64,000 nucleotides of DNA. It comes from Planctomycetota bacterium. GTDB lineage: Bacteria > Planctomycetota > Phycisphaerae > Phycisphaerales > Phycisphaeraceae. Every line of letters begins with the position of its first letter. Positions within the stretch are counted from its first letter, which is position 1. Positions 1 to 64,000 of this stretch are shown here, piece by piece. The notes beneath the pieces were generated by a model. The model had not been told where the DNA came from, made no database searches, and saw nothing but the letters and a program-made list of their open reading frames with translations. Position numbers and translations under genes: made by a program. The stretch covers positions 1,612,001-1,676,000 of the forward strand of contig CP066225.1 of NCBI GenBank assembly GCA_016350165.1, given 5' to 3'.

Positions 1-2
1 CC

Positions 3-719
3 ACTGGAATGATCCAAACCAATATTCACGATACCACCCTCGTTCTTGAAGCTGCTGCAAAAGCAAACGCTGCTGTACTCGTGACCTCATCCTCCGAAGT
101 CTATGGCAAGTGCCCTATCCTTCCACTTCGTGAAGACATGGAACTTGTCTACGGCCCAACCACCGCTTCACGTTGGTCTTATGGCATGAGCAAAGCCATC
201 GACGAACATCTCGCGATTGATCTCCACCGTAATCGTGGCCTCAAATCAGTCACCGTTCGTCTCTTCAACACCATCGGCCCACGCCAAGTCGGCATGTATG
301 GCATGGTTGTTCCAAACTTTGTTCAGCGTGCAGTTCGCAAGCAAACCATCAACGTTTATGGTGATGGCAAACAAACTCGCGCTTTCTGCAACGTTCGCGA
401 CATCACTCGCGCAATGACCGAACTCATGGCATCAAAAAAATGCTACGGCGAAGTCTACAACCTTGGCTCTACCGTCGAGATCACCATGAATGATCTCGCT
501 GATATGGTCAACACAATTGCCGACAGCGATCAAGGCAAGCAGCACATTCCTTACGAAGAAATCTACGGCAAAAACTTTGAAGACCCAATGCATCGTCTAC
601 CCGACACATCCAAAGTCGAAGACGCAATCAGCTTCAAACCTCAATACTCACTCGAAGACACGATCAAAGAGCTCGTCGCTCTTGAGCAGAAGTCTCTCGA
701 GGAAGAACTCGTCAGCTAA
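3..719 (+). CDS. NAD-dependent nucleotide-sugar epimerase/dehydratase, 5' end outside window
   Basis: C-terminal part of an extended short-chain dehydrogenase/reductase acting on nucleotide sugars. The frame is open to the left edge, so the N-terminal Rossmann NAD-binding motif lies outside the window and only about 238 residues are visible. Seen directly: the SSSEVYG strand with the catalytic Ser/Thr region, the YxxxK active-site pair in SYGMSKAIDE, the RLFNTIGPRQ motif, and a C-terminal substrate domain with VYGDGKQTRAF. This combination is typical of UDP-glucuronate decarboxylase, UDP-glucose 4-epimerase and related enzymes. The next gene, 16 bases downstream on the same strand, is a WecA-like phosphotransferase, so a role in envelope or exopolysaccharide precursor synthesis is likely. 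The exact substrate cannot be read from the sequence. Confidence 0.9.
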   Translation, partial: TGMIQTNIHDTTLVLEAAAKANAAVLVTSSSEVYGKCPILPLREDMELVYGPTTASRWSYGMSKAIDEHLAIDLHRNRGLKSVTVRLFNTIGPRQVGMYGMVVPNFVQRAVRKQTINVYGDGKQTRAFCNVRDITRAMTELMASKKCYGEVYNLGSTVEITMNDLADMVNTIADSDQGKQHIPYEEIYGKNFEDPMHRLPDTSKVEDAISFKPQYSLEDTIKELVALEQKSLEEELVS

Positions 720-735
720 CCACTAAGGACACAAC

Positions 736-1992
736 TTGAGCATAACAGCACTGGCACAATCCAACATCGACGGCGATACCACCATGAACATATTGGCTAC
801 TCTCAAGCCATTCATGGGTGTGTTCTTCATCGCCTTCTTTGGTGCATTGATTGCCACCCCGCTCATGCGTTTACTCGCACTCAAGAACGGCATTGTCGAT
901 TGGCCTGACTTACATCGCAAAAACCACATCGAGCCCATCGCCTATCTCGGCGGCATCGGCATCTTCTTCGGTTGGTTCGCAGGCGTTGCTTTCTGTTACA
1001 TCACTCAAGCTTCAGAAAACGCACACCTCGACCTCGGCATGCTCATTAGCATCATCCTTGGTGCACTCGCAATCACACTCACAGGTCTCTTCGACGACGT
1101 CTATGGCATCAGCCCACGCGTCAAAGTCGGTGGCCAACTCTTCGCCGCCGCTGCTCTCGCTCATCAAAAAATCGGTATCCACCTCGTCGAAAACACATGG
1201 GCCATCTTCGGCCTCCCCGACTTTACCGGTGCATACCACATTCAATACATCCTTGGAACAGCCGTCATCGCGATCTTCGTCGTCGGTGGCTGTAACGCTC
1301 TCAACCTCATCGACGGTCTCGACGGCCTCGCCGGTGGTGTCACCGCAATCTCTGCTGTAGGTTTCCTCATTCTTGCAGGTCTCTCCGCAAACGACGCCGT
1401 TGAATTCAGCCTCATCCTCGTCATGTGTCTCGCTATCATCGGCGCAACACTTGGCTACCTCCCATACAACTTCAACCCCGCATCCATATTCATGGGAGAC
1501 GCCGGCTCCCTCTTACTCGGCTTCCTCTGCATCTCCACAATCCTCCTCTTCTCAAAGACAGGCGACCAAGCTCTTAAGCTCGTCACTGCCTCACTCATCA
1601 TCTTCGCACTCCCCATCACAGACACATCACTCGCCATCTTCCGACGCAAGATGCGTGGCAAACCAATCATGTCTCCTGACAACGAGCACATGCACCACCT
1701 CTTCCGTCGTTCAGGCCTCTCTGTCAAAAAATCGGTCCTTGCAATGTACGCCATCGCCACAATGTTCGCCGTCATCGGCTGCGGCATGGTCTACCTCCAA
1801 TTCGCTTGGACTTACATGCTCGTCGTCGCAACACTCATCTACACATACATCCTCGTCATGTCCTACAAATACGGCCACAAGCTCGCTCTCCTCGACAAAA
1901 TGCGCAAAGAACAGGAAGCCGCAGAACAAGCTGCACAACCTATCCCTGCAACTGCTGAGTCTGCTTCCACTCCTGCCGAACCAGAAGTCTAA
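736..1992 (+). CDS. Polyprenyl-phosphate GlcNAc-1-phosphate (glycosyl-1-phosphate) transferase, WecA/MraY family
   Basis: Integral membrane enzyme of glycosyltransferase family 4, which transfers a sugar-1-phosphate from a UDP-sugar to undecaprenyl phosphate at the inner leaflet and so starts polysaccharide assembly. Family hallmarks are visible: the Asp pair in GLFDDVYG (about residues 120-121), NLIDGLDGLAGG (about 190-200), FMGDAGS (about 252-258) and a late EHMHH motif. The 418 residues are mostly hydrophobic helices, with an Ala/Pro/Glu-rich tail of about 25 residues. The start is TTG at 736, chosen because AAGGA at 725-729 sits six bases upstream; an ATG at 784 has no comparable ribosome site and is the alternative. 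It likely shares a transcript with the upstream epimerase. MraY itself is less likely because no peptidoglycan genes are nearby. Confidence 0.9.
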   Translation: MSITALAQSNIDGDTTMNILATLKPFMGVFFIAFFGALIATPLMRLLALKNGIVDWPDLHRKNHIEPIAYLGGIGIFFGWFAGVAFCYITQASENAHLDLGMLISIILGALAITLTGLFDDVYGISPRVKVGGQLFAAAALAHQKIGIHLVENTWAIFGLPDFTGAYHIQYILGTAVIAIFVVGGCNALNLIDGLDGLAGGVTAISAVGFLILAGLSANDAVEFSLILVMCLAIIGATLGYLPYNFNPASIFMGDAGSLLLGFLCISTILLFSKTGDQALKLVTASLIIFALPITDTSLAIFRRKMRGKPIMSPDNEHMHHLFRRSGLSVKKSVLAMYAIATMFAVIGCGMVYLQFAWTYMLVVATLIYTYILVMSYKYGHKLALLDKMRKEQEAAEQAAQPIPATAESASTPAEPEV

Positions 1993-2243
1993 TCCTTCCC
2001 ACCTACAGACAATAAGATAACCCACTCTCCAGCCACTTTTCATCACGCTATCCCTTTTTCTCATTCCAAGAAAACCCACCCTCATTCTGCAATTCCACCT
2101 TGTCACTAAAGTCATCCAAACGCCCAAAATCCCTTGTATTTACTTCTAAAACTGCATCAAAAGAATTTTGCTATTCATACACTTATTTTCATTCTGCCAG
2201 ATGACTTCTCTCAATCCCCCTCCTAAAGTGAATCAACAGCATT

Positions 2244-2268
2244 AAAAAACACCCGCTTCTAGCAGGTG
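2244..2268 (-). terminator. Intrinsic terminator for the minus-strand zinc-ribbon gene
   Basis: On the minus strand a stem CACCTGC / GCGGGTG with loop TAGAA is followed by six T. It lies downstream of the minus-strand genes that end at 2486 and 2259. The stop codon of the small ORF 2259-2486 falls inside the loop. Confidence 0.7.
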
Positions 2269-2486
2269 ATTCTTTGAAATCCCAGCAGGCTCGCAGCCCT
2301 ATTTTCTGGTAGCGGACGCATTGCTAGCACGCTCGCAGCCAGCCGCTTTTTACAACTCGCGAATGTAGCAAGCGGGCTAAGGACCGACTGCTTCAACCTG
2401 TTGTGTAGATAGATCAAACACGCCCGTAGTACTTCATTGAACTGCGAGCGTGTTTTTTTATGCGCATCACCGCCTTTACCAACCAT
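2259..2486 (-). CDS. Possible 75-residue small protein, uncertain
   Basis: The ATG overlaps the stop of the upstream minus-strand gene as TAATG, an arrangement that can give translational coupling, and the frame closes in the loop of the terminator at 2244-2268. The predicted product is basic and Cys-containing, with no recognisable domain. Against it being a gene: the stretch contains three copies of the octamer GCTCGCAG or its complement (around 2285, 2329 and 2444), which suggests a structured or repeated non-coding sequence. It could equally be the 3' untranslated region of the upstream gene. Confidence 0.25.
   Translation of the reverse strand: MVGKGGDAHKKTRSQFNEVLRACLIYLHNRLKQSVLSPLATFASCKKRLAASVLAMRPLPENRAASLLGFQRITC
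2416..2459 (+). terminator. Plus-strand terminator, candidate end of the wecA-like transcript
   Basis: AAACACGC (2416-2423) pairs with GCGTGTTT (2448-2455) and runs into seven T, followed by ATGCGC. No other plus-strand terminator was seen after the stop at 1992, so the glycan transcript probably ends here, about 460 bases past its last codon and antisense to the minus-strand transcript that ends at 2244. Confidence 0.55.
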
Positions 2487-2845
2487 TAATCTCCCTGCCC
2501 CTCTTCATATCGCGGCGGATTCAAAATCTGCAACACCAGTAGCGCAATCACAACAAACGGCAACGACAACATATACGTAATCGATACCGCACTACTAAAA
2601 TCACTCGGCTTCCATATCACCCACCCCAAAAACAAAACCAAACTACCCAACACAATCAGCCACAACTTACCCATAAACTCAATCCGCGGTGCCCAAACCA
2701 ATCCACACTCACTGCACTCCCTCACCCCCAACGGATGATTATGGTTGTACTGCTTCTTCGTATGCATCGCTGTTTTTTCATGACAGCGTGGACACACCTC
2801 GCCCGTATGCCGATTCCGTCTAGGCCCATCTTCTCTTTCATTCAT
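2486..2845 (-). CDS. Small membrane protein with N-terminal zinc ribbon
   Basis: 119 residues. The N-terminal half carries two Cys pairs, CPRC (about residues 18-21) and CSEC (about 44-47), spaced as in a zinc ribbon and separated by a His/Asn-rich loop. The C-terminal half has two predicted membrane helices (about 59-77 and 88-108), followed by a short charged tail. The function is not recognisable. It resembles in layout, but not closely in sequence, the zinc-ribbon membrane proteins at 19591-22865. It lies 36 bases downstream of another small minus-strand gene and ends in the terminator at 2244-2268. Confidence 0.7.
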   Translation of the reverse strand: MNEREDGPRRNRHTGEVCPRCHEKTAMHTKKQYNHNHPLGVRECSECGLVWAPRIEFMGKLWLIVLGSLVLFLGWVIWKPSDFSSAVSITYMLSLPFVVIALLVLQILNPPRYEEGQGD

Positions 2846-2881
2846 AACAACACAAGCTCCTTTACCCCCATATTCATAAAT

Positions 2882-3223
2882 CTAATTTTCACCCCAACCT
2901 TCATACTCAGCCGTTATATCAAACTGCACTTCAGACTCTTCAAACCGACACTTCGGCTCACGAGGCATATAAGCCTTCAACCGCTCATACATTCTCTCGT
3001 CAATGTTATAACAACCATCAATCACCTCACCCTCTTCCAATCTCAAAACCTCTCGCATAAGATCCATATCAACCCCCTGCAACTGAATTTCATCAACTAG
3101 CGTCCCATTATCCTTGTCATAAAAATTCAGGTTATAGAAAAGCTGTTTCACCTTATACACGTACCGCCACTTGTACCAATGCTTCAATTGCCTGTATTTA
3201 TAAACAAAAAACTTGAGATTCAT
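2882..3223 (-). CDS. Hypothetical cytosolic protein
   Basis: About 113 residues, unrecognised. The N-terminus is rich in Tyr, Lys and Trp; the rest is acidic and contains an EIQLQGVD segment and a Cys-containing stretch (DGCYNIDERMYERLKAYMP). There is no signal peptide or membrane helix. The start is ATG 3223 rather than the in-frame TTG at 3229, because AGG at about 3236-3238 is then at a usable distance. It may be co-transcribed with the zinc-ribbon gene at 2486. Confidence 0.6.
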   Translation of the reverse strand: MNLKFFVYKYRQLKHWYKWRYVYKVKQLFYNLNFYDKDNGTLVDEIQLQGVDMDLMREVLRLEEGEVIDGCYNIDERMYERLKAYMPREPKCRFEESEVQFDITAEYEGWGEN

Positions 3224-3301
3224 AAACAAATCTTACCTGCAATACCTTTACGAACAAATCCCCCAAACCCACAACACTAGCCTCACCTCACCCCATGCTC
3301 A

Positions 3302-3307
3302 TATAAT
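3302..3307 (+). promoter_or_regulatory. -10 box directly upstream of MOSC gene (leaderless start candidate)
   Basis: A perfect TATAAT ends six bases before the ATG at 3314, and there is no Shine-Dalgarno sequence between them. With the usual -10 to start distance, the transcript would begin at or within a base or two of the ATG. Similar layouts precede truD, the methyltransferase at 24003 and the murJ fusion. Confidence 0.5.
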
Positions 3308-3313
3308 CTCAAT

Positions 3314-4048
3314 ATGCCTGAAACAATTCCACCCAATACCGCCCAAATCCTCGGCATCTTCGCCAGCCTCCCCAAAACCTATGGCTCCCCCTCCGCCTCA
3401 ACTTGGCACCAAAAACAATGGACCTCCGCCATTCATAAGCAACCCGTTCACCAACCCATTCAACTCTCACAAGAAAACCTGCAAGGCGACGCTCAAGCCG
3501 ACCTCAAAAACCACGGCGGCCCCCATCGTGCACTCCTTCTCTACTCCTCAACCCACTATCCATTCTGGCGTAAACAACTCGACCGCCCCACCCTCCCCTT
3601 TGGTGCCTTCGGCGAAAACATCACCGTCTCAAACTTCACCGAAAAATCCATCTGCATAGGCGACACCTTCACCCTCGGCTCCACCATCATTCAAGTCTCC
3701 CAACCCCGGCCACCTTGTTGGAAACTCGCGCGTCTTCATCGCATCAAACATCTCCCCACCCTCGTTCAGGAAACTGGCTACGCAGGCTGGTACTGCCGAG
3801 TCCTCCAAACAGGTACCATCTCACCCTCCGACACACTCACACTCACCGATCGCCCATGCCCCGACTGGTCCATCGACAAAGTCGCACGCCTCAAATACCT
3901 CCCCGACAAAGGGCTCCCCGAATACACACAACTCGCACTCAACCAATATCTCCCTCCACATATCCGCGACCGCTTCAAAGCCAAAGCCGCTAACCCAAAC
4001 TTCACGCACGACTCCGCCCCACGACTCGTAGGCCCTAACGAAAACTAA
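3314..4048 (+). CDS. MOSC domain-containing protein, YiiM type
   Basis: 244 residues. MOSC domains are beta-barrel modules that bind molybdenum cofactor or sulfur carriers; YiiM-type proteins reduce N-hydroxylated compounds or act in detoxification. Seen here: GDAQADLKNHGGPHRA (about 58-73), the GAFGENITV motif (about 98-106) and the conserved active-site Cys in QPRPPCWKL (Cys 135), followed by GYAGWYCRVLQTG. The C-terminal 60 residues match the family's helical extension. The gene stands alone on the plus strand, converging with the purine permease, and shows a TATAAT-N6-ATG start. The substrate cannot be assigned. Confidence 0.88.
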   Translation: MPETIPPNTAQILGIFASLPKTYGSPSASTWHQKQWTSAIHKQPVHQPIQLSQENLQGDAQADLKNHGGPHRALLLYSSTHYPFWRKQLDRPTLPFGAFGENITVSNFTEKSICIGDTFTLGSTIIQVSQPRPPCWKLARLHRIKHLPTLVQETGYAGWYCRVLQTGTISPSDTLTLTDRPCPDWSIDKVARLKYLPDKGLPEYTQLALNQYLPPHIRDRFKAKAANPNFTHDSAPRLVGPNEN

Positions 4049-4064
4049 ATCATCTATCCCTCGA

Positions 4065-5465
4065 TTAGAACTTAGCCCTCAAGAAGATAAAGTAACCCAG
4101 CAGCAGCACCGCAAGTATCGCAGTCGTAGGCGTAATCTGCCTCACCTTCCCAGCCAACAACTTAATGATTGGGTACGCAATAAATCCAATCGCCATCCCA
4201 TCACCAATCGAAAATGAAAACGGTATCCCCACGATAATCAAAAACGCAGGGATCGATTCTGAATAATCATCCCACGCAATCCGCGTCACATTACGAATCA
4301 TCATCGCGCCAACAATCACCAATGCAGGCGACGTAATCGCCGGATAACTCGCAATAATCTCAACTACAGGCGTAAAGAAGATCGCCAGCAAAAATCCAAT
4401 CGCAACAACCACCGCCGTCAAACCAGTTCGTCCACCCTGCTCCACACCAGCCGCAGATTCAATATACGCAGTCACCGTCGATGTACCCAGACATGCACCC
4501 ACTGTCGTACCAATCGCATCCGCGCCCATCGCTTTACCCACGCGTGGTATCTTCCCATCCTTCGTAAAACCAGCCTGCTCCGACACACCAATCAGCGTTC
4601 CCATCGTGTCGAACATATCAATAAACAAAAAGATAATGACAAACGGAAACACAAACTGCGTAAACACATCACCAATATTCATCGCCATAAACGTCGGCCC
4701 AATGCTCGGCGGCGTCTCCACTACACCCTTCGTTACAACCGCATCCAACTGAAAACTCGTCATTAGCTGTGACTGCGCCACAAACTCAGCATCACCATAA
4801 CCCATCGCAGGCAAACCAAACTTCAAACACACCGCAGTTACAAACGACGCAATAATCCCAATCAGAATCGAACCCTTCACACCACGATCATGACACGCCG
4901 CCGCCACCAATAGCCCAACAAAAAATACCAACAAGTCAGGGCTCAAAAACTTATCCGTGAGCGTAATATACGTCGCATCATGTGGCTGAATCACCGACGC
5001 ATTCTTTAAACCAATAAACGAAATAAACATCCCAATACCCACCGCAATCGCGTTCTTCATCGAAAGCGATATCGCATTCATCAACGTCTCACGTATGCCC
5101 ACCGCCGTCAGCAACATAAACATCAACCCTGCAACAAACACAACCCCCAAACCAATCTGCCAAGGCTCGTCATACCCCGCCTGCACCAACGCCGGCACCA
5201 ACGTATACGCAAAATAAGCATTCACGCCCATCCCCGGCGCCAACGCGATCGGATACTTCGCCCAAAACGCCATCAACAACGTCGCCCCAGCCGATGCCAA
5301 GCACGTCGCCATCGTCGCCGCCCCAAAATCAATCCCCGAGTGGCTCATCATCGTCGGCTGAACAAAAATAATGTACGCCATCGTCAAAAACGTCGTGATC
5401 CCCGCCACAACTTCGATACGAACATTAGTATTGTTTTCCGAAAGCTTAAAGATCTTCTCAAACAT
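4065..5465 (-). CDS. NCS2 family purine permease (PbuG/AzgA type)
   Basis: 466-residue inner-membrane transporter for hypoxanthine, guanine or adenine driven by the proton gradient. Family features: an N-terminal ITTFLTMAYIIFVQP helix, the APGMGVNAYFAYT motif (about 75-87), the DMFDTMGTLIGV signature (about 284-295) and a GTSTVTAYIESAAGV segment, with about 12-14 hydrophobic helices. The length is typical. The stop codon TAA at 4065-4067 lies in a GATTAG sequence that recurs at other gene ends here. Upstream is a long, hairpin-rich leader (5466-5564), so RNA-level control by a purine is conceivable but unproven. The AzgA/PbuG assignment is firm; the exact base specificity is not. Confidence 0.92.
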   Translation of the reverse strand: MFEKIFKLSENNTNVRIEVVAGITTFLTMAYIIFVQPTMMSHSGIDFGAATMATCLASAGATLLMAFWAKYPIALAPGMGVNAYFAYTLVPALVQAGYDEPWQIGLGVVFVAGLMFMLLTAVGIRETLMNAISLSMKNAIAVGIGMFISFIGLKNASVIQPHDATYITLTDKFLSPDLLVFFVGLLVAAACHDRGVKGSILIGIIASFVTAVCLKFGLPAMGYGDAEFVAQSQLMTSFQLDAVVTKGVVETPPSIGPTFMAMNIGDVFTQFVFPFVIIFLFIDMFDTMGTLIGVSEQAGFTKDGKIPRVGKAMGADAIGTTVGACLGTSTVTAYIESAAGVEQGGRTGLTAVVVAIGFLLAIFFTPVVEIIASYPAITSPALVIVGAMMIRNVTRIAWDDYSESIPAFLIIVGIPFSFSIGDGMAIGFIAYPIIKLLAGKVRQITPTTAILAVLLLGYFIFLRAKF

Positions 5466-5481
5466 AAACGCTCACACTGTT

Positions 5482-5564
5482 ATCGCAGTTTGCGTGGTCA
5501 TCACCCGTATGAAAAGTTCATGTTTCGCCAGCAGTTCACAGTTAGGACCTGCTTCTCACGAAAC
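5482..5564 (-). ncRNA. Candidate structured 5' leader of the purine permease
   Basis: On the minus strand, reading toward the permease: GTTTCG (complement of 5559-5564) pairs with CGAAAC (5522-5527); inside it AGCAG pairs with CTGCT (5549-5553 with 5530-5534), enclosing an internal loop. Next come the hairpin ATGAA-CTT-TTCAT (5509-5521) and CGCA-AAC-TGCG (5484-5494), ending about 20 bases before the ATG. I do not recognise a standard purine, PreQ1 or guanidine riboswitch core, so this is offered only as a structured leader candidate. Confidence 0.35.
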
Positions 5565-5771
5565 GACACACTGGTCAACGAAGAAATAATCTCGCAAATC
5601 GCATTAGGAATGACTGATTGATTGCGATTCTGCATGACCCTGTCCCCCCCAATTAGCACTCTTCCAAGGCCATACCCCCAAAGCATAACATCTCCCAAAA
5701 CCCAAACAAATCCCCCACCAACCAACCACCAAGCCAAGTACCCATCAACTCTCTCCCTACCCACGCACATC

Positions 5772-6013
5772 CCACGACACGATTTAGTGAAGCAACACCC
5801 ACACGTCCACTCACCAACCCACGATACGCTACAGTGAAACAATCCCCAAAAACCCAACCAACACACTCCCTGCAACTCAAGTAGCCGCCGATCCACGATC
5901 GGCGTGCTCATGCCCCAACACCCCTCACCACAACCCCAAACCAGCGACACGCTTCAGTGAAACAAAACCTCCACTCCCAACCACCAACCCACGATACGCT
6001 GTAGTGCAAAAAC
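5772..6013 (+). repeat. DR1 repeat cluster, four copies
   Basis: Copies near 5772-5799, 5814-5845, 5941-5970 and 5984-6013 match a core GAYACGCTWYAGTGAAACAA preceded by CCA(A)C. Spacing is irregular (about 45, 124 and 46 bases), and copies differ at several positions. Related copies occur at 33145-33225 (reverse), 54651-54910 and 56066-56402. Confidence 0.75.
5882..5907. repeat. REP-like hairpin, copy 1
   Basis: TAGC followed by the perfect stem CGCCGATC-CAC-GATCGGCG and TGC. The copy at 54773-54798 has the same flanks and loop, but its stem CGGCGAGC-CAC-GCTCGCCG differs at paired positions on both arms. Confidence 0.7.
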
Positions 6014-6619
6014 CAACCCTCACTCCGCAGCAACTCACCACCCCCTCAAACACACAACCCCCATCCTTCCCCATGTTTTTCGCTCACCCCTCAATAGCCC
6101 GCCCGGCTCCATACAGGGCCCCATCAAATCTTCCTCACATAAACCACCATCCCCCCACCCAACACGCAATCCCCAACCAAACCGCGCGCAAAATCACGCA
6201 TCCCCCTCAAAAACCGCTCCATTTTTCGCCCATTTCTGACCATTTCCAACCCATTCCGCGCCGTTTCTGTCCATTTCCACCCCATTTCTGCTCATTCTTG
6301 ACTACGGGTTTTCCATCAAATCACTCAAAACGCGCGCACAAAACCGACATCCACACACCATTTCTCACCTGTTTTTCCTCATTTCCACCCCATTCCAAAC
6401 CCAAACCACCCAAAACCTGACATTCCGCCTCCCAAAGCTCATTTTTTTACCCCTCAAAATCGCCCTCGCCAAAACCAACTTCCAGAAATTTCGTGCGCGC
6501 CTCACCAACCCACTACCTCAAACCACATCTATCATAATGACCCGCAACCCACACCTTCTCCCCAACCCGCACATACTCAGCCCAACCACCTCCCACACCC
6601 GCTTCCCTACCCCCTCAAC

Positions 6620-6647
6620 TTGCAGCCAGCACCCCGACTGCTACAAT
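6620..6647 (+). promoter_or_regulatory. Candidate promoter of rpsB
   Basis: TTGCAG (6620-6625), 16 bases, then TACAAT (6642-6647). It lies about 250 bases before rpsB; the resulting long leader could carry autoregulation by ribosomal protein S2, as in other bacteria, but I see no defined S2-binding fold. Confidence 0.5.
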
Positions 6648-6904
6648 TATCATTCGGCCAAAGCCTCCTGGCATGGCTGTAACTGCAGTTTCTCAGCACG
6701 GACCGCTGAACGACTGTCTCAATATTGTTAAATATTCAAGATCGCTCAGACCGATCCCTCCTTTTCAGGTACTGCATGATGCAATCCAAGGGAGCCTCGG
6801 CCGCGATCACTAAACTTTTTCAACGCCCTTTAATCCGGTAGCGCAGGTTTATCAGCTCGATATGGCAAGCTGGTTACAAGGGCCCCTACCAAGGAGTTTC
6901 TCAG

Positions 6905-7747
6905 ATGGCATCACTTGTCAAGGATCTGGTTGAAGCTGGTGTACACTTCGGACACCGTGCAACTCACTGGAATCCAAAAATGGCGCCGTACATCTACGGC
7001 AAACGTAACAAAATCCACATCATCGACGTGAAAGAAACCATCAAAGGTCTTCTGCTCGCTCGTAAGTACATCACCAAAACCGTCTCAGGCGGCAAAGATG
7101 TCCTCTTCGTCGGCACCAAGCGTCAAGCTCGCGGTTCACTCCAGAAGCATGTCGGCGATGTCGAAATGCACTGGGTCACTGAACGTTGGCTCGGTGGTAC
7201 GCTCACCAACTTCCGTACAATCCGTGAGCGTCTGAAAAGACTCGAAGAACTCGAGCGCATCGAAGAGTCTGGCGAAATCGCTAACTACTCGAAGAAAATG
7301 GAATCACAGCTTCGTCGCGAAAAATCAAAGATTCTTCGCAACCTCGAAGGCATCCGTAACATGAACAAGCTCCCTGGTGCGATGATCGTCATCGACCCAA
7401 GTACAGAGCACAATGCTGTTAAGGAAGCCCGCAAGCTCGGTATCCCAACCATCTGCCTCATCGACACCGACAGCAATCCTGATTTTGCTGACATCCCAAT
7501 TCCAGGTAACGATGACGCAATGCGTGCAATCGACGTTGTGGTTGCAAGCCTCTGTGCTGCAGTCGCTGAAGGCAAGCACGCTCGCACTGCTCAAAACGAA
7601 GGCAAGGACAAGAAGGGCGGCGACGCTCCTAAGCCACGCCGTCGCTCAAACCGTGCACAGTTCTCTGCTGACGCAAAGCCAGCCGAAGCTAAGCCAGCCG
7701 AAGCCGCACCAGCTCCTGAAGCTGCCCCAGCGGAAAAAGCTGAGTAA
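6905..7747 (+). CDS. rpsB: 30S ribosomal protein S2
   Basis: 280 residues. S2 binds the 30S head-body junction and is needed for S1 assembly. Diagnostic segments: [19 protein letters not shown] at the N-terminus, [44 protein letters not shown], and [26 protein letters not shown]. The core is normal; the C-terminus carries a 45-residue low-complexity extension rich in Lys, Ala, Pro and Glu. An AAGGAG at 6890-6895 gives a strong ribosome site ahead of ATG 6905. The gene is followed by a terminator (7762-7795) and then tsf, the usual rpsB-tsf neighbourhood, although here tsf appears to have its own transcription unit. Confidence 0.98.
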
Positions 7748-7761
7748 TCAATGACCAATAC

Positions 7762-7795
7762 AACCCGGTTGCCCAATCGCAGCCGGGTTTGTTTT
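7762..7795 (+). terminator. Intrinsic terminator after rpsB
   Basis: AACCCGG (7762-7768) pairs with CCGGGTT (7783-7789), followed by TTGTTTT. Confidence 0.75.
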
Positions 7796-7971
7796 AAACC
7801 TCCCCCTGTCCACTGCGACGCTTCACTCACACACGCATAACATCAGCTCATTACACTCAACACCACAACACGCATTCGGACACTGATCAGTAAAACAACT
7901 CAGTCACTGCCTATTCGCTGCGACTGATTTAAACACCAGATATCAACCCTGTTTTCTCCAAGGAGATAACC

Positions 7972-8781
7972 ATGGCGACAATCACCGCCAAGGACGTAAT
8001 GGCACTCCGCAAGGCTTCTGGCCTCGGCATGATGGAAGCTAAGAAGGCTCTCACCGAAACCGGTGGCGACATGGAAGCAGCTAAAGAACTGCTCCGTAAA
8101 AAGGGTCTTGCAAAGATGGACGGCCGCACAGACCGCGAATCTGCTGAAGGTAAAGTTGCAATCGCTGTTTCTGATGACAAGAAGAAGGGCGCAATCGTCC
8201 TGGTCAACACTGAAACCGACTTCACCGCTAACAACGACATGTTCATCGAGAAGGTTCAGATCATTGCTAACCAAGCATTGACGAATGATCTCGGCGAAGT
8301 CGCTGTTGATGATTCAATCACAACACTCATCGACGACATCCGCGTGACCACCAAGGAAAACGCACAGTTCGGCAAAGGCATGGTCCTCGGCGGCGACAAC
8401 GCTACCATCGGTTCATACCTTCACTTCACCGGCAAAGTCGGCGTCTTGATCGAACTCGAAGGCGAAGCATCTGAAGAACTCTGCAAAGATCTCTGCATGC
8501 ACGTTTCAGCGATCAGCCCTGCTCCACTCGGCGTGAACGAAGACGAAGTTCCTGCTGACATCCTCGAAAAGGAACGCGAAATCGCCAAAGCTCAAGCCAT
8601 GGAATCTGGCAAGCCAGAAGAAATTGCTGAGAAAATGGTTGAAGGCAAGATCCGCAAGTACTTGGACGAAGTGACTCTGATGCGCCAGAAGTTCGTCAAG
8701 GACGACAAGAAGCAGATCAAGGATATCCTCCCAGCAGGTGTATCCATCAAGAAGTTTGTCCGTTACCAAATCGGTGGCTAA
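7972..8781 (+). CDS. tsf: Translation elongation factor Ts
   Basis: 269-residue guanine nucleotide exchange factor for EF-Tu. The N-terminal UBA-like module (ITAKDVMALRKASGLGMMEA, residues 3-22) and the TDF motif in ETDFTANND (about 82-90) are clear; the second half holds the dimerisation region and the C-terminal module LMRQKFVKDDK. The family usually reads TDFVARN, so TDFTANN is a mild variant. AAGGAG at 7960-7965 precedes ATG 7972. It lies downstream of rpsB but behind a terminator, and is itself closed by a strong terminator at 8810-8838. Confidence 0.97.
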   Translation: MATITAKDVMALRKASGLGMMEAKKALTETGGDMEAAKELLRKKGLAKMDGRTDRESAEGKVAIAVSDDKKKGAIVLVNTETDFTANNDMFIEKVQIIANQALTNDLGEVAVDDSITTLIDDIRVTTKENAQFGKGMVLGGDNATIGSYLHFTGKVGVLIELEGEASEELCKDLCMHVSAISPAPLGVNEDEVPADILEKEREIAKAQAMESGKPEEIAEKMVEGKIRKYLDEVTLMRQKFVKDDKKQIKDILPAGVSIKKFVRYQIGG

Positions 8782-8809
8782 GACATACGACTTGAATCTA
8801 AAGAATCAA

Positions 8810-8843
8810 AAAAGCTCTAAGCATTGCTTAGAGCTTTTTTTTA
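8810..8843 (+). terminator. Intrinsic terminator after tsf
   Basis: AAAAGCTCTAAGC (8810-8822) pairs perfectly with GCTTAGAGCTTTT (8826-8838) across the loop ATT, followed by further T. Confidence 0.9.
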
Positions 8844-8902
8844 ATATCGATATTAAACCGATTCTATTAAAATGCTGCAACGTGAAATAACGTGGAGGCA
8901 TC

Positions 8903-9730
8903 ATGAACAAAGAATCGATTAAAACCGTGCTATCGGTTTTCATCATAATCTCGACCATACCTATATATTATTTGGCCATAAACGATGGTTTTAGCCAAAA
9001 CCATAAATCTCGTTACATTTGGGGGTTTATGGGCATACTTATTTTTACCACAAGCTTGATTACACTTTTGCGTTTACATTTCAAGCGTGACAACCTCCCC
9101 GACATTCTCCATGACTTCCGCAACCACATCATTGAATGCGATCCGGTACAACTATACATCTGTTATGATAGTACAGACGCTGGCTTAGTTATGATTGTAA
9201 CGTATCAGAACAAAATTGATCGGCCTGTAGATCTCGACTTGAGCATATTGCCGGGAAAAGAAAATGCGCAACATAAACAACTAACCTTCAAACACATTCA
9301 GATCGAATGTTTACCTGCATGTATCGGGCAAATACATCTGCCAGTGGATTACCCAGAAGAATTGGCTGGTACCAAGTTCACATGGTATCTGGGTGGTACG
9401 ACACAATTACCCGAGGGGCATGGCAAGTTTATTCGAACGCATGATTATCAGAAAATTAAGAAGCCTGCAGATTTTAAGCCTCCACATACAAGACGTGAGA
9501 AGATTTTAACTGCAGCAAGTTTGGTGCCGGGCATGGGCACTTTTTCGATGATCTCTCAATTGGCGACAGGATCACATATGAGCGTAACAATACAGTTGCC
9601 AGAAAAGATGCTTAATGGCTCAGAGCCTGGAAATCAACAGGATATTACACAAACGCATATCTGGGCGATGGGTGAGCCGATACCACGTGATCTGCATCCG
9701 AATGTTCAGAAAATGAAGCAATATCAATAA
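8903..9730 (+). CDS. Hypothetical membrane protein
   Basis: 275 residues, family not recognised. Two N-terminal membrane helices (about residues 7-27 and 42-60) are followed by a soluble domain of about 200 residues containing a Cys-Pro-Ala-Cys segment (IECLPACIGQIHLP) and a short hydrophobic GMGTFSMISQLATG stretch. A GGAGG (8893-8897) six bases before ATG 8903 gives a clear start. It precedes, on the same strand, three paralogous lipoprotein genes; co-regulation is possible, but each gene is about 100 bases from the next and has its own ribosome site. Confidence 0.75.
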   Translation: MNKESIKTVLSVFIIISTIPIYYLAINDGFSQNHKSRYIWGFMGILIFTTSLITLLRLHFKRDNLPDILHDFRNHIIECDPVQLYICYDSTDAGLVMIVTYQNKIDRPVDLDLSILPGKENAQHKQLTFKHIQIECLPACIGQIHLPVDYPEELAGTKFTWYLGGTTQLPEGHGKFIRTHDYQKIKKPADFKPPHTRREKILTAASLVPGMGTFSMISQLATGSHMSVTIQLPEKMLNGSEPGNQQDITQTHIWAMGEPIPRDLHPNVQKMKQYQ

Positions 9731-9832
9731 ATGTGCAGTATTGGGGCAAGGACTTAAATCGAAAACCTTTTTCAGAGCGTCTGATTCTGATAGGCTAAGA
9801 ACTGCACACGTTCTAACGGGAGGCTTATGGGC

Positions 9833-10603
9833 ATGCAAACGATCATCAAATCTATCATGTTGGTTTTGGCTATAAGTATTTCTTTTGGCTGCACGGTTGA
9901 ACATGGCATTAATCGGATTGAATCAAATTACACGAAGATGATGGCTGAGGATCATATTAAGATCAGCATGATCGGTACGAGCGTCATGCATGATGGAAAC
10001 TTTACTCAAAACGAGTATCAAAAAGCGATGAACTCGCACACGATTACCGCGAGCAGTGACAATTACAACGGCGGCACACTTGTTAAACATGGGGTTTCAG
10101 TGTCCTCTGAAACAAATGTCGGCGCGGTCGGCTGGTTGATGGGGTTGAATAAACCTTCGGATAAACAGCTGATTTACATGGCTGAGTTTGAAGATCGCGT
10201 TCGTGCATTTATTCAAGATCGATTTAAACATGAAGTTGATTCGTTTATCAATTTCCAACCTTCTGAAAAACAGGTAGCTTGGCCCGGACGTGAAAATATC
10301 AGACAGTTTATTTTGACTGAAAAATTGTCAGGCTGCTTTTATGTGTATTATCATCTGACGCGCGTGCCTGATGGTTTGTTTGGTGAGAAGTATGTGGTGA
10401 GAGGTCATTACACATTGTTTGGACCTGAGGGTAAAATTAAGCTGGAAATTAATACGAAAAACATGTTGCCTGAGGGGATGAAGATTCAGGATACGCGTGA
10501 TATTGAGCATCAGGAACATTACTTCAAAGCGATTGAAGAATCGTTAACGGATTTTGCAGTATTTTTTGAAGAGGCATTGCATCCGGAAACTGAAGATAAA
10601 TAA
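9833..10603 (+). CDS. Lipoprotein, tandem paralog 1
   Basis: About 256 residues with a type II signal peptide: a hydrophobic stretch ending in the lipobox ISFGC, so the mature protein should be lipid-anchored in the envelope. After the Cys, the domain begins TVEHGINRIESNY. A conserved C-terminal block DTRDIEHQEHYFKAIEES then FEEALHPE is shared with the next two genes. ATG 9833 is preferred over ATG 9827 because GGGAGG then lies nine rather than three bases upstream. It differs from its two paralogs in having an extra internal region (about residues 65-110). Function unknown. Confidence 0.8.
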   Translation: MQTIIKSIMLVLAISISFGCTVEHGINRIESNYTKMMAEDHIKISMIGTSVMHDGNFTQNEYQKAMNSHTITASSDNYNGGTLVKHGVSVSSETNVGAVGWLMGLNKPSDKQLIYMAEFEDRVRAFIQDRFKHEVDSFINFQPSEKQVAWPGRENIRQFILTEKLSGCFYVYYHLTRVPDGLFGEKYVVRGHYTLFGPEGKIKLEINTKNMLPEGMKIQDTRDIEHQEHYFKAIEESLTDFAVFFEEALHPETEDK

Positions 10604-10634
10604 AGCATTTCCAAGACGCGCGAGAGAAATATAG

Positions 10635-10664
10635 ATTGATACTGCTTGGGGTTGATTCTTATAC
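10635..10664 (+). promoter_or_regulatory. Candidate promoter before lipoprotein 2
   Basis: TTGATA (10635-10640) and TTATAC (10659-10664) with an 18-base spacer, about 54 bases before the ATG at 10718. This is a weak match read by eye. Confidence 0.3.
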
Positions 10665-10717
10665 CCGTGGTTGCGTCGCAGACTTACACTGGACGGATCA
10701 TCTGACAGGGAGGCAGT

Positions 10718-11470
10718 ATGAAACGTTCACTTCTATTATCGTTGGTTGGTTTGTTGATTATGGTTTCGATGGGTTGCGCTTCGCCTTTGGGTGTGACGAA
10801 GCATGATGCAAAGTATATGCGTGAACTTGTTGATCGGCAGGCGAAAGTCGGGCTTGCGAATGTGACTGTTTTGCATACAGGGAATGCGTCGAGTGTGATG
10901 GATTATGGGCCACAAACGACGCAGAGCGCTGAGTATATCTTGAATGCCAAATCGGATTTCAGTTCACTGTCTGCATCTGTTTTTTGGCTGACGAATTTGA
11001 CGGATGATAATAAACCAACTGAAGCACAAGTTAAAAACATGCGGCAGTTGGATGGGAAGGTTGTTGCGAAGTTAAAAGAACGGTTGCCGAATGAGATCGT
11101 GCCGCTGATGGATTTCGAGAAACTGCAACCAACGGTGAATGATGAAAAAGGTAAACAGGTTGTCTCGTTTGTCAGAAATAATCAATTGTCGATTGCATTG
11201 AATGTGACGTTTTACCTTGGGCATAAAGATGTCACGATGTTCAAGCGACAAGCTGCGGTTTATGGGCATTGGGATTTGATTGACCCGAGCGGCAATACGA
11301 GGTTATCGATTAAGACGGTGAATATTTTGCCTGACGAAGTACATGTCAAAGACACACGTGACTTGGAAAACCAGCGTTATTATGAAGATGCGATCAATGA
11401 AGCTGTAACTGATTTTGCAATCCACCTCTATGAGGCGCTTAGTCCTGAGTCGGTTCCAACATTTGAGTAA
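10718..11470 (+). CDS. Lipoprotein, tandem paralog 2
   Basis: 250 residues with an N-terminal signal ending in the lipobox SMGC. The mature start (ASPLGVTKHDAKYMREL) matches paralog 3 (TTSHGIEKYDAKYTHAL), and the C-terminal block DTRDLENQRYYEDAINEAV then ALSPES matches both neighbours. GGGAGG about six bases before ATG 10718 supports the start. The three genes look like products of local duplication. No catalytic motif is visible; a structural or trafficking role in the envelope is only a guess. Confidence 0.8.
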   Translation: MKRSLLLSLVGLLIMVSMGCASPLGVTKHDAKYMRELVDRQAKVGLANVTVLHTGNASSVMDYGPQTTQSAEYILNAKSDFSSLSASVFWLTNLTDDNKPTEAQVKNMRQLDGKVVAKLKERLPNEIVPLMDFEKLQPTVNDEKGKQVVSFVRNNQLSIALNVTFYLGHKDVTMFKRQAAVYGHWDLIDPSGNTRLSIKTVNILPDEVHVKDTRDLENQRYYEDAINEAVTDFAIHLYEALSPESVPTFE

Positions 11471-11514
11471 CAACAAAAATTTATTGATACCGATCAATAA
11501 AATATGGAGTGATT

Positions 11515-12249
11515 ATGCGTCATTTATTGCTAATTGGGCTGTTGGTTGGCTGTATTGTTCTAACACTCGGCTGCACGACTTCACATGGTATTGAGAAGTA
11601 TGATGCGAAGTACACACATGCGTTAGCGGAGGATAAAGCCAGTACAGGTATTGTGAATATCACGATTCTGCATGCGGGAAATTTCGATCATTCAGGCATG
11701 TTTGGTTCTCATCATGCGAAGATGGCGATGAGGATTGCAGGCAAGGCAGATGAGATGACAGAGCGGGATAACCGTCCGACGTACGAACAGGCGCGCACGA
11801 TGAAAGCATTTGAGGAGACGATTACGGAAGCGTTATGTGAGCGTGCTGATGCGGAAGTTTCGTCACTGCTAAATTTTCAGCAGGCGAAGCCGATGATTAG
11901 CTCGACAAATGAATTGCATACTTCTCAGTTCATGCAAAGATATCGATTGGATACAGCGATCGATGTGACATTGGAGTTGACGAAACAGACGATGGGGCCG
12001 ATGGGATCGAAGCATGTGGTGAAGGGGACATGGCGACTTCTGGACCCGGACGCTCAACAACGATTGGTGATTCACACGACGACGCCGATAGCTGAGGGGA
12101 CGGAAATAGCGGATACACGTGATGCTGAGTATCAGAGCTATTATCTGGACGCAATCAACGAAGCAGTGAACGAGTTCTCAATATTTCTGCATGAGGCACT
12201 GAGCCCGAAGTCAGAGAACCCGCTGGCGGAGCTTGTGCCTGTAGAGTGA
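11515..12249 (+). CDS. Lipoprotein, tandem paralog 3
   Basis: About 244 residues; the signal peptide ends in the lipobox TLGC. It shares HGIEKYDAKY near the mature N-terminus and DTRDAEYQSYYLDAINEAV near the C-terminus with the two upstream genes. The start is set at ATG 11515, with GGAG at 11505-11508 six bases upstream; an in-frame GTG at 11509 abuts that site and is unlikely. It is followed by a hairpin at 12281-12308 and then by a large nested palindrome. Confidence 0.8.
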   Translation: MRHLLLIGLLVGCIVLTLGCTTSHGIEKYDAKYTHALAEDKASTGIVNITILHAGNFDHSGMFGSHHAKMAMRIAGKADEMTERDNRPTYEQARTMKAFEETITEALCERADAEVSSLLNFQQAKPMISSTNELHTSQFMQRYRLDTAIDVTLELTKQTMGPMGSKHVVKGTWRLLDPDAQQRLVIHTTTPIAEGTEIADTRDAEYQSYYLDAINEAVNEFSIFLHEALSPKSENPLAELVPVE

Positions 12250-12280
12250 GCTGAGTCGAAGCTGAAAATACAAAATCTAT

Positions 12281-12308
12281 GAGCCCGGATGCTGATGCGT
12301 TCGGGCTT
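12281..12308. terminator. Possible terminator after the lipoprotein genes
   Basis: GAGCCCG (12281-12287) pairs with CGGGCTT (12302-12308, one G-T pair). The T tract is weak on both strands. Confidence 0.4.
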
Positions 12309-12329
12309 GTCATTTATGCAGATAAATTG

Positions 12330-12383
12330 AACTGTACCCCAAGCGTACCGGAACACTATTCGTACGTATTTACCGGTACAGTT
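12330..12383. promoter_or_regulatory. Nested palindrome between lipoproteins and ilvE
   Basis: AACTGTACC (12330-12338) pairs perfectly with GGTACAGTT (12375-12383). Within the 36-base interval CGTAC (12345-12349) pairs with GTACG (12362-12366). It lies about 215 bases before the ilvE start, upstream of a TACAAT box at 12470-12475 that could be the ilvE -10 element. It could be an operator, a cruciform or an RNA hairpin. Confidence 0.45.
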
Positions 12384-12598
12384 AGTTTTATATAACCATT
12401 TATCAAGCAATTGTTACCGTATTACCACATTACAGATGCATTTATGGGCTGTAAATTAGATTATTAGGGTACAATCCGATTTACGTTTTTCGCATTTCCA
12501 CAGTCTGGTTCGGAGCAATGAACCTGAAAATGCGAGCGAGCCCTAACACTCAAAGCCTCAAGGGTATTTGAAATAATTAACAGATTCAGGTGTAAACC

Positions 12599-13534
12599 AT
12601 GATTACAACGACACAAAGCCTTGAACAGCTTTCAACCGATACCGATACAGTGACACGTCAGATTTGGCTCAATGGGAAACTTGTGCCAGCCGACCAGGCA
12701 ACTGTTTCGGTTTACGATCATGGTCTGCTTTATGGTGATGGTGTATTTGAAGGCATCCGGATTTATAACGGACGCGTTTTCAAATCTCAGACTCACCTGA
12801 AACGTCTGTACGAGTCAGCGAGATCAATACGTCTGGAGATACCGTACACAATCGACGAGCTGGATCGGGCGACTCGTGAGACGGTTGAAGCGAATAGTCA
12901 GGAAAATGGGTATATCCGCCTGTGCGTGACGCGTGGTGCTGGGACGCTTGGAATTCATCCGTTTAATCAGTGCGTGCCAAATGTATTTCTGATCGTAGAT
13001 AAGATCAGTGTGTACCCACCTGAGTTATACAAAACTGGCTTGGATATCATCACAGCTTCGACGATTCGCAATCATCCGAATGCGTTATCACCTCGCATCA
13101 AATCGATGAATTACCTGAACAATGTGCTTGCAAAGATTGAAGCAATCGATGCGGGTGTATTGGAAGCGGTGATGCTGAACCATGAGGGATTTGTAGCGGA
13201 GTGTACTGCGGACAATTTGTTTGTGGTTCGCAATTATCTGGGGACGATGACGCTGATTACGCCGCCGAGTTCTGCTGGGATTTTGGAAGGCGTGACGCGT
13301 AATGAAATTATTAAGTTGGCATTACAATTGAATATCCCGTTCCGTGAAGAAAATCTGACGAAGCATGATCTGTATACAGCTGACGAGATTTTCCTGACAG
13401 GTACTGCTGCGGAAGTCATACCGGTCACGAAAATCGACAACCGTGTGATCGGTGATGGGAAGCCGGGCGAGATCACGCATGAGCTGAGAACAGCTTTCCA
13501 GAATCTGGTAGCTGAAAATGCACCTGAAGATTAA
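12599..13534 (+). CDS. ilvE: Branched-chain amino acid aminotransferase
   Basis: 311 residues; fold-type IV PLP enzyme that transaminates Val, Leu and Ile with 2-oxoglutarate in the cytosol. Seen: YDHGLLYGDGVFEGIRIYNG (about 39-58), the PLP-binding Lys in RIKSMNYLNN (Lys 168), the Glu-containing LNHEGFVAECTADNLF, and the phosphate-binding TPPSSAGILEGVTR and FLTGTAAEVIPV segments. A D-amino-acid aminotransferase or 4-amino-4-deoxychorismate lyase shares this fold, but GDGVFEGIR and the length favour IlvE. The N-terminus is about 15 residues longer than usual. It is monocistronic, closed by the terminator at 13580. Confidence 0.93.
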   Translation: MITTTQSLEQLSTDTDTVTRQIWLNGKLVPADQATVSVYDHGLLYGDGVFEGIRIYNGRVFKSQTHLKRLYESARSIRLEIPYTIDELDRATRETVEANSQENGYIRLCVTRGAGTLGIHPFNQCVPNVFLIVDKISVYPPELYKTGLDIITASTIRNHPNALSPRIKSMNYLNNVLAKIEAIDAGVLEAVMLNHEGFVAECTADNLFVVRNYLGTMTLITPPSSAGILEGVTRNEIIKLALQLNIPFREENLTKHDLYTADEIFLTGTAAEVIPVTKIDNRVIGDGKPGEITHELRTAFQNLVAENAPED

Positions 13535-13579
13535 TGCACTGGGACGATTGATAAATAGTAGAAGATGAAATTGGAGGAG

Positions 13580-13606
13580 CCACGCTCAACGAGTGTGGTT
13601 TCTTTT
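13580..13606 (+). terminator. Intrinsic terminator after ilvE
   Basis: CCACGCTC (13580-13587) pairs with GAGTGTGG (13591-13598) across AAC, followed by TTTCTTTTT. The T tract runs directly into the TATACAAT box of truD. Confidence 0.8.
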
Positions 13607-13608
13607 TA

Positions 13609-13614
13609 TACAAT
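13609..13614 (+). promoter_or_regulatory. -10 box adjoining the truD start (leaderless candidate)
   Basis: TACAAT within TATACAAT ends six bases before ATG 13621, and no Shine-Dalgarno sequence is present. A promoter here would be embedded in the end of the ilvE terminator. Confidence 0.45.
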
Positions 13615-13620
13615 ACCTGT

Positions 13621-14904
13621 ATGAGTGAATCATCAGAGCAATATCCAGCCAATCCGTTACCGACGCCCAATTATCTCACAGCAGAAATTGAGGGGACGGG
13701 GGGTGTAATTAAACAGCGTCCAGAGGACTTTTTGGTTGAAGAGTTGCCGCTGTATGAACCGAACGGCGAAGGGGAGCATGTCTATCTGTTCATCGAAAAA
13801 CGTGAGATGACGACACTTGATGTGGCGAGACGAATCGCACGTGCATTTCATGTGAGAAAATCTGATGTTGGTTATGCAGGATTAAAAGATAAGCATGCGA
13901 TCACGCGACAGCATTTTTCTGTGTACCTGCCTAAAAAGGACAATGAGGAAGAGGGACTAAAGAATCTACTGATTCACCAAAACATGACGCTGCTTTGGAA
14001 TGATCGACATGCGAATAAATTAAGACGTGGACATCATGGTGGAAACCGGTTTGTCGTGCGTATCCGTGATATTGAGATCAACTCGATTCTACGTGCGAAG
14101 AAGGCATTAGATATTTTGCTGAAGGAAGGTGTGCCAAACCGTTTTGGCTTGCAGCGGTTTGGATATCGCCACAATTCGCACACGCTTGGATACCAGTTAC
14201 TGACTGAGCAATATCAAGCGTTCATGGATGAAATGCTGGGACATGGGATTGAGTTAGATACGCCAGCCCTTGCAGAGGCGCGACGGTTGTATCGTGAAGG
14301 TGATTACGCAGCAGCGCTTGAAGCGTGGCCGAAGTCATTGCGATTTGATCGGCAAGCAATTGAGAACATAAGGCAAGGCAAGTCAATTAAGAAAGCTGCG
14401 TTATCGGTGGATCGTACTCAACTGAATCTGCTCATTTCTGCGACACAATCAGCGATTTTTAATGATGTACTTGAAAGCCGCATTGCAAACGGCACGTTCA
14501 ACAAATTATTGCCGGGCGATCTTGCGTTCCTACATGGCAATCGCGCAGTGTTTGCTGTTGACAAGGAAACAGCAGAAAAAGAAAACGCACCTGATGGCCG
14601 CATCAGCATGTTCGAAATTTCGCCATCAGGGCCAATGTGGGGACCTAGCATGACGCAAACTCAAGATGAAGTATCTAAACTTGAGATCGAAGCGCTGAAT
14701 AGACAAAATCTCAGTATCGAGCAACTGAAAGTACCTGACCGCAAACTCAATATTGAAGGTGCACGAAGACCACTACGTATACAGATGAAAAACCTTGATA
14801 TGGATGGTGGTGCAGATGAGCATGGCAACTATATCCGCCTCGCATTTGACCTGCCACGCGGCGCCTTTGCGACGAATATTCTTGCTGAAATTATGAAGAA
14901 CTGA
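13621..14904 (+). CDS. truD: tRNA pseudouridine(13) synthase TruD
   Basis: 427 residues; isomerises U13 of tRNA-Glu to pseudouridine. The catalytic Asp lies in GYAGLKDKHAIT (Asp 90), next to the KQRPEDFLVEELPLY and GEHVYLFIEKREMTT motifs of the family. The later NRFGLQRFG and GPMWGPSM segments and a C-terminal RLAFDLPRGAFATN complete the TruD fold with its insertion domain. The length is above the roughly 350 of the E. coli enzyme but within the family range. Its start has no ribosome site and is only six bases after a -10-like box. Confidence 0.95.
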   Translation: MSESSEQYPANPLPTPNYLTAEIEGTGGVIKQRPEDFLVEELPLYEPNGEGEHVYLFIEKREMTTLDVARRIARAFHVRKSDVGYAGLKDKHAITRQHFSVYLPKKDNEEEGLKNLLIHQNMTLLWNDRHANKLRRGHHGGNRFVVRIRDIEINSILRAKKALDILLKEGVPNRFGLQRFGYRHNSHTLGYQLLTEQYQAFMDEMLGHGIELDTPALAEARRLYREGDYAAALEAWPKSLRFDRQAIENIRQGKSIKKAALSVDRTQLNLLISATQSAIFNDVLESRIANGTFNKLLPGDLAFLHGNRAVFAVDKETAEKENAPDGRISMFEISPSGPMWGPSMTQTQDEVSKLEIEALNRQNLSIEQLKVPDRKLNIEGARRPLRIQMKNLDMDGGADEHGNYIRLAFDLPRGAFATNILAEIMKN

Positions 14905-15003
14905 TTCAGTTCTCATTCACACAACGGTCGCATAGATTATTCTTCAAATCTCCTATACCACCGATTAGAATGGCGTCATCTTCATATCTTCTGGGAGATG
15001 ATT

Positions 15004-15764
15004 ATGCCTGATTCAACAAAGAAACCTGCCTATTTTGTGCACGAAGATGTGTACAAAACGATTGAGAAAAATAATACTAAATCTTGGAACGAACACATCG
15101 GCAACCCCGATATCGAACCTGCGTACTTTCGTTTTCTTGATGATTTATATGAAGATAAATCAATAGCGAAACCGAACCGCGTGTTAGAACTGGGTTGCGG
15201 AACCGGTCAGCTGCTTCGCTATCTCTGCAAACGATTTAATTGCAGCGGGCATGGTATTGATGTGAGTCATACAGCGATCAAACTTGCCAAGCAACAAACG
15301 AAATCTCTAAAATCTCTTTTCAAAAAGGTGATGTGACGCACCTCGCGAAACGACACCATGGTAAATACGATCTCGTTATTGATGGTTTATGTTTACACTG
15401 CCTGACCAATCCTGGTGACCGCCAAGCGTTTTTTAAATCTATCCATGACACACTGACACCCAATGGTGTTGCGATCATCTACACCATGACGTCACCTGTA
15501 CTCAAAAAACAATTTGTACAAGAAAACGGTATTATCAAAAATCAAACGACTTACAAACCCATACCGGACGCAGATAAATACCAGAACACAATACGACTTG
15601 ATAATAAGCAGCAAATACCCATTCGCTACTTTGAGCATCACCAGACAATCATCAAGCATTTAGTGAAAAACAAACTTATCCCACACCTCGTTCGCGTCAA
15701 ACGACCTACACCAACAAAACCATTGACACATCTTGCTGTTGCCGTCCAGCGAGCAGACACTTAA
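15004..15764 (+). pseudogene. SAM-dependent methyltransferase, split by a -1 frameshift
   Basis: The first frame (15004-15336) has the SAM-binding motif I VLELGCGTGQLLRYL and the acidic motif GHGIDVS, then ends at TGA 15334. The second frame (opening about 15300, with a GTG at 15333) continues with DLVIDGLCLHCLTNP and a typical class I methyltransferase end. Reading TTC-AAA-AAG and then slipping back one base gives FKKGDVTHLAK, which is what the family expects; one extra A in the run of five at 15322-15326 would restore a single 253-residue protein. It may be a real pseudogene, a sequencing error or a slippage site. ATG 15004 is chosen over 14998 because GGGAG then lies six bases away. Its end overlaps the convergent kinase gene by four bases. 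Confidence 0.75.
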
Positions 15765-16396
15765 ACATGCACCCCTGCGTTTAAAGTCATTGCTTCCATC
15801 GCTTCACTACGGCCATTGATCAGAGTTACGTTCTCAATTCCCGGAATAATTTCTGCAAATCTACCATCGACTAACCCAATACTCGCAGCGTGCTCCGCAT
15901 CTTGCAATTGCTCTACTGGTAATGTTGATTTGAGCATTGTGAGTCGTTTTGTGCCTATTTGCTTCGCAACATGTGCAGCAATCGAATCGCTTGTAAACAA
16001 CCAGCAATGTTCGACTCCGCACCCATTTGCTTCATCTGATTCTAACCATGCAATAGGCTCAACAATCGCAATACCACCTTGTTCCCAAACGGATTCGCAT
16101 CTTCCAATCTGATCAACCAACTCCGCACCATCAAGTACTTCTGCGAGCAAGTACGCATTAAGTGACATGCCACGTACTGCAAGCCAATGTGCTCTTTCTT
16201 CATCAAGACCGTAATTGCGATCAATTGTACGTACTGCGTCTGCTGATCTTGCACCACCAACAACGATTAACACCTTGCTGCCGCCCTCAAGTTCAATAAA
16301 GCGCTCGACAACTTCGACCAGACGTTCATAGTCAAGCAAACTGCCACCCACTTTGACTACATGCATATCTTCACAACTTGAACCAAAACTGCTCAT
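15761..16396 (-). CDS. Amino acid kinase family protein, MfnE-like
   Basis: 211 residues, well below the size of aspartokinase or glutamate 5-kinase. The N-terminal MHVVKVGGSLLD is the family's phosphate-binding start, followed by VLIVVGGARSADAVRTID, HWLAVRGMSLNAYLLAE and FTSDSIAAHVAKQIG, then KSTLPVE. The short length and the AHWLA...NAYLLAE and SDSIAAHVA blocks resemble the archaeal-type kinase family that includes MfnE, which phosphorylates aminomethylfuran in methanofuran synthesis; planctomycetes are known to carry C1-transfer genes of this type. ATG 16396 has AAGG seven bases upstream; the in-frame TTG at 16399 is unlikely. It lies next to a folate gene, which fits C1 metabolism. Confidence 0.7.
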   Translation of the reverse strand: MSSFGSSCEDMHVVKVGGSLLDYERLVEVVERFIELEGGSKVLIVVGGARSADAVRTIDRNYGLDEERAHWLAVRGMSLNAYLLAEVLDGAELVDQIGRCESVWEQGGIAIVEPIAWLESDEANGCGVEHCWLFTSDSIAAHVAKQIGTKRLTMLKSTLPVEQLQDAEHAASIGLVDGRFAEIIPGIENVTLINGRSEAMEAMTLNAGVHV

Positions 16397-16427
16397 CAAA
16401 CGACCTTACTGATTAACACAGACACTT

Positions 16428-16442
16428 CTATTCAACGATTAG
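16428..16442. repeat. Stop-codon-type palindrome, imperfect copy
   Basis: CTATTC-AAC-GATTAG, upstream of the kinase gene. The same 15-mer occurs at 63476-63490, upstream of the PEP-CTERM gene. Confidence 0.6.
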
Positions 16443-16500
16443 TCAAACATGCATCCCCTGACTAATACGATCCCAACCCCAACTTTATTCCCGACATTAT

Positions 16501-17154
16501 TTATGTTTCTTCCCAAAGATCGTCTTCATCAATTGCAACTTCGTCGCGTTGATAGATTGATTTTTCAGTGACGACCAGATCGACGACGCAATCTCTGTCG
16601 CCGCCGGGTAAGTCTTCGAGAATCTGACATTCGAATGCGAGCGCAACCCTCACTGTCAGCGGAATACTTGCAAAATATTTGTCGTAGTAACCGCCGCCCT
16701 GCCCAAGCCTCGCACCGAACGACGTCGCTGCAACGCAAGGCGTGATCGTTACATCAGGACTGCCCGGATACTGTTTGCCTTTACGTGGCTCAAGAATCCC
16801 CTGATCACTTTCCTTGAGCACATCCATCCCCTGCAATTCGACAACCTTCATCGGTGCACCCGGCTTCACGATCCCCTTCGCGTTGCCAAGCTTAGGCACA
16901 CAAACCCGCTTGCCCATTTCAAGCAGTTTTTCGATCAAACTCAGTGTCTGCACTTCATTGCCATAGCCGACGTAGACAAAAACCGTCTCTGCTCGCTCAA
17001 TCGCACCCATTTCCAACACGGATTCACAGATCGTCTGACTCGCAGCCGCCCGATTTCCCTCGCCCATTTCTTTGCGAAGTTCACGGACAGCCCCACGAAC
17101 CTGATCTTTCGTGTGACTAATAGGACTGGCTAAAATGTCGTCTCTTTCACTCAT
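16501..17154 (-). CDS. 5-formyltetrahydrofolate cyclo-ligase
   Basis: 217 residues; converts 5-formyl-THF to 5,10-methenyl-THF using ATP, returning a storage folate to the C1 pool. Family motifs: an N-terminal arginine-rich helix (VRGAVRELRKEM), ETVFVYVGYGNEVQTL, RVCVPKLG, and the ATP-binding GARLGQGGGYYDKYFA (about 148-163) with the following VALAFECQIL. An acidic 25-residue tail (about residues 192-217) is unusual. It lies 104 bases upstream of the MfnE-like kinase on the same strand, so they may be co-transcribed. Confidence 0.92.
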   Translation of the reverse strand: MSERDDILASPISHTKDQVRGAVRELRKEMGEGNRAAASQTICESVLEMGAIERAETVFVYVGYGNEVQTLSLIEKLLEMGKRVCVPKLGNAKGIVKPGAPMKVVELQGMDVLKESDQGILEPRKGKQYPGSPDVTITPCVAATSFGARLGQGGGYYDKYFASIPLTVRVALAFECQILEDLPGGDRDCVVDLVVTEKSIYQRDEVAIDEDDLWEET

Positions 17155-17408
17155 ACCCCTATTTTACCCCAACTAGCGTAATCTCTCACATCTGCATTCC
17201 TTCCCCGAACCTCCTGATCCATTCACACGTAAAACCAACCCACAATCACGTGCAAACTCACCCCCTCTTAACACGCAAATCACCCCGTCACGTTGAACAA
17301 AACGTGATTTCCTGCAACAATACCCCTCTCTCCCAGCTGAGAGACCCAACCTTTAACTAGAATCCAAAATCGGGCCTATGCCCACTTGTTCACTCAGGAG
17401 TTCAACTC

Positions 17409-17972
17409 ATGAAAGCAAACGACATCCGCCCAGGCATGGCTCTGATCGTTGACGGTCAACTCTGGCAAATCGTTAAAATCGACCACGTCAAGCCCGGCAA
17501 AGGTCCAGCATTCGTCCAAACCAAAATGAAGAACCTTCAGACAGGCTCAAACATTGAAAAACGTTTCCGCACTGCTGAAGACGTTGAAGGCGTGAACCTC
17601 GACCGCCGTGCGATGGAGTATCTCTACTCTGAAGCTCAGGGTGCTGTCTTCATGGACCTCGAATCCTACGACCAGACCACCATCGCGACCGATGTTCTCG
17701 GCGACTCACTGCTTTACACCAAGCCTAACCAGGAAATCCTCGGCCTCGTCTACAACGGCAACGTTCTCTCAATCGAACTCCCTGCTGCTGTCGATCTCGA
17801 AATCACCGATACCCCTCCCGGCGTCAAGAATGCAACCGTCACCAACGTGATGAAGGAAGCAACCCTCGAGACAGGCCTTAAAACACGTGTTCCAGATTTC
17901 GTCAACACAGGCGAAGTCGTCCGCGTCTCCACGACGACGGGTGAATACCTTTCGCGTGTTTCACAGAAGTAA
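17409..17972 (+). CDS. efp: Translation elongation factor P
   Basis: 187 residues, the usual length, with the three beta-barrel domains of EF-P. It binds between P and E sites and rescues ribosomes stalled at polyproline. The modified loop reads DHVKPGKGPAF, with the Lys at residue 31 where EF-P is post-translationally modified; the C-terminus carries the EF-P signature region TVTNVMKEATLETG and ends TTGEYLSRVSQK. CAGGAG at 17395-17400 supports ATG 17409. No epmA or epmB is next to it, so the type of modification is unknown. Confidence 0.97.
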   Translation: MKANDIRPGMALIVDGQLWQIVKIDHVKPGKGPAFVQTKMKNLQTGSNIEKRFRTAEDVEGVNLDRRAMEYLYSEAQGAVFMDLESYDQTTIATDVLGDSLLYTKPNQEILGLVYNGNVLSIELPAAVDLEITDTPPGVKNATVTNVMKEATLETGLKTRVPDFVNTGEVVRVSTTTGEYLSRVSQK

Positions 17973-18000
17973 ATCCTTCTGAAAATTAGACTTACAATCA

Positions 18001-18032
18001 AACAGGTTGCAAATCACAACCTGTTTTTTTAT
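18001..18032 (+). terminator. Intrinsic terminator after efp
   Basis: AACAGGTTG (18001-18009) pairs perfectly with CAACCTGTT (18017-18025), followed by TTTTT and then ATGCGCAT. Confidence 0.9.
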
Positions 18033-18116
18033 GCGCATACTACCCAAGCTCTCCTTAACCAGCACGCCCGAATAACCGATACAAACCTCGTATACCAAAC
18101 TCGAAAGAGGTTTAAA

Positions 18117-19577
18117 ATGAAGCGCATCCCCACAAATTGGTTTATCTACATCACTTTCCTGCTCGCACTACTCACCACCGCACAGGCAGCTGATACCGCT
18201 ACACCCATCACTGCCGCTGCGCCCAATCCGGATCAACCCAAAACCTCACCCTACATCGCTGCTGAAAATCACCTCGCTGCTGTCCACGCTTCACTCAAAT
18301 ATCTAGACGAGCAACTCCCAACCATCGCTGTCGCTGCTGAAGAAACAGCACTTCGTCTCGCAGGCAACCCCAAAGCATCTATTCACATCATTGCCCCTTC
18401 AACCTCAGCCACGCGCCCTTCGCCTTACTACAACGAGTTCACCAATCGTCCCGGCGCTCTACTTGCATCACGCACTAAAAATCCAACCCACAACAACGCA
18501 CCAAAATCCGACGACGTCACCCTCTTATTCCTCACTCCCGATACGCCAACCTACCGCATGCCCGAATCTAATGATGACTTTGCGCTTGACCAACAAACCG
18601 TCATCAAGCTTCAACTCCAAGCTGATCTCTCACGTCTGATCAAGCAAGCTCAAACCCACAAAGCCAAAGGCTCATTCCTCATTTCATTCATCCCACTCAA
18701 CCTCATTAAAGAACTCAACATCGATCTCGAAACGATCCCCCACGATCTCCTCATCGACATCTCACCTGATCCACAAACCCCATCACCACTCCCGACCTAC
18801 AATACCGCCATTCCCGCCGGTTGGACTTACTACTCTGAACTATTCTGCGCCTCAACACGTCACTTCCGCGACAACATCCCCGTTGTTCGTAAGTCATTCG
18901 AACTCGACACTCGACAACTTCGCTACGTCGATTACATCCACACACCCTATCATGCAGATAGACTCCCACCCGACCCCGTCAAGCCCATGGCTCTCGGCGC
19001 AAAATACCTTAAAACACTACAAAATATCACCCGCGATCTCCAAACCGCATCTTTCGATAATATTGAACACACCATCGACCGCATGAGCATCGCCACCGCT
19101 GAGGATTCGCGCATCTTCATCAACGCATCAGGCCCATTCATCCAGTACCTCTCACCCATCTATTCATTGAATAGCACCATTACCTCACTCCCCAACTACC
19201 CATCCATCTACACCCCGTGGCGTAACCAAACCCCTAAAAAATCAGACTTTATCATCATCATCGCTGACCATCAGACCGCCTACTCCGAGTACTTTGGCTC
19301 ATACAAAGAAATCGACCGTATCAAACAATTCCCCCTCGGCTCCGCATGGATCATCGAATCCTACAACACACCCAAAGGCACACTTCGTCGCGCTAATCAC
19401 AACTTCACCGACTTCCCTCACGACACACTCGGCGACATACTCATCGACAAATTCGGACAAGTCGGCGATACACTCATCAACGTTCCCGACTACGACACCA
19501 ACCTCGGCCCCTCATCAACCTTCACATCACTCACCCTCTACCAAACCCTCACCGCCCCATTCCTTAACAATGACTAA
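18117..19577 (+). CDS. Secreted hypothetical protein
   Basis: 486 residues with a Sec signal peptide of about 25 residues (hydrophobic core YITFLLALLTT, cleavage after AQA). The mature protein is soluble, rich in Thr, Pro and Asp, and has no repeat, lipobox or sorting tail. I do not recognise a domain; hydrophilic loops with several conserved-looking Tyr/Asp clusters (RQLRYVDYIHTPYHADRLPP) are the only landmarks. AAAGAGG about five bases before ATG 18117 supports the start. The stop TAA is part of the palindrome CTAATC-ATT-GATTAG at 19574-19588, which separates it from the convergent zinc-ribbon array. Confidence 0.75.
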   Translation: MKRIPTNWFIYITFLLALLTTAQAADTATPITAAAPNPDQPKTSPYIAAENHLAAVHASLKYLDEQLPTIAVAAEETALRLAGNPKASIHIIAPSTSATRPSPYYNEFTNRPGALLASRTKNPTHNNAPKSDDVTLLFLTPDTPTYRMPESNDDFALDQQTVIKLQLQADLSRLIKQAQTHKAKGSFLISFIPLNLIKELNIDLETIPHDLLIDISPDPQTPSPLPTYNTAIPAGWTYYSELFCASTRHFRDNIPVVRKSFELDTRQLRYVDYIHTPYHADRLPPDPVKPMALGAKYLKTLQNITRDLQTASFDNIEHTIDRMSIATAEDSRIFINASGPFIQYLSPIYSLNSTITSLPNYPSIYTPWRNQTPKKSDFIIIIADHQTAYSEYFGSYKEIDRIKQFPLGSAWIIESYNTPKGTLRRANHNFTDFPHDTLGDILIDKFGQVGDTLINVPDYDTNLGPSSTFTSLTLYQTLTAPFLNND

Positions 19578-19588
19578 TCATTGATTAG
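19574..19588. repeat. CTAATC-N3-GATTAG palindrome over a stop codon
   Basis: Perfect arms CTAATC / GATTAG around ATT. It includes the TAA stop of the plus-strand gene ending at 19577 and lies three bases before the convergent gene end at 19591. Confidence 0.8.
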
Positions 19589-19590
19589 TA

Positions 19591-19947
19591 TCAATTCATA
19601 ATCATCGAATTAACCAGCATAATCACGCCCATAACCACCCATAGCCCAATCGGCAGCAATATCACCAACACACCTTTTCGTACCAGATCCCATCGTTTAC
19701 GTGTATCACTCACGATCCCCACTTCACGCAAATCATTCCCACACTCCGGGCATATCATCCGCGTCAACCCAATCACACAATAACCGCACGACCCACACGC
19801 GCCATCTCCCTGCTTACCTTCAGTCAATACAAAACCAAGCACAATCAAAATCAAACCAACGATCAACATCACCCAAAACGCTAATCCCAACAACAATATC
19901 AATATCTCGGCAACGCCCGGCATACCCAGACCAACTGTCATCAACAT
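19591..19947 (-). CDS. Zinc-ribbon membrane protein, array member 1
   Basis: 118 residues from ATG 19947, which has AAAGGTG just upstream; the frame stays open to a TTG at 20007. Order of parts: one long or two short membrane helices, then the zinc ribbon CGSCGYCVIGLTRMICPECG followed by NDLREVGI, then a basic linker and a second hydrophobic hairpin. The ribbon motif is nearly identical in five of the six genes of this minus-strand array. Its function is unknown; a four-Cys site at the membrane could bind zinc or mediate assembly. It is the last gene of the array and its frame overlaps the end of the previous gene. Confidence 0.7.
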   Translation of the reverse strand: MLMTVGLGMPGVAEILILLLGLAFWVMLIVGLILIVLGFVLTEGKQGDGACGSCGYCVIGLTRMICPECGNDLREVGIVSDTRKRWDLVRKGVLVILLPIGLWVVMGVIMLVNSMIMN

Positions 19948-19981
19948 CACATCACCTTTCAACAAACCCATTTTCAGTTCA

Positions 19982-20332
19982 TCAAACACGTTGCAACGAA
20001 GCTGCAATCACAGCATAAATCACAAGCAATCCAAGCAACACACCAATTCGAATCATCCATCGTCCCACACGAATTGATCGCTCACATTGCTTCCGATCAT
20101 TCCCGCCAGGCAAAATCCCCACTTCCCTCAAATCTCGTCCACACTCCGGACACATCATTTTCGTCAACCCCACCACCAAATAACCGCATTGCCCACATCG
20201 CCCCTCACCCCCAGCATTCGCCTTCAACTTTCGCTTTCCACCCACAACACGCCTCACCCCAAACGTAATCGGCAACACACAAAACACCAACATATAAAAC
20301 ACAAACGCGCCAATATTCACACCCATTATCAT
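19982..20332 (-). CDS. Zinc-ribbon membrane protein, array member 2
   Basis: 116 residues. An N-terminal helix (about residues 4-24) is followed by a basic stretch, the ribbon CGQCGYLVVGLTKMMCPECG, RDLREVGI, and a C-terminal helix (about 95-113). ATG 20332 overlaps the TGA stop of the upstream gene as TGATG, a sign of translational coupling; the longer GTG start at 20341 is less likely. The topology places the ribbon on one side between two membrane anchors. Confidence 0.75.
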   Translation of the reverse strand: MIMGVNIGAFVFYMLVFCVLPITFGVRRVVGGKRKLKANAGGEGRCGQCGYLVVGLTKMMCPECGRDLREVGILPGGNDRKQCERSIRVGRWMIRIGVLLGLLVIYAVIAASLQRV

Positions 20333-21318
20333 CACGCACACCTTTCCTGCATCAACTCCACACGCTTACTTTCATCACGTTTTATTTTCTTCACACCAAC
20401 CCACAACCCTAAAGCACATATCAGCACCCACCACATCGACCACACAACATTAAACCCCGTCGCAAATTTCCAATCAAACTGTGTATAAAGATTCATCATC
20501 TGTAGATTCACCCCTTGCTTCGCAATCAATTGTTCATACCCACCCTTCTCGACGCCAAAATTCTCAATCGCGGCTGCAATCCTCATCGCATGCTCATCTA
20601 AAAAATCAGGATCATAACCCTGATTCCAATCCGAAACCCAACGTATCACAGGCTTATCGCCAAACACATCACCACTCACCTTCTTCCCATTCAAAGACAC
20701 AAACCACCACTTCCCAGTCTTCACATTCAAATGCAGCACACTTGTAAAGAGCTCACCATCACCCTTCGCATTCAACCGCACACCTTCAACACTCGCTTCA
20801 ATATCCTCAACCTTCTCCCAAAGATCATCACCCTTCCTCAGATTCACATCATTTAACTTAGCACTCAACTCTGCATTCATCCCCAAATGCGGCCCATCCA
20901 CCACAAGCGTACCACCCATATTTCTTACCTCCCCACTCCAAAAACTCATCGTTCGCTCCATCACAACATCAGCGCGCGTAAAAAACGACCAGCCCACAGC
21001 CTGCCCGCAAAAATAACCAATCGTGCCACACAACCAAACCCACACAACAACAAACCCCACAACCTTCCCCTTCTGATTCATCCACATTCTTACACTTCGC
21101 TGCCCTGACTTGATCCCCACATCCCTCAGATCACTCCCACACTCCGGGCAAACCATCTTTGTCAACCCAACCACCAAATAATCACATTCACCACATCGCC
21201 CCATCTCATCCACATCACGCAACCCACTTCCCCATTTCACAACACCCCACCAACCCAGCAACAGCACAACCATCACCAAAATACAGATTGCCAAAACTAA
21301 ATCAGGCCCCGCCAACAT
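20332..21318 (-). CDS. Zinc-ribbon membrane protein with large extracytoplasmic domain, array member 3
   Basis: 328 residues, the largest of the array. Order: N-terminal helix (about 5-27), ribbon CGECDYLVVGLTKMVCPECG with SDLRDVGI (the second residue of the usual GY is D), a helix at about 85-105, a soluble domain of about 180 residues with no recognised fold, and a C-terminal helix (about 292-310) followed by a charged tail. ATG 21318 overlaps the upstream stop as TAATG. The soluble domain is unique in this array and probably carries the specific activity. Confidence 0.75.
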   Translation of the reverse strand: MLAGPDLVLAICILVMVVLLLGWWGVVKWGSGLRDVDEMGRCGECDYLVVGLTKMVCPECGSDLRDVGIKSGQRSVRMWMNQKGKVVGFVVVWVWLCGTIGYFCGQAVGWSFFTRADVVMERTMSFWSGEVRNMGGTLVVDGPHLGMNAELSAKLNDVNLRKGDDLWEKVEDIEASVEGVRLNAKGDGELFTSVLHLNVKTGKWWFVSLNGKKVSGDVFGDKPVIRWVSDWNQGYDPDFLDEHAMRIAAAIENFGVEKGGYEQLIAKQGVNLQMMNLYTQFDWKFATGFNVVWSMWWVLICALGLWVGVKKIKRDESKRVELMQERCA

Positions 21319-22010
21319 TACTCTTCACCCTTATCCAATATCTCACCCTCAACCTCTTCACCCTCATCAAGCAACTCAGCATGCATCACGCCACCCATCA
21401 TCCCCCGACTCTCAAATCCACTCATGCCACGCCCCATATGCGAGCGTGTTCTCTCCCTTATCTCATCCAAACGACGCTGACTCTCCGCTATTGCATCATC
21501 CGCACGCTTCTGCATATCCTTCACCTGCTGATCAATATTTTGCATCCCCGTCGTCACATTCGTTCGCGTACTCGTCGTATTACCCATTGCATTCTTCGTA
21601 TACGTCCACGTATTGCTCGTCTTCAAAGTTCTCTTTATAGGACGTATCACCGTTGGCCCCTTCTGCGTATTACCAACAAACATATAAACCCCCGCCCCCA
21701 CAAACATCAGCAATGCAAGCGTAACCACAATACTCCCCATCACAATCATCCCGCCCCTTCGCCTCGCCTTAGGCCGCTCAATCCCTACCTCCCTCAAATC
21801 ATTGCCACACTCCGGACATTCCATCCGTTCCAAACCCAAAACGATATACCCACAACTACCACATCTCGCCTCCGCCTCCTCACCACGGCCAGGCTCACGT
21901 TTCATCACCACACCCAACACAATCAACATCACACCACCAAATAAAAACACCAATATCCCCACCAACACCCCAACAGCCAGAATGCTTGCCCAAGTTATCG
22001 ATGATGCCAT
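21318..22010 (-). CDS. Zinc-ribbon membrane protein with coiled-coil tail, array member 4
   Basis: 230 residues. An N-terminal membrane segment (about 9-36) leads to the ribbon CGSCGYIVLGLERMECPECG with NDLREVGI, a second helix (about 92-113), and a C-terminal region of about 115 residues that starts Thr/Asn-rich and then forms a charged heptad-like stretch (QQVKDMQKRADDAIAESQRR), ending in a Met/Gly and Glu-rich tail. AAGGAA seven bases before ATG 22010 supports the start. It is translationally coupled to member 3. Confidence 0.75.
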   Translation of the reverse strand: MASSITWASILAVGVLVGILVFLFGGVMLIVLGVVMKREPGRGEEAEARCGSCGYIVLGLERMECPECGNDLREVGIERPKARRRGGMIVMGSIVVTLALLMFVGAGVYMFVGNTQKGPTVIRPIKRTLKTSNTWTYTKNAMGNTTSTRTNVTTGMQNIDQQVKDMQKRADDAIAESQRRLDEIRERTRSHMGRGMSGFESRGMMGGVMHAELLDEGEEVEGEILDKGEE

Positions 22011-22149
22011 TGCTGTTTCCTTACTAAATTCAACACGTCCTTACTATACAGACGTAACCCACTCACCGACATTTCATTGATCCTCATTCAATCCATGCGT
22101 ACCAATACCCTTGCCTCACATAAATAGACGTACTCGATCGCATTTCTTT

Positions 22150-22464
22150 TCACTCCCCACCTTCTCCTCCACCACTCCCACCACCATCGCCATCTTCTTC
22201 ATCCTGCATCATCAGCGCATAACCTACCGCTCCTACCTCCGCTTCATCCACCTCTCCCTGCTCACTTTCACCCATGCCACCATCAGCAATCCCACCATCA
22301 ACCACAACCTCCCCTTCATCTTCTTGCTTTCGCTTCTTCCACATCATCCATCCAAACACCGACGCGCCCCACACCCCACTCCCCAATAGCACACCCATCA
22401 CAACACCCGCAACAAATGTCACCAGCAATACTCCGCCAATAATCATTAATACAAGCAGCCCCAT
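22150..22464 (-). CDS. Small membrane protein without zinc ribbon, array member 5
   Basis: 104 residues. A strongly hydrophobic N-terminal half (about residues 3-43, Gly/Val-rich) is followed by KKRKQ and a highly acidic Glu/Asp/Gly tail. It lacks the Cys motif of its neighbours but sits inside the array (139 bases after member 4, 53 before member 6 in genome coordinates) on the same strand. The acidic tail and low complexity make it a less certain gene, although its hydrophobic segment and position favour it. Confidence 0.55.
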   Translation of the reverse strand: MGLLVLMIIGGVLLVTFVAGVVMGVLLGSGVWGASVFGWMMWKKRKQEDEGEVVVDGGIADGGMGESEQGEVDEAEVGAVGYALMMQDEEDGDGGGSGGGEGGE

Positions 22465-22517
22465 AAATCTCTTTGCCCTTCTTTCACAATCGCTTCTTCA
22501 ATCAAAAACTCACACAA

Positions 22518-22865
22518 TCACGCCACCGTAAACCAAAGCAGTACGACCAACAAAAACACAATCCCCATCAAAATACTCCCCTTCACAATCAGTCCCTTAC
22601 CATCATTCGCCCGTGGCTTCTCAATCCCCACTTCCCTCAAATCATTCCCACACTCCGGACATATCAATCGCTCCAAACCAAGCACGATATACCCACAATG
22701 ACCACAACTCGCCTCGCCCCCCTCAGCCTTCTTTCGATTCTTTCCTAACCCTCTAAGAATCATCCACACACCCAACAAAAGAATCACCAACACAATCAGC
22801 AACAACAACGGGCTCATACTTCCCTGTGGCTGCACATTCGTCACCTGAGACAAATTTTGCATCAT
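22518..22865 (-). CDS. Zinc-ribbon membrane protein, array member 6 (first gene)
   Basis: 115 residues. A Gln-rich start is followed by a helix (about 18-37), a basic linker, the ribbon CGHCGYIVLGLERLICPECG with NDLREVGI, and a C-terminal helix (about 91-113). GAGG upstream of ATG 22865 gives a ribosome site. As the most upstream gene it should carry the promoter of the array. Members 4 and 6 are the most alike in the ribbon (YIVLGLER), suggesting recent duplication. Confidence 0.75.
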   Translation of the reverse strand: MMQNLSQVTNVQPQGSMSPLLLLIVLVILLLGVWMILRGLGKNRKKAEGGEASCGHCGYIVLGLERLICPECGNDLREVGIEKPRANDGKGLIVKGSILMGIVFLLVVLLWFTVA

Positions 22866-22986
22866 GCCTCACCTCAATCCTTCTTCTCAGCTAATAAAAC
22901 CATCACACACTCCTTAGCTACAACTGTTCCCAGTCTACACACATTAATTGTAACAACCACCCCCTCCCTTTCACTGATTTAATCTA

Positions 22987-23427
22987 CTACCCTTGAATCT
23001 GGACATCACCCGGATACGGCCTCCCCTCCCCTTGCTCCAAATACATCTTCATACTCACCAAAAACGTAGGCCATTTTGTATTGAAATACAAAACCTCGTC
23101 CTCGCTCAAATCATCACAAACAGTATGAATGAGCTTCAACCAAACCTGACCACTGCCTTCTTTTAACTCAAAACGCAATTCGGAGCCCCGCCACGGCTCA
23201 GGTCCACTCAAATTCTTCAACACAACTAATTCATTCTCTTTCATCTCAACAAACTTCCACACATGCGTCGCATACCCAGGAAACTCAAGTGTCAGCTCAC
23301 CACCAACCTTACACTCACCATACGACTTCGCTGACCACCACCTCGAATACGCCTCAGCCTCTCCTACCGCATCATAAACTTCATTCACGTTCGCCACTAC
23401 ACCAATCTGATGAATAATCTTCGGCAT
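22987..23427 (-). CDS. SRPBCC (AHSA1-type) domain protein
   Basis: 146 residues matching the Bet v 1/START helix-grip fold of the AHSA1 type: IIHQIGVVANVNEVYDAV at the start, SRWWSAKSYGECKVGGELTLEF, FVEMKENELVVL, and a WLKLIHTVCDD strand, then a long C-terminal helix with WPTFLVSMKMYLEQG. Such proteins bind hydrophobic ligands or act in stress responses. AAAGGAAAAGG before ATG 23427 is a good ribosome site. It is divergent from an HxlR-type regulator, with a 50-base operator-like palindrome between the two, a common arrangement for a regulator and its target. Confidence 0.85.
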   Translation of the reverse strand: MPKIIHQIGVVANVNEVYDAVGEAEAYSRWWSAKSYGECKVGGELTLEFPGYATHVWKFVEMKENELVVLKNLSGPEPWRGSELRFELKEGSGQVWLKLIHTVCDDLSEDEVLYFNTKWPTFLVSMKMYLEQGEGRPYPGDVQIQG

Positions 23428-23490
23428 TGCCTTTTCCTTTCAATATTTTCTGCCAAATTATGAACTGTAGCTTCTGCTACAGACATACAT

Positions 23491-23540
23491 ACTTACGAAA
23501 TTGAAGTTACTTGTCAACCAGTAATTTCAATTTCGTAAGT
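23491..23540. promoter_or_regulatory. Large palindromic operator between SRPBCC and HxlR genes
   Basis: Arms 23491-23511 and 23520-23540 are complementary at 20 of 21 positions (ACTTACGAAATTGAA... against ...TTCAATTTCGTAAGT) around an eight-base centre. It lies 64 bases from the SRPBCC start and 32 from the HxlR start, so it is well placed for a regulator dimer to control both genes. Confidence 0.8.
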
Positions 23541-23572
23541 TACTTGCTAAAATAACAGACAGGAACACCATC

Positions 23573-23959
23573 ATGACTCAACGAAAAAGCCCATTACAAT
23601 CAATTAAACGCAGATCTAGCTGCTCTATCGCTACTGCCACAGATTTATTTGGCGATAAATGGACACTTCTCGTCTTACGTGACTTACATATTGGCAAATC
23701 AAAATACAGCGAACTTGCCGACAATGAGGAACACATACCCACCAACAGACTTGCCGAACGACTCAAAAAGCTCCAAGCCGAAGGACTCATCACCAAAACG
23801 CTCTACCAAAAAATCCCCAAACGCTATGAATACCGACTCACCGATAAAGGCAAAGATACAATCGCTATTCTCCAAGCCATGTCCCGCTGGTCCCTCAAAT
23901 ACATACCTCAAACAACCAAACCACCAAGTTGGTTTTTTGAACTGCCTAATACGCTCTAG
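23573..23959 (+). CDS. HxlR-family transcriptional regulator
   Basis: 128 residues with a MarR-like winged helix. Family hallmarks: the N-terminal Cys in RRSSCSIATATDLFGDKW (Cys 17, the position used for redox or electrophile sensing in several members), WTLLVLRDL, the recognition helix NRLAERLKKLQAEGLI, and the wing KRYEYRLTDKG. AGGA nine bases before ATG 23573 supports the start. Together with the divergent SRPBCC gene and the palindrome at 23491-23540, it probably forms a self-contained, autoregulated pair. Confidence 0.93.
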   Translation: MTQRKSPLQSIKRRSSCSIATATDLFGDKWTLLVLRDLHIGKSKYSELADNEEHIPTNRLAERLKKLQAEGLITKTLYQKIPKRYEYRLTDKGKDTIAILQAMSRWSLKYIPQTTKPPSWFFELPNTL

Positions 23960-23990
23960 CCAACAAGTAGACCTAAAAAATATCCTCAAC

Positions 23991-23996
23991 TAAAAT
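23991..23996 (+). promoter_or_regulatory. -10 box adjoining methyltransferase start (leaderless candidate)
   Basis: TAAAAT ends six bases before ATG 24003, and no Shine-Dalgarno sequence is visible. Confidence 0.35.
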
Positions 23997-24002
23997 CATA
24001 TT

Positions 24003-24752
24003 ATGTCCAAACCCACACACAATCGGCTCTACCACGATCTCGCCTACCTTTGGCCGCTACTCTCTCCTCCCGACAACTACATCGCCGAAACAAACACACT
24101 CCACCAAGTCATCAGCGACAAACTAGGTAAGCAATCCAACTCAAACCTACAAGTAGTTGAACTGGGTGCAGGCGGAGGCCACGCGCTCTTCCATCTCCGC
24201 GATCACTTCGATTGCACTGCCGTCGATATCTCCGACGACATGCTCCATCACTGCCGCATCCTCAACCCCAACGTTAAAACCATCTGCGCCGACATGCGCA
24301 CCGTCACCTTCCCAGAACCTCAAGACGCCATCCTCATCCACGACGCCATCGACTACCTCACCACCGAAGCCGACATCCTCGCCACTCTTCAAAACGCTCG
24401 TAAAAACCTCACCCCCACAGGCATCCTCATCATCGCACCAACCTACACCACTGAATCATTCGAAGCAGGCGAATCAGCAACCGACCGCCAGTCTAGCCAT
24501 GAGTTAGACGTCACCTACACCACAACCGTCCTCAAGCCTGATCCCGACGACGATCTCTTCGAGATGCATCTCGAATATCACATCACCCATCTCAAAGACG
24601 GCTCAACCTCCGTCGAACGCGACATCCACACCTGTGGCCTCTTCCCCATCCCGCGTTGGGCCTCACTCCTCTCACAAGCAGGCTTCGAACCCGAACTCTA
24701 CGAAGAATCCGAAGAAACAGCCTGGACCCTCTTCGTCGGTAACCTTCCCTAA
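24003..24752 (+). CDS. Class I SAM-dependent methyltransferase
   Basis: 249 residues. Motif I is VVELGAGGGHALFHL (about 50-64), the acidic loop is CTAVDISDDML, motif II/III spans DAILIHDAIDYLTTE, and NARKNLTPTGILIIAPTY is the post-motif strand. The N-terminal YHDLAYLWPLLSPPDNY is typical of small-molecule methyltransferases of the Methyltransf_25 type. Substrate unknown. Its TAA stop is in the palindrome at 24749-24763, which also supplies the stop of the convergent gene. It has no ribosome site. Confidence 0.85.
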   Translation: MSKPTHNRLYHDLAYLWPLLSPPDNYIAETNTLHQVISDKLGKQSNSNLQVVELGAGGGHALFHLRDHFDCTAVDISDDMLHHCRILNPNVKTICADMRTVTFPEPQDAILIHDAIDYLTTEADILATLQNARKNLTPTGILIIAPTYTTESFEAGESATDRQSSHELDVTYTTTVLKPDPDDDLFEMHLEYHITHLKDGSTSVERDIHTCGLFPIPRWASLLSQAGFEPELYEESEETAWTLFVGNLP

Positions 24753-24763
24753 TCTTCGATTAG
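24749..24763. repeat. CTAATC-TTC-GATTAG palindrome giving stop codons to two convergent genes
   Basis: The plus-strand TAA (24750-24752) ends the methyltransferase, and the minus-strand TAA (complement of 24760-24762) ends the hypothetical gene at 24760. Confidence 0.85.
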
Positions 24764-26193
24764 ATCTTATCCTTCAACGTTTCTACGCGCACCAAGCGTT
24801 CCATCACATTCTCCTCAAATACATCAACATCCAACCCCTTTCGTTTCGCCAAATGCCATAACACCGTCCCCTCCGTCATCACTGCATTTAAGCACGAATA
24901 ATCCAACGCCCGGCTCCTCTGGAACTGCGCTATATTCTTCAACCACTTCTCAAACCCCTTTTGATCTCCCTCACATATCGCTCGATAACAATTCCACAAC
25001 ATCTTCCCCCTTGCCGATCGACTATTTACAAGCAAACTCTCTAATCGTCGCATAGACTCCTCTTGCCCTTCACCCAACTCACACTTCGCAAACAGAATAT
25101 TAAAATAGTACTCTGCTTTTTTCGCAGCATAATTCCCCTCATCAAACGGCAAATCTTCACCTGGCCATTCCAATAATTTTCCAATCGCATCATCATCACC
25201 CAACACATACGCAAACATTAACCCCAAACGATACGTCTCACTCCAATCCAATTCCACTCGACAATCAGTTCGACTCCACTTCCGCATTTCATCATCAAAA
25301 TCATTCAAAAAACCTACATGCTCATCACGCCAACCGCCAAATAAATATTCGATCACACACGCCACAGCTCGCTCACCATAATGCATTCCCTCGCCGCATG
25401 TAAGTAATTCTAAATGATGATAAATTGAAATACTTGCAGTTAGCTGTACATCTGATTCTCGACAAAATTGCTGATCAAAATTCTTATCATAAACACCATG
25501 ACGTTCTTCATAATGTTCATAATTTTGTTTCGCGATATCAAGCCATTTAACATCAATCCCTAATCGCCGCCACCGTTGTGTTTTATCCAACCACGCTTCT
25601 TCATTCTTTCGCTTCCTCTCTTTTTTTTCCTTCAACCCATTCTCATAACGCCGCATCGTCTCAACGTATATCGCCTGTTTTTTCTCCTCACCAACTAGCG
25701 TACCCATTACATCTGCAATAATCTTAATCCCCTCATCCACTTCATCTGACATTAAAATTAACGCTTCCGAATTTTTTTCACCATCCAAATCAAATTCCGG
25801 CAACTCACCAAGCTCAAGACCATCCACCCAATCAAACCGCCTCTTAATCTGTGGATCAAATAGCGGACAACCATATGCCGCCATCACCCCAACGATCTTC
25901 GACTTCACCTTTTCTTTAATCCAGCCACGAAAATAAAAACTAAGATCCTGTCGCATTCGGCCCGCAATGATCTCTATACTCCCCTTATCCACCTCAATCA
26001 GCATATCACGATCACCAACCCCCAATTCAATTTCATACTCAACCAACGCATCATTCATCGACTCAAATATCTCATCCAAAGGCAAAACATCCAGCGTATC
26101 AATCACACCACAATCTTTACGCAGCATGTCATAAACAACCACCGCCTCATCCATTGCCGCATTTTGCTTCCAGAAAGAATATTCATAACTCAT
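24760..26193 (-). CDS. Large hypothetical cytosolic protein
   Basis: 477 residues, no signal peptide or membrane helix. The N-terminal third holds an alpha/beta segment (VEVDKGSIEII-like pattern IEVDKGSIEIIAGRMRQDL), the middle a charged region (EKKERKRKNEEAW), and the last 250 residues are helical, with repeat-like AEYYFNILFAKCELGEG and RAICEGDQKGFEKWL segments. The helical part resembles in style the Imm49-type immunity proteins, but I would not assign it. The ribosome site before ATG 26193 is weak; ATG 26154 (M14) is possible. It lies upstream of no obvious toxin gene. Confidence 0.65.
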   Translation of the reverse strand: MSYEYSFWKQNAAMDEAVVVYDMLRKDCGVIDTLDVLPLDEIFESMNDALVEYEIELGVGDRDMLIEVDKGSIEIIAGRMRQDLSFYFRGWIKEKVKSKIVGVMAAYGCPLFDPQIKRRFDWVDGLELGELPEFDLDGEKNSEALILMSDEVDEGIKIIADVMGTLVGEEKKQAIYVETMRRYENGLKEKKERKRKNEEAWLDKTQRWRRLGIDVKWLDIAKQNYEHYEERHGVYDKNFDQQFCRESDVQLTASISIYHHLELLTCGEGMHYGERAVACVIEYLFGGWRDEHVGFLNDFDDEMRKWSRTDCRVELDWSETYRLGLMFAYVLGDDDAIGKLLEWPGEDLPFDEGNYAAKKAEYYFNILFAKCELGEGQEESMRRLESLLVNSRSARGKMLWNCYRAICEGDQKGFEKWLKNIAQFQRSRALDYSCLNAVMTEGTVLWHLAKRKGLDVDVFEENVMERLVRVETLKDKI

Positions 26194-26330
26194 GGTTTAT
26201 TCTCGAGACATTGCCAAAAAACCGAAACATGATCCATGCAATTGTATTGAACCCACTCCTACATACAACAAAAAAGCCACAACCGATCTCTAATCAGCCG
26301 CGGCTCCCTAACTATCACTTCAATTTCATT

Positions 26331-26567
26331 TCACGCACACATTGCGCATCGCCCTAACGCAGCACCCATCTCTGTCAGATCTTCACCCTTACAAGACGGG
26401 CATTGCTGTTCTTCAACAACCACTTTAGGCTTCCGTTTCAGCAACTTCTTCAAATCGCTCACGCGTTTACCCTTCACCCACCAAACCATAGCACCATCTA
26501 ACTCGCGCATAGCATCCATCATTGCTCGCGATTCAACAACACCCATCAAGTTATTTCCAAAATACAT
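26331..26567 (-). CDS. Small zinc-finger-like hypothetical protein
   Basis: 78 residues. The N-terminal half is helical (ESRAMMDAMRELDGAMVWWVKG) and probably structural; the C-terminal half has two Cys pairs, CPSC and CAMC, about 17 residues apart, forming a likely zinc ribbon. AGGAG seven bases before ATG 26567 strongly supports a real gene. There is no membrane segment. It is about 140 bases upstream of the large hypothetical at 24760-26193 on the same strand. Confidence 0.65.
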   Translation of the reverse strand: MYFGNNLMGVVESRAMMDAMRELDGAMVWWVKGKRVSDLKKLLKRKPKVVVEEQQCPSCKGEDLTEMGAALGRCAMCA

Positions 26568-27024
26568 AATCGTATCTCCTGTTTTTTCGTATCAACAACC
26601 GCGCATCCGCCGCGCCGATCCTGCAAACAATCACAAAACCGCCGCCACACGCAGCACACCGAAAAAGACCAATAGCCCTTCAATCAAAGCGACTATCCAA
26701 ATCAGCATTGATCTCTAACCGTTGATTATTCTCTTGTCATCAGTGACCAACACCACCCCCAAACAAACCGCACCCAACCTCCCCTTCCAACAACCTTATC
26801 GACGAGAAGAATACCCATCCTTTATGAGCATTCGATATGCATCATATTCAAGTCTTGTAAATTCTTAAACTATTATCCATAACAGACAATCACTATTTCA
26901 CTACAACCCATCATCTTAATCAATCTCAATTTAGTGATTAATTCTATCTGGATTCTACGGCAAATTAAAAAGGAGGCTGGAATATTACCAACCTCCTTTA
27001 TTACCTTTTAACAGATCATTTATA
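26568..27024. other. Intergenic region without a gene
   Basis: About 450 bases. It holds an imperfect copy of the CTAATC-type palindrome (CTAACC-GTT-GATTAT, 26715-26729) and the terminator at 26969-26999. I see nothing else. Confidence 0.6.
26969..26999 (-). terminator. Terminator of the secreted hydrolase-like gene
   Basis: AAAGGAGG (26969-26976) pairs with CCTCCTTT (26992-26999). On the minus strand the stem is followed by TT and an AT-rich stretch. Confidence 0.7.
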
Positions 27025-28917
27025 TTATTCGATATAATTCCTTGCCTTTAGATCATCAATCTGACTATTTTTATCATATGCATATACATACCAACCATTA
27101 AATGAATCGTTACTCGTACCTGTAGATAGATGCAATGGAACTGATGTTAAATATTCCACAACACTATCCGTTGCTTCATTATCGAAAGTTAAGGCAGTCC
27201 AACCAGTCTCTCCCAAGGTCAAATTTCGAATCGACCATTTACCAATTCCAACAGTATTCTCTGGATGCTCAACTACTAATTTAACTTCATACCAATTATT
27301 GGCATTAATACTATAATTATTGGCTTTATACATATCGCCATTACTTATAAACGGCCGTACTTTAAAAGATCCCCAATAAAAAATACTTAATGGTCCCTGC
27401 CGTTGCCAGCCAACTCCATTAATTGGATTCTCGGTTTCATCCTCATCTATCACAACCGGCGCAAAACCTACACCATTCCCCCCTACCATCTTCGCATAAT
27501 AAACGCCTATATCATCTGACTCTAATCCAGTTTTGCCACCAAACACCCAAGCCTTAGGCGTATAACCACTATCCACCGGTGTTAGCACTTTGTCTGAATT
27601 ATGTCCTGAATACGCTGAATTCTTAACGCAATATTCTATTCCATCAGGACCATTTACACCTAAAGTATCCAATTGCCATCCAATAGGAAATTCTTCAAAA
27701 TCAACATCCATCTTACTTGATACTAATATCTTGAACATCTTATGTGTACCCGTTGCTATTATCTGATCTTCATCAAATTCATAAGGAATTTGCTCTGGAA
27801 AATTAACAATATGATCAGCATCACTCAGATTAGAAACCAAACAACGAATAACATTTCCTTTTCGTACTGCCGAATATATTACGCCGCTTGTCTTATCTGT
27901 ATCTAAAATTAAGTATTCACTATCACTCGTAGAATCAAAAAAGCCATCCAACTCTTCCCACGCTGCTTTCATTTCTAATCGGTATTCGGAATTAGTCAGT
28001 GACGGAATTCCCGAAGCCAAAGAATAATATCCATCAGCACCCCGTAATCTCATATGCTGCAACAGAGCTTTACGATCTTCAACATTAGGCTCTGGAGCAT
28101 CATAATTATCCCATGACACAAAACCTGCAATCCACGGTATCAACACTTGCCCTTCTGGCAAATTCTTCTTTGCTGATGACAATCGCTCAATTGGTGCCCA
28201 AAACACGCTACTCCTGACATTCGGAGTTTTATAATCATCCCATATATAAGATCCACTATGAACCGAAAAATATTCGTACGGATAAGGGTTGGGCATCGCC
28301 ACATTAAGACCAGACACATCAACGTTAAACTGCGCAGCCTTCATGAACAGGCCATGTTCCTTCACTCGATTTGGCGTATGACCATTTTTACGTTCAGCAG
28401 GATCTGGATTCTGCATATTATTCCAATGACGACTCAAATCTACAGGTGCCGCAAATGCACTATATTGCCCTATTTTTGCCTTATTAATTAATGGATTCGG
28501 ATGATTACGAATCAAACTAATCATTGCATCAACATTTTCCCACGTTGTATCACTTTCAAAATCTGAAAACACATAGTCCAACTCAATATCATTATCACTC
28601 ATCCAATTAATAATCTTACTCAAAGCATCCTTATCTTTTGTACCATCATAAGGCCCCGTATCATTGCGCAACATCACACCAACAATCCCACCAATATCAT
28701 GCTGCTCCTGCCAAAAATCTGTATAGCCACTATATAGTGCACCCCAGTCATGCCCTGCATGAGGAATTGGTGTAACCTCATCTGCAGATTCACCTCTGAC
28801 ACCCCAATCAAATATTGGCACATTCACATTCTCTGCAAGTACACTAGTACCACAAACAGACAAACCTAAACACGCTACTGCCAATAAACTGGAAATAGGA
28901 TAGCGATGCAAAATCAT
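27025..28917 (-). CDS. Secreted protein, probable glycan-active enzyme
   Basis: About 630 residues from ATG 28917, where AAGGGG and a clear Sec signal peptide (core SSLLAVACLGLSVCGT, cleavage near VLAEN) follow; the frame extends 27 residues further upstream, but that part is not signal-like. The N-terminal 330 residues read like an alpha/beta barrel with acidic strand ends (DYVFSDFESDTTWENV, IPWIAGFVSWDNYD). The last 200 residues (VDFEEFPIGWQLDT, then WYEVKLVVEHP) look like a beta-sandwich of the concanavalin type. No family is assigned. The gene is AT-richer than its neighbours. A role in polysaccharide degradation is inferred from the architecture and the surrounding genes. Confidence 0.65.
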   Translation of the reverse strand: MILHRYPISSLLAVACLGLSVCGTSVLAENVNVPIFDWGVRGESADEVTPIPHAGHDWGALYSGYTDFWQEQHDIGGIVGVMLRNDTGPYDGTKDKDALSKIINWMSDNDIELDYVFSDFESDTTWENVDAMISLIRNHPNPLINKAKIGQYSAFAAPVDLSRHWNNMQNPDPAERKNGHTPNRVKEHGLFMKAAQFNVDVSGLNVAMPNPYPYEYFSVHSGSYIWDDYKTPNVRSSVFWAPIERLSSAKKNLPEGQVLIPWIAGFVSWDNYDAPEPNVEDRKALLQHMRLRGADGYYSLASGIPSLTNSEYRLEMKAAWEELDGFFDSTSDSEYLILDTDKTSGVIYSAVRKGNVIRCLVSNLSDADHIVNFPEQIPYEFDEDQIIATGTHKMFKILVSSKMDVDFEEFPIGWQLDTLGVNGPDGIEYCVKNSAYSGHNSDKVLTPVDSGYTPKAWVFGGKTGLESDDIGVYYAKMVGGNGVGFAPVVIDEDETENPINGVGWQRQGPLSIFYWGSFKVRPFISNGDMYKANNYSINANNWYEVKLVVEHPENTVGIGKWSIRNLTLGETGWTALTFDNEATDSVVEYLTSVPLHLSTGTSNDSFNGWYVYAYDKNSQIDDLKARNYIE

Positions 28918-29150
28918 ATTTTGCCCCTTATCGAAAATACATAATAGATCTAAATGAAATGAAGAACTGATAACAATACACCGATAATATTCATCCAAAA
29001 TTCATTTCGCAAGAAGAATTTATGAATAAGCATTCACCGATTATTTTCATAATATTCCAGAAATCTAAACCTATAATTATTAACATTTAATATATTAAGA
29101 TAACAACAAACAAAACCAACAATATCTTGCACATACGACAAACACTATAA

Positions 29151-29181
29151 ATAAGGCCACCAATAGTATTGGCGGCCTTAT
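29151..29181 (-). terminator. Terminator after the SulP gene
   Basis: Nested stem ATAAGGCC (29151-29158) with GGCCTTAT (29174-29181), enclosing CCAAT...ATTGG. On the minus strand it is followed by TTTAT, 35 bases after the stop at 29217. Confidence 0.75.
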
Positions 29182-29216
29182 CAACGTTATGTGCTATCAT
29201 TTTTGTTATCAATAAA

Positions 29217-30956
29217 CTAGGCTAACCTGTCCGTCGCAACGTGGTAGTGCGGGTCGCCCGACACATCAACATCAACCAGATCCCCTGCCTTACTTAGCAA
29301 CGCCTGACATTCCTCACTCAGGTGACGCAGGTGCAATTCCTTACCCTCCGCACGATACTTCTCAGCTAATTTATGAATAGCCTCCATACCCGACTGGTCA
29401 TAAACCCGTGAGTAATAGAAATCAATAATTGTCATCTGCGGATCGCTCTTCGGATCAAACATTGATCTAAAACTATGCACCGAACCAAAAAACAACGGGC
29501 CATGCATCTGATAAACCTTTTGGCCCATCTCATCAAACTTCACATCCGCACCAACATTCGTCGCATGCTTCCATGCAAACACAAGCGCTGAAACAATCAC
29601 ACCCAAAATCACCGCCGTCGCAAGGTCGTGCATGATCGCGGTATAACCTGCAACCAAAACCGTCACGAACAAATCTTCATGTGGCACCTTGTTGAACATC
29701 TTCAAACTGGCCCACTCAAACGTGCCAATCACAACCATGAACATCACGCCCACAAGTGCTGCGATCGGGATCATCTCAATCCAAGGCCCGAGGAACAAAA
29801 CAATGCTCAACAAACCAAGTGATGCAACGATGCCCGACATACGGCCCTTACCACCACTATTAACGTTGATCAGACTCTGACCAATCATCGCACAGCCGCC
29901 CATGCCGCCGAATGCACCACAGACAACATTTGCTAAACCCTGACCAATACATTCTTTATTACCGCGGCCGCGGGTTTCGGTGATCTCATCAATCAGTGAC
30001 AAAGTCATCAGTGATTCAATCAAACCCACGCCTGCGAGGATCAATGAGTATGGGAGCACGATCATGATCGCAGCCCACAACCCTTTAACTGTAAAGGCGT
30101 TATCTGGGAAAATCTGCGGAATGTGCAGCATTGGCAGACCGCCTTTGATTTTCTCTTCCGGGGTCGCTTCGATCGCAGCTGCGATCTGCGCTTCGCTCAG
30201 CTGATCCAAACCCTCAGCTGCTCTAAGTCCTTGCTCGTGTGCTACTTCCAAAGCATGTGTTTCAGCTTTACGCTGCTCTTTAATAACGTTCTGTGCTTTG
30301 ACTGAATCGTTTAGCACATCGTAAACGGTGTTTGCTTTCACGGTTTCGCCGAAGGGCTGATATGCGTTAACACCCAAACCGATGCCGGTGACGACGAGGA
30401 TGGCGACGAGTGACGCAGGAACCGCGCGAGTCAGCTTGGGGAGACCAAAAATGATGCCCATGGTAATGATCACTAACCCCAGCATTAGCCATAGGTTAGG
30501 TCCTGCCAGCCAATGCTTCAGACCATCAGTTCCAAGTGTTTTAAAGGACTCGAATTGAGCCATGAAGATGACGATAGCTAGGCCGTTGACGAACCCGAGC
30601 ATCACTGGATGGGGAACGATTCGGATGAATTTACCCAGCCGGAGGATACCGATGAGGATTTGTATCAGACCCGCGAGAATGACGGCCGCGAAGAGGTATT
30701 CGACGCCATGCATATAGACGAGGGAGACGACGACGACGGCCATGGCGCCGGTGGCGCCGGAGATCATGCCAGGTCTGCCACCGAAAATCGACGTCATAAT
30801 CCCGATCATAAATGCTGAATACAACCCGACTAATGGCGATACACCTGCGACAAAGGCGAAGGCAACGGCCTCGGGAACGAGGGCGAGTGCGACAGTGATG
30901 CCAGAGAGGATGTCATCTTTATAAGATGCGGGTTGTTTGAAGAATAAGCTGAACAT
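29217..30956 (-). CDS. SulP-family inorganic anion transporter with STAS domain
   Basis: 579 residues; inner-membrane sulfate, bicarbonate or other anion transporter. The N-terminal [20 protein letters not shown] (about 20-39), [18 protein letters not shown] and the [20 protein letters not shown] segments are the SulP signature; about 11 hydrophobic helices precede a C-terminal STAS domain (from about 500, [17 protein letters not shown]). A soluble Ala/Glu/Lys-rich insert of about 70 residues (about 203-272) interrupts the membrane domain, which is uncommon. Next to the lyases and sulfatase it may take up released sulfate (inference). AGGAG lies 11 bases before ATG 30956. Confidence 0.92.
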
Positions 30957-31861
30957 TTGGCGGTCAATCTCCTGCGCGAATCGTGCGCGGTGTCTGGTTT
31001 GCGGGCGGCGAAGCCGTGTTTGGCGATCACTGAATGTAAAAACAGTGATATCAGCCGGTTACGGTGTCTGGCAGGTATGAGAAAGTAGCGATACCGGCCG
31101 CATCCGCAGAGCGGGTTGATGATTGTCAGTTCTGTTTGCTTGGGATTTTTGATCCCACCCTGCCCACCCTTGATTCCCCTCCCGAGGCTATCCCCGTAGA
31201 TCCCCTTGTTACTTAACCTATTGTTTTAGCAATAGTTAAGCCACGCACCACCCATCCCATTTCTCCTCCTGAATCCTCCAGTTCCCCGCCTTTGTCCCCC
31301 CTCAATTCCACCCCGGTGGCATCTTTCTCCGCCGAGATAAAACCCCTCAATCCGACCCACTAACTCGAGCCGAGTTGAGGTGGGAATATACTCGGCTGAG
31401 GGGGCTGGGTCAAAGTTGCGGGGCGGTGGAACGGCGGTATGAGCGAGTGGATTTTGGGGTTTGAAGGCGGCGCATTTTTGCGCACAAAATTTCCACACGG
31501 CGCTCACATGATGTTATAAACCTTGTGTTTGCTTTGGGTTGCGGTTTGGGGAAAAGTACGACAATGGGGATTGAAGTGAAAATTAGAAAATGCACGAAAT
31601 GGGCAGAGAATGATCAGAAACGTGCGGAAACAGGTCAGGTTTGGCTAGAAATGGTGAGTTTTTAATGAGAAACGGACAGTCAATATCAAAACGTGCGCGC
31701 GGGGTATGCAGAAGGGATCGGTGGATTGTGCGCGCTTTTTATTTACCACTGGCACTTAGCCGCAAATTTAAATAATTAACTAATAGATTTTGGTTTCTCA
31801 ATTTGTTAATTTGTTCTTCACCAATCATGACGATTCACATACCACATAGGGGTCAAATACG
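30957..31861. other. Intergenic region with palindrome and inverted copy of the decamer tract (island II)
   Basis: About 900 bases with no supportable gene. CTTAACCTATTG (31212-31223) pairs with CAATAGTTAAG (31230-31240), one bulge, around a TTTTAG loop. From about 31560 to 31720 the plus strand shows GAAATGG/GAAACGG units spaced about 10-12 bases, the reverse complement of the CCATTTC tracts at about 6220 and 56590. CGTGCGCGCG near 31691 and TGCGCGC near 31727 echo the CGCGCGCACAAA motif of the other islands. Confidence 0.55.
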
Positions 31862-32953
31862 ATGGATTTAGTTGATCGCATTGCAGATATATCCAAACGA
31901 CTGAATGCCAACAAAGACTTACTGACAACAGAAGAGGCCACAAAGAATGCATTGGTTATGCCATTCCTTGCTGCCTTGGAGTATGACGTATTCAATCCAC
32001 AAGAAGTTGTACCTGAATTTGTAGCTGACGTTGGCATCAAGAAAGGGGAGAAGGTTGATTATGCCATTGTTATAGATGGCAAACCAATGATCTTGATAGA
32101 GTGTAAAAAGTTCGGTACTGATCTGGCAGACTGTCATGCATCGCAGCTATACCGCTACTTCAACACTACTAAAGCTCGCTTTGGTGTACTTACCAATGGT
32201 CAGGAATATCAATTCTTTTCTGATCTTGAAACGCCGAATGTTATGGATAAACGTGCTTTTTTAGATTTCAGTATTTCAGATATAAATGATCATCTCATCA
32301 CCGAAATTAAAAAATTCTGCAGGTCGTCATTTAATTTAGATGTCATACTATCTAATGCATCTGAGTTGAAATACAAAAAGGTCATCAAACGGTATTTTGC
32401 TGAAGAATGGGTAAACCCAAGTGAGGAATTTGTACGGCTGATGACAGGCAGAGCATTTTCGGGTCGATTAACACAAACTGTTCTCCAGCAATTCAACTTA
32501 ATTGTCAAGAGTGCATTCAGTGAATTTGTGAGCGAACGAATTAACGAACGTTTAGATGCAGCAAAAGTCGCGGACAAGCAAACAACTAAATCAGAAAACC
32601 AAAACGAAGAAAAAGATACCGAAAACTCACAGGTTGAAGAGTCTGCTATTGAGACAACGGCAGATGAACTACTAGGATTTAATATTGTCCGTGCGATATG
32701 CGCCAAACATGTTGATGTTAATCGCATAGTTATGCGCGATACTCAAAGCTATTGTGGGATTTTATTTGATGACAATAACCGCAAGCCAATATGCCGACTG
32801 TACTTTAATACATCTAAAAAACAAATCGGTATCATTGATGATAGTAAAAACACTTCAAAGCAGCCGATAAACAGTGTTGATGATATATATGCATATTCTG
32901 AACAAATAATTGAATCATTAAATAGATATATAGAAATATCACAAGAAGTATAA
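31862..32953 (+). CDS. Orphan restriction-endonuclease-like protein, HsdR N-terminal (PD-(D/E)XK) type
   Basis: 363 residues. The N-terminal half matches the type I restriction enzyme R-protein N-terminal nuclease module: KNALVMPFLAALEYDVFNP, then Asp 67 in EKVDYAIV and the E-x-K pair in MILIECKKFG (Glu 80, Lys 82), then YFNTTKARFGVLTNGQEYQFF. The C-terminal part is a separate domain after an acidic Gln/Glu-rich linker (about residues 235-262) that could bind nucleic acid or a partner. No helicase, methyltransferase or specificity gene is nearby, so it is not a complete restriction system. The gene and its flanks are AT-rich, suggesting acquisition. AGGGG about nine bases upstream supports the start. 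Confidence 0.82.
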   Translation: MDLVDRIADISKRLNANKDLLTTEEATKNALVMPFLAALEYDVFNPQEVVPEFVADVGIKKGEKVDYAIVIDGKPMILIECKKFGTDLADCHASQLYRYFNTTKARFGVLTNGQEYQFFSDLETPNVMDKRAFLDFSISDINDHLITEIKKFCRSSFNLDVILSNASELKYKKVIKRYFAEEWVNPSEEFVRLMTGRAFSGRLTQTVLQQFNLIVKSAFSEFVSERINERLDAAKVADKQTTKSENQNEEKDTENSQVEESAIETTADELLGFNIVRAICAKHVDVNRIVMRDTQSYCGILFDDNNRKPICRLYFNTSKKQIGIIDDSKNTSKQPINSVDDIYAYSEQIIESLNRYIEISQEV

Positions 32954-32982
32954 CACGCCATCTAAGCAACGATTAATAACAT

Positions 32983-33010
32983 AAGACTTGTCTTTGACAG
33001 GTCTTTTTAT
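32983..33010 (+). terminator. Intrinsic terminator after the HsdR_N-type gene
   Basis: AAGACTTGTC (32983-32992) pairs with GACAGGTCTT (32996-33005, one G-T pair) across TTT, followed by more T. Confidence 0.8.
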
Positions 33011-33144
33011 CAATTTCCATAACTAAAATAACTATCAATAAATACAGTATCCTCAACGAGGCCGGATTGGCCTTTGAGGTTGTGAGCGAAAGATTGGTAA
33101 GGATTTTGGGCTTGAGGTTTGTGTGTTTGTTATTTAGAGAGAAT

Positions 33145-33225
33145 GTTTCACTTAAACGTATCGTTAGTTGATGGATGAACGATTTGGTTGAGTTGTTTCA
33201 CTATAATGTATCGTTGGTTGATAAG
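33145..33225 (-). repeat. DR1 repeats, two inverted copies
   Basis: Copies at about 33145-33174 and 33192-33225 read GTTTCACTTAAACGTATCGT and GTTTCACTATAATGTATCGT on the plus strand, the reverse complement of the DR1 core. They lie between the nuclease gene and the convergent GNAT gene. Confidence 0.7.
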
Positions 33226-33281
33226 TATGAGATTGTCAAACCATTTGCGTAGGATGGGTTTATCGTGCTTGAAGATTATAT

Positions 33282-33296
33282 CTAATCGTTGATTAG
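33282..33296. repeat. CTAATC-GTT-GATTAG palindrome over a stop codon
   Basis: Perfect arms. The complement of CTA at 33282-33284 is the TAG stop of the GNAT gene. Confidence 0.8.
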
Positions 33297-34040
33297 TACA
33301 TAGTTTTTGATGGTGTATTGGGTTTGGAAGCCGAGGCGCTGGTAGATGTGGAGGCCGAGGGGGGAGGCTTGGAGGGTGGCGTATTTGGAGCCTTGCGAGA
33401 GGGAGATATTGAGGAGGTGGCGCATGATTTGTTCGGCGTGGCCTTGGCGTCGTGCGGAGGGGATGATGCCGAGACAGTGGAAGCCTGAGATTTTTGATTC
33501 GGGTTGTGTGTAGAGAACTGCTGTTCCGATGGGTTGGTCGTTGAGAGTGGCTAGGTAGAAGTCGACGTCTTTGGATTCGAGAAGCAGTTTGGGGTGAATA
33601 AAATAATTGAAAGATGAGGGGTAGATGTCGGCCCATTGATTGGCTTGTGATTCGGTTGTGACGCGGATCATGTTGAGGTTGGTTTGGGTTGTAAAAGATT
33701 GGGTGAGCTGCAGAGTCATGCCTGCTTGTTCGAACTGAGGATTGAAGTTATGTGATTCAAGTAGCGCTTCATCGGTTGGATTGAATGGTGTATCGAATAG
33801 CGGAAAACGTAATGGTTTTGACGATGACGTTAGTTGGGTTTTAATTTTTGCGAGCAGTTCAGGGGTGAGTAGTTTTGAGGTTGGGTTAAGCCAAAGACGG
33901 TTGGGCCAATCAGAATCATCGATGAGACTGTACTGATAGTCGGGTGTTGTGTGGAGTGAGTTGAAGGGTGCGGAGACAGCTTGCCAAAGCGAGGTGAGGT
34001 TATCGATGTTGGCCTGGATGATGTTATTGGTGTTTGGCAT
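33282..34040 (-). CDS. GNAT-family N-acetyltransferase
   Basis: 252 residues from ATG 34040, which follows the upstream gene's stop by seven bases; the frame extends upstream to 34079, inside that gene. The C-terminal half is a GNAT fold: AVLYTQPESKISGFHCLGI, the acetyl-CoA loop ARRQGHAEQIMRHLL (matching the R/Q-x-x-G-x-G/A motif) and YQRLGFQTQYTIKNYVL. The N-terminal 110 residues are a degenerate second domain, as in two-domain GNAT proteins. The substrate is unknown. It is probably co-transcribed with the YdcZ-type gene. Confidence 0.85.
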   Translation of the reverse strand: MPNTNNIIQANIDNLTSLWQAVSAPFNSLHTTPDYQYSLIDDSDWPNRLWLNPTSKLLTPELLAKIKTQLTSSSKPLRFPLFDTPFNPTDEALLESHNFNPQFEQAGMTLQLTQSFTTQTNLNMIRVTTESQANQWADIYPSSFNYFIHPKLLLESKDVDFYLATLNDQPIGTAVLYTQPESKISGFHCLGIIPSARRQGHAEQIMRHLLNISLSQGSKYATLQASPLGLHIYQRLGFQTQYTIKNYVLIND

Positions 34041-34047
34041 GGCTTTA

Positions 34048-34503
34048 TTATTTGTGATTAACGAGAAGGATTCCAGCAATCATTGCGGAGATGCCAATGA
34101 TTTTTTTAAGAGTGATGGGCTCGACGGGAAGGTTTAGCCAACCGAAGTGACCTGCGATGACAGAGAAAACGAGTTGGCCGCAAAGGCCGAGAGAGATCAT
34201 GGTGGAGATACCGAGCTTTGGGATGGTGTAGTAGTAGAGGCTGATACCGAGGACGCTGAAGAGGCCGCCTGCGAACCAAAGGTAGGGTGGGATTTGTTTG
34301 AGCTCTGTGAGTGATGGGATGTGTTTGGTGCTTAGTACGAAGAAGGTGAGGACGATGGCGATGATGGAGCTGCTTAGGAATGCGATGACGGAGGCTAGGA
34401 GTGGATGTTTGAGGAGAACGCCGAGGTGGGCGTTGAGACCACCTTGCGCGGCGAGGCAGACGCCACCGATGAAAGCGATGATGGAAAGTGTAAATTGATT
34501 CAT
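34048..34503 (-). CDS. DMT-superfamily (YdcZ/DUF606-type) membrane protein
   Basis: 151 residues with five predicted membrane helices: LSIIAFIGGVCLAAQGGLNA at the N-terminus, then ASVIAFLSSSIIAIVLTFFV, PYLWFAGGLFSVLGISLYYY, STMISLGLCGQLVFSVIAGH and a last helix ending LLVNHK. The AAQGGLNAxLG start and the DHFGWL-like GHFGWL segment are typical of the short YdcZ family, which often works as paired half-size transporters. Only one half gene is present. A GGTAAC-N6-GTTAC palindrome (34512-34527) lies in its upstream region. Confidence 0.8.
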   Translation of the reverse strand: MNQFTLSIIAFIGGVCLAAQGGLNAHLGVLLKHPLLASVIAFLSSSIIAIVLTFFVLSTKHIPSLTELKQIPPYLWFAGGLFSVLGISLYYYTIPKLGISTMISLGLCGQLVFSVIAGHFGWLNLPVEPITLKKIIGISAMIAGILLVNHK

Positions 34504-34874
34504 AATGACTAGGTAACTGATTGGTTACTTATTTTTATTTCGAGAAATTGGCGATTTGAAGAATATTGTGAAATGTAAGTTTCATAAGTGATTTAAAGTG
34601 GAATGGCATTTGATGTGTTGCGAATAATATACAGCGGATGATTAGACGGTAGCTAATTTTATAGAAAAGAGGACAAATAGGAGATTGGTCGTTGTATGGA
34701 TGATAGGGCTGATTATGTCGTGAATGAGATACGACTTATAAGGCGTAGAGTTTAAGTAAACTGCAATTTCCTTGAAGCTTGAGCGTGAGTGGTTTAAGCT
34801 GCAAATATACGTATTTTCTAGTGTTTTTTGCAATCTTTGCAGCGATAAGTTTACTTTAACTCAAGGTGTATGTG
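34504..34874. other. Divergent intergenic region
   Basis: About 370 AT-rich bases between divergent genes. It holds GGTAAC-TGATTG-GTTAC (34512-34528), a probable operator for one of the flanking genes, and GATTAG...CTAAT near 34639-34658. No gene is seen. Confidence 0.5.
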
Positions 34875-37559
34875 ATGAAATATTGGGTATGGTCGCTTTG
34901 TGTTTGTTTGTTGTGTGTTGTGAATGTTCATGCGGTGGATTGGGATGCGAGAGGGCGGATGATTGAGAAGTATGAAGATTACTTGCTGCTGAAGTCAGAA
35001 GATTATGAGCAGTTGGATTTTGCTGTGAAATTGTTTGAAGAAGCACTGCTGCCGCTGTTTGAGAATGCGGTGGAAAATGCGAAGGGGTATGGGTATGAAC
35101 ATGAAGGCGAGCTTGCTTATTTTGATTTTAAATTGAATGCTGAGACGGAGGCGAGTGAGGCGAAACGTAAGCAGGCGAAGGAGAATGAGCGGTTTAAGAA
35201 ATATTTTTCGACGACGCTGCCGATGGTTGCGTATGCGTATCTCGTGCCGGGACCGGAAGAGGGGGCGAATCCATACTATAAAAATAAAGAGGTTTTGGCA
35301 CTTTATTTAAAGGGGCTTGAGTATTGCTACAGCAGAGGACTGGATGAGAAAACGTGGTATCCGGATCATGGCACGCAGACGAGTCATAAGGCGATGAAGG
35401 CGGGGCTGGTACGCGAGAGTGGTGATTTTTCTGGTGTAAGTTTGCACATGGGCGGATTTGTGCAGAGCGTGTTTTTGATGCGTGGGGAGTTGGAAGAGGC
35501 GGGGCTGATTGAGAAGTATGTGAAAGTGCTGCGTAATGCGGCAATCAATAATGGGCTTATGTATGCGGGGTTTTATGAGTATGCGAGAGATGATGCGGGG
35601 TTTGTGTTTAATAAAAATCCCGAGAAGTATTCGAAGGGTACGATCAATGCGGATGGGATGAGATTGTTTGTCGATTATTTCGTGCCTTACTATCTGATGA
35701 TTAGAGATGAGAAAGAGTTGGAGGAGATGGATGCGGTGTTGGCACGGGTGATTGATACGAATTTGGCTGTGAAGGTTGGGATTCAGGATACGATCAAGCC
35801 GGATGGGACGGGGTTCCATCATGCGACAGCGTATGTGGGTGGCTATAGTCCGCAAACTTTGGAGTCGTTTGCACAGTTGTTGTATCTGGTATCGGAGATG
35901 GATGTTTTTGATGAAGAGAATGTTGAGGTTGTGAAGTATGCGATTGAGACGTTTCGTGTGATGGTGCAGAAATATCAGGTATCGGGAGCGCTGCGTGGGC
36001 GATTGATTCAAGGTGGTAATGAAGGCGCAGCGATGGTAATTACGAAAGCGATGGCGTTGCTTGCACATGATGGTGGGTTTGGTGATAAGCAAATGCAAGG
36101 TCGATTTACAGAGTATTTTGATGCAGATGTGTTTTTGCATGGTGAGTTGATGGAAGAATATTTCAAAGGGAATCGTGGTATTGCGATTAAGGGTTTGGGG
36201 ATCTATCGCATGATTAGTGATTTAGTGGGAGAGGATATTAAGAAAGCAGATGTACCTGAGGGCGCGTTTGTGAAGCCTTATGCGGCAGCGGCGTTCTTCA
36301 GAAAAGATGATTGGTTGGTTGTTGCGAAAGGGTTCAGTCAGTATTTCTGGGATTATGAAGGGCCGATTAAGAAACGACAGAATAGTTTTGGGCAGAACTG
36401 GGCGTATGGGATGCTGCAGGTATTTAGTGCTGGGGAGCCTGTGAGTGAGGTGGGTTCGGGATGCGACATGATGGATGGTTGGGATTGGTATCACGTGCCG
36501 GGGACGACGGCGAGCCATTATCCGATTAAAGAACGATCGCAGAAGGAAGTGATGAAACAAAAGAAGGCGGCGGGGATTATGCATAAAGATGTGCATCGTC
36601 ATTACAGCGGACAGACATATGTGGGAGGCGTGAGTGTGGGTAATGCAGGGATGTTTGTGATGGAATTAGAAGGGGTACCGTTCTATTCAACGAATGATTT
36701 AAGGGCGAGGAAGAGTTACTTCTTTGTTGGTGGGAAAGTGTATGCGATGGGACGAGATATTCGAGGCGGAACGGATAAAGACGAAACGCATACGACTTTG
36801 TTCCAGACGAAGTTAACGGAAGAGAATAATGTTACGGTGGTTGATGGAAACAAGCACGTTAGTGATACGTATAGCCGAATGCTTGGGAAAGATGTTGGGT
36901 TAATTGATAGTGTTGGTAATAGTTTCTATCTTGTGGATAGTACGAATGAGCTAGTTTTTGAAAGAAGGATACAGCAGAGTATGACACCTCGGTTTGAAAA
37001 GACGGAGGCGCGTTATGCGACGGCGTATTTGAATCATGGAATTAAACCTGAGGGTGATGATTATTTTTACGTTGTTATGCCGGGAGATAAGGATGGGGAT
37101 GCGTTGAGTGAGTTGCGCAGTAATTTTGATGCGTATTCTAATGTGGTGGAAGATAAGCGTGTACATGTTATTGAATTTCCAAAGGATGGGGTGACGGGGT
37201 ATGGGTTTTATGAATTGGCTGAAACATCACAGAATATGCTAGTAAAATCGGTAAATATTGAAGCTTGTGTGATGACGGTTAATGAAGGAGAAAGTGTGAA
37301 GATTGGTGTGAGTGTGCCTGATATTGGCTGGGAGAGTAGCGAGACTGATGCGCAATTGGGTGGACTGAATTATGGGGCGAAGAAGTATGCGAAGCAGGCT
37401 GCGAAGGTGCATGAGTTGGAAGTGACGCTGCGTGGGAAGTGGAAACTTGCTGGGGAGTATGAGGGTGTGGAGGTGAGAGTGAAAGAGAATGAGACGATTG
37501 TTTCTGTGAAGTGCAGTGATGGTCTTAGTGAAGTATTTTCAGTTCGTGAGATTAAATAG
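34875..37559 (+). CDS. Polysaccharide lyase family 8-like (chondroitinase ABC type), secreted
   Basis: 894 residues. From ATG 34875 (AAGG eight bases upstream) the protein begins with a signal peptide (core VWSLCVCLLCVVNVHA). An alpha-toroid domain contains the catalytic-type block KPDGTGFHHATAYVGGYSPQ (His then Tyr, about residues 307-326), which matches the DGT.(W/F)(R/H)H...Y arrangement of chondroitin lyases, followed by SGALRGRLIQGGNEG with an Arg. Beta-sandwich domains follow, with LEGVPFYSTNDLRARKSYFF. PL8 enzymes cleave uronic-acid polysaccharides such as chondroitin sulfate by beta-elimination. Directly downstream is a heparinase II/III lyase, so the pair probably forms one degradation unit. 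The polymer attacked cannot be told from sequence. Confidence 0.82.
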   Translation: MKYWVWSLCVCLLCVVNVHAVDWDARGRMIEKYEDYLLLKSEDYEQLDFAVKLFEEALLPLFENAVENAKGYGYEHEGELAYFDFKLNAETEASEAKRKQAKENERFKKYFSTTLPMVAYAYLVPGPEEGANPYYKNKEVLALYLKGLEYCYSRGLDEKTWYPDHGTQTSHKAMKAGLVRESGDFSGVSLHMGGFVQSVFLMRGELEEAGLIEKYVKVLRNAAINNGLMYAGFYEYARDDAGFVFNKNPEKYSKGTINADGMRLFVDYFVPYYLMIRDEKELEEMDAVLARVIDTNLAVKVGIQDTIKPDGTGFHHATAYVGGYSPQTLESFAQLLYLVSEMDVFDEENVEVVKYAIETFRVMVQKYQVSGALRGRLIQGGNEGAAMVITKAMALLAHDGGFGDKQMQGRFTEYFDADVFLHGELMEEYFKGNRGIAIKGLGIYRMISDLVGEDIKKADVPEGAFVKPYAAAAFFRKDDWLVVAKGFSQYFWDYEGPIKKRQNSFGQNWAYGMLQVFSAGEPVSEVGSGCDMMDGWDWYHVPGTTASHYPIKERSQKEVMKQKKAAGIMHKDVHRHYSGQTYVGGVSVGNAGMFVMELEGVPFYSTNDLRARKSYFFVGGKVYAMGRDIRGGTDKDETHTTLFQTKLTEENNVTVVDGNKHVSDTYSRMLGKDVGLIDSVGNSFYLVDSTNELVFERRIQQSMTPRFEKTEARYATAYLNHGIKPEGDDYFYVVMPGDKDGDALSELRSNFDAYSNVVEDKRVHVIEFPKDGVTGYGFYELAETSQNMLVKSVNIEACVMTVNEGESVKIGVSVPDIGWESSETDAQLGGLNYGAKKYAKQAAKVHELEVTLRGKWKLAGEYEGVEVRVKENETIVSVKCSDGLSEVFSVREIK

Positions 37560-37592
37560 TATCGAAATAACTTAAATTGAATTGAGTTTGAG

Positions 37593-39836
37593 ATGAAAAA
37601 TAAAAAGATGTTACTTGGGGCGGCATGTTTGTTGGGGGCGAGTGTGATTGGTGGGCAGAGTACGGAGGCGGCTGAGTATCCGCCTTTGGGTGACAGGGCG
37701 AAAGCTTATGCGAAGGTTACGGGGGATGCTACGTGGCCGACACTGGGGAAGGTGACGAAAGAAGTGCTTTCCGAGAAGGAGTTGGATGCACAATGCAAGT
37801 TACTTGTGAGTCGGTTGGATCTTGTACGTGATGATATGAAAGGAGTAAAGACGAAAGCTGATAAAAAAGATTGGGTTGGTGCGGCGGCTGCATATGTTAA
37901 GGTGTTGCAGAATCGTAAGCTGCCTATGAATGCGTTTTATAATACGCAAGGTTTGTCGGACCAGAGGGAAGGGATTGATCTTTGGGAGCCGAATGAGACG
38001 GATATGCTTTGGGCTGAATCCGCACTGGAGAATAAGTTCATTGGACAGCGGTCATATGGACCTTTAAAGGTTCCAGATGATTTACCTTGGACGATCAATG
38101 TGACGCCAAATAAGGACAAGGAGTGGACATGGCAGTTTAATCGTATGTACTTCTGGCATTCAATGGGATTGATGTACCGGAAGTATGGGGATGAACGGTA
38201 TGCGAAGAAGTGGGTTGAGACGATGAGAGACTGGGTAAGCGAGGCTGACCCGAAGATTAATGTGATCTGGCGTTCTATTGAATGCGGCGCGAGAGCAAGA
38301 CGATGGACAAGTTCGTATTTTAACTTTATCAATTCACCTAATCTTCGATTAGAAGATCATGTTGTGTTCATGAATGCTTATTTTGAGCATATTCAGTTCT
38401 TGATGCCTTGGGACAGAACGTTGAAGGGGACGAGGATCGCGAACATTGGTTTGATTATGAATGATGGGGTGTTGACTGCAGTTGAAAATTTCCCACAGTT
38501 TAAAAATGCAGAGATGTGGAAGGAAGTAGCTGCGGAGATTTATGAGGACCGCCTTGACAGTGAGGTTTTTGATGATGGGGCACAGCGTGAGTTGACGTTC
38601 AGTTATCACTTTGGTGTGATGAATGATTTCAGGAAGGCTAAGCAGCGATTAGAAGTACTCGGACATGAGATGCCTGAGGGGTATTGGGCGAAAGTTGAAA
38701 AGATGTTTGAGTATGGGTTGTATGCTGCACTACCGGATGGGCAGCGCCCGATGATTGGGCATAGTGCTCAGGCATTGGTGACGCGATTCATGAATGAGGG
38801 GGCTGAGTTCTTTGATCGAAAGGACATGGAATTTGTAGGGACACGGGGAGAGGAAGGCGTGGAGCCTGCTTACCTGGATACTGCGCTGCCTAAGGCTGGG
38901 TATTACATGATGCGCAACAAGTGGGTGGATGATAAATCGAAAGATGCGCTGTATTTGCTGACAGATTTAACGCATAGCTGGGGTGGTGGGCACTCGAATT
39001 ATGATGCGATGAATCTGATTATGTATGGGTATGGTCGCGTATTGCTGGATGATACGGGCAAGTACACATATGCTCGGCCTGAGAGCGAAAAAGCGAGAGC
39101 GACGAAAGCGCATAATACGATTGTGGTTGATGGAAAAAATCAGAGTAAAGCTAGCAGTAAACTTGTATTCTTCGCACGAAAAGGTGGCGTGTCGTTCATT
39201 GATGGGTATCAGAATGGGTATAAAGATATGACACATCGACGACAGGTGATGTTTGTACGCCCTGATAAAAACAATGACGGTTACTTTGTTGTTGTAGACC
39301 GATTGACTGGTGAAGGTGAGCATGAGCTCGAACAGTATTGGCACACATTTCCAACTAAGAAGTTTGCGTTGAATACGACTGATGAATTTTCGATGTGGAC
39401 GAAGAATGATGATGGGCTAGGTGAAGTTCTGATTCAAGCGGTCAAGAAAGATGATCTTGATATACAGTTAGCGGATTCGTTTGTTTCGTATCAATACAAC
39501 AAGAAGACGAAGCGACCTGCGGTGAAATATACGAAGAAGGTTAAGTTGCCTGCAACGTTTGTGACATTGTTGAAGCCGTTTAAAGGCGAAAAGCCTGAGA
39601 TTGAAACGCGACTGGTCGAAGGGGAAAATGGCATGATCGATGTAGTCGTGAAAAGCGATAACAATGTGATTGATCATGTGTTTATTGGCGATCAGCCGAG
39701 CGAAATTGATACGGAGGCGTATAGCGGGAAGATGTATTCAGGGCTTGTTCGCAAGACGGTGAGCGGGCATTATGAGACTGTGTTTAAAGATACTTCTGAG
39801 CATAAGAAAGGCGTGAAAGCGTCTGGCTGGGAGTAG
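37593..39836 (+). CDS. Heparinase II/III-family polysaccharide lyase, secreted
   Basis: 747 residues with a signal peptide (LLGAACLLGASVIGG, cleavage near TEAAE). The alpha/alpha toroid is marked by QFNRMYFWHSMGLMYRKYGD, IWRSIECGARAR, NIGLIMNDGVLTAVENFPQF and DDGAQRELTFSYHFGVM; the catalytic-type YH pair is in the last block. The beta-sandwich domain follows with HSWGGGHSNYDAMNLIMYGY and AHNTIVVDGKNQS, which match the family's metal and active-site region. Substrates in this superfamily include heparan sulfate, alginate and other uronates. It begins 33 bases after the PL8 stop, so co-transcription is likely. The coding strand contains two copies of the CTAATC-type palindrome (38338 and 38638). 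Confidence 0.85.
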   Translation: MKNKKMLLGAACLLGASVIGGQSTEAAEYPPLGDRAKAYAKVTGDATWPTLGKVTKEVLSEKELDAQCKLLVSRLDLVRDDMKGVKTKADKKDWVGAAAAYVKVLQNRKLPMNAFYNTQGLSDQREGIDLWEPNETDMLWAESALENKFIGQRSYGPLKVPDDLPWTINVTPNKDKEWTWQFNRMYFWHSMGLMYRKYGDERYAKKWVETMRDWVSEADPKINVIWRSIECGARARRWTSSYFNFINSPNLRLEDHVVFMNAYFEHIQFLMPWDRTLKGTRIANIGLIMNDGVLTAVENFPQFKNAEMWKEVAAEIYEDRLDSEVFDDGAQRELTFSYHFGVMNDFRKAKQRLEVLGHEMPEGYWAKVEKMFEYGLYAALPDGQRPMIGHSAQALVTRFMNEGAEFFDRKDMEFVGTRGEEGVEPAYLDTALPKAGYYMMRNKWVDDKSKDALYLLTDLTHSWGGGHSNYDAMNLIMYGYGRVLLDDTGKYTYARPESEKARATKAHNTIVVDGKNQSKASSKLVFFARKGGVSFIDGYQNGYKDMTHRRQVMFVRPDKNNDGYFVVVDRLTGEGEHELEQYWHTFPTKKFALNTTDEFSMWTKNDDGLGEVLIQAVKKDDLDIQLADSFVSYQYNKKTKRPAVKYTKKVKLPATFVTLLKPFKGEKPEIETRLVEGENGMIDVVVKSDNNVIDHVFIGDQPSEIDTEAYSGKMYSGLVRKTVSGHYETVFKDTSEHKKGVKASGWE
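38338..38352. repeat. CTAATC-TTC-GATTAG palindrome inside a coding region
   Basis: Perfect 6-bp arms inside the heparinase gene, encoding part of NLRLED. A near copy (CTAAGC-AGC-GATTAG) lies at 38638-38652. Confidence 0.75.
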
Positions 39837-39852
39837 ATAATATTGAATTAAT

Positions 39853-39885
39853 AAAAAGAGGCATCATCACGATGCCTCTTTTTAT
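39853..39885. terminator. Bidirectional terminator between lyase and sulfatase genes
   Basis: AAAAAGAGGCATC (39853-39865) pairs perfectly with GATGCCTCTTTTT (39871-39883). It sits between convergent genes and is followed by ATATGCGC. Confidence 0.9.
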
Positions 39886-39904
39886 ATGCGCGTTTTGATG
39901 GGGG

Positions 39905-41698
39905 CTAGTCCAGTAAGCGAAAATGTGCGATGGCTTGTTTACCTTGTGGTTGCTCAATACGAGCTGCAATTGTGTAGGTTTTATTTGGATTATAGTTAGT
40001 TACTTTCAGGCTAAAGATTGTGTTGTGATGTTTTTGCCTGAAGATGTAACTACTACCCTGCTTTTGAAGACTTTTTGCGAGATGAAAATCCTTTGAGATT
40101 TCCTTGCCATCAGCAAGAAGTTTCACATCGGAAATGTATAGATCGCCATTGCCTTTGAATTGCTGGATTTTGAATGAGTATTCACCGTTTGATTTGATGA
40201 AGTTTGTAATATCGAGCTTGGCTTGTGTGTAGTATTCACGATCTTCGAGAAATGAAGAGCCGATGACTAGACCAAACTTTTTGTCTTTGAATTCTTGGAT
40301 GATTTCATCTCGCTTTTCAGCAAGTTTTGGATATTTTGCGTAACTATCGTTGAGCGCTTTGGCGAGTTGTTTGCGTGCTTTGGATGAAACGGGGGTATCG
40401 TCGTGAGGGAAGATTGGATTAAGTTCTTCGCGATCAGATTCAGCATAGAGACGGCCATCGGAGTAGAGTTTGAAGTCGTGGTTGCGTACGTAGATACAAC
40501 GTCGTTCGGCGCGGATGTTGATGGATGGGTAGTAACAGAGGATATATGGTTTTGGGTTGCCTGTTTTGTTTTGCACTTGCGGAAGGAAGCTTTGGCCGTT
40601 GGATTGGTATTCCTGAGGAATGGTGAGGTTGGCTGCATCGGCGATGGTTGGGAGGACGTCGGCGAGGTCAATGAGTGAGTTATTGACTTGCGGTTTAAGG
40701 GTTTTTGAGCCGAATTTAGCGATGAGTGGTACACGTGAACCGGAGAATTGCGGATAGCTTTTACCGCCGTAGAAGGTATTGCTGTTGTAGTTGAAGCTGA
40801 CACCAGGGTATGTGCCGTTGTCGGATGTGATAATGACGAGTGTATTGTCGTAGAGATTGTGTTCTTTGAGTTTTTTGAAAATGTTACCGATGAGATGGTC
40901 GGCGTAATAAACCATGTCTTTGAAGTTTTGGCGGGCATTGGCGTCTTTTGGTGCGAGCCAATCAGGTTCGATGCCGTCTTTGTCGGTGAATGGTGTTGTG
41001 ACAAAAGGCCAATGCGCAAGCATCATGGGGTAATAGAGGAAGAATGGTTTGTCTTTGTTTTGGTCGATGAATTCGAGTGCGCGGTCGTTGACGATTTTTG
41101 ACCCGTATTGATCTTTGAGGTTTGGCACTTCGCCTTCATTGTCGAAAAGAATTGGATCATAGAATCGGTTTGCACGACGACCTTGTTCTTTGATTTCATC
41201 ACGTGTGTTGCCGGGGAAGTAGGCGTGGAGTGTGTATGTTTCGAAGCCAAAATCTTGTGGCGAACCGTTCTTGAGTTTTTCACGCGTTTCGTGAGCCATG
41301 GACATTTGCCACTTGCCGAAGACACCAGTTTTGTACCCGCTGTCACGCATGAGGTTGCCAAAGGTTTTGTATTTTGGATTGAGGTATGCGAAGCGTTCGT
41401 AATTTTTGAAGTTGTGTTGACCAGTCATAAGCTTAACACGCGATGGTGTGCTGAGCGGAGCTGCATCACATTGCGGGAAGGTGACAGCTTCTTTCGTAAA
41501 TTTTGTGATGTTGGGTGTTCTGAACTCGGATTGACCAAGGGTTTCGAAGCACTCGTAGCCGGTATCGTCGAGAAGGATGACGACGACATTAGGTTTTGAT
41601 TGTGGTGTGGTTTGAGCAGCGAGCCTTGTGAGGGGTAGTGTTGCTAGACCTGTTGATAGTAATGCTGCGGATTTCAGAAAGGAACGCCTTGCGATCAT
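39905..41698 (-). CDS. Ser-type sulfatase, Tat-exported
   Basis: 597 residues. The N-terminus RRSFLKSAALLSTGLATLPL is a twin-arginine signal. Metal-binding Asp pair ILLDD (Asp 44, 45); active-site motif APLSTPSRVKLMTG with Ser 83 (S-x-P-x-R), so formylglycine would come from Ser and need a radical SAM maturase of the anSME type, which is not in the window. Further motifs: GVFGKWQMS (about 125-133) and ITSDNGTYPGVSF. Past the sulfatase core (about residue 470) is a C-terminal beta domain (KLDITNFIKSNGEYSFKIQQ). It probably removes sulfate from a polysaccharide, in keeping with the convergent lyase genes. GGAG lies seven bases before ATG 41698. Confidence 0.9.
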   Translation of the reverse strand: MIARRSFLKSAALLSTGLATLPLTRLAAQTTPQSKPNVVVILLDDTGYECFETLGQSEFRTPNITKFTKEAVTFPQCDAAPLSTPSRVKLMTGQHNFKNYERFAYLNPKYKTFGNLMRDSGYKTGVFGKWQMSMAHETREKLKNGSPQDFGFETYTLHAYFPGNTRDEIKEQGRRANRFYDPILFDNEGEVPNLKDQYGSKIVNDRALEFIDQNKDKPFFLYYPMMLAHWPFVTTPFTDKDGIEPDWLAPKDANARQNFKDMVYYADHLIGNIFKKLKEHNLYDNTLVIITSDNGTYPGVSFNYNSNTFYGGKSYPQFSGSRVPLIAKFGSKTLKPQVNNSLIDLADVLPTIADAANLTIPQEYQSNGQSFLPQVQNKTGNPKPYILCYYPSINIRAERRCIYVRNHDFKLYSDGRLYAESDREELNPIFPHDDTPVSSKARKQLAKALNDSYAKYPKLAEKRDEIIQEFKDKKFGLVIGSSFLEDREYYTQAKLDITNFIKSNGEYSFKIQQFKGNGDLYISDVKLLADGKEISKDFHLAKSLQKQGSSYIFRQKHHNTIFSLKVTNYNPNKTYTIAARIEQPQGKQAIAHFRLLD

Positions 41699-41846
41699 GG
41701 TATAACTCCGGATTCAGTGCGAATCTGTCATGCGGCTATATGATTTCGATGTATGTGCGGGTGTTATGATAACATTTTCGGAGCGTTCCGCATAGCGAAT
41801 AATTAGATATTTTAAATGCGACCGTAAGTAATTAAATAGGTATTAG

Positions 41847-42917
41847 TTAGTTTAGCGCACCGGTACAAGAGGAGCCGGCTCCTGCTGTGCAACCGAAACA
41901 GTGAGAAGCCGTGCGGATATGTCGGCCGATGAGTTCGTGAGGGGTGAATTGCCAAAGCTTTTTACTGGTGCACTCGACATCATGCTCGGCCTGAATGAAA
42001 GCTGATTGCCCCTCAGATGGATGAGGGTGATGAGGCATTGGACCTTCGAGTGGCATTTGAAGCATCTGGTTGAAATCACAATCATAGACTGCTCCTTCAT
42101 AGCCAACTGAGACGAGTGAGCGGCACATGACACTTTGCACATTACATGGATTGTGTGCTGCTTGTAGACTTTGCATATAAAAGTCGTACTGCCCATCTCT
42201 AACCAAAGCATGTTCAAAGCGTTTGATAGGCATGTTGGTGATAGTCCAAAGTGTATTAAAATGAATATCGAAGTTGTCGGCAAGTTGTTTTTTATAAGCT
42301 GATTCAAGCTCTGGTTGAGCAGGCGGAAGCGCATAGCCTGTTGGGTTATAGACGAGGTCTAACCGAAGGTTAGTTGATGGATTGCCATAACCTAGTTCGT
42401 TGAGAAGATGTAGCGCTTGAATTGAATCATCGAAAGTACCTTTGCCTCGCTGCTTATCGACGTTTTCTTGAAGATAACAAGGTAATGAAGCAGAAATTTC
42501 GACTTCGTTTTGAGCGAGAAATTCAGCGAGTCCACTATATTCAGAGAGCATCAGGATTGTGAGATTGCTTCGGTCGATAATATGGAGATTGCGTGCTTTG
42601 AGCTGCGTGATGAGGTATGTGAAATGTGGGTTCATTTCAGGAGCACCGCCTGTAAGGTCGACGGTTTGAATATCAAGTTGCGGGGTATGCTGATCATACC
42701 ACTCGAGGATGTGGTCGATGGTTTGACGTGACATGATCTCTGTGCGATTGGGTCCAGCTTCGACGTGGCAATGTTGGCAGGCGAGATTGCACATCTTGCC
42801 GAGGTTGAGTTGGAGGGTTGTGAGGGTGTCACGGGTTAAGATTTGATCGCTGGCTTCGAGCTGCTGGCCGAAGAGGTCGGGCTGCTCGTAAAGGGGAAGG
42901 TGAATCGAATTTGTCAT
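41847..42917 (-). CDS. Radical SAM protein ArsS-like (arsenosugar biosynthesis type)
   Basis: 356 residues. The radical SAM CxxxCxxC cluster is in GKMCNLACQHCHVEAGP (Cys about 43, 47, 50); then DLTGGAPEMNPHF, ASLPCYLQENVDKQRGKGTF, YDCDFNQML and a Cys-rich end HCFGCTAGAGSSCTGAL. The Cys-rich tail and the N-terminal layout match ArsS/DUF3641 rather than sulfatase maturases. ArsS proteins are linked to oxo-arsenosugar synthesis, usually together with an ArsM methyltransferase, which is not seen here. The gene has no ribosome site before ATG 42917. A palindrome CTAACC-GAA-GGTTAG (42359-42373) lies inside it. Confidence 0.88.
   Translation of the reverse strand: MTNSIHLPLYEQPDLFGQQLEASDQILTRDTLTTLQLNLGKMCNLACQHCHVEAGPNRTEIMSRQTIDHILEWYDQHTPQLDIQTVDLTGGAPEMNPHFTYLITQLKARNLHIIDRSNLTILMLSEYSGLAEFLAQNEVEISASLPCYLQENVDKQRGKGTFDDSIQALHLLNELGYGNPSTNLRLDLVYNPTGYALPPAQPELESAYKKQLADNFDIHFNTLWTITNMPIKRFEHALVRDGQYDFYMQSLQAAHNPCNVQSVMCRSLVSVGYEGAVYDCDFNQMLQMPLEGPMPHHPHPSEGQSAFIQAEHDVECTSKKLWQFTPHELIGRHIRTASHCFGCTAGAGSSCTGALN
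42359..42373. repeat. Compensated palindrome CTAACC-GAA-GGTTAG inside arsS-like gene
   Basis: Same 15-base layout as CTAATC-N3-GATTAG, with a T to C change on one arm matched by A to G on the other, so the dyad is kept. Confidence 0.65.
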
Positions 42918-43277
42918 GATGAGTCGGCTCGCTGTTTTGGTTGATTCGGCTTCGGTTTGAGTGAAGGAGAGGCGAAGGCATAACTGTGTTCATGTATGGT
43001 CTTATTCCTGCAAGATTTTGCATGCTGGGATATGCCCGCTTGATGATAGGTATTGGCAAGTAGATCGTGGAGGCTGATTGAGAGCTGTGAAGTGAGGCAA
43101 GATATAGCGGCAATTGTCATAAATACATAAGTGAGCAGAGAATATAGATCGAAATGGATGCTAAATATGCTTATGAAGCTGATTGCTGGTAAGATGTGGG
43201 ACTGAATTGATAAACGGGCGAGCGTGGCGGACATATGCCACTGTCTGGCGCTGGCTCCTAATACGAAAGTGACTGAC

Positions 43278-44879
43278 ATGTCAACAGTTATAGCTCCCGA
43301 ACAAAAGTCGATGGAAGAACTGGTTTCGCTTTGCAAAAGACGTGGTTTCGTCTATCCAGCAAGTGAAATCTATGGCGGATTGAACGGTTTCTGGGATTAC
43401 GGCCCATTGGGTACGCAACTCAAGAACAATATCCGCGACTGGTGGTGGAAGTGTATGGTGGAGTGTCCGCCGATTGGTCCGGACGGTGAGCCGGTGTCGA
43501 TCGTGGGCCTGGACAGCTCAATCATCCAGAATCCGAAAACTTGGGAAGCATCCGGCCACGTGGGTGGCTTCAGCGATCCGATGGTCGACTGTACCGAATC
43601 TAAGAAGCGTTATCGTGCTGACCACTTGGTTTGTGCGATTGCAAAGGCTGAGCGCAAAGGCGAAGTCCGCGAGCTTGGTTTCCTGGCTGTGATGGATGGC
43701 GATCAAGCTGTTGTTGATTTTGAAAAACGTGCAGGCAAGCTATGCAAAAAGACCGGTGGCGGCGACCTGCTTCCAGTGACGCATGATGATCTGGTTGAAT
43801 ACAACTTGCTGAGCAAAGAACAACAGGCGATGGTTTGGGGTCCTGATGCAGCACAAGCTGGTACGTTGACTGAACCTCGTGAATTCAATCTGATGTTTGA
43901 AACATTCGTCGGTGCGATTCGTGATGAAAATGCGAAAGCATATCTTCGACCTGAAACTGCTCAGGGCATTTTCCTGAACTACAAGAACATCGTGGATACG
44001 ATGCGCGTGAAGATGCCTTTCGGTATTGCACAGATAGGTAAGTCATTCCGCAACGAAGTGACACCACGTAACTTCATCTTCCGTTCACGTGAGTTTGAAC
44101 AGATGGAGATGGAATGGTTCTGTCCGCCAGAAGATTCTTTGAAGTGGTACGACTTCTGGAAGAACGAGCGTATGAAGTGGTGGGAATCACTGGGTATTGA
44201 AAAAGCAAACCTCATCTTCCGTGATCACGATAAAGACGAGTTAGCTCACTACTCAAACGCATGTGTTGATGTTGAGTACAAGTATCCATTCACTGCTCCG
44301 AAATATGGCGAGCTTGAAGGTGTTGCGCACCGTGGTTGCTTCGACCTGACTCAACACCAGACTCACTCGAAGACCAAAATGGAATACTTCGACCAGGATC
44401 TTCAGGTTCGCCTGCAGAAGGAAGGTGTTGATAAGGCTGAGATCAAAGAACGTACCAAGTACATTCCGAACGTCATTGAGCCTGCAAGTGGCTTGACGCG
44501 TGCTGTATTGGTTCTACTTTGTGAAGCATTCACACCAGACGATACACGTGCATCGAAGGTGTACATGAAGTTCAAGCCTAAGTTTGCACCGGTTAAGGCT
44601 GGTGTGTTCCCACTGGTGAACAAAGATGGTATGCCAGATGTTGCACAGAAGCTTTACATGAAGCTGCGTGAGAAGTACACATGTCAGTACGATGCGAAGC
44701 AGTCGATTGGTAAGCGTTATGCCCGTATGGACGAAGCGGGTGCACCATACTGCTTCACAGTTGATGGCGACACCCTGACTGACCAGACTGTCACCGTACG
44801 TGATCGTGATACACAGGAACAGACACGCATCAACATTGATCAGGTCGAGAAGTTCATGGACGAGAAGATGAGCGATTGA
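43278..44879 (+). CDS. glyS: Glycyl-tRNA synthetase (single-chain, eukaryote/archaeal type)
   Basis: About 533 residues from ATG 43278; a GTG at 43224 would add 18 residues with no ribosome site. It charges tRNA-Gly. Class II motifs: KRRGFVYPASEIYGGLNGFWDYGPLG (start of the GlyRS core, about 14-39), RPETAQGIFLNYKN, KSFRNEVTPRNFIFRSREFEQMEMEW (motif 2) and the anticodon-binding C-terminal domain ending in YARMDEAGAPYCFTVDGDT. This is the alpha2 form of GlyRS rather than the bacterial alpha2beta2 GlyQ/GlyS pair. It is monocistronic and closed by the terminator at 44901. Confidence 0.97.
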   Translation: MSTVIAPEQKSMEELVSLCKRRGFVYPASEIYGGLNGFWDYGPLGTQLKNNIRDWWWKCMVECPPIGPDGEPVSIVGLDSSIIQNPKTWEASGHVGGFSDPMVDCTESKKRYRADHLVCAIAKAERKGEVRELGFLAVMDGDQAVVDFEKRAGKLCKKTGGGDLLPVTHDDLVEYNLLSKEQQAMVWGPDAAQAGTLTEPREFNLMFETFVGAIRDENAKAYLRPETAQGIFLNYKNIVDTMRVKMPFGIAQIGKSFRNEVTPRNFIFRSREFEQMEMEWFCPPEDSLKWYDFWKNERMKWWESLGIEKANLIFRDHDKDELAHYSNACVDVEYKYPFTAPKYGELEGVAHRGCFDLTQHQTHSKTKMEYFDQDLQVRLQKEGVDKAEIKERTKYIPNVIEPASGLTRAVLVLLCEAFTPDDTRASKVYMKFKPKFAPVKAGVFPLVNKDGMPDVAQKLYMKLREKYTCQYDAKQSIGKRYARMDEAGAPYCFTVDGDTLTDQTVTVRDRDTQEQTRINIDQVEKFMDEKMSD

Positions 44880-44900
44880 TCTTTACACTAATAAAAGAAC

Positions 44901-44931
44901 AAAAGACCTCCTACGTTGGGAGGTCTTTTTT
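44901..44931 (+). terminator. Intrinsic terminator after glyS
   Basis: AAAAGACCTCC (44901-44911) pairs with GGAGGTCTTTT (44919-44929), followed by T. Confidence 0.9.
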
Positions 44932-45456
44932 ATTGTCGATTGTTTTATTAAGTCATAAATGAGCCACAAACCAAGGGATGTCATAGGTTGGATCGGGAAA
45001 GCCTTTGAAATAGATAAGTAGCTAATATCTTGTCAGCTAATACGTTAAATGCGCCCAATTGCACGTGACTTTGCGGAATAAACGCTGATTTGGCTCATTG
45101 ACAACTGAAACAGTTGGCAAGAATGACAGGGGGTGTGAAAGTGAGTAGGAAATTCCTTTTGGATTGCTCGAACTTCCAACTTAAAATACTGTTCACAGCA
45201 TGAGTGATATCAGTTCATCATCATTTCGGTTAGACGAGTGCTGTCAGCATCTGACACAGTTGTGTCAAAAATAGGTTTGCATCGGATTCTTAATAATCAG
45301 TTTGTGATACACACATGCGTCGATGTGTGTTGATTACTATTCATGGCTTAGAAATAGGCCTGATGTTGTGTTTGCCGTATCAGTATTCATAGCACGCGCT
45401 TCGACTGCGCCGATGTAATGGAGACTGAAACTGGCAGGGAAGCCATTGGAGGTGTG
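44932..45456. other. Intergenic region with overlapping palindromes
   Basis: About 525 bases without a gene. It contains TGTCAG-CAT-CTGACA (45242-45256), TGACACA-GT-TGTGTCA (45252-45267) and ACACACAT-N6-ATGTGTGT (45309-45330), upstream of the sorted surface protein. These are probable regulatory sites for that gene. Confidence 0.5.
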
Positions 45457-46440
45457 ATGTATCGTAAGATTATCACCGCGATTTTTGCTGGATGCATTGG
45501 TAGTACAACTGCATATAGTCAAACAAACGAATTGAATGTGCTGCACTTTGAAGAGTTAAAGCATGGCCAAATTGTTGACCAGCCATTAGACGGTGTTTCC
45601 GTCGCTAGCACCAATCTTAACGTTGGATACTCTATCCGGGCATTCGATACACGTATCCGTCAAAGCGAGTACCCAGGCCTTGAAGGAGCTGATGGTATTA
45701 CTGGTCAATGGAATGGCGGCAACCTCAAACATGATATTGTCCTAGGCAAAGCATTGGCGATCATGCCACACGAAGGCCTTGCTGATGACGAAATGCGTGC
45801 AGCGGTGAGCTTTGAGTTTTCACACCCCGTCGATGAATTCGGCCTCGACGTGATTAACATCGCCGAGGATGATGAGCAATCACACATTGCCTTTTATGAC
45901 GGCGATGATCTTGTCGGTATGGTAAAACTCAACGACTTCATCAACCCGACAAAAGATCTGTATGACCCAACCATCGAATACGGCGATCGTACAGCGAACC
46001 GTATCAGACCAATTACCGCAGACGATGTCGATGCGGTCGAATTCACACGCGTTGAATTACACATTGCCACAAAAGATGGTGCCATCGACAACGTGACATA
46101 TAAGAAAGCTAAGCCTTTAGCTTCTGTATTCACCGATATCGCCCTACCTGCATCGACCTTCGACAACGAAGTTGAAACAAGCGGCACGCTCTCTACTGGA
46201 ACTGCACCTCTGCAAGGTAGCTCACGTTTCGTCGTTCTTCCAACTTCAAGTGGGGGCGTGCCCCTCGCAGCAGCGGGCGTTTCTAGCCCAGAACTATTTG
46301 AACAACCTGATCCAACGCCTCCTGATGATCCCAACAATCCAATTGACCCTCCTGATACCCCTGTTGTACCAATACCCGGTGCAGCAGTTGCAGGCCTCGC
46401 ACTACTTGGTCTACTTGGATTCAAACGCAATCGATATTAA
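45457..46440 (+). CDS. Secreted protein with PEP-CTERM-like sorting tail
   Basis: About 327 residues from ATG 45457, which has GGAGGTG just upstream; the frame extends 13 residues further back. A signal peptide (KIITAIFAGCIGSTTAYS) is followed by a beta-rich domain (VSFEFSHPVDEFGLDVINIA, IAFYDGDDLVGMV) and a Pro/Asp linker (about residues 285-303). It ends VVPIPGAAVAGLALLGLLG then FKRNRY: a VPxPGA motif, a short hydrophobic helix and a basic tail, like PEP-CTERM/exosortase substrates. Exosortase itself is not in the window, but the next gene is of the exosortase-locus deacetylase type. Surface or EPS-associated function is inferred. Confidence 0.8.
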   Translation: MYRKIITAIFAGCIGSTTAYSQTNELNVLHFEELKHGQIVDQPLDGVSVASTNLNVGYSIRAFDTRIRQSEYPGLEGADGITGQWNGGNLKHDIVLGKALAIMPHEGLADDEMRAAVSFEFSHPVDEFGLDVINIAEDDEQSHIAFYDGDDLVGMVKLNDFINPTKDLYDPTIEYGDRTANRIRPITADDVDAVEFTRVELHIATKDGAIDNVTYKKAKPLASVFTDIALPASTFDNEVETSGTLSTGTAPLQGSSRFVVLPTSSGGVPLAAAGVSSPELFEQPDPTPPDDPNNPIDPPDTPVVPIPGAAVAGLALLGLLGFKRNRY

Positions 46441-46467
46441 ATCACTGTTACTTTTCCCTGCAATGAT

Positions 46468-46503
46468 GAAGCCTTGCTCAATCGAGTGAGGCTTCTTTTT
46501 TTA
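46468..46503 (+). terminator. Intrinsic terminator after the sorted surface protein
   Basis: GAAGCCTTGCTC (46468-46479) pairs with GAGTGAGGCTTC (46484-46495), including two G-T pairs, then seven T. Confidence 0.85.
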
Positions 46504-46616
46504 CTTAGGCCGATAAAACACTGCAAAAACCTCACCAACGCCACCTCCATCCATTTACCGATAATACTACCGTGAGGAGAATAGCCTTTGCACGCGCATT
46601 CGGAAAGAGGATTCAG

Positions 46617-47537
46617 TTGCACCCAGACAATCACACAAACACAAGCTCGCAATCAACTTATTCAGGCGGCTATGCTGCATGCATGACGATTGATGTTGAA
46701 GAGTATTTCCAGATCGAAGCTGGGCATGGCGTTGTCATGCTCGAAGAGTGGGGGCAATGGGAAAGTCGCGTTGAACAGCAAATGGACCTGCTCCTTGGCC
46801 TTTTCGCTGAACACAATATCAAAGCCACGCTCTTCACACTTGGCTATATTGCAAAACAGCACCCCATGCTAGTTCGACGTTTCGTTGAACTAGGTCACGA
46901 AGTCGCATGTCATGGCAATATGCATCAGCGACTACATCGCCTTACCCCCGAACAATTCGCAGACGATCTCAAAGCATCTAAGTCACGATTAGAAGATACC
47001 ACAGGCCAAGCCGTTCTCGGCTATCGTGCACCAACATGGTCTGTCACACATCAAACAAACTGGGCAATCGATGTCATCTTCGAAGCGGGTTTCAAATACG
47101 ATGCTAGTATCTTCCCAGTCAAGCATCCGCAATACGGCGTCAGCAGTGCTCCCATTAAACCCTATATTTTAAGGGATAAAAACCAAAAGCAACTCATTGA
47201 ACTCCCACCATGTGTCTGGCAAATCTGGAAAAACAAAAACCTCCCAGTCGCAGGCGGCGGTTATTTCCGTCAATTCCCACTCGCTATGATGAAGATGGGT
47301 ATGCGACAAGCTAAACAACACAAACGACCCGCTGTCCTTTACTTCCATCCTTGGGAATTTGATGCACAGCAACCTAAGCTACCACTCGGCAAGCTCGGAC
47401 AAGTTCGCACCTATCGCGGTATTAGAGGCGCATACGACAAGCTCAATAAAATCTGTCACTATGGCCAACAGATTGGCGATTGGCAACTCATGCGCGACAT
47501 CGCATCACAAACACCAGTTGATACATTCAGCCTATAA
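46617..47537 (+). CDS. Polysaccharide deacetylase of the exosortase (XrtA/PEP-CTERM) locus type
   Basis: 306 residues from TTG 46617 (AAAGAGG about seven bases upstream); a GTG at 46572 or ATG 46683 are alternatives. NodB fold: MTIDVEEYFQIEAG (metal Asp), HNIKATLFTLGYIAKQHP, GHEVACHGNMHQRLHRL (metal His pair), GYRAPTWSV and ending YFHPWEFDAQQPKL with RTYRGIRGAY. The HPWEFD...P end is the DUF3473 tail seen in deacetylases of exosortase-linked EPS loci. It follows the gene for the sorted surface protein, on the same strand but behind a terminator. It probably de-N-acetylates an exopolysaccharide. Confidence 0.88.
   Translation: MHPDNHTNTSSQSTYSGGYAACMTIDVEEYFQIEAGHGVVMLEEWGQWESRVEQQMDLLLGLFAEHNIKATLFTLGYIAKQHPMLVRRFVELGHEVACHGNMHQRLHRLTPEQFADDLKASKSRLEDTTGQAVLGYRAPTWSVTHQTNWAIDVIFEAGFKYDASIFPVKHPQYGVSSAPIKPYILRDKNQKQLIELPPCVWQIWKNKNLPVAGGGYFRQFPLAMMKMGMRQAKQHKRPAVLYFHPWEFDAQQPKLPLGKLGQVRTYRGIRGAYDKLNKICHYGQQIGDWQLMRDIASQTPVDTFSL
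46978..46992. repeat. Near copy of CTAATC-type palindrome inside deacetylase gene
   Basis: CTAAGT-CAC-GATTAG, with two mismatched arm positions, encoding part of SKSRLED. Confidence 0.4.
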
Positions 47538-47545
47538 AACAAATA

Positions 47546-49048
47546 TTATTTATTTGATTTATTAATCAGATTGGTTGTTGATTTGCCTTCAACAAGCTCT
47601 ATGCGCTTGATAGACCCACCGTTAGCTTCGACAATATCCCAACCAACAATATCCTGTTTGCGTTTATAGTCCGCGCCCTTCGTCAGAATATCTGGGTTCA
47701 CCGTCTTAATCAGATCGTAAGGCGTATCTTCATCAAAAAGCACAACCCCATCTACGCATGCCTGCGATGCAATAATCCTTGCACGATCATGTTCTTTCTG
47801 CACAGGACGTCCTGGCCCCTTCAATCGTTTCACTGAATCATCCGTATTGATCCCCACAATCATCGCATCACCAGTGCGACGTGACTTCTCCAAATATGTC
47901 ACATGACCCAAGTGCAAAATATCAAAGCACCCATTGGTAAACACAACCTTTTTACCCTGCTTTTGCTGCTTTTTCGCAAACGCAGCCGCCTGCTTACGTG
48001 TCATCACTTTACGCTCGTAATCAAGCTCTTTCGATGCTGAAACTGACTGCGTTTCAATCGCTTCAAGTATTTCCTGCCCTGTCACTGTTGCAGCACCAAA
48101 CTTCTGCACCTTAATACCAGCCGCAACATTCGCAAGCCAAGTCGCCGTCGGCGTATCTGCACCAGCAGCTAAACATGCTGCCAACACCGTGATCACCACA
48201 TCACCAGCACCAGTCACATCAAACACTTCATGCTGCTCAGCTTTAAACGTTGTCAGCGAACGTGAACGAGGCTTGCCATCAAATAGCGACATGCCCGCTG
48301 AACCACGCGTCACCAAAACACTCTTCGTCTTAAGCTTCTTGACCAGTTCACTCGCAGCTTCTTCAGCTGTCTTATCATCAGTGATCGCAAACCCAACGTA
48401 TTGTTCTGTTTCTTTACGGTTTGGCTTCAGAACCGTCGCGTTCTTGTATTTCGTCCAAGGCCGCACCTTCGGGTCTACCAACACCGGCGTCTCACTCTTA
48501 TCCGCCACCTCAATCGCAGCCTGACATACAGCTTCGGTCAGCACACCTTTGTCATAGTCTGACAAGATCACTGCATCCGCCCACTTCGCCGCTGCCTTTA
48601 CTTGTGTAATCAACTTCTTCTCAATCGAAGCCACTGGCACATGCGTTACTTCATGATCCAACCTCACCACCTGTTGCTGCTTCGCGATCACGCGCGTCTT
48701 CCTCGTCGTCGGCCTCGATGCATCCGCAACCACACCCACTGGATCAATCTTTAGATTCTTCAGTTCATCACAAAATAGCCGCCCATCCGGATCATCACCC
48801 GTGATACAGCACATTCTCACATCACAACCCAACGCCACCAAACACTGAGCCACATTCGCTGCCCCACCCAGCTTCCACTCTTCAGACTCAACCTCCAGCA
48901 CAGGCACCGGTGCCTCCGGCGATATCCGGTCAATCCGGCCAATGATATAACCATCAAGCATCGCATCACCAATCACCGCAATTTTCTTGCCGAGGGCGCC
49001 GCGAAGATATGTCTCTACCTGTTGAATGTCTGGCTGCTTGAAGCTCAT
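47546..49048 (-). CDS. hldE: Bifunctional heptose-7-phosphate kinase / heptose-1-phosphate adenylyltransferase
   Basis: 500 residues, two domains. Residues about 1-330 are a ribokinase-type (PfkB) kinase: GDAMLDGYIIGRIDRISPEAPVPVLE, GGAANVAQCLVALGC and the catalytic DVTGAGDVVITVLA. Residues about 365-500 are a nucleotidyltransferase: VVFTNGCFDILHLGHVTYLE, with the HxGH signature and INTDDSV. It phosphorylates D-glycero-manno-heptose-7-P and later adenylylates the 1-phosphate in the ADP-heptose route to LPS core. AGGAA eight bases before ATG 49048 supports the start. hldD lies 1.3 kb away on the same strand. Confidence 0.96.
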   Translation of the reverse strand: MSFKQPDIQQVETYLRGALGKKIAVIGDAMLDGYIIGRIDRISPEAPVPVLEVESEEWKLGGAANVAQCLVALGCDVRMCCITGDDPDGRLFCDELKNLKIDPVGVVADASRPTTRKTRVIAKQQQVVRLDHEVTHVPVASIEKKLITQVKAAAKWADAVILSDYDKGVLTEAVCQAAIEVADKSETPVLVDPKVRPWTKYKNATVLKPNRKETEQYVGFAITDDKTAEEAASELVKKLKTKSVLVTRGSAGMSLFDGKPRSRSLTTFKAEQHEVFDVTGAGDVVITVLAACLAAGADTPTATWLANVAAGIKVQKFGAATVTGQEILEAIETQSVSASKELDYERKVMTRKQAAAFAKKQQKQGKKVVFTNGCFDILHLGHVTYLEKSRRTGDAMIVGINTDDSVKRLKGPGRPVQKEHDRARIIASQACVDGVVLFDEDTPYDLIKTVNPDILTKGADYKRKQDIVGWDIVEANGGSIKRIELVEGKSTTNLINKSNK

Positions 49049-49515
49049 GTGTGATTCCTGAGATTGAGCGATCTTTGTGAACTTGGCTCAGCTCCCCCCT
49101 CCAACGCCGGCCAATATCTGCCTTAAGCACAGTATGTTATCAGGTTGCAGCCAACAAGTGTATCAGGCAACCCCACCTCACCATCTCACTCGCCATACCG
49201 ATTGTCACTTCCCACACACACCTTTTTCTGCACAACCCCATACCCACCATTATTTCATTTTCCCCATCTCTCCGCTATTCCACCATGCCATTCGTCCACA
49301 GCAACACCATCTCATTATTCACCACACCCACCACGACCCCAAATAAACCGCATCCACCTCCTCTCCTTCACACCTCACTTCAACACCCCTCCCTCAGCGC
49401 AAAAATAAATCGCGCAACCGCCCATCCAGCGCAACCCAATCACGCAGGATAACCCGTCACACGATTCTGTGAATAAACCATCTCAACGCAATTACATTTC
49501 ACGAATGCAGCAGAA
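49049..49515. other. Intergenic region, C-rich, no gene
   Basis: About 470 bases. The plus strand is rich in C and His/Pro/Thr codons, giving open frames in two registers that look like low complexity. I see no hairpin or repeat worth naming. Confidence 0.5.
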
Positions 49516-49758
49516 TCAGTTGTTATACAACGGCGTCTGCCCTTCATTCGCATCAACATAATCCGTCATCAGATCATCAGCGATCTGATGAGCTTGATCT
49601 GCTGTCAGATCATCTGTCACCGCAACGACATCTGTAAACTGCTGATCTGTCTCGATGTGCCTCTTCTCAGCCCCATCAATATCATCTGTTGTCCCAATAA
49701 AAACGATTTCTTCCTGATTCTTTACAACGTAAACGCATGTGTCTCGCAATTGAAGCAT
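49516..49758 (-). CDS. Small GIY-YIG-like protein
   Basis: 80 residues. The N-terminal CVYVVKNQEEIVFIGTTDDI has the strand pattern of a GIY-YIG domain (VYV at 9-11, FIG at 20-22), and the C-terminus TDYVDANEGQTPLYNN resembles the end of such domains. A conserved Arg would be KRH (Arg 33). It lacks a clear Glu at the usual place and may be catalytically inactive. AGGAG six bases before ATG 49758 is a strong ribosome site, so it is probably expressed. Free-standing GIY-YIG proteins act in DNA repair or mobility, but no partner is nearby. Confidence 0.6.
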   Translation of the reverse strand: MLQLRDTCVYVVKNQEEIVFIGTTDDIDGAEKRHIETDQQFTDVVAVTDDLTADQAHQIADDLMTDYVDANEGQTPLYNN

Positions 49759-50263
49759 AAGAACGCTCCTGTCAATAGAAATGACTACGTAACGTCACAC
49801 GACAAAACTCATTTTCGAAGCGTATCCAAGAAATCCGTCAGCCTGCCCATACAAGCCTGTACAAACTTACGTTGTGTTCAATCAACTCCCAGAACACGCC
49901 CCGTCATATGCCCAGCTCTATCGATGTGACACTGAACCTATCTGATTATCAATAACGTTTAAGCGAACAATTGAGATAATTCTGTGGTTGTGATGCTAAT
50001 AGATCGAAACCTGACATCACAGTATAAACAATACCAAAAGATCTGTGCCATATTTTACGTTAACCGCAGCAAGATGAAAAGATATTTTAGTACCTTTCTG
50101 CCATACTTCCGCAATCCGTGCTAACCTCATCGTTATTCACCTGATCACGAAAACCTGTGCAGCTAGCTCACATCACTTTTCACTCGCCGCAGTGCAACCA
50201 AACACATCTCACGCACTGTTCACTATGTATGACGCTCGACACAGATTTTTGTTGCATCCAACC
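49759..50263. other. Intergenic region, no gene
   Basis: About 500 bases between two minus-strand genes. I see no clear open frame, hairpin or repeat except the terminator at 50273-50294. Confidence 0.5.
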
Positions 50264-50294
50264 ACAAAAAAACGGCAAATCCGCAGATTCGCCG
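50264..50294 (-). terminator. Intrinsic terminator after hldD
   Basis: On the minus strand CGGCGAATC and GATTTGCCG (complements of 50286-50294 and 50273-50281) pair across TGCG, followed by seven T. Confidence 0.85.
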
Positions 50295-50343
50295 CTTCTA
50301 TTTCGCAATTTTGCTATCAAACCTCCCCCAAAAACCTCAACAA

Positions 50344-51345
50344 TTATCCCTGCAACGACTCCAGATAAGCCACATACTTCTTCACACCACTCTCTATCTC
50401 ATGGATAGGATCATCATACCCTGACACAAACATCTTACGCATCGTCGCCTGCGTGAAGTACTGATATTTACCTCTCAAATCCTCAGGCATCGGGATAAAC
50501 TCAATATCATCTTCCAACTGGAGCGCACTAAATACTGCTTTCGCAAAATCCAAGAATGTTCTCGCCTTCCCTGTCCCCACGTTGTATACGCCATTCGCCG
50601 CATCGGCCGTCACCGCCGCCTCCAAAAAGTGAAGCGTCATCCCTACCACATCATCCACAAACACAAAATCACGTCGCTGACACCCATCATCAATCCCATC
50701 CTTATGCGACATGAACAGCTTCATCTTCCCCGTCTCTTTAATCTGGTTATATGTATGGAACGCAACACTCGCCATCCGCCCCTTATGCTGTTCGCGTGGG
50801 CCATATACATTAAAGAACTTCAGCCCCGCCCAACGTGGTGGCGTCTTCGCCTGCTTCAATGCCCACAAATCAAACAAGTGTTTTGATTCGCCGTACAAAT
50901 TCAAAGGCTCATACACCTTCGGATCAATCTCATCTGAATACCCATGACCACCATCACCATACGTTGCAGCACTCGACGCATACACAAACGAAACTCCCTC
51001 TTTCGTACACCACTCCCACAACTTCGTCGTGTACTTCAGATTAATCCCCATCACGTATTCACGATCCGTCACCGTCGTATCGCTGCAAGCCCCCATGTGA
51101 ATAATCGCTTCAACCGTCTCCGCTGATTGCTCTTTCAGCCAAGCATGCAGATCATGCAAATCCAACCACAGACTCACCTTCATATCCTTCGTATAACGAT
51201 CAGTCTTCGGCGCAACACTTGATGCAGGCCCATCACGCAACTCTGGATAATCATCCACCACCACGATATCCGTCTGCCCGCGTTCATTCAGCGTGTTCAC
51301 AATGTTCGCACCGATGAACCCATTTGTTCCTGTCACAACTATCAT
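50344..51345 (-). CDS. hldD: ADP-glyceromanno-heptose 6-epimerase
   Basis: 333 residues; inverts C6 of ADP-D-glycero-D-manno-heptose to give the L,D form for LPS core. N-terminal GTNGFIGANIVNTLNERG is the NADP Rossmann motif, then IIHMGACSDTTVTDREYVM (the HldD hallmark), YASSAATYGDGGHGYSDE and the catalytic Y-x-x-x-K in LYGESKHLFD. It ends VYNVGTGKARTF and a tail with KYQYFTQATM. ATG 51345 has AAGGGA about eight bases upstream; the in-frame TTG at 51351 is unlikely. It pairs functionally with hldE. Confidence 0.96.
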   Translation of the reverse strand: MIVVTGTNGFIGANIVNTLNERGQTDIVVVDDYPELRDGPASSVAPKTDRYTKDMKVSLWLDLHDLHAWLKEQSAETVEAIIHMGACSDTTVTDREYVMGINLKYTTKLWEWCTKEGVSFVYASSAATYGDGGHGYSDEIDPKVYEPLNLYGESKHLFDLWALKQAKTPPRWAGLKFFNVYGPREQHKGRMASVAFHTYNQIKETGKMKLFMSHKDGIDDGCQRRDFVFVDDVVGMTLHFLEAAVTADAANGVYNVGTGKARTFLDFAKAVFSALQLEDDIEFIPMPEDLRGKYQYFTQATMRKMFVSGYDDPIHEIESGVKKYVAYLESLQG

Positions 51346-51523
51346 GCGCAATGTCCCTTGCTGCCTTAAAAATCACATTCTGATCCCGCTATTCTAGCAC
51401 TATTCACTCACTGCACACCATCACGTCATCCCCATCGCCACGACTATTGTGCAAAACAAGTAAAGCGAACGATTTACGCACCACATTCAGCAATTTCGTA
51501 CATCCTCCACAACCCAATTCCGT

Positions 51524-51529
51524 TACAAT
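51524..51529 (+). promoter_or_regulatory. -10 box near the murJ-fusion start (leaderless candidate)
   Basis: TACAAT ends eight bases before ATG 51538; no Shine-Dalgarno sequence is present. Confidence 0.4.
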
Positions 51530-51537
51530 AGCCGCAC

Positions 51538-54150
51538 ATGAGCAACCCTGAGTCTTCCCCCACCACAACCTGCGAGACTTCACCCAACGCCGCACCTCGG
51601 CTCTCGCTTTCTCATGCAATCCTTGGCAGACTCGATGCTTTTCTCACACGCAACGCGCGACTCATCCTCTTCATCTATTGGCCACTCCTCGCCATCAGCA
51701 CCCACATGCCTGACCCTCAACTCTTCGAACCGGGTCAGCCAACCGTTTTTCAGCACGACAAGATCATCCACGTCTTCGCCTTCGGCCTCCTCACCTACCT
51801 CATCATTCGGGCACGCATTCTCACCGCCCACGCCTCCTACGCCCTCACCTGCCTCACCGCCCTCATCCTCGCATCAACTTATGCATGCATCGACGAGTTC
51901 ACCCAAGCATACGTCGGCCGCCAAGTCTCCGACGCCGACCTCATCGCCTCCATCATTGGCATCCTCACCGTCTACCTACTCTCAGTCGCACCACCACCCT
52001 ACCCCGGCAAAATCAACTGGCGCATTTGGCCAGCCCGCGCAACCTGGCTCATCATCGCACCGACCCTCACACTTCTAACAATACTCCGCCAAGGCAACCG
52101 TGTAATTGGATGGATCTATCGCCAATTCATGCAAACTTATCCGGGATTAGACAAAGATACACACTTTGTTCTCGCCATCATCCTCACCGCGCTACTCGCA
52201 GCCTCAACCCCACTTGGACGCCGCCGACCCAAACTTTCAATTCTCTTCACCATTGCCATCATGGGCATCTCTGCCCCCGTTATCGAACATGTACAAAAAT
52301 TCACCGGCCGCGGCTTCGATCTCGCCGACGTCTTCAAGCACATGCAAGGCTTCATCCTCGTCCTCATCGCATGGACCATCTACGCCGCCGTCCGCTCCTT
52401 CCGCCTCTCCTCACTCACCGAATCAACATCAGAAAAACTCCCACTCACCTACACACCAAAACTCATCACCACCGAGCCATTATCCACCGCATCACAACAA
52501 CCTCGCCATTTCATTAACTACGCACTCATCGTCTCAGCACTCACATTCCTCTCCCGAATCTTCGGCCTCATACGCGACTCCATCCTCGCTTGGGCCTTCG
52601 GCCTCTCCCCTGTTGGCAACGCATTCTTCGTCGCATTCACCATACCCAACCTCTTCCGTCGTCTCTTCGGCGAAGGCGCTCTCACCGCCGCTTTCATCCC
52701 ACACTACACACGCCTCACCCAGTCCGACCCCGTCATCGCACGACGTTTCGCATACCTCGTCATCTCACTCCTCATCACACTCCTCGCTTCCATCACTCTC
52801 CTCGGCGAGCTCGGCCTCTTCCTCTTCAACCACTTCGGCAACTACTCAGAAAACACACACCTCATCCTCAAACTCACCATGATCATGCTCCCATACATGC
52901 CGCTGATCTGCCTCGTCGCCGTCATCGGCGGCATCCTCCAAGTTCATCACCGTTTCGGCCCACCTGCCGCAGCACCCGTCATTCTCAACCTCACCATGAT
53001 CGGCTTCGCCGTCTGTGCAGGACTTTTCTACTCCAAAAACATCGACCACTTCGGCCCCCGCATCGTCACCATCATCTCACTCGGCGTCCTCACCGCAGGC
53101 CTCATCCAAGTCGCATTCCTAACCCCAACCCTCTTCCATCTCGCTCGCCCAACACTTAACTTCTCAAAAACAGCCGAACACATCCGCTCAATGCTCTTCA
53201 TGATGATGCCCATGCTCATCGGCCTCGCCGTCCTCCAAATCAACACGCTCTTCGACACCCTCATCGCGCTCTTCTTCTCAATGCCCGACCTCACTGCCGA
53301 CCCAACCGCATCCACCACCATCCTCAATACCTCAATCGAATACCCCATGGATGCCAACTCAGTCTCAGCCCTCTACTTCGCGCAGCGTCTCTACCAATTC
53401 CCCCTCGCAATCTTTGGCATCGCCATCGCCACCGCCATCTTCCCAGCTTTCTCACACACCGCATCGCGCATCATCGAAGCCTCACGCAAAGGCGACCCAA
53501 CCGAACCGCATCGCAAGCAATTCCAAACACACCTCCATCACGGCATCCGCCTCACCATCTTCCTCGGCCTCCCCGCCGCCGTCGGCATCATCCTCATTCG
53601 TGAACCACTCGTTCGCCTACTTTTCCAGTACAACAACTTCAACGCAGCCGACACCGCTCGCGTCGCCCACATCCTCGTCGGCTACGCAATTTCCATCTGG
53701 GCATACTCACTCATCCACGTTCTAACACGCGCTTACTACGCACACAAAGATTCACTCACACCCCTCAAAATCTCAGTCTCAATGGTCATCTTCAATCTCC
53801 TCCTCAACCTCACCCTCATTTGGCCCCTCGGCACAGCAGGCCTCGCCTATTCAACCGCTGCAAGCGCCATCATCCAAGTCATCCTCCTGCTTTACTTCAT
53901 CAAAGCGTATAGCTTCGAGCCAATCAGCAAGTCAGTCGCCGTCGGCATCCTCCACACCATCGTCCTCACTTTCCTCATGGCCGTCTCCGTCTTCGGCTTC
54001 CTAACCTACTTCCAACCCATCACACAATCACGCACCCAATCCGCCATCATCTTATTCGCAACCGTCGCCCTCGGCGGCATCATCTACCTCGCCGCCGCCT
54101 TCTTCACCCGCGCTGAAGAAATCTCCTGGCTACGCAAAAAATCCGTCTAA
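51538..54150 (+). CDS. VanZ-VanZ-MurJ fusion: lipid II flippase with N-terminal VanZ-like modules
   Basis: 870 residues, against about 510-520 for MurJ alone. Residues about 41-150 and 205-285 are two VanZ-like modules, each with an acidic E-x-x-Q-x-x-x-x-R motif followed by ADL or ADV: IDEFTQAYVGRQVSDADLI and IEHVQKFTGRGFDLADVF. They are related, so they arose by duplication. From about residue 325 the protein is a MurJ/MviN flippase: SALTFLSRIFGLIRDSILAW, GNAFFVAFTIPNLFRRLFGE, GALTAAFIPHY and 14 predicted helices. MurJ exports lipid II for peptidoglycan synthesis. The fusion is read in one continuous frame. It has a -10-like box eight bases before ATG and no ribosome site. Confidence 0.9.
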   Translation: MSNPESSPTTTCETSPNAAPRLSLSHAILGRLDAFLTRNARLILFIYWPLLAISTHMPDPQLFEPGQPTVFQHDKIIHVFAFGLLTYLIIRARILTAHASYALTCLTALILASTYACIDEFTQAYVGRQVSDADLIASIIGILTVYLLSVAPPPYPGKINWRIWPARATWLIIAPTLTLLTILRQGNRVIGWIYRQFMQTYPGLDKDTHFVLAIILTALLAASTPLGRRRPKLSILFTIAIMGISAPVIEHVQKFTGRGFDLADVFKHMQGFILVLIAWTIYAAVRSFRLSSLTESTSEKLPLTYTPKLITTEPLSTASQQPRHFINYALIVSALTFLSRIFGLIRDSILAWAFGLSPVGNAFFVAFTIPNLFRRLFGEGALTAAFIPHYTRLTQSDPVIARRFAYLVISLLITLLASITLLGELGLFLFNHFGNYSENTHLILKLTMIMLPYMPLICLVAVIGGILQVHHRFGPPAAAPVILNLTMIGFAVCAGLFYSKNIDHFGPRIVTIISLGVLTAGLIQVAFLTPTLFHLARPTLNFSKTAEHIRSMLFMMMPMLIGLAVLQINTLFDTLIALFFSMPDLTADPTASTTILNTSIEYPMDANSVSALYFAQRLYQFPLAIFGIAIATAIFPAFSHTASRIIEASRKGDPTEPHRKQFQTHLHHGIRLTIFLGLPAAVGIILIREPLVRLLFQYNNFNAADTARVAHILVGYAISIWAYSLIHVLTRAYYAHKDSLTPLKISVSMVIFNLLLNLTLIWPLGTAGLAYSTAASAIIQVILLLYFIKAYSFEPISKSVAVGILHTIVLTFLMAVSVFGFLTYFQPITQSRTQSAIILFATVALGGIIYLAAAFFTRAEEISWLRKKSV

Positions 54151-54170
54151 CACTCTTAGCAAAGTAGCAT

Positions 54171-54506
54171 TCAATCAAAATCACTTGGCCGTTCAATCAT
54201 GCGAATCGCCTGATGAATATCTTGTGGTATTTCAAAGTTATACTTATGAAGCTGCTTCATTTTCTTTTTAAAAACCTTCATCACCACAACAAAATCATCA
54301 AAATTCTCTTCCGGTATATCACGCTCTAAAGCAAACCTGCAAACAATAATGACATTACTAATCTGATGTAAAATCATTTGCCTATGGATATCCCTATCAT
54401 CCCGACCTCTATCTTTTTTCTTAGCTAAACCAACAAAATTCCTTTCCAAACTTTCCGCCAAGTCGTTCTTCAAATAATAAATCGTATCTTCAATACTAAA
54501 ATTCAT
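54171..54506 (-). CDS. Hypothetical helical protein
   Basis: 111 residues from ATG 54506, with AGGAG about eight bases upstream; the frame stays open to 54551. Charged and probably all-helical (DDRDIHRQMILHQISNVIIV, VVVMKVFKKKMKQLHKYNF), with no signal peptide, membrane helix or known motif. It converges with the murJ fusion, with 20 bases between the stops. Confidence 0.6.
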   Translation of the reverse strand: MNFSIEDTIYYLKNDLAESLERNFVGLAKKKDRGRDDRDIHRQMILHQISNVIIVCRFALERDIPEENFDDFVVVMKVFKKKMKQLHKYNFEIPQDIHQAIRMIERPSDFD

Positions 54507-54559
54507 AGAACCAACTCCTGCATACATTTTCACAAAACAAATACTAACCATACTAATTT

Positions 54560-55062
54560 AAGTTGAAATCAAAATCGACAATGACTCACAACCTAAAATC
54601 ATTATCCCACCATATTTATGTTCTCATTCCAACTTTATTCAAACTAAATACAACCAACGATACGTTTTCGTGCAATAGCACTCCAACCAAGTCCCACCAC
54701 ATACGCTTGAGTACAACAACTCCCCTCGTATATCTCATACATCCAACCCACGCCACTCCTACAACTCACTAATAGCCGGCGAGCCACGCTCGCCGTGCCC
54801 ACCACCTCACAGCACCTAACCTCACAAATCACACCCAACAAACGATACGCTACAGTGCAATAACTCAAACCACTTTCTTCATCAGCCGATACGTTTTAGT
54901 AAAACAACCCACCATCCCCCCAAACCTCGCCCAAAGCCCTCACCCCACCACCCCATCTTCAACCCAAATCTTCCACCCATCCCTCACCGGCCAATCAGTC
55001 CTCATAGGGCTCCAATCAAAACCACAAAAAACACAAGACAGCTTCCCCCACCAGCCTTTATA
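54560..55062. repeat. Repeat-rich intergenic island III, left part
   Basis: Holds DR1 copies at about 54651-54684, 54838-54866 and 54881-54910, and the REP-like hairpin at 54773-54798. A segment near 54988-55016 (GGCCAATCAGTCCTCATAGG...) resembles ones near 6104 and 56451. No gene is seen. Confidence 0.65.
54773..54798. repeat. REP-like hairpin, copy 2
   Basis: TAGC followed by the perfect stem CGGCGAGC-CAC-GCTCGCCG and TGC; compensatory partner of the copy at 5882-5907. Confidence 0.75.
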
Positions 55063-55064
55063 AT
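55059..55064 (+). promoter_or_regulatory. Candidate -10 box for the mini-FloA genes
   Basis: TATAAT 35 bases before GTG 55099. A transcript starting about 55071 would have a short leader carrying AGGGGAG (55088-55094). Confidence 0.45.
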
Positions 55065-55098
55065 GCGCCTATCAAAATCAACTCCAAAGGGGAGAATC

Positions 55099-55515
55099 GT
55101 GGAATACATCATCCTAGCATTCGCTTGCTTCTTCGGCCTCATCTTCCTCCTCATCTTGTACTCACAACTCAAAATCGCCGGACCATTCATCACCGCCAAA
55201 GCCTCTGGCGTACCCGTTCAATTTTCCGACTTCCTAGGCATGGCCTTCCAGCGTATCAACATCAACCTCATCACACGATCCTACATCAAACTCTACAAAG
55301 CAGACATCCAAGTCACCATCAACCAACTCGCCGAACACCACCAAAACGGCGGCAACATCATGCGCCTTACCTCCGCTCTCATCGCAGCCAAAAAATCTAA
55401 CATCGACCTCTCATGGGAAACAGCTCGTGACATCGATCTCATAGGCCCAGATAAATCCGCCAACCGTGTCATTCAAACCACCTCTCCAGAAATCATCGAG
55501 TGCTTCACCTCATAA
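55099..55515 (+). CDS. Mini-FloA: truncated flotillin-like protein, copy 1
   Basis: 138 residues from GTG 55099, preceded by AGGGGAG four bases upstream; an ATG at 55063 would add 12 residues without a ribosome site. One N-terminal membrane helix (EYIILAFACFFGLIFLLIL) is followed by a region that parallels the N-terminal part of the bacterial flotillin FloA: FSDFLGMAFQRIN against FloA's LVGMRLRRV, QLAEHHQNGGNIMRLTSALI against QLESHYLAGGN..R...ALI, then DIDLIGPD and SPEIIECF at the point where FloA reads NPKVIETP. There it stops; the SPFH domain and coiled coil of FloA (about 330 residues in B. subtilis) are missing. Copy 2 starts 41 bases after its stop. Confidence 0.8.
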   Translation: MEYIILAFACFFGLIFLLILYSQLKIAGPFITAKASGVPVQFSDFLGMAFQRININLITRSYIKLYKADIQVTINQLAEHHQNGGNIMRLTSALIAAKKSNIDLSWETARDIDLIGPDKSANRVIQTTSPEIIECFTS

Positions 55516-55555
55516 CCCCTCCACAACCTCACAACATGTATCATAGAGATTCATC

Positions 55556-55972
55556 ATGTCCTTCTACATCACCGCAGCCATCTTCCCCTCCATCCTGGCT
55601 TTAATCTTTTCACTCTTCATCCCACTCGACCCCCTACTCTATTGGCTCGAACTCCGATCCTCCAAAGTTCCCATTAAATTCTCCGACGTTCGCCATCTCC
55701 ACTTCCAACAACTCGACTATAAACTCATCACACAGTCCTACATCCAACCCTATCAAGCCGACATCAAAGTCCCCATCATCGCCCTCACCGATCACCACCA
55801 AAACGGCGGCAACCTCCCACGACTAACCTCCGCACTCATCACAGCCAAAAACTCAAGCATCAACCTCACATGGGAAACTGCTCGTAAAATCGACCTCATC
55901 GGCCCAGAAAAATCAACCCACCAACTCATCCAATCCACTTCTCCAAAAATCATCGAATGCTTCACCACATAA
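55556..55972 (+). CDS. Mini-FloA: truncated flotillin-like protein, copy 2
   Basis: 138 residues, the same length as copy 1. An N-terminal hydrophobic helix (ITAAIFPSILALIFSLFIPL) is followed by the same region: FSDVRHLHFQQLDYKLITQSYI, ALTDHHQNGGNLPRLTSALI, ETARKIDLIGPEKS and the end SPKIIECFTT. Both copies end within a residue of each other. Copy 2 has a weak ribosome site (AGAG) before ATG 55556 and is probably translated from the same transcript. The shared truncation point and continued open frames argue for maintained small proteins and not decaying floA remnants. Confidence 0.8.
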   Translation: MSFYITAAIFPSILALIFSLFIPLDPLLYWLELRSSKVPIKFSDVRHLHFQQLDYKLITQSYIQPYQADIKVPIIALTDHHQNGGNLPRLTSALITAKNSSINLTWETARKIDLIGPEKSTHQLIQSTSPKIIECFTT

Positions 55973-56908
55973 CCAATCACCCATACACATTTCCAACCAA
56001 CGCTAAAGCGCATCTTTCAACCAACTATATGCTTGAATAGAAAGTCCATTTTTCTCAGCCACTTACTAACGACTCGCCACAATGAAACCTCTCACCAAAC
56101 ACTTATCTCCAATCAACAACACGTTTCAGCACAACTTATCATCACCTCCTTCATGCAACCAACGACACGCGACAGCGCAACTTATCACCAAGCACTTGCC
56201 TCCAACCGACGATACGCTCTAGTGAAACAACCACTTTTCTTTCACCTTGTGATAACACGCTATAACAAATAATTCACAACGCAACATACATACAAACTGC
56301 AATCAAACCGCCACATAACCCCCAACAAACAACACACTCAAGTGATACAAATCCACACAACACCCACTCCCCAACAGACGACACGCTATAGTACAACAAC
56401 CCTCACCCCGCCACCCCATCTTGAACCCGAATCCTCTGCTCATCACCCCAAAGGCCAATCCGGCCTCATTGAGGATACCGCAATTAATTCTTCATAATTC
56501 TCACCCCCTTCAGCAAACCGCATACCAAAACCAACCCCTTCACAAACCGCGCGCACAAACACGCAATCGTCCCCCAAAACTCCATCAATTCCAGCACATT
56601 TCCAACCCATTCCACACCATTCTTTAACCATTCCAACTCATTTCAGCCTATTTCCAACTACGGGAAAGTCACCGAAAAACAATAAACCTTCACAAACGTG
56701 CGCACAAACACGCAAACCAAAATTCATAACTCCTTTGTTTTTCGCCAAACTTAACAATACCGCTCATCAATCCGACTAATACGCGCATAGACACATTTTC
56801 AAAACCCCATTTTAAGACCACCTCAAAAACCAACTTCCGAGCAAAACGCGCGCACAAAACCGAATTCTCCCACCAACCCCCACCATTCGCCATCTCATAA
56901 ACTCAAAC
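55973..56908. repeat. Repeat-rich intergenic island III, right part
   Basis: About 940 bases without a gene. It has DR1-like copies at about 56066-56091, 56109-56140, 56156-56186, 56202-56232, 56322-56353 and 56371-56402 (several degenerate). A CCATTCC/CATTTCC tract with 10-12 base spacing follows (about 56580-56655), ending in CTACGGG (56658-56664). Copies of the CGCGCGCACAAA motif lie at about 56548, 56697 and 56847. The stretch 56843-56863 is identical to 6327-6347. Confidence 0.7.
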
Positions 56909-56941
56909 AAAAAACACCCGCAAGCATACGCTCACGGGTGC
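56909..56941 (-). terminator. Intrinsic terminator after the lipoprotein gene
   Basis: On the minus strand CACCCG (complement of 56935-56940) pairs with CGGGTG (complement of 56915-56920), followed by TTTTTT. Confidence 0.8.
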
Positions 56942-56965
56942 ATTCATTTTCTAATAACCAATCAC

Positions 56966-57778
56966 CTACTGCGCATCCTCAGGCCGAGCATCATTACCCT
57001 GAAAATCTTCAGGCACCGGCTCCGCCATCTCACCACCAGTCGCTTCATCAGCTGCAGCTTCATTCACTGCTTCCGATTCATCCGCTACAGTCTCCTGCGC
57101 CGCTTGACCTGATGCCGTTCCTGCCGCATTCACATTTTCACCTTCATTCAAAGGCGTAAACGCTTCACGCATGATCTTGATCGGTAACTGCGTCGAGAAC
57201 ACCGCACCTGTATCTGTCTGCCGAAACGTCACACGCAATGTGCAGTCATACGTCCCCGGCGGCATATCACTCGGCAAATCAGCCTTCAACGTATAGTGCG
57301 TCCCAGTAAAGTTCGAACGATACGCTTCCTGCCAACTCTTCGCATTAAATCGCTTATCAATCACCATCCGAGGCTCACCCTCATCCGGTATATAAACAAC
57401 CTGCAAAGTCCCAATCCCCGCGACAGGCAACATCCGGCCCAACTGATCTTCCGGCTGCACATACGCCACAACCTGCGTATCACCTCCCTGACCTTCCGTA
57501 CTGATCGGGCCACTATATCTGCCCAACTTGATACGGCTCAGTACCGGAGCTTCCGCGCCAGGAATCGGTTCCTTACCTGCTTGAACCTGCTGATGAAGCG
57601 CCTTCACCTCTGCCATGCGAAGTTCCAGCTCTTCATTCAATTCCTTCACTTCTTTACGAAGTTCCAGATTCTCCGTCACCACATCATTGACCGTCTTACT
57701 GCCGCCGCCAACTTTGACCGTACAGCCAACAAGTGACAACGACAACGCACTAATGATTAGCAAGCTAAAAAACTTCAT
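56966..57778 (-). CDS. Lipoprotein with coiled coil
   Basis: 270 residues from ATG 57778; the frame continues to ATG 57859, and ATG 57826 (AAAGGG upstream) is an alternative start with a longer n-region. The signal ends in the lipobox LVGC. Then comes a Gly/Ser segment, a predicted coiled coil (NLELRKEVKELNEELELRM, about residues 37-65), a beta-rich domain (TQVVAYVQPEDQLGRMLPVAG to FRQTDTGAVFSTQLPIKI) and an acidic Ala/Glu-rich tail of about 65 residues. Function unknown; the coiled coil and lipid anchor suggest an envelope scaffold. It lies just downstream of clpP on the same strand. Confidence 0.8.
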   Translation of the reverse strand: MKFFSLLIISALSLSLVGCTVKVGGGSKTVNDVVTENLELRKEVKELNEELELRMAEVKALHQQVQAGKEPIPGAEAPVLSRIKLGRYSGPISTEGQGGDTQVVAYVQPEDQLGRMLPVAGIGTLQVVYIPDEGEPRMVIDKRFNAKSWQEAYRSNFTGTHYTLKADLPSDMPPGTYDCTLRVTFRQTDTGAVFSTQLPIKIMREAFTPLNEGENVNAAGTASGQAAQETVADESEAVNEAAADEATGGEMAEPVPEDFQGNDARPEDAQ

Positions 57779-57871
57779 GCAATCACCAATCTCTCGGCTT
57801 CGAAGGTGTGACTTCACAAGCTTCATCCCATTCCCTTTACCATTGGAAAGCCTCATCACTGAGACTTAATT

Positions 57872-58471
57872 TTAGTCGTCCATTGGCAGGTGCTTGAGAA
57901 CATCGTCCGCACAGCCATATTCAACTGCTGCTTCAGCGTCCAGCCACTTATCACGTTCACAATCACGTGAGATCGTGTCGTAATCCTGACCCGTGTGATC
58001 GCCCATCACTTTATACAGACGCTCACGTGTCTTGAGCATTTCCGCAGCCTGGATCGAAAGATCAGTCGCCTGCCCTTCACTCACACCACCAAGCAGTGGT
58101 TGGTGCAGCAGCACACGGCTGTTCGGCAGCATATGACGCATACCCTTCTCACCAGCCATAAACAATACCGAACCCATCGACGCAGCCAACCCGATACAGT
58201 ACGTCTGCACCTTCGGGCGAATGAACTGCATCGTATCGTAGACACCCATACCAGCCGTGACTGATCCGCCAGGACTATTTATATAAAAATGGATGTCATT
58301 ATTCGGATCTTCATTCGAAAGGAAAAGTAGCTGTGCCACGATCAGGTTCGCTGTCTCATCAGTCACAGCACCACCCAAAAACACAATGCGGTCTTTGAGC
58401 AGACGTGAATAGATGTCGTAAACCCGCTCACCGCGGCCTGTCTTCTCGATTACTGTCGGTACCAGTGGCAT
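57872..58471 (-). CDS. clpP: ATP-dependent Clp protease proteolytic subunit
   Basis: 199 residues from ATG 58471, preceded by AAGGA; the frame continues 83 codons upstream, but that part is not ClpP-like. Catalytic triad in the expected places: Ser 98 in [10 protein letters not shown], His 123 in [12 protein letters not shown], and Asp 174 in [31 protein letters not shown] is the family's oxyanion and axial-loop region. ClpP forms a 14-subunit chamber that works with ClpX or ClpA; neither ATPase gene is nearby. The lipoprotein gene follows 93 bases after its stop and may be on the same transcript. Confidence 0.96.
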
Positions 58472-58811
58472 TCTCGTTCCTTTTATCTTCCTGATAGGCG
58501 ATCCACACTTAGCGCATGATCGCCTGAAATCTTCCAAATCAAAGCATCTTGTGTAAAACACAGGACTTGCGTTCAGGCAAAAGCAGCTATGAACAGCATC
58601 AGCCTGCAATCTCGTTATCGACCTACTGGTCAACGAGATAGTCGTACCACAAGGCGCTCTAGAGATATTCTTATATCGACCACAATCATACCCGGTCCCA
58701 ATATTATCTGCCTGATACATTAAGGTCCCAATAACCTAATCAACTTCCCTGATTCACAGCATATTTCATCTCATCCACACAATTTCTTGCGACCCCAAGT
58801 CCAAAGCGCAT

Positions 58812-58839
58812 AAAAAAACCTGCATTTCGCAGGCTTTTT
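58812..58839 (-). terminator. Intrinsic terminator after the secreted hypothetical
   Basis: On the minus strand the stem CCTGC / GCAGG (complements of 58829-58833 and 58819-58823) with loop GAAAT is followed by TTTTTTTATGCGC. Confidence 0.85.
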
Positions 58840-58888
58840 CAACTCAATATCCAATTTCATTCAAGCCCACCGCAATTATTATCAGTCC

Positions 58889-60655
58889 TTATTCAACCGG
58901 CTCAGTTGCTTGATTTGAATCCGGAACCGACCCCGCCGCTTTTTCAGCTTCCCGCCTAGCCTTCTGTTCACGCTCAAGTCTTTTTCCCGTCGCATTTCCA
59001 GCATCGAAACCTGCTTCAAAAATCCCATAGACACTATCAATACCAACAAATCCAATGTCATCCAAACTTATTGGGCTGTAGAAATAAGCAAACGGAAATG
59101 GAGAGACCATTGACCATCCCAAACTATTTTCATCGATCCAAACCGTTGCCCCCATGTAATCAAGGTAACGAGCAACTCTTCGATAGGGTAAACGAATTTT
59201 TGAAGCTGCACGATCAGTTTTCTGATAATAAGCTGCAAACTCTGGAGCACTTGCTTCTAAATCTGAAAATATCAGAGATGTTCCATTGGAATCACCAAAG
59301 TAAGTGCGTGATTCAATAAATTTCTCATTATCTAAAATTGAAGTTGATGGGCTCTTTAGTTGTGCGACAGCACGATCCAATACGCCACGATCATACGCAA
59401 TGACCAAATGTCCATAACTTATGCCAATAAATGTCTCATCGATTTCACAAAACAAACCATCTTCATTTTCCCACTGTTTGGGCGTAATTTCAAAACTGCT
59501 CAAATTTTGTAGTATTTTATAAGCTGTTTTGTTTGCTGATTCGGGGTCATCCAATTGACTGACAATACACATGCCATACCCTAAATCATAACCCTTCACA
59601 CGATCACAATAAGTGACGTATCCATTTTGAATTTGAGCCACAACATCGGTCATCATGTTGATTTTTAAAGCTGAACTTATATAAGCCATACCGAGTGTAA
59701 ACTCTGCAACCATAGGCTTATCTAGATGACTCAATAAGCTAACCATCTTCGGAAAATAATCTTTTAAATTTAGCTGCCAAGTATTAACGTAAATCGCATC
59801 GACAGGAACAACTTTCAACATTTCTTGATTGATTTCCTTATGGCCATCAAGAATCTGCAACATTGCTTCTCTATCTTCTACAGTGATAAATACGCCGTTA
59901 CTATCCCAACGCCCATCATTGAATCCCTCACTAAATATAATAGCTCGCAATCCCCACAACCCCATCTCCTTCATGCTTATAGCATCATCACGATCAATGA
60001 AGCCAACATCAAACATCGCGTTCATCAAGCCCATTGTGTTAACAAATCCAGCGATCATGACTTGAACTTCATCAGACGCATAAATTTCTTGATGCAACGG
60101 ATTACTCAACACACATGTTTCTTCAGACTCCCATCGTAGGACAGATTTTGGGTCGCCACCAAAAAGAACGCCGTAAACATCATCCTCTTCAGTCACTCTT
60201 ATGTTGGTCGTGCTTTGAGCTGCAAAATCTTTGAGGTATCTGCGCATCCCCTTCATACCATCACCACCTTTGCAGATGATTCCGATTTGAATCAGCACAG
60301 GACTGCGTTCGTACTCTTCCTCTTCCAATGAACGAAGGAAAAAGACGAACTCGCCTTCCCCTATATTTTCCAACTCATTGAGAAATGGGAACATCCAAGT
60401 AAAACCGCTAAAACCATCGTCATCCGTGGCCATATCTTTGATGGTGCCTACGATTGCTTTTATTGATTTTTGATAATCTGAGTGCTTCGATATGCGGCCG
60501 AGGTTTGACTCCTTGAATGTATCACCAACAACCTTGCCACTACGCCAATGCAGAAAAACATCAACATCCTTTGGCACGTAGTGAAGTATGTCATCAGCAC
60601 GAAGATTCGTTGCAAACACAAGTGCTAGTACAAAAAGTGAAACGAGCTTCTTCAT
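58889..60655 (-). CDS. Secreted hypothetical protein
   Basis: 588 residues with a signal peptide (KLVSLFVLALVFATNLRA). No lipobox or sorting tail; the C-terminus is a charged helix (KRLEREQKARREAEKAAG). The start of the mature protein, DDILHYVPKDVDVFLHW, and the alternation of short strands and helices recall the planctomycete secreted proteins annotated as DUF3352-like, but this is not firm. AGGGGAATTAAAATG around 60655 gives a good start. Its terminator shares the TATGCGC tail seen at other terminators here. Confidence 0.7.
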   Translation of the reverse strand: MKKLVSLFVLALVFATNLRADDILHYVPKDVDVFLHWRSGKVVGDTFKESNLGRISKHSDYQKSIKAIVGTIKDMATDDDGFSGFTWMFPFLNELENIGEGEFVFFLRSLEEEEYERSPVLIQIGIICKGGDGMKGMRRYLKDFAAQSTTNIRVTEEDDVYGVLFGGDPKSVLRWESEETCVLSNPLHQEIYASDEVQVMIAGFVNTMGLMNAMFDVGFIDRDDAISMKEMGLWGLRAIIFSEGFNDGRWDSNGVFITVEDREAMLQILDGHKEINQEMLKVVPVDAIYVNTWQLNLKDYFPKMVSLLSHLDKPMVAEFTLGMAYISSALKINMMTDVVAQIQNGYVTYCDRVKGYDLGYGMCIVSQLDDPESANKTAYKILQNLSSFEITPKQWENEDGLFCEIDETFIGISYGHLVIAYDRGVLDRAVAQLKSPSTSILDNEKFIESRTYFGDSNGTSLIFSDLEASAPEFAAYYQKTDRAASKIRLPYRRVARYLDYMGATVWIDENSLGWSMVSPFPFAYFYSPISLDDIGFVGIDSVYGIFEAGFDAGNATGKRLEREQKARREAEKAAGSVPDSNQATEPVE

Positions 60656-60732
60656 TTTAATTCCCCTGAATTTCTAATTAATGAAAGCAATCAGATTGTA
60701 ATCTGGTTGTTTAAACTCGTCACGCGCATAAG

Positions 60733-60757
60733 AAAACCTGCACGGATGCAGGTTTCT
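60733..60757 (-). terminator. Intrinsic terminator after the GH99-like gene
   Basis: AAACCTGCA and TGCAGGTTT (complements of 60747-60755 and 60734-60742) pair across TCCG on the minus strand, then TCTTATGCGC. Confidence 0.8.
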
Positions 60758-60790
60758 GTCGACCACCGACCCGACTCCTGTTACCAGGCG

Positions 60791-62014
60791 TCAGTTTTTA
60801 TCAGGCCCTAAATACTTGGCTCGTACTGACTCTGGCAATTCGTCTGATTGAAATTCGCTCAGCTCCCCGAGCAAACCTTCGAAACCCTGACGATTATCTT
60901 CCAGATTCACTTCACGGCCAGTCACATCTCCCCACCATTTCTCGATCGTATCCACATATGTGAATCCGAAATCTCGGCTGGGTTCAACGGCAGTGCCTTC
61001 TTCCCAGTCGTTCCATGTCATGATCTGCACCAATTCTGGCTCACCCTCGAGAGCGCGGCTCATCGTATATTCCAGAATATCTGTGCCGTTACGATCAAGA
61101 ACACGTGGTCCGCCGCCCCAACCCCAAACACCTGTCGAATCAAAACCTGGACACACAACGGTCATGAAGAAATCGAGTCGCTTCTCTTTTTTTAACCAGT
61201 CTGCGGTTTGGCTGAAGTATTTAAAATCCTGATCCCAATGTTCGTGGTTTGGCTTGAACCACATGAATGCTGATTGGATTGGGCCATGCACATCGGCACG
61301 GTCCATGTTTTGACGGCAGTAATAAACTTCGCCGTCGAGCTTGCTGAAGATTTGTTTCCATTCGTCTGCAAGTATCTGACGTGGGCCGAGATCATCTTCA
61401 CCCCAGAAGTTGAACTGCATGATGAATGGTTTGCCTTCACGCTTTAGGTACGCATCGTGTGTACCATAACTGTTGATTAGATAGTTCAGATCTTCAGCTG
61501 CAGTTTTGATGATGTCTTCACGTGATTTGGGTTTGCGATAGTGAGGCCAATTGATTTTTTCTTCGTAACAAATCGCGATCTTCATGCCGAGCTTTTGCGC
61601 TTCGTCGAGAAGCATGGGGATTTGTGCGTCGGAGTCTGGCGTATCCTTACCGTACCAGATTACGACGAAGGCTTGTACACCAGCTGCTTTTGCGGTTTTG
61701 AGATGATAACGTGCGATGCTGCGATCCCATGAATTATATGGACCAACGAGCGGGTAGTGAACGGAACTGATCTGACGTTGGCCACTATCTAATCGTGTAT
61801 TAGGGTCACGACGATGAGCTTGATCATCCCATCGCCAATGTCGCCAATGTTTGTTTGCTTGCTGACCTTGCGGATACACTTCAAACCAAGGCATGTAGTG
61901 CGCGATAAGGTGCGGGCCTTTACCTTCGAGGTTCCACTTGGATTGTTCTGCAGCGAACGTAGCCACGTTCATCAGCAGCACTGCAGAGAGACTAATCAAC
62001 CACTGTAACTTCAT
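60791..62014 (-). CDS. Glycoside hydrolase family 99-like protein, secreted
   Basis: 407 residues with a signal peptide (WLISLSAVLLMNVATFAA). The barrel start GPHLIAHYMPWFEVYPQG, the ISSVHYPLVGPYNSWDRSIA segment, AGVQAFVVIWYGKDTPDS, KIAICYEEKINWP and the late IMTWNDWEEGTAVEPSRDFG match GH71/GH99-type proteins acting on mannose-containing glycans. Acidic residues that could be catalytic are in YEEKINWP and WNDWEEG. Directly downstream of a pseudopilin gene and a PEP-CTERM gene, and close to a LacI regulator. AAGGAA about eight bases before ATG 62014. A near palindrome (CTAATC-GTG-TATTAG, 61789-61803) lies inside it. Confidence 0.82.
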   Translation of the reverse strand: MKLQWLISLSAVLLMNVATFAAEQSKWNLEGKGPHLIAHYMPWFEVYPQGQQANKHWRHWRWDDQAHRRDPNTRLDSGQRQISSVHYPLVGPYNSWDRSIARYHLKTAKAAGVQAFVVIWYGKDTPDSDAQIPMLLDEAQKLGMKIAICYEEKINWPHYRKPKSREDIIKTAAEDLNYLINSYGTHDAYLKREGKPFIMQFNFWGEDDLGPRQILADEWKQIFSKLDGEVYYCRQNMDRADVHGPIQSAFMWFKPNHEHWDQDFKYFSQTADWLKKEKRLDFFMTVVCPGFDSTGVWGWGGGPRVLDRNGTDILEYTMSRALEGEPELVQIMTWNDWEEGTAVEPSRDFGFTYVDTIEKWWGDVTGREVNLEDNRQGFEGLLGELSEFQSDELPESVRAKYLGPDKN

Positions 62015-62026
62015 ATGTATGATTCC

Positions 62027-62761
62027 TTATTTCCATTTCCAGTGATCGCCGAGATCATTGCCGTAAGGTGTATCGCCACGATATGCGTTGACTTCATCGA
62101 ACATGAGGAATTCAACGTGTACATCACTGAAGCCGTAGTTACCACCACGATCAGGGTGTACATTTGCGGGGAGAAAATCCATTGATTCATTTTCTGCAAC
62201 GCCTACTTTTGTGGCAGAGCCGGGGATACCGGGACGATCATAGATTTCACCGATCATAAAAATGTGCAGCGGTATATCTTCAAATTTTGCGGTGCCTTGA
62301 TCCTGATAAGTGACACCGACGGATGTGTAGTTTGGCCACGGAGATTTGTAACCCTGATCAGAAAGCCAAGCGTGATTCCATTTCATGGAGTTGACGCCAA
62401 AACTACGATTGGGAATATCAGAGAGATCATCACGACGATCCACATCATCATCTGGGCACTCAAAGACAGCGCCATCACCGAGTAGATTTTGATCGATCAT
62501 GAATTGTGACCAGTCGATGTTTTTGCCGACACCGACGATATTCATTGAAGGGAGATGTCCTTTGTTTTCTTCGCCGTAAACGAACATAGCGGTCATGATC
62601 TGACGAATGTTTGAGCCACAGGTGATTTGTCTTGCGGTTGCGCGAGCTGCGCCGAGTGCTGGCAAGAGTATACCGATGAGCAAGGCGATAATGGAAATAA
62701 CGACAAGAAGCTCGATTAAGGTAAAAGCAGATGGTTTTGGTTTGTATCTTGAGAAGATCAT
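62027..62761 (-). CDS. Type II secretion pseudopilin-like protein with prepilin cleavage signal
   Basis: 244 residues from ATG 62761, with GGGAG about ten bases upstream; the frame extends to 62872. The prepilin peptidase site is SAFTLIELLVVISIIALLIG (cleavage before F, Glu at +5), followed by a hydrophobic helix and a soluble domain. The C-terminal ANVHPDRGGNYGFSDVHVEF resembles the H-x9-DG loop of planctomycete DUF1559-type prepilin-like proteins, of which genomes carry many. It is 12 bases from the GH99-like gene, so they are probably co-transcribed. A role in secretion or surface display is inferred. Confidence 0.88.
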   Translation of the reverse strand: MIFSRYKPKPSAFTLIELLVVISIIALLIGILLPALGAARATARQITCGSNIRQIMTAMFVYGEENKGHLPSMNIVGVGKNIDWSQFMIDQNLLGDGAVFECPDDDVDRRDDLSDIPNRSFGVNSMKWNHAWLSDQGYKSPWPNYTSVGVTYQDQGTAKFEDIPLHIFMIGEIYDRPGIPGSATKVGVAENESMDFLPANVHPDRGGNYGFSDVHVEFLMFDEVNAYRGDTPYGNDLGDHWKWK

Positions 62762-62887
62762 ATTGTTCACACTCCCAGACCCGATTGTAACATTGGTTTG
62801 ATCATAATTGATCTTAAAAATAGGGGAAAAGCGGCTGTAGCTTGAATTATCAACCATTAAACTAGCAGCCACTGTTTAACGGTCAGG

Positions 62888-63463
62888 TTAATTACGTTTA
62901 CGCCTGAGCAACATCAGACCGCCGAGTCCTAAGAGCGCGAGTGATGCGGGCTCTGGAATTGCTTCGGCTTTGATTTGATCGAATGTGTATGAGGCGTCGG
63001 CCGCACCAAAAGGTAAGATACGAATCTGCAGAACAAAAGATTCGGCACCGGCTGGAACAGCAACGGCGTTCACGTCGAAAGAGATCGGCGTTTCTTGATT
63101 GGTGTCAGTCAGTACAAGTGTTTGCCCAATGTATGCACCAGCGTTGTCGAAATAGATCGCGTTAACGTTGATGTAATCATTGTCCGCAGGTTCGTAAGCG
63201 GTGATTGTGACAAGGCTCTTGGCGAGATCTATTTTAGCACCGCCAAGATCGCTCCAGATGATGCCTGAATCCTGGTTTTCACCAGCGGATTTACTGAAAG
63301 CAACGTTACCTGAAGTATCAGCGGTTACTGCGGCAGCACCGAATGGGCTGTGAAAATGATCCGCGCTATCCATATCATCAATCACGGCGGCGGAAGCAAA
63401 ACTTGTTGTAAAAATTGCGGCACAGGCGATGCACCCTATCTTTCTCATATCAAAATGCGTCAT
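62888..63463 (-). CDS. PEP-CTERM sorting domain protein
   Basis: 191 residues from ATG 63463, with AGGAGG seven bases upstream; a TTG at 63466 is unlikely. A signal peptide (IGCIACAAIFTTSFASA) precedes a beta-rich domain with IIWSDLGGAKIDLAK and IYFDNAGAYIGQTLV (CBM-like). The C-terminus is IPEPASLALLGLGGLMLL then RRKRN: a PEP motif, hydrophobic helix and basic tail recognised by exosortases. It probably sits on the cell surface. It precedes the pseudopilin and hydrolase genes and lies 60 bases from the regulator gene on the same strand. Confidence 0.9.
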   Translation of the reverse strand: MTHFDMRKIGCIACAAIFTTSFASAAVIDDMDSADHFHSPFGAAAVTADTSGNVAFSKSAGENQDSGIIWSDLGGAKIDLAKSLVTITAYEPADNDYINVNAIYFDNAGAYIGQTLVLTDTNQETPISFDVNAVAVPAGAESFVLQIRILPFGAADASYTFDQIKAEAIPEPASLALLGLGGLMLLRRKRN

Positions 63464-63475
63464 CAACCAGTCCTC

Positions 63476-63490
63476 CTATTCAACGATTAG
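63476..63490. repeat. CTATTC-AAC-GATTAG, second identical copy
   Basis: Identical to 16428-16442. It lies between the LacI-type regulator and the PEP-CTERM gene. Confidence 0.6.
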
Positions 63491-63523
63491 TTGAGTGGAA
63501 ATGAATCATGTAAAAAGAAACGT

Positions 63524-64000
63524 TTATTGATTTAAAGTATTAACTGAGTCACGCTCAATTAACTGTGTGTCTAATTTGATATCGAGGATGTCGTTGCTAC
63601 GTTCTGCGACTTGATTGAGTATGTGTTCGACAGCGATTTTCGCCATCTCAGCCATGGGTTGTTTGACGACGGTTTGAGGTGGCGAGAGATATTGGTAAAT
63701 AGGTACGTCTTCGAGGCTGATGGTTGAAATGTCGCTGCCGATCTTTTTGCCTAGCACATTGGAAAGAATGTGCAGGACTTCGAGTGAAACATCTTCACTG
63801 AAGTTGAGGATGGCAGTGACGTCGCGTTGGCACCAGCGTGAAAGAATGTCGTAAACAGGTTGCTGCGTTGTATAGCAGATGCGTAAAGGATCAACGGTAA
63901 TACCTGCATTTGTAAGCGCATCTTTGAAAGCTTGTGTGCGTTGCTCGGAACCCCATTCGCCGGGCTCGATTTCCATGAACCCGATGTCACGGTGACCTTG
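63524..64000 (-). CDS. LacI-family transcriptional regulator, 5' part outside window
   Basis: C-terminal 158 residues of a periplasmic-binding-protein-like effector domain. The open frame reaches the right edge reading GHRDIGFMEIEP, a match to the GHRxIGxI motif of LacI regulators. Then SEQRTQAFKDALTNAGI, DVTAILNFSEDVSLEVL, STISLEDVPIYQYLSPP, VVKQPMAEMAKIAVEHILN and a C-terminal QLIERDSV, all typical. The N-terminal DNA-binding helix-turn-helix is outside the window. It probably controls the PEP-CTERM, pseudopilin and GH99-like genes in response to a sugar. Confidence 0.9.
   Translation of the reverse strand, partial: QGHRDIGFMEIEPGEWGSEQRTQAFKDALTNAGITVDPLRICYTTQQPVYDILSRWCQRDVTAILNFSEDVSLEVLHILSNVLGKKIGSDISTISLEDVPIYQYLSPPQTVVKQPMAEMAKIAVEHILNQVAERSNDILDIKLDTQLIERDSVNTLNQ

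Follow-up and report, generated by a model that had tools for sequence, protein, structure and literature searches.

Half-flotillins in Planctomycetota: tandem genes for the membrane anchor and PHB subdomain-1 of FloA, with relatives often placed before floA

The bacterial flotillin FloA (YqfA, SPFH5; PF12127, PRK13665) is described in S. aureus as a membrane segment followed by a six-helix PHB subdomain-1, a subdomain-2 containing helices and a sheet, then a coiled coil and finally a low-complexity region (PMC11222466, 2024). In the same account, deletion of helices 1 and 2 of subdomain-1 leads to loss of lipid binding and of confinement to microdomains, the lipid binding of this subdomain having been demonstrated for staphyloxanthin; FloA dimerises by PHB contacts close to strands 2 and 3, and NfeD touches the coiled coil (PMC11222466). 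An operon of nfeD and an SPFH5 flotillin gene is already known (yqeZ-yqfA type; PMC2636767, PMC11222466), and the operon descriptions in the former source mention no gene for the N-terminal domain alone. A second point of comparison is provided by the microProteins of plants and animals, which are single-domain relatives of larger multidomain proteins and act through protein-protein contact (PMC4807768, PMC7584889). Half-flotillins, or FloA proteins reduced to subdomain-1, were not mentioned in the titles and abstract openings of the open-access papers that the literature searches listed, which does not prove their absence from print.

Two genes in the window, by which we mean the whole stretch of 64,000 nucleotides analysed here, are, judged by profile matches, tandem and diverged copies of a protein paralogous to the N-terminal region of FloA (Table 1). 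This type, consisting of the membrane anchor and PHB subdomain-1 (S1), is called FloA-S1 in the following. An earlier note on this DNA had described both genes as intact reading frames of equal length, homologous to about the first 130 residues of FloA, and both points hold: the Pfam FloA profile PF12127 matches protein 1 at 6e-24 (profile positions 5-128 of 314) and protein 2 at 2.8e-17 (positions 7-128), each above the curated cut-off of 34 bits, and the NCBIfam FloA profile agrees with 87.5 and 61.7 bits, far under its full-length cut-off of 393 bits. The ribosome sites claimed for both genes are borne out for gene 1, whose site is strong, but for gene 2 the site is weak. Gene 1 could alternatively be read as 150 aa from an ATG at 55063, where there is no ribosome site. 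The two proteins are 53% identical (70/131), with a DNA identity of 80% over 273 nt.

Table 1. Positions of the FloA-S1 gene pair, its predicted parts and the flanking repeats in the window
Feature	Position	Strand	Basis
FloA-S1 gene 1	55099..55515	+	138 aa from GTG, intact ORF, ends SPEIIECFTS
FloA-S1 gene 2	55556..55972	+	138 aa from ATG, intact ORF, tandem diverged copy, ends SPKIIECFTT
Ribosome-binding site AAAGGGGAG before GTG 55099	55086..55094	+	sequence; strong site
Predicted membrane helix codons, protein 1 residues 2-35	55102..55203	+	AlphaFold2 model; Kyte-Doolittle best 19-residue mean 2.73
Predicted codons of six S1 helices, protein 1 residues 42-127	55222..55479	+	AlphaFold2 model
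Left intergenic repeats	54640-54681, 54825-54866		members of a genome-wide repeat family
Right intergenic repeats	56145-56186, 56192-56233, 56312-56353, 56361-56402		members of a genome-wide repeat family

In the AlphaFold2 model of FloA-S1, calculated on a 43-row alignment (pLDDT 92.0), the membrane helix of protein 1 is followed by helices at residues 42-50, 55-67, 74-82, 87-99, 106-115 and 117-127, with lower confidence from about residue 111; they form three helical hairpins that begin at residues 42, 74 and 106, a spacing of 32. Both window proteins are predicted to possess the N-terminal transmembrane segment of FloA (best 19-residue hydropathy mean of 2.24 in protein 2) and the six-helix PHB subdomain-1. 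Our model of the genome's own full-length FloA (367 aa, mean pLDDT 80.7) has the matching helices at residues 69-154 and strands from residue 157 onwards, and the IIEC near the C-termini of the short proteins aligns with the first of these strands. Because the modelled helices match the division of FloA given in PMC11222466, FloA-S1 is assigned as anchor plus subdomain-1, and the models place the end of the short proteins where subdomain-2 begins, with the anchor and the complete subdomain-1 kept. FloA-S1 shares with FloA, by homology, the membrane helix together with PHB subdomain-1. At 138 aa, compared with 367 aa for this genome's FloA, it lacks subdomain-2 (the SPFH core), the profile match stopping at position 128 of 314, as well as the coiled coil and the C-terminal tail, the proteins ending at residue 138. 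The truncation point named in the earlier note is correct in that the proteins stop at the boundary of S1 and S2, where the canonical SPFH part begins; they do not, however, consist of everything before the PHB domain, since PHB subdomain-1 is retained.

A role for FloA-S1 can be proposed from this anatomy. In S. aureus helices 1 and 2 of S1 are needed for lipid binding, and subdomain-2 and the coiled coil serve in dimerisation, in multimerisation and in the binding of NfeD (PMC11222466), so that FloA-S1 would enter the membrane microdomains of FloA without building scaffold. There it would take up microdomain lipid and space, and would thereby limit or space out FloA-NfeD assemblies. FloA-S1 would thus be the flotillin counterpart of a microProtein: like these it corresponds to one domain of a larger multidomain relative and is a suspected modulator, but where microProteins act via protein-protein contact, FloA-S1 retains a membrane helix and a lipid-associated domain (PMC4807768, PMC7584889). 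Competition for lipid is what we infer by carrying over lipid binding from the S. aureus protein. Direct capping of FloA by FloA-S1 is not expected from known contacts, as FloA-S1 has neither the part with the dimer interface nor the one touched by NfeD. The term “modulator of FloA,” put forward in the earlier note, would fit the evidence. For the window genes we assume the role of FloA-S1 or a drifted version of it; that they are FloA-S1 copies acting as a non-scaffolding companion of FloA, one that would limit FloA-NfeD assembly, is a reading we hold tentatively, with doubt somewhat outweighing belief.

A full-length floA exists elsewhere in the genome, which is a single contig of 5.23 Mb: a complete floA (profile positions 5-313), the sole other FloA match in a whole-genome profile search, lies 1.6 Mb from the pair. 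Neither tblastn of this FloA against the window nor the profile search found an SPFH-encoding remnant near the pair, frameshifted downstream or otherwise, and with the intact floA elsewhere this led to rejection of a split-gene reading. The pair is unlinked to floA and nfeD, both NfeD matches of the genome lying elsewhere. Repeats flank it on both sides, as stated in the earlier description of a “repeat island,” but the family is genome-wide, with 55 matches to the repeat CGATACGCTATAGTGCAACAA at up to two mismatches versus none for a reversed control, and the island at 54640-56402 is one of many such places in the genome. The window has no match to a 27-base version of the motif. In G243, the one congener examined, the flanking genes, which by eye we take to be MurJ-like and ClpP-like, are conserved at 66% and 73% identity, respectively, and the pair is absent from the interval; the only FloA match of that genome lies in a 368 aa frame. 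An ORF of 126 aa on the reverse strand of the window (54171-54551), which has no Pfam match, is likewise missing from this interval in G243.

Between the two window genes dN/dS is 0.71 (dS 0.50); the first 48 columns of the alignment taken alone give 0.93, and columns 49-140 give 0.60. Second codon positions are kept in 108 of 136 cases, as against 88 and 88 for the other two. When neutral evolution was simulated at the observed divergence with noncoding base composition, neither frame acquired a stop in 20 of 1036 runs, and a ratio as low was reached in 66 (36 for columns 49 on); with coding composition the corresponding numbers were 26, 85 and 47 of 1039. Because of these ratios and simulations the pair is considered probably coding and loosely constrained. 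The same values bear on an alternative, in which the pair is the decaying by-product of a partial floA duplication that was duplicated again and drifts without function in a repeat-rich intergenic stretch. Such decay would be in keeping with the ratio of 0.71, and of 0.93 at the start of the alignment, with the frequency of ratios as low among the neutral runs, with the absence of the pair at the syntenic place in G243, with the long branch above the pair in the tree described below (2.53 changes per column) and with the weak ribosome site of copy 2. It sits poorly with two frames whose DNA differs by 30% and which both still read through 138 codons, a combination uncommon among the neutral runs, and with the better preservation of second codon positions, the equal ends of the copies and the constraint on floA-linked relatives, so that we consider it unlikely, though worth taking seriously.

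The preferred reading of FloA-S1 as a companion of FloA concerns a type that recurs in the Planctomycetota. A search of 397 class genomes with PF12127, the window genome among them and at most five candidates scored per genome, gave matches in 337. Among 49 class genomes listed in full (47 with at least two matches and two with a weak single match), S1-type genes without the SPFH part were confirmed from the DNA in 16 (L065-L080), which together with the window genome makes at least 17 of 397; this sporadic distribution speaks against the main reading. A family search with the window pair in 51 genomes added five loci in four genomes, and a phylum search of 391 genomes, in which 58 multi-match genomes were followed, added 15 (L087-L101); about two dozen multi-match genomes, mostly from families f48 and f81, were left out of this follow-up, and the counts are lower bounds. 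Besides the window, there are at least 36 S1-type loci in 35 genomes. Eight of them (L079, L080, L096-L101) hold no more of S1 than its first part, L060 and L061 have no membrane helix, and about four carry extra domains (L072, L076, L088, L094, perhaps L095). Outside the 36 stand L081, which has N in the frame, the odd fusions L082 and L083, the longer forms L057 and L059, and an apparent N-terminal-only FloA in G345 that contains a run of N and was left uninterpreted. All 37 proteins of an alignment match PF12127 at 0.01 or better; they comprise the window pair, two longer forms and the products of 33 of the 36 loci. In a pattern scan of genome contigs with the window pair, none of 102 matches encodes a relative. 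A further scan with a floA-linked FloA-S1 is a weak control, one peptide motif being required: among its best 80 loci, by title 38 from Planctomycetota and 42 from elsewhere, an S1-only gene was present within flanks of about 3 kb only at L105, which its title, its coordinates and an identity of 100% mark as the record of the query itself.

Several of these loci deviate in form. L097, L098 and L101, all of one genus, are alike in consisting of the membrane helix and the first part of S1 only, with about 106-111 aa from the likely starts, and L079, L080, L099 and L100 are similarly short (membrane helix and first part of S1, about 106-111 aa); proteins of this kind possibly represent a separate conserved family. 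The FloA-like products of L057:378-1097 (239 aa) and L059:2417-3010 (197 aa) extend past S1 and stop before the coiled coil. L072:1784-2569 encodes two S1 domains in one protein of 261 aa before floA, and at L083:1326-2264 the start of S1 is fused, in a single frame of 312 aa, to an unrelated C-terminal part, presumably acetyltransferase-like, as judged by eye.

Directly upstream of a full-length floA and on the same strand are 15 of the 36 loci (L054, L055, L065-L067, L069-L076, L087, L088), the floA that follows L069 being cut by a contig end. L055 and L066 lie too close to a contig end for an upstream gene; in 12 of the 13 others the gene before FloA-S1, again on the same strand, exceeds the Pfam NfeD cut-off (L065, L067, L069, L070, L071, L072, L073, L074, L075, L076, L087, L088), which gives the order nfeD - floA-S1 - floA. 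In these 12 relatives floA-S1 is an insertion into the known flotillin operon (PMC2636767, PMC11222466), to which the window pair is unlinked. The thirteenth, L054, has a divergent gene in front and no nfeD, which counts against the main reading, as L054 belongs to a pair under selection: the orthologous short genes of G416 and G417 that include it have a dN/dS of 0.23 (dS 0.74), compared with 0.225 for the first 150 floA codons of these genomes, and by this measure are under purifying selection. A maintained short form, as the earlier note had suggested, is in this way upheld for the type, with 36 other loci, 15 of them before floA, and a low ratio in one orthologous pair, but less so for the window pair, given its weak constraint (0.71), the lack of floA or nfeD nearby and its absence in G243.

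The S1 protein of L076 (2084-2632) carries a C-terminal stretch homologous to the neighbouring NfeD domain (43% over 61 residues, 4e-13), and that of L088 (1754-2419), to which L094 (1828-2616) is homologous, has a weaker NfeD-like end (3e-5). The Pfam NfeD profile scores the fusion tails at 1.1e-4 in L088, below the cut-off, 0.19 in L076 and 0.12 in L095, and does not see NfeD in the tail of L094. By homology, two lineages appear to have joined S1 to an NfeD-like domain. Such fusions, like the operon order and the double-S1 protein in L072, could also be accounted for if FloA-S1 were a structural co-subunit or adaptor, belonging to the membrane complex of NfeD and FloA and not competing with it. 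This is improbable in our view, since the sporadic presence of FloA-S1 suggests that FloA manages without it in most genomes, and since the known contacts of FloA, as described in PMC11222466, fall outside S1.

By coordinates, 21 of the 36 loci do not lie next to floA. This proportion, the lack of a membrane helix in L060 and L061, and the continuation of the S1 start into an unrelated part in L083 would suit an independent module for binding lipid or ligand at the membrane, used alone for tasks unrelated to FloA; the repeated birth beside floA and the NfeD-like fusions point instead to FloA biology, and the genomes of all 36 loci also have a floA match that continues past S1 or, in G127, is cut by a contig end, which makes such independence quite improbable. 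That a frameshifted or misassembled floA was read as short genes is hardly credible for a single-contig genome with an intact floA elsewhere and no SPFH remnant found, and with floA-linked copies that precede a complete floA (cut at the contig end in L069).

The origin of the companion proposed here was addressed with a tree of 90 S1 domains, 24 of them from short genes; 20 of 44 short rows, the most divergent or odd ones including L075, had been dropped. The short form needs 13 changes on this tree, at least 11 of them forced by starred branches. With starred support, the short genes of L065, L066, L069, L070, L076 and L087 pair with their own adjacent floA, and L071 does so at weaker support (99/73), while L054 and L055 (L043 and L045 in the tree labels) are nested within the floA of their genus. 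L067, L072, L073, L074 and L088, several of them on long branches, do not pair with their own floA, which speaks against repeated pairing and against the main reading: L088 groups with L094 (100/99), L067 with L072 and L077 (93/91, unstarred) and the first domain of L072 with L074, flagged as long branches meeting, whereas the tree leaves the position of L073 unresolved. The bootstrap was unsettled, and the program gave warnings about the small number of columns and about long branches. A single ancient FloA-S1 family was rejected for ten floA-linked copies, their union in one clade giving p-AU 0.00016, a flattering value in that the ten were chosen after the tree had been seen and the long-branch L072, L073, L074 and L088 were omitted. 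For an origin of the window pair from the FloA of its own genus p-AU was 0.142, a value that neither demonstrates nor rejects it.

FloA homology stops at model positions 110-132 in 14 of the 15 floA-linked copies, the boundary between S1 and S2 being at 118-121; in L076 it stops at 77, the start of the NfeD-like domain. Taken together, the tree pairings and the shared breakpoint indicate repeated births of a similar half-protein, or its repeated homogenisation with a neighbour, as gene conversion between neighbours could produce the same tree. A broader reading, possible though rather doubtful, is that Planctomycetota repeatedly and convergently make, by partial duplication of floA at nearly the same breakpoint, a membrane-anchored, S1-only antagonist or spacer of flotillin microdomains, which would amount to a membrane microProtein of bacteria in which the lipid-binding anchor, and not the oligomerising part, is retained. 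Recurrent half-flotillins, often right before floA, suggest a natural tuning of bacterial lipid-raft scaffolds, and FloA-S1 suggests a general way to tune scaffold assemblies in membranes. The S1 domain occurs alone beside floA many times, sometimes joined to an NfeD-like domain, which makes its function directly testable.

Comparison with known folds gave no significant match for S1: Foldseek gave no match of the S1 model to a solved fold at E≤0.001, and the best VIA-align Z scores, 6.0 for designed helical repeats and 5.8 for a TAL effector, are weak helical-repeat resemblances in the range of common helical arrangements. In the models of FloA-S1 and of the genome's own FloA, the S1 helices repeat with a period of 32 residues. 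The autocorrelation of the S1 profile likewise has its maximum at 32, a modest one that 25 and 22 of 1000 column shuffles equal (805 of 1000 in a control region), and direct HH alignment of the three S1 repeat units was not significant. S1 resembles a series of helical hairpins, each of 32 residues and variable in number, and from sequence comparison the repeat number appears to vary among FloA proteins. At L188, the floA of G509 on the reverse strand, a full-length FloA has one added S1 unit of 32 residues, and the full-length FloA proteins of L186, L187, L189 and L190 carry somewhat longer inserts at the same site.
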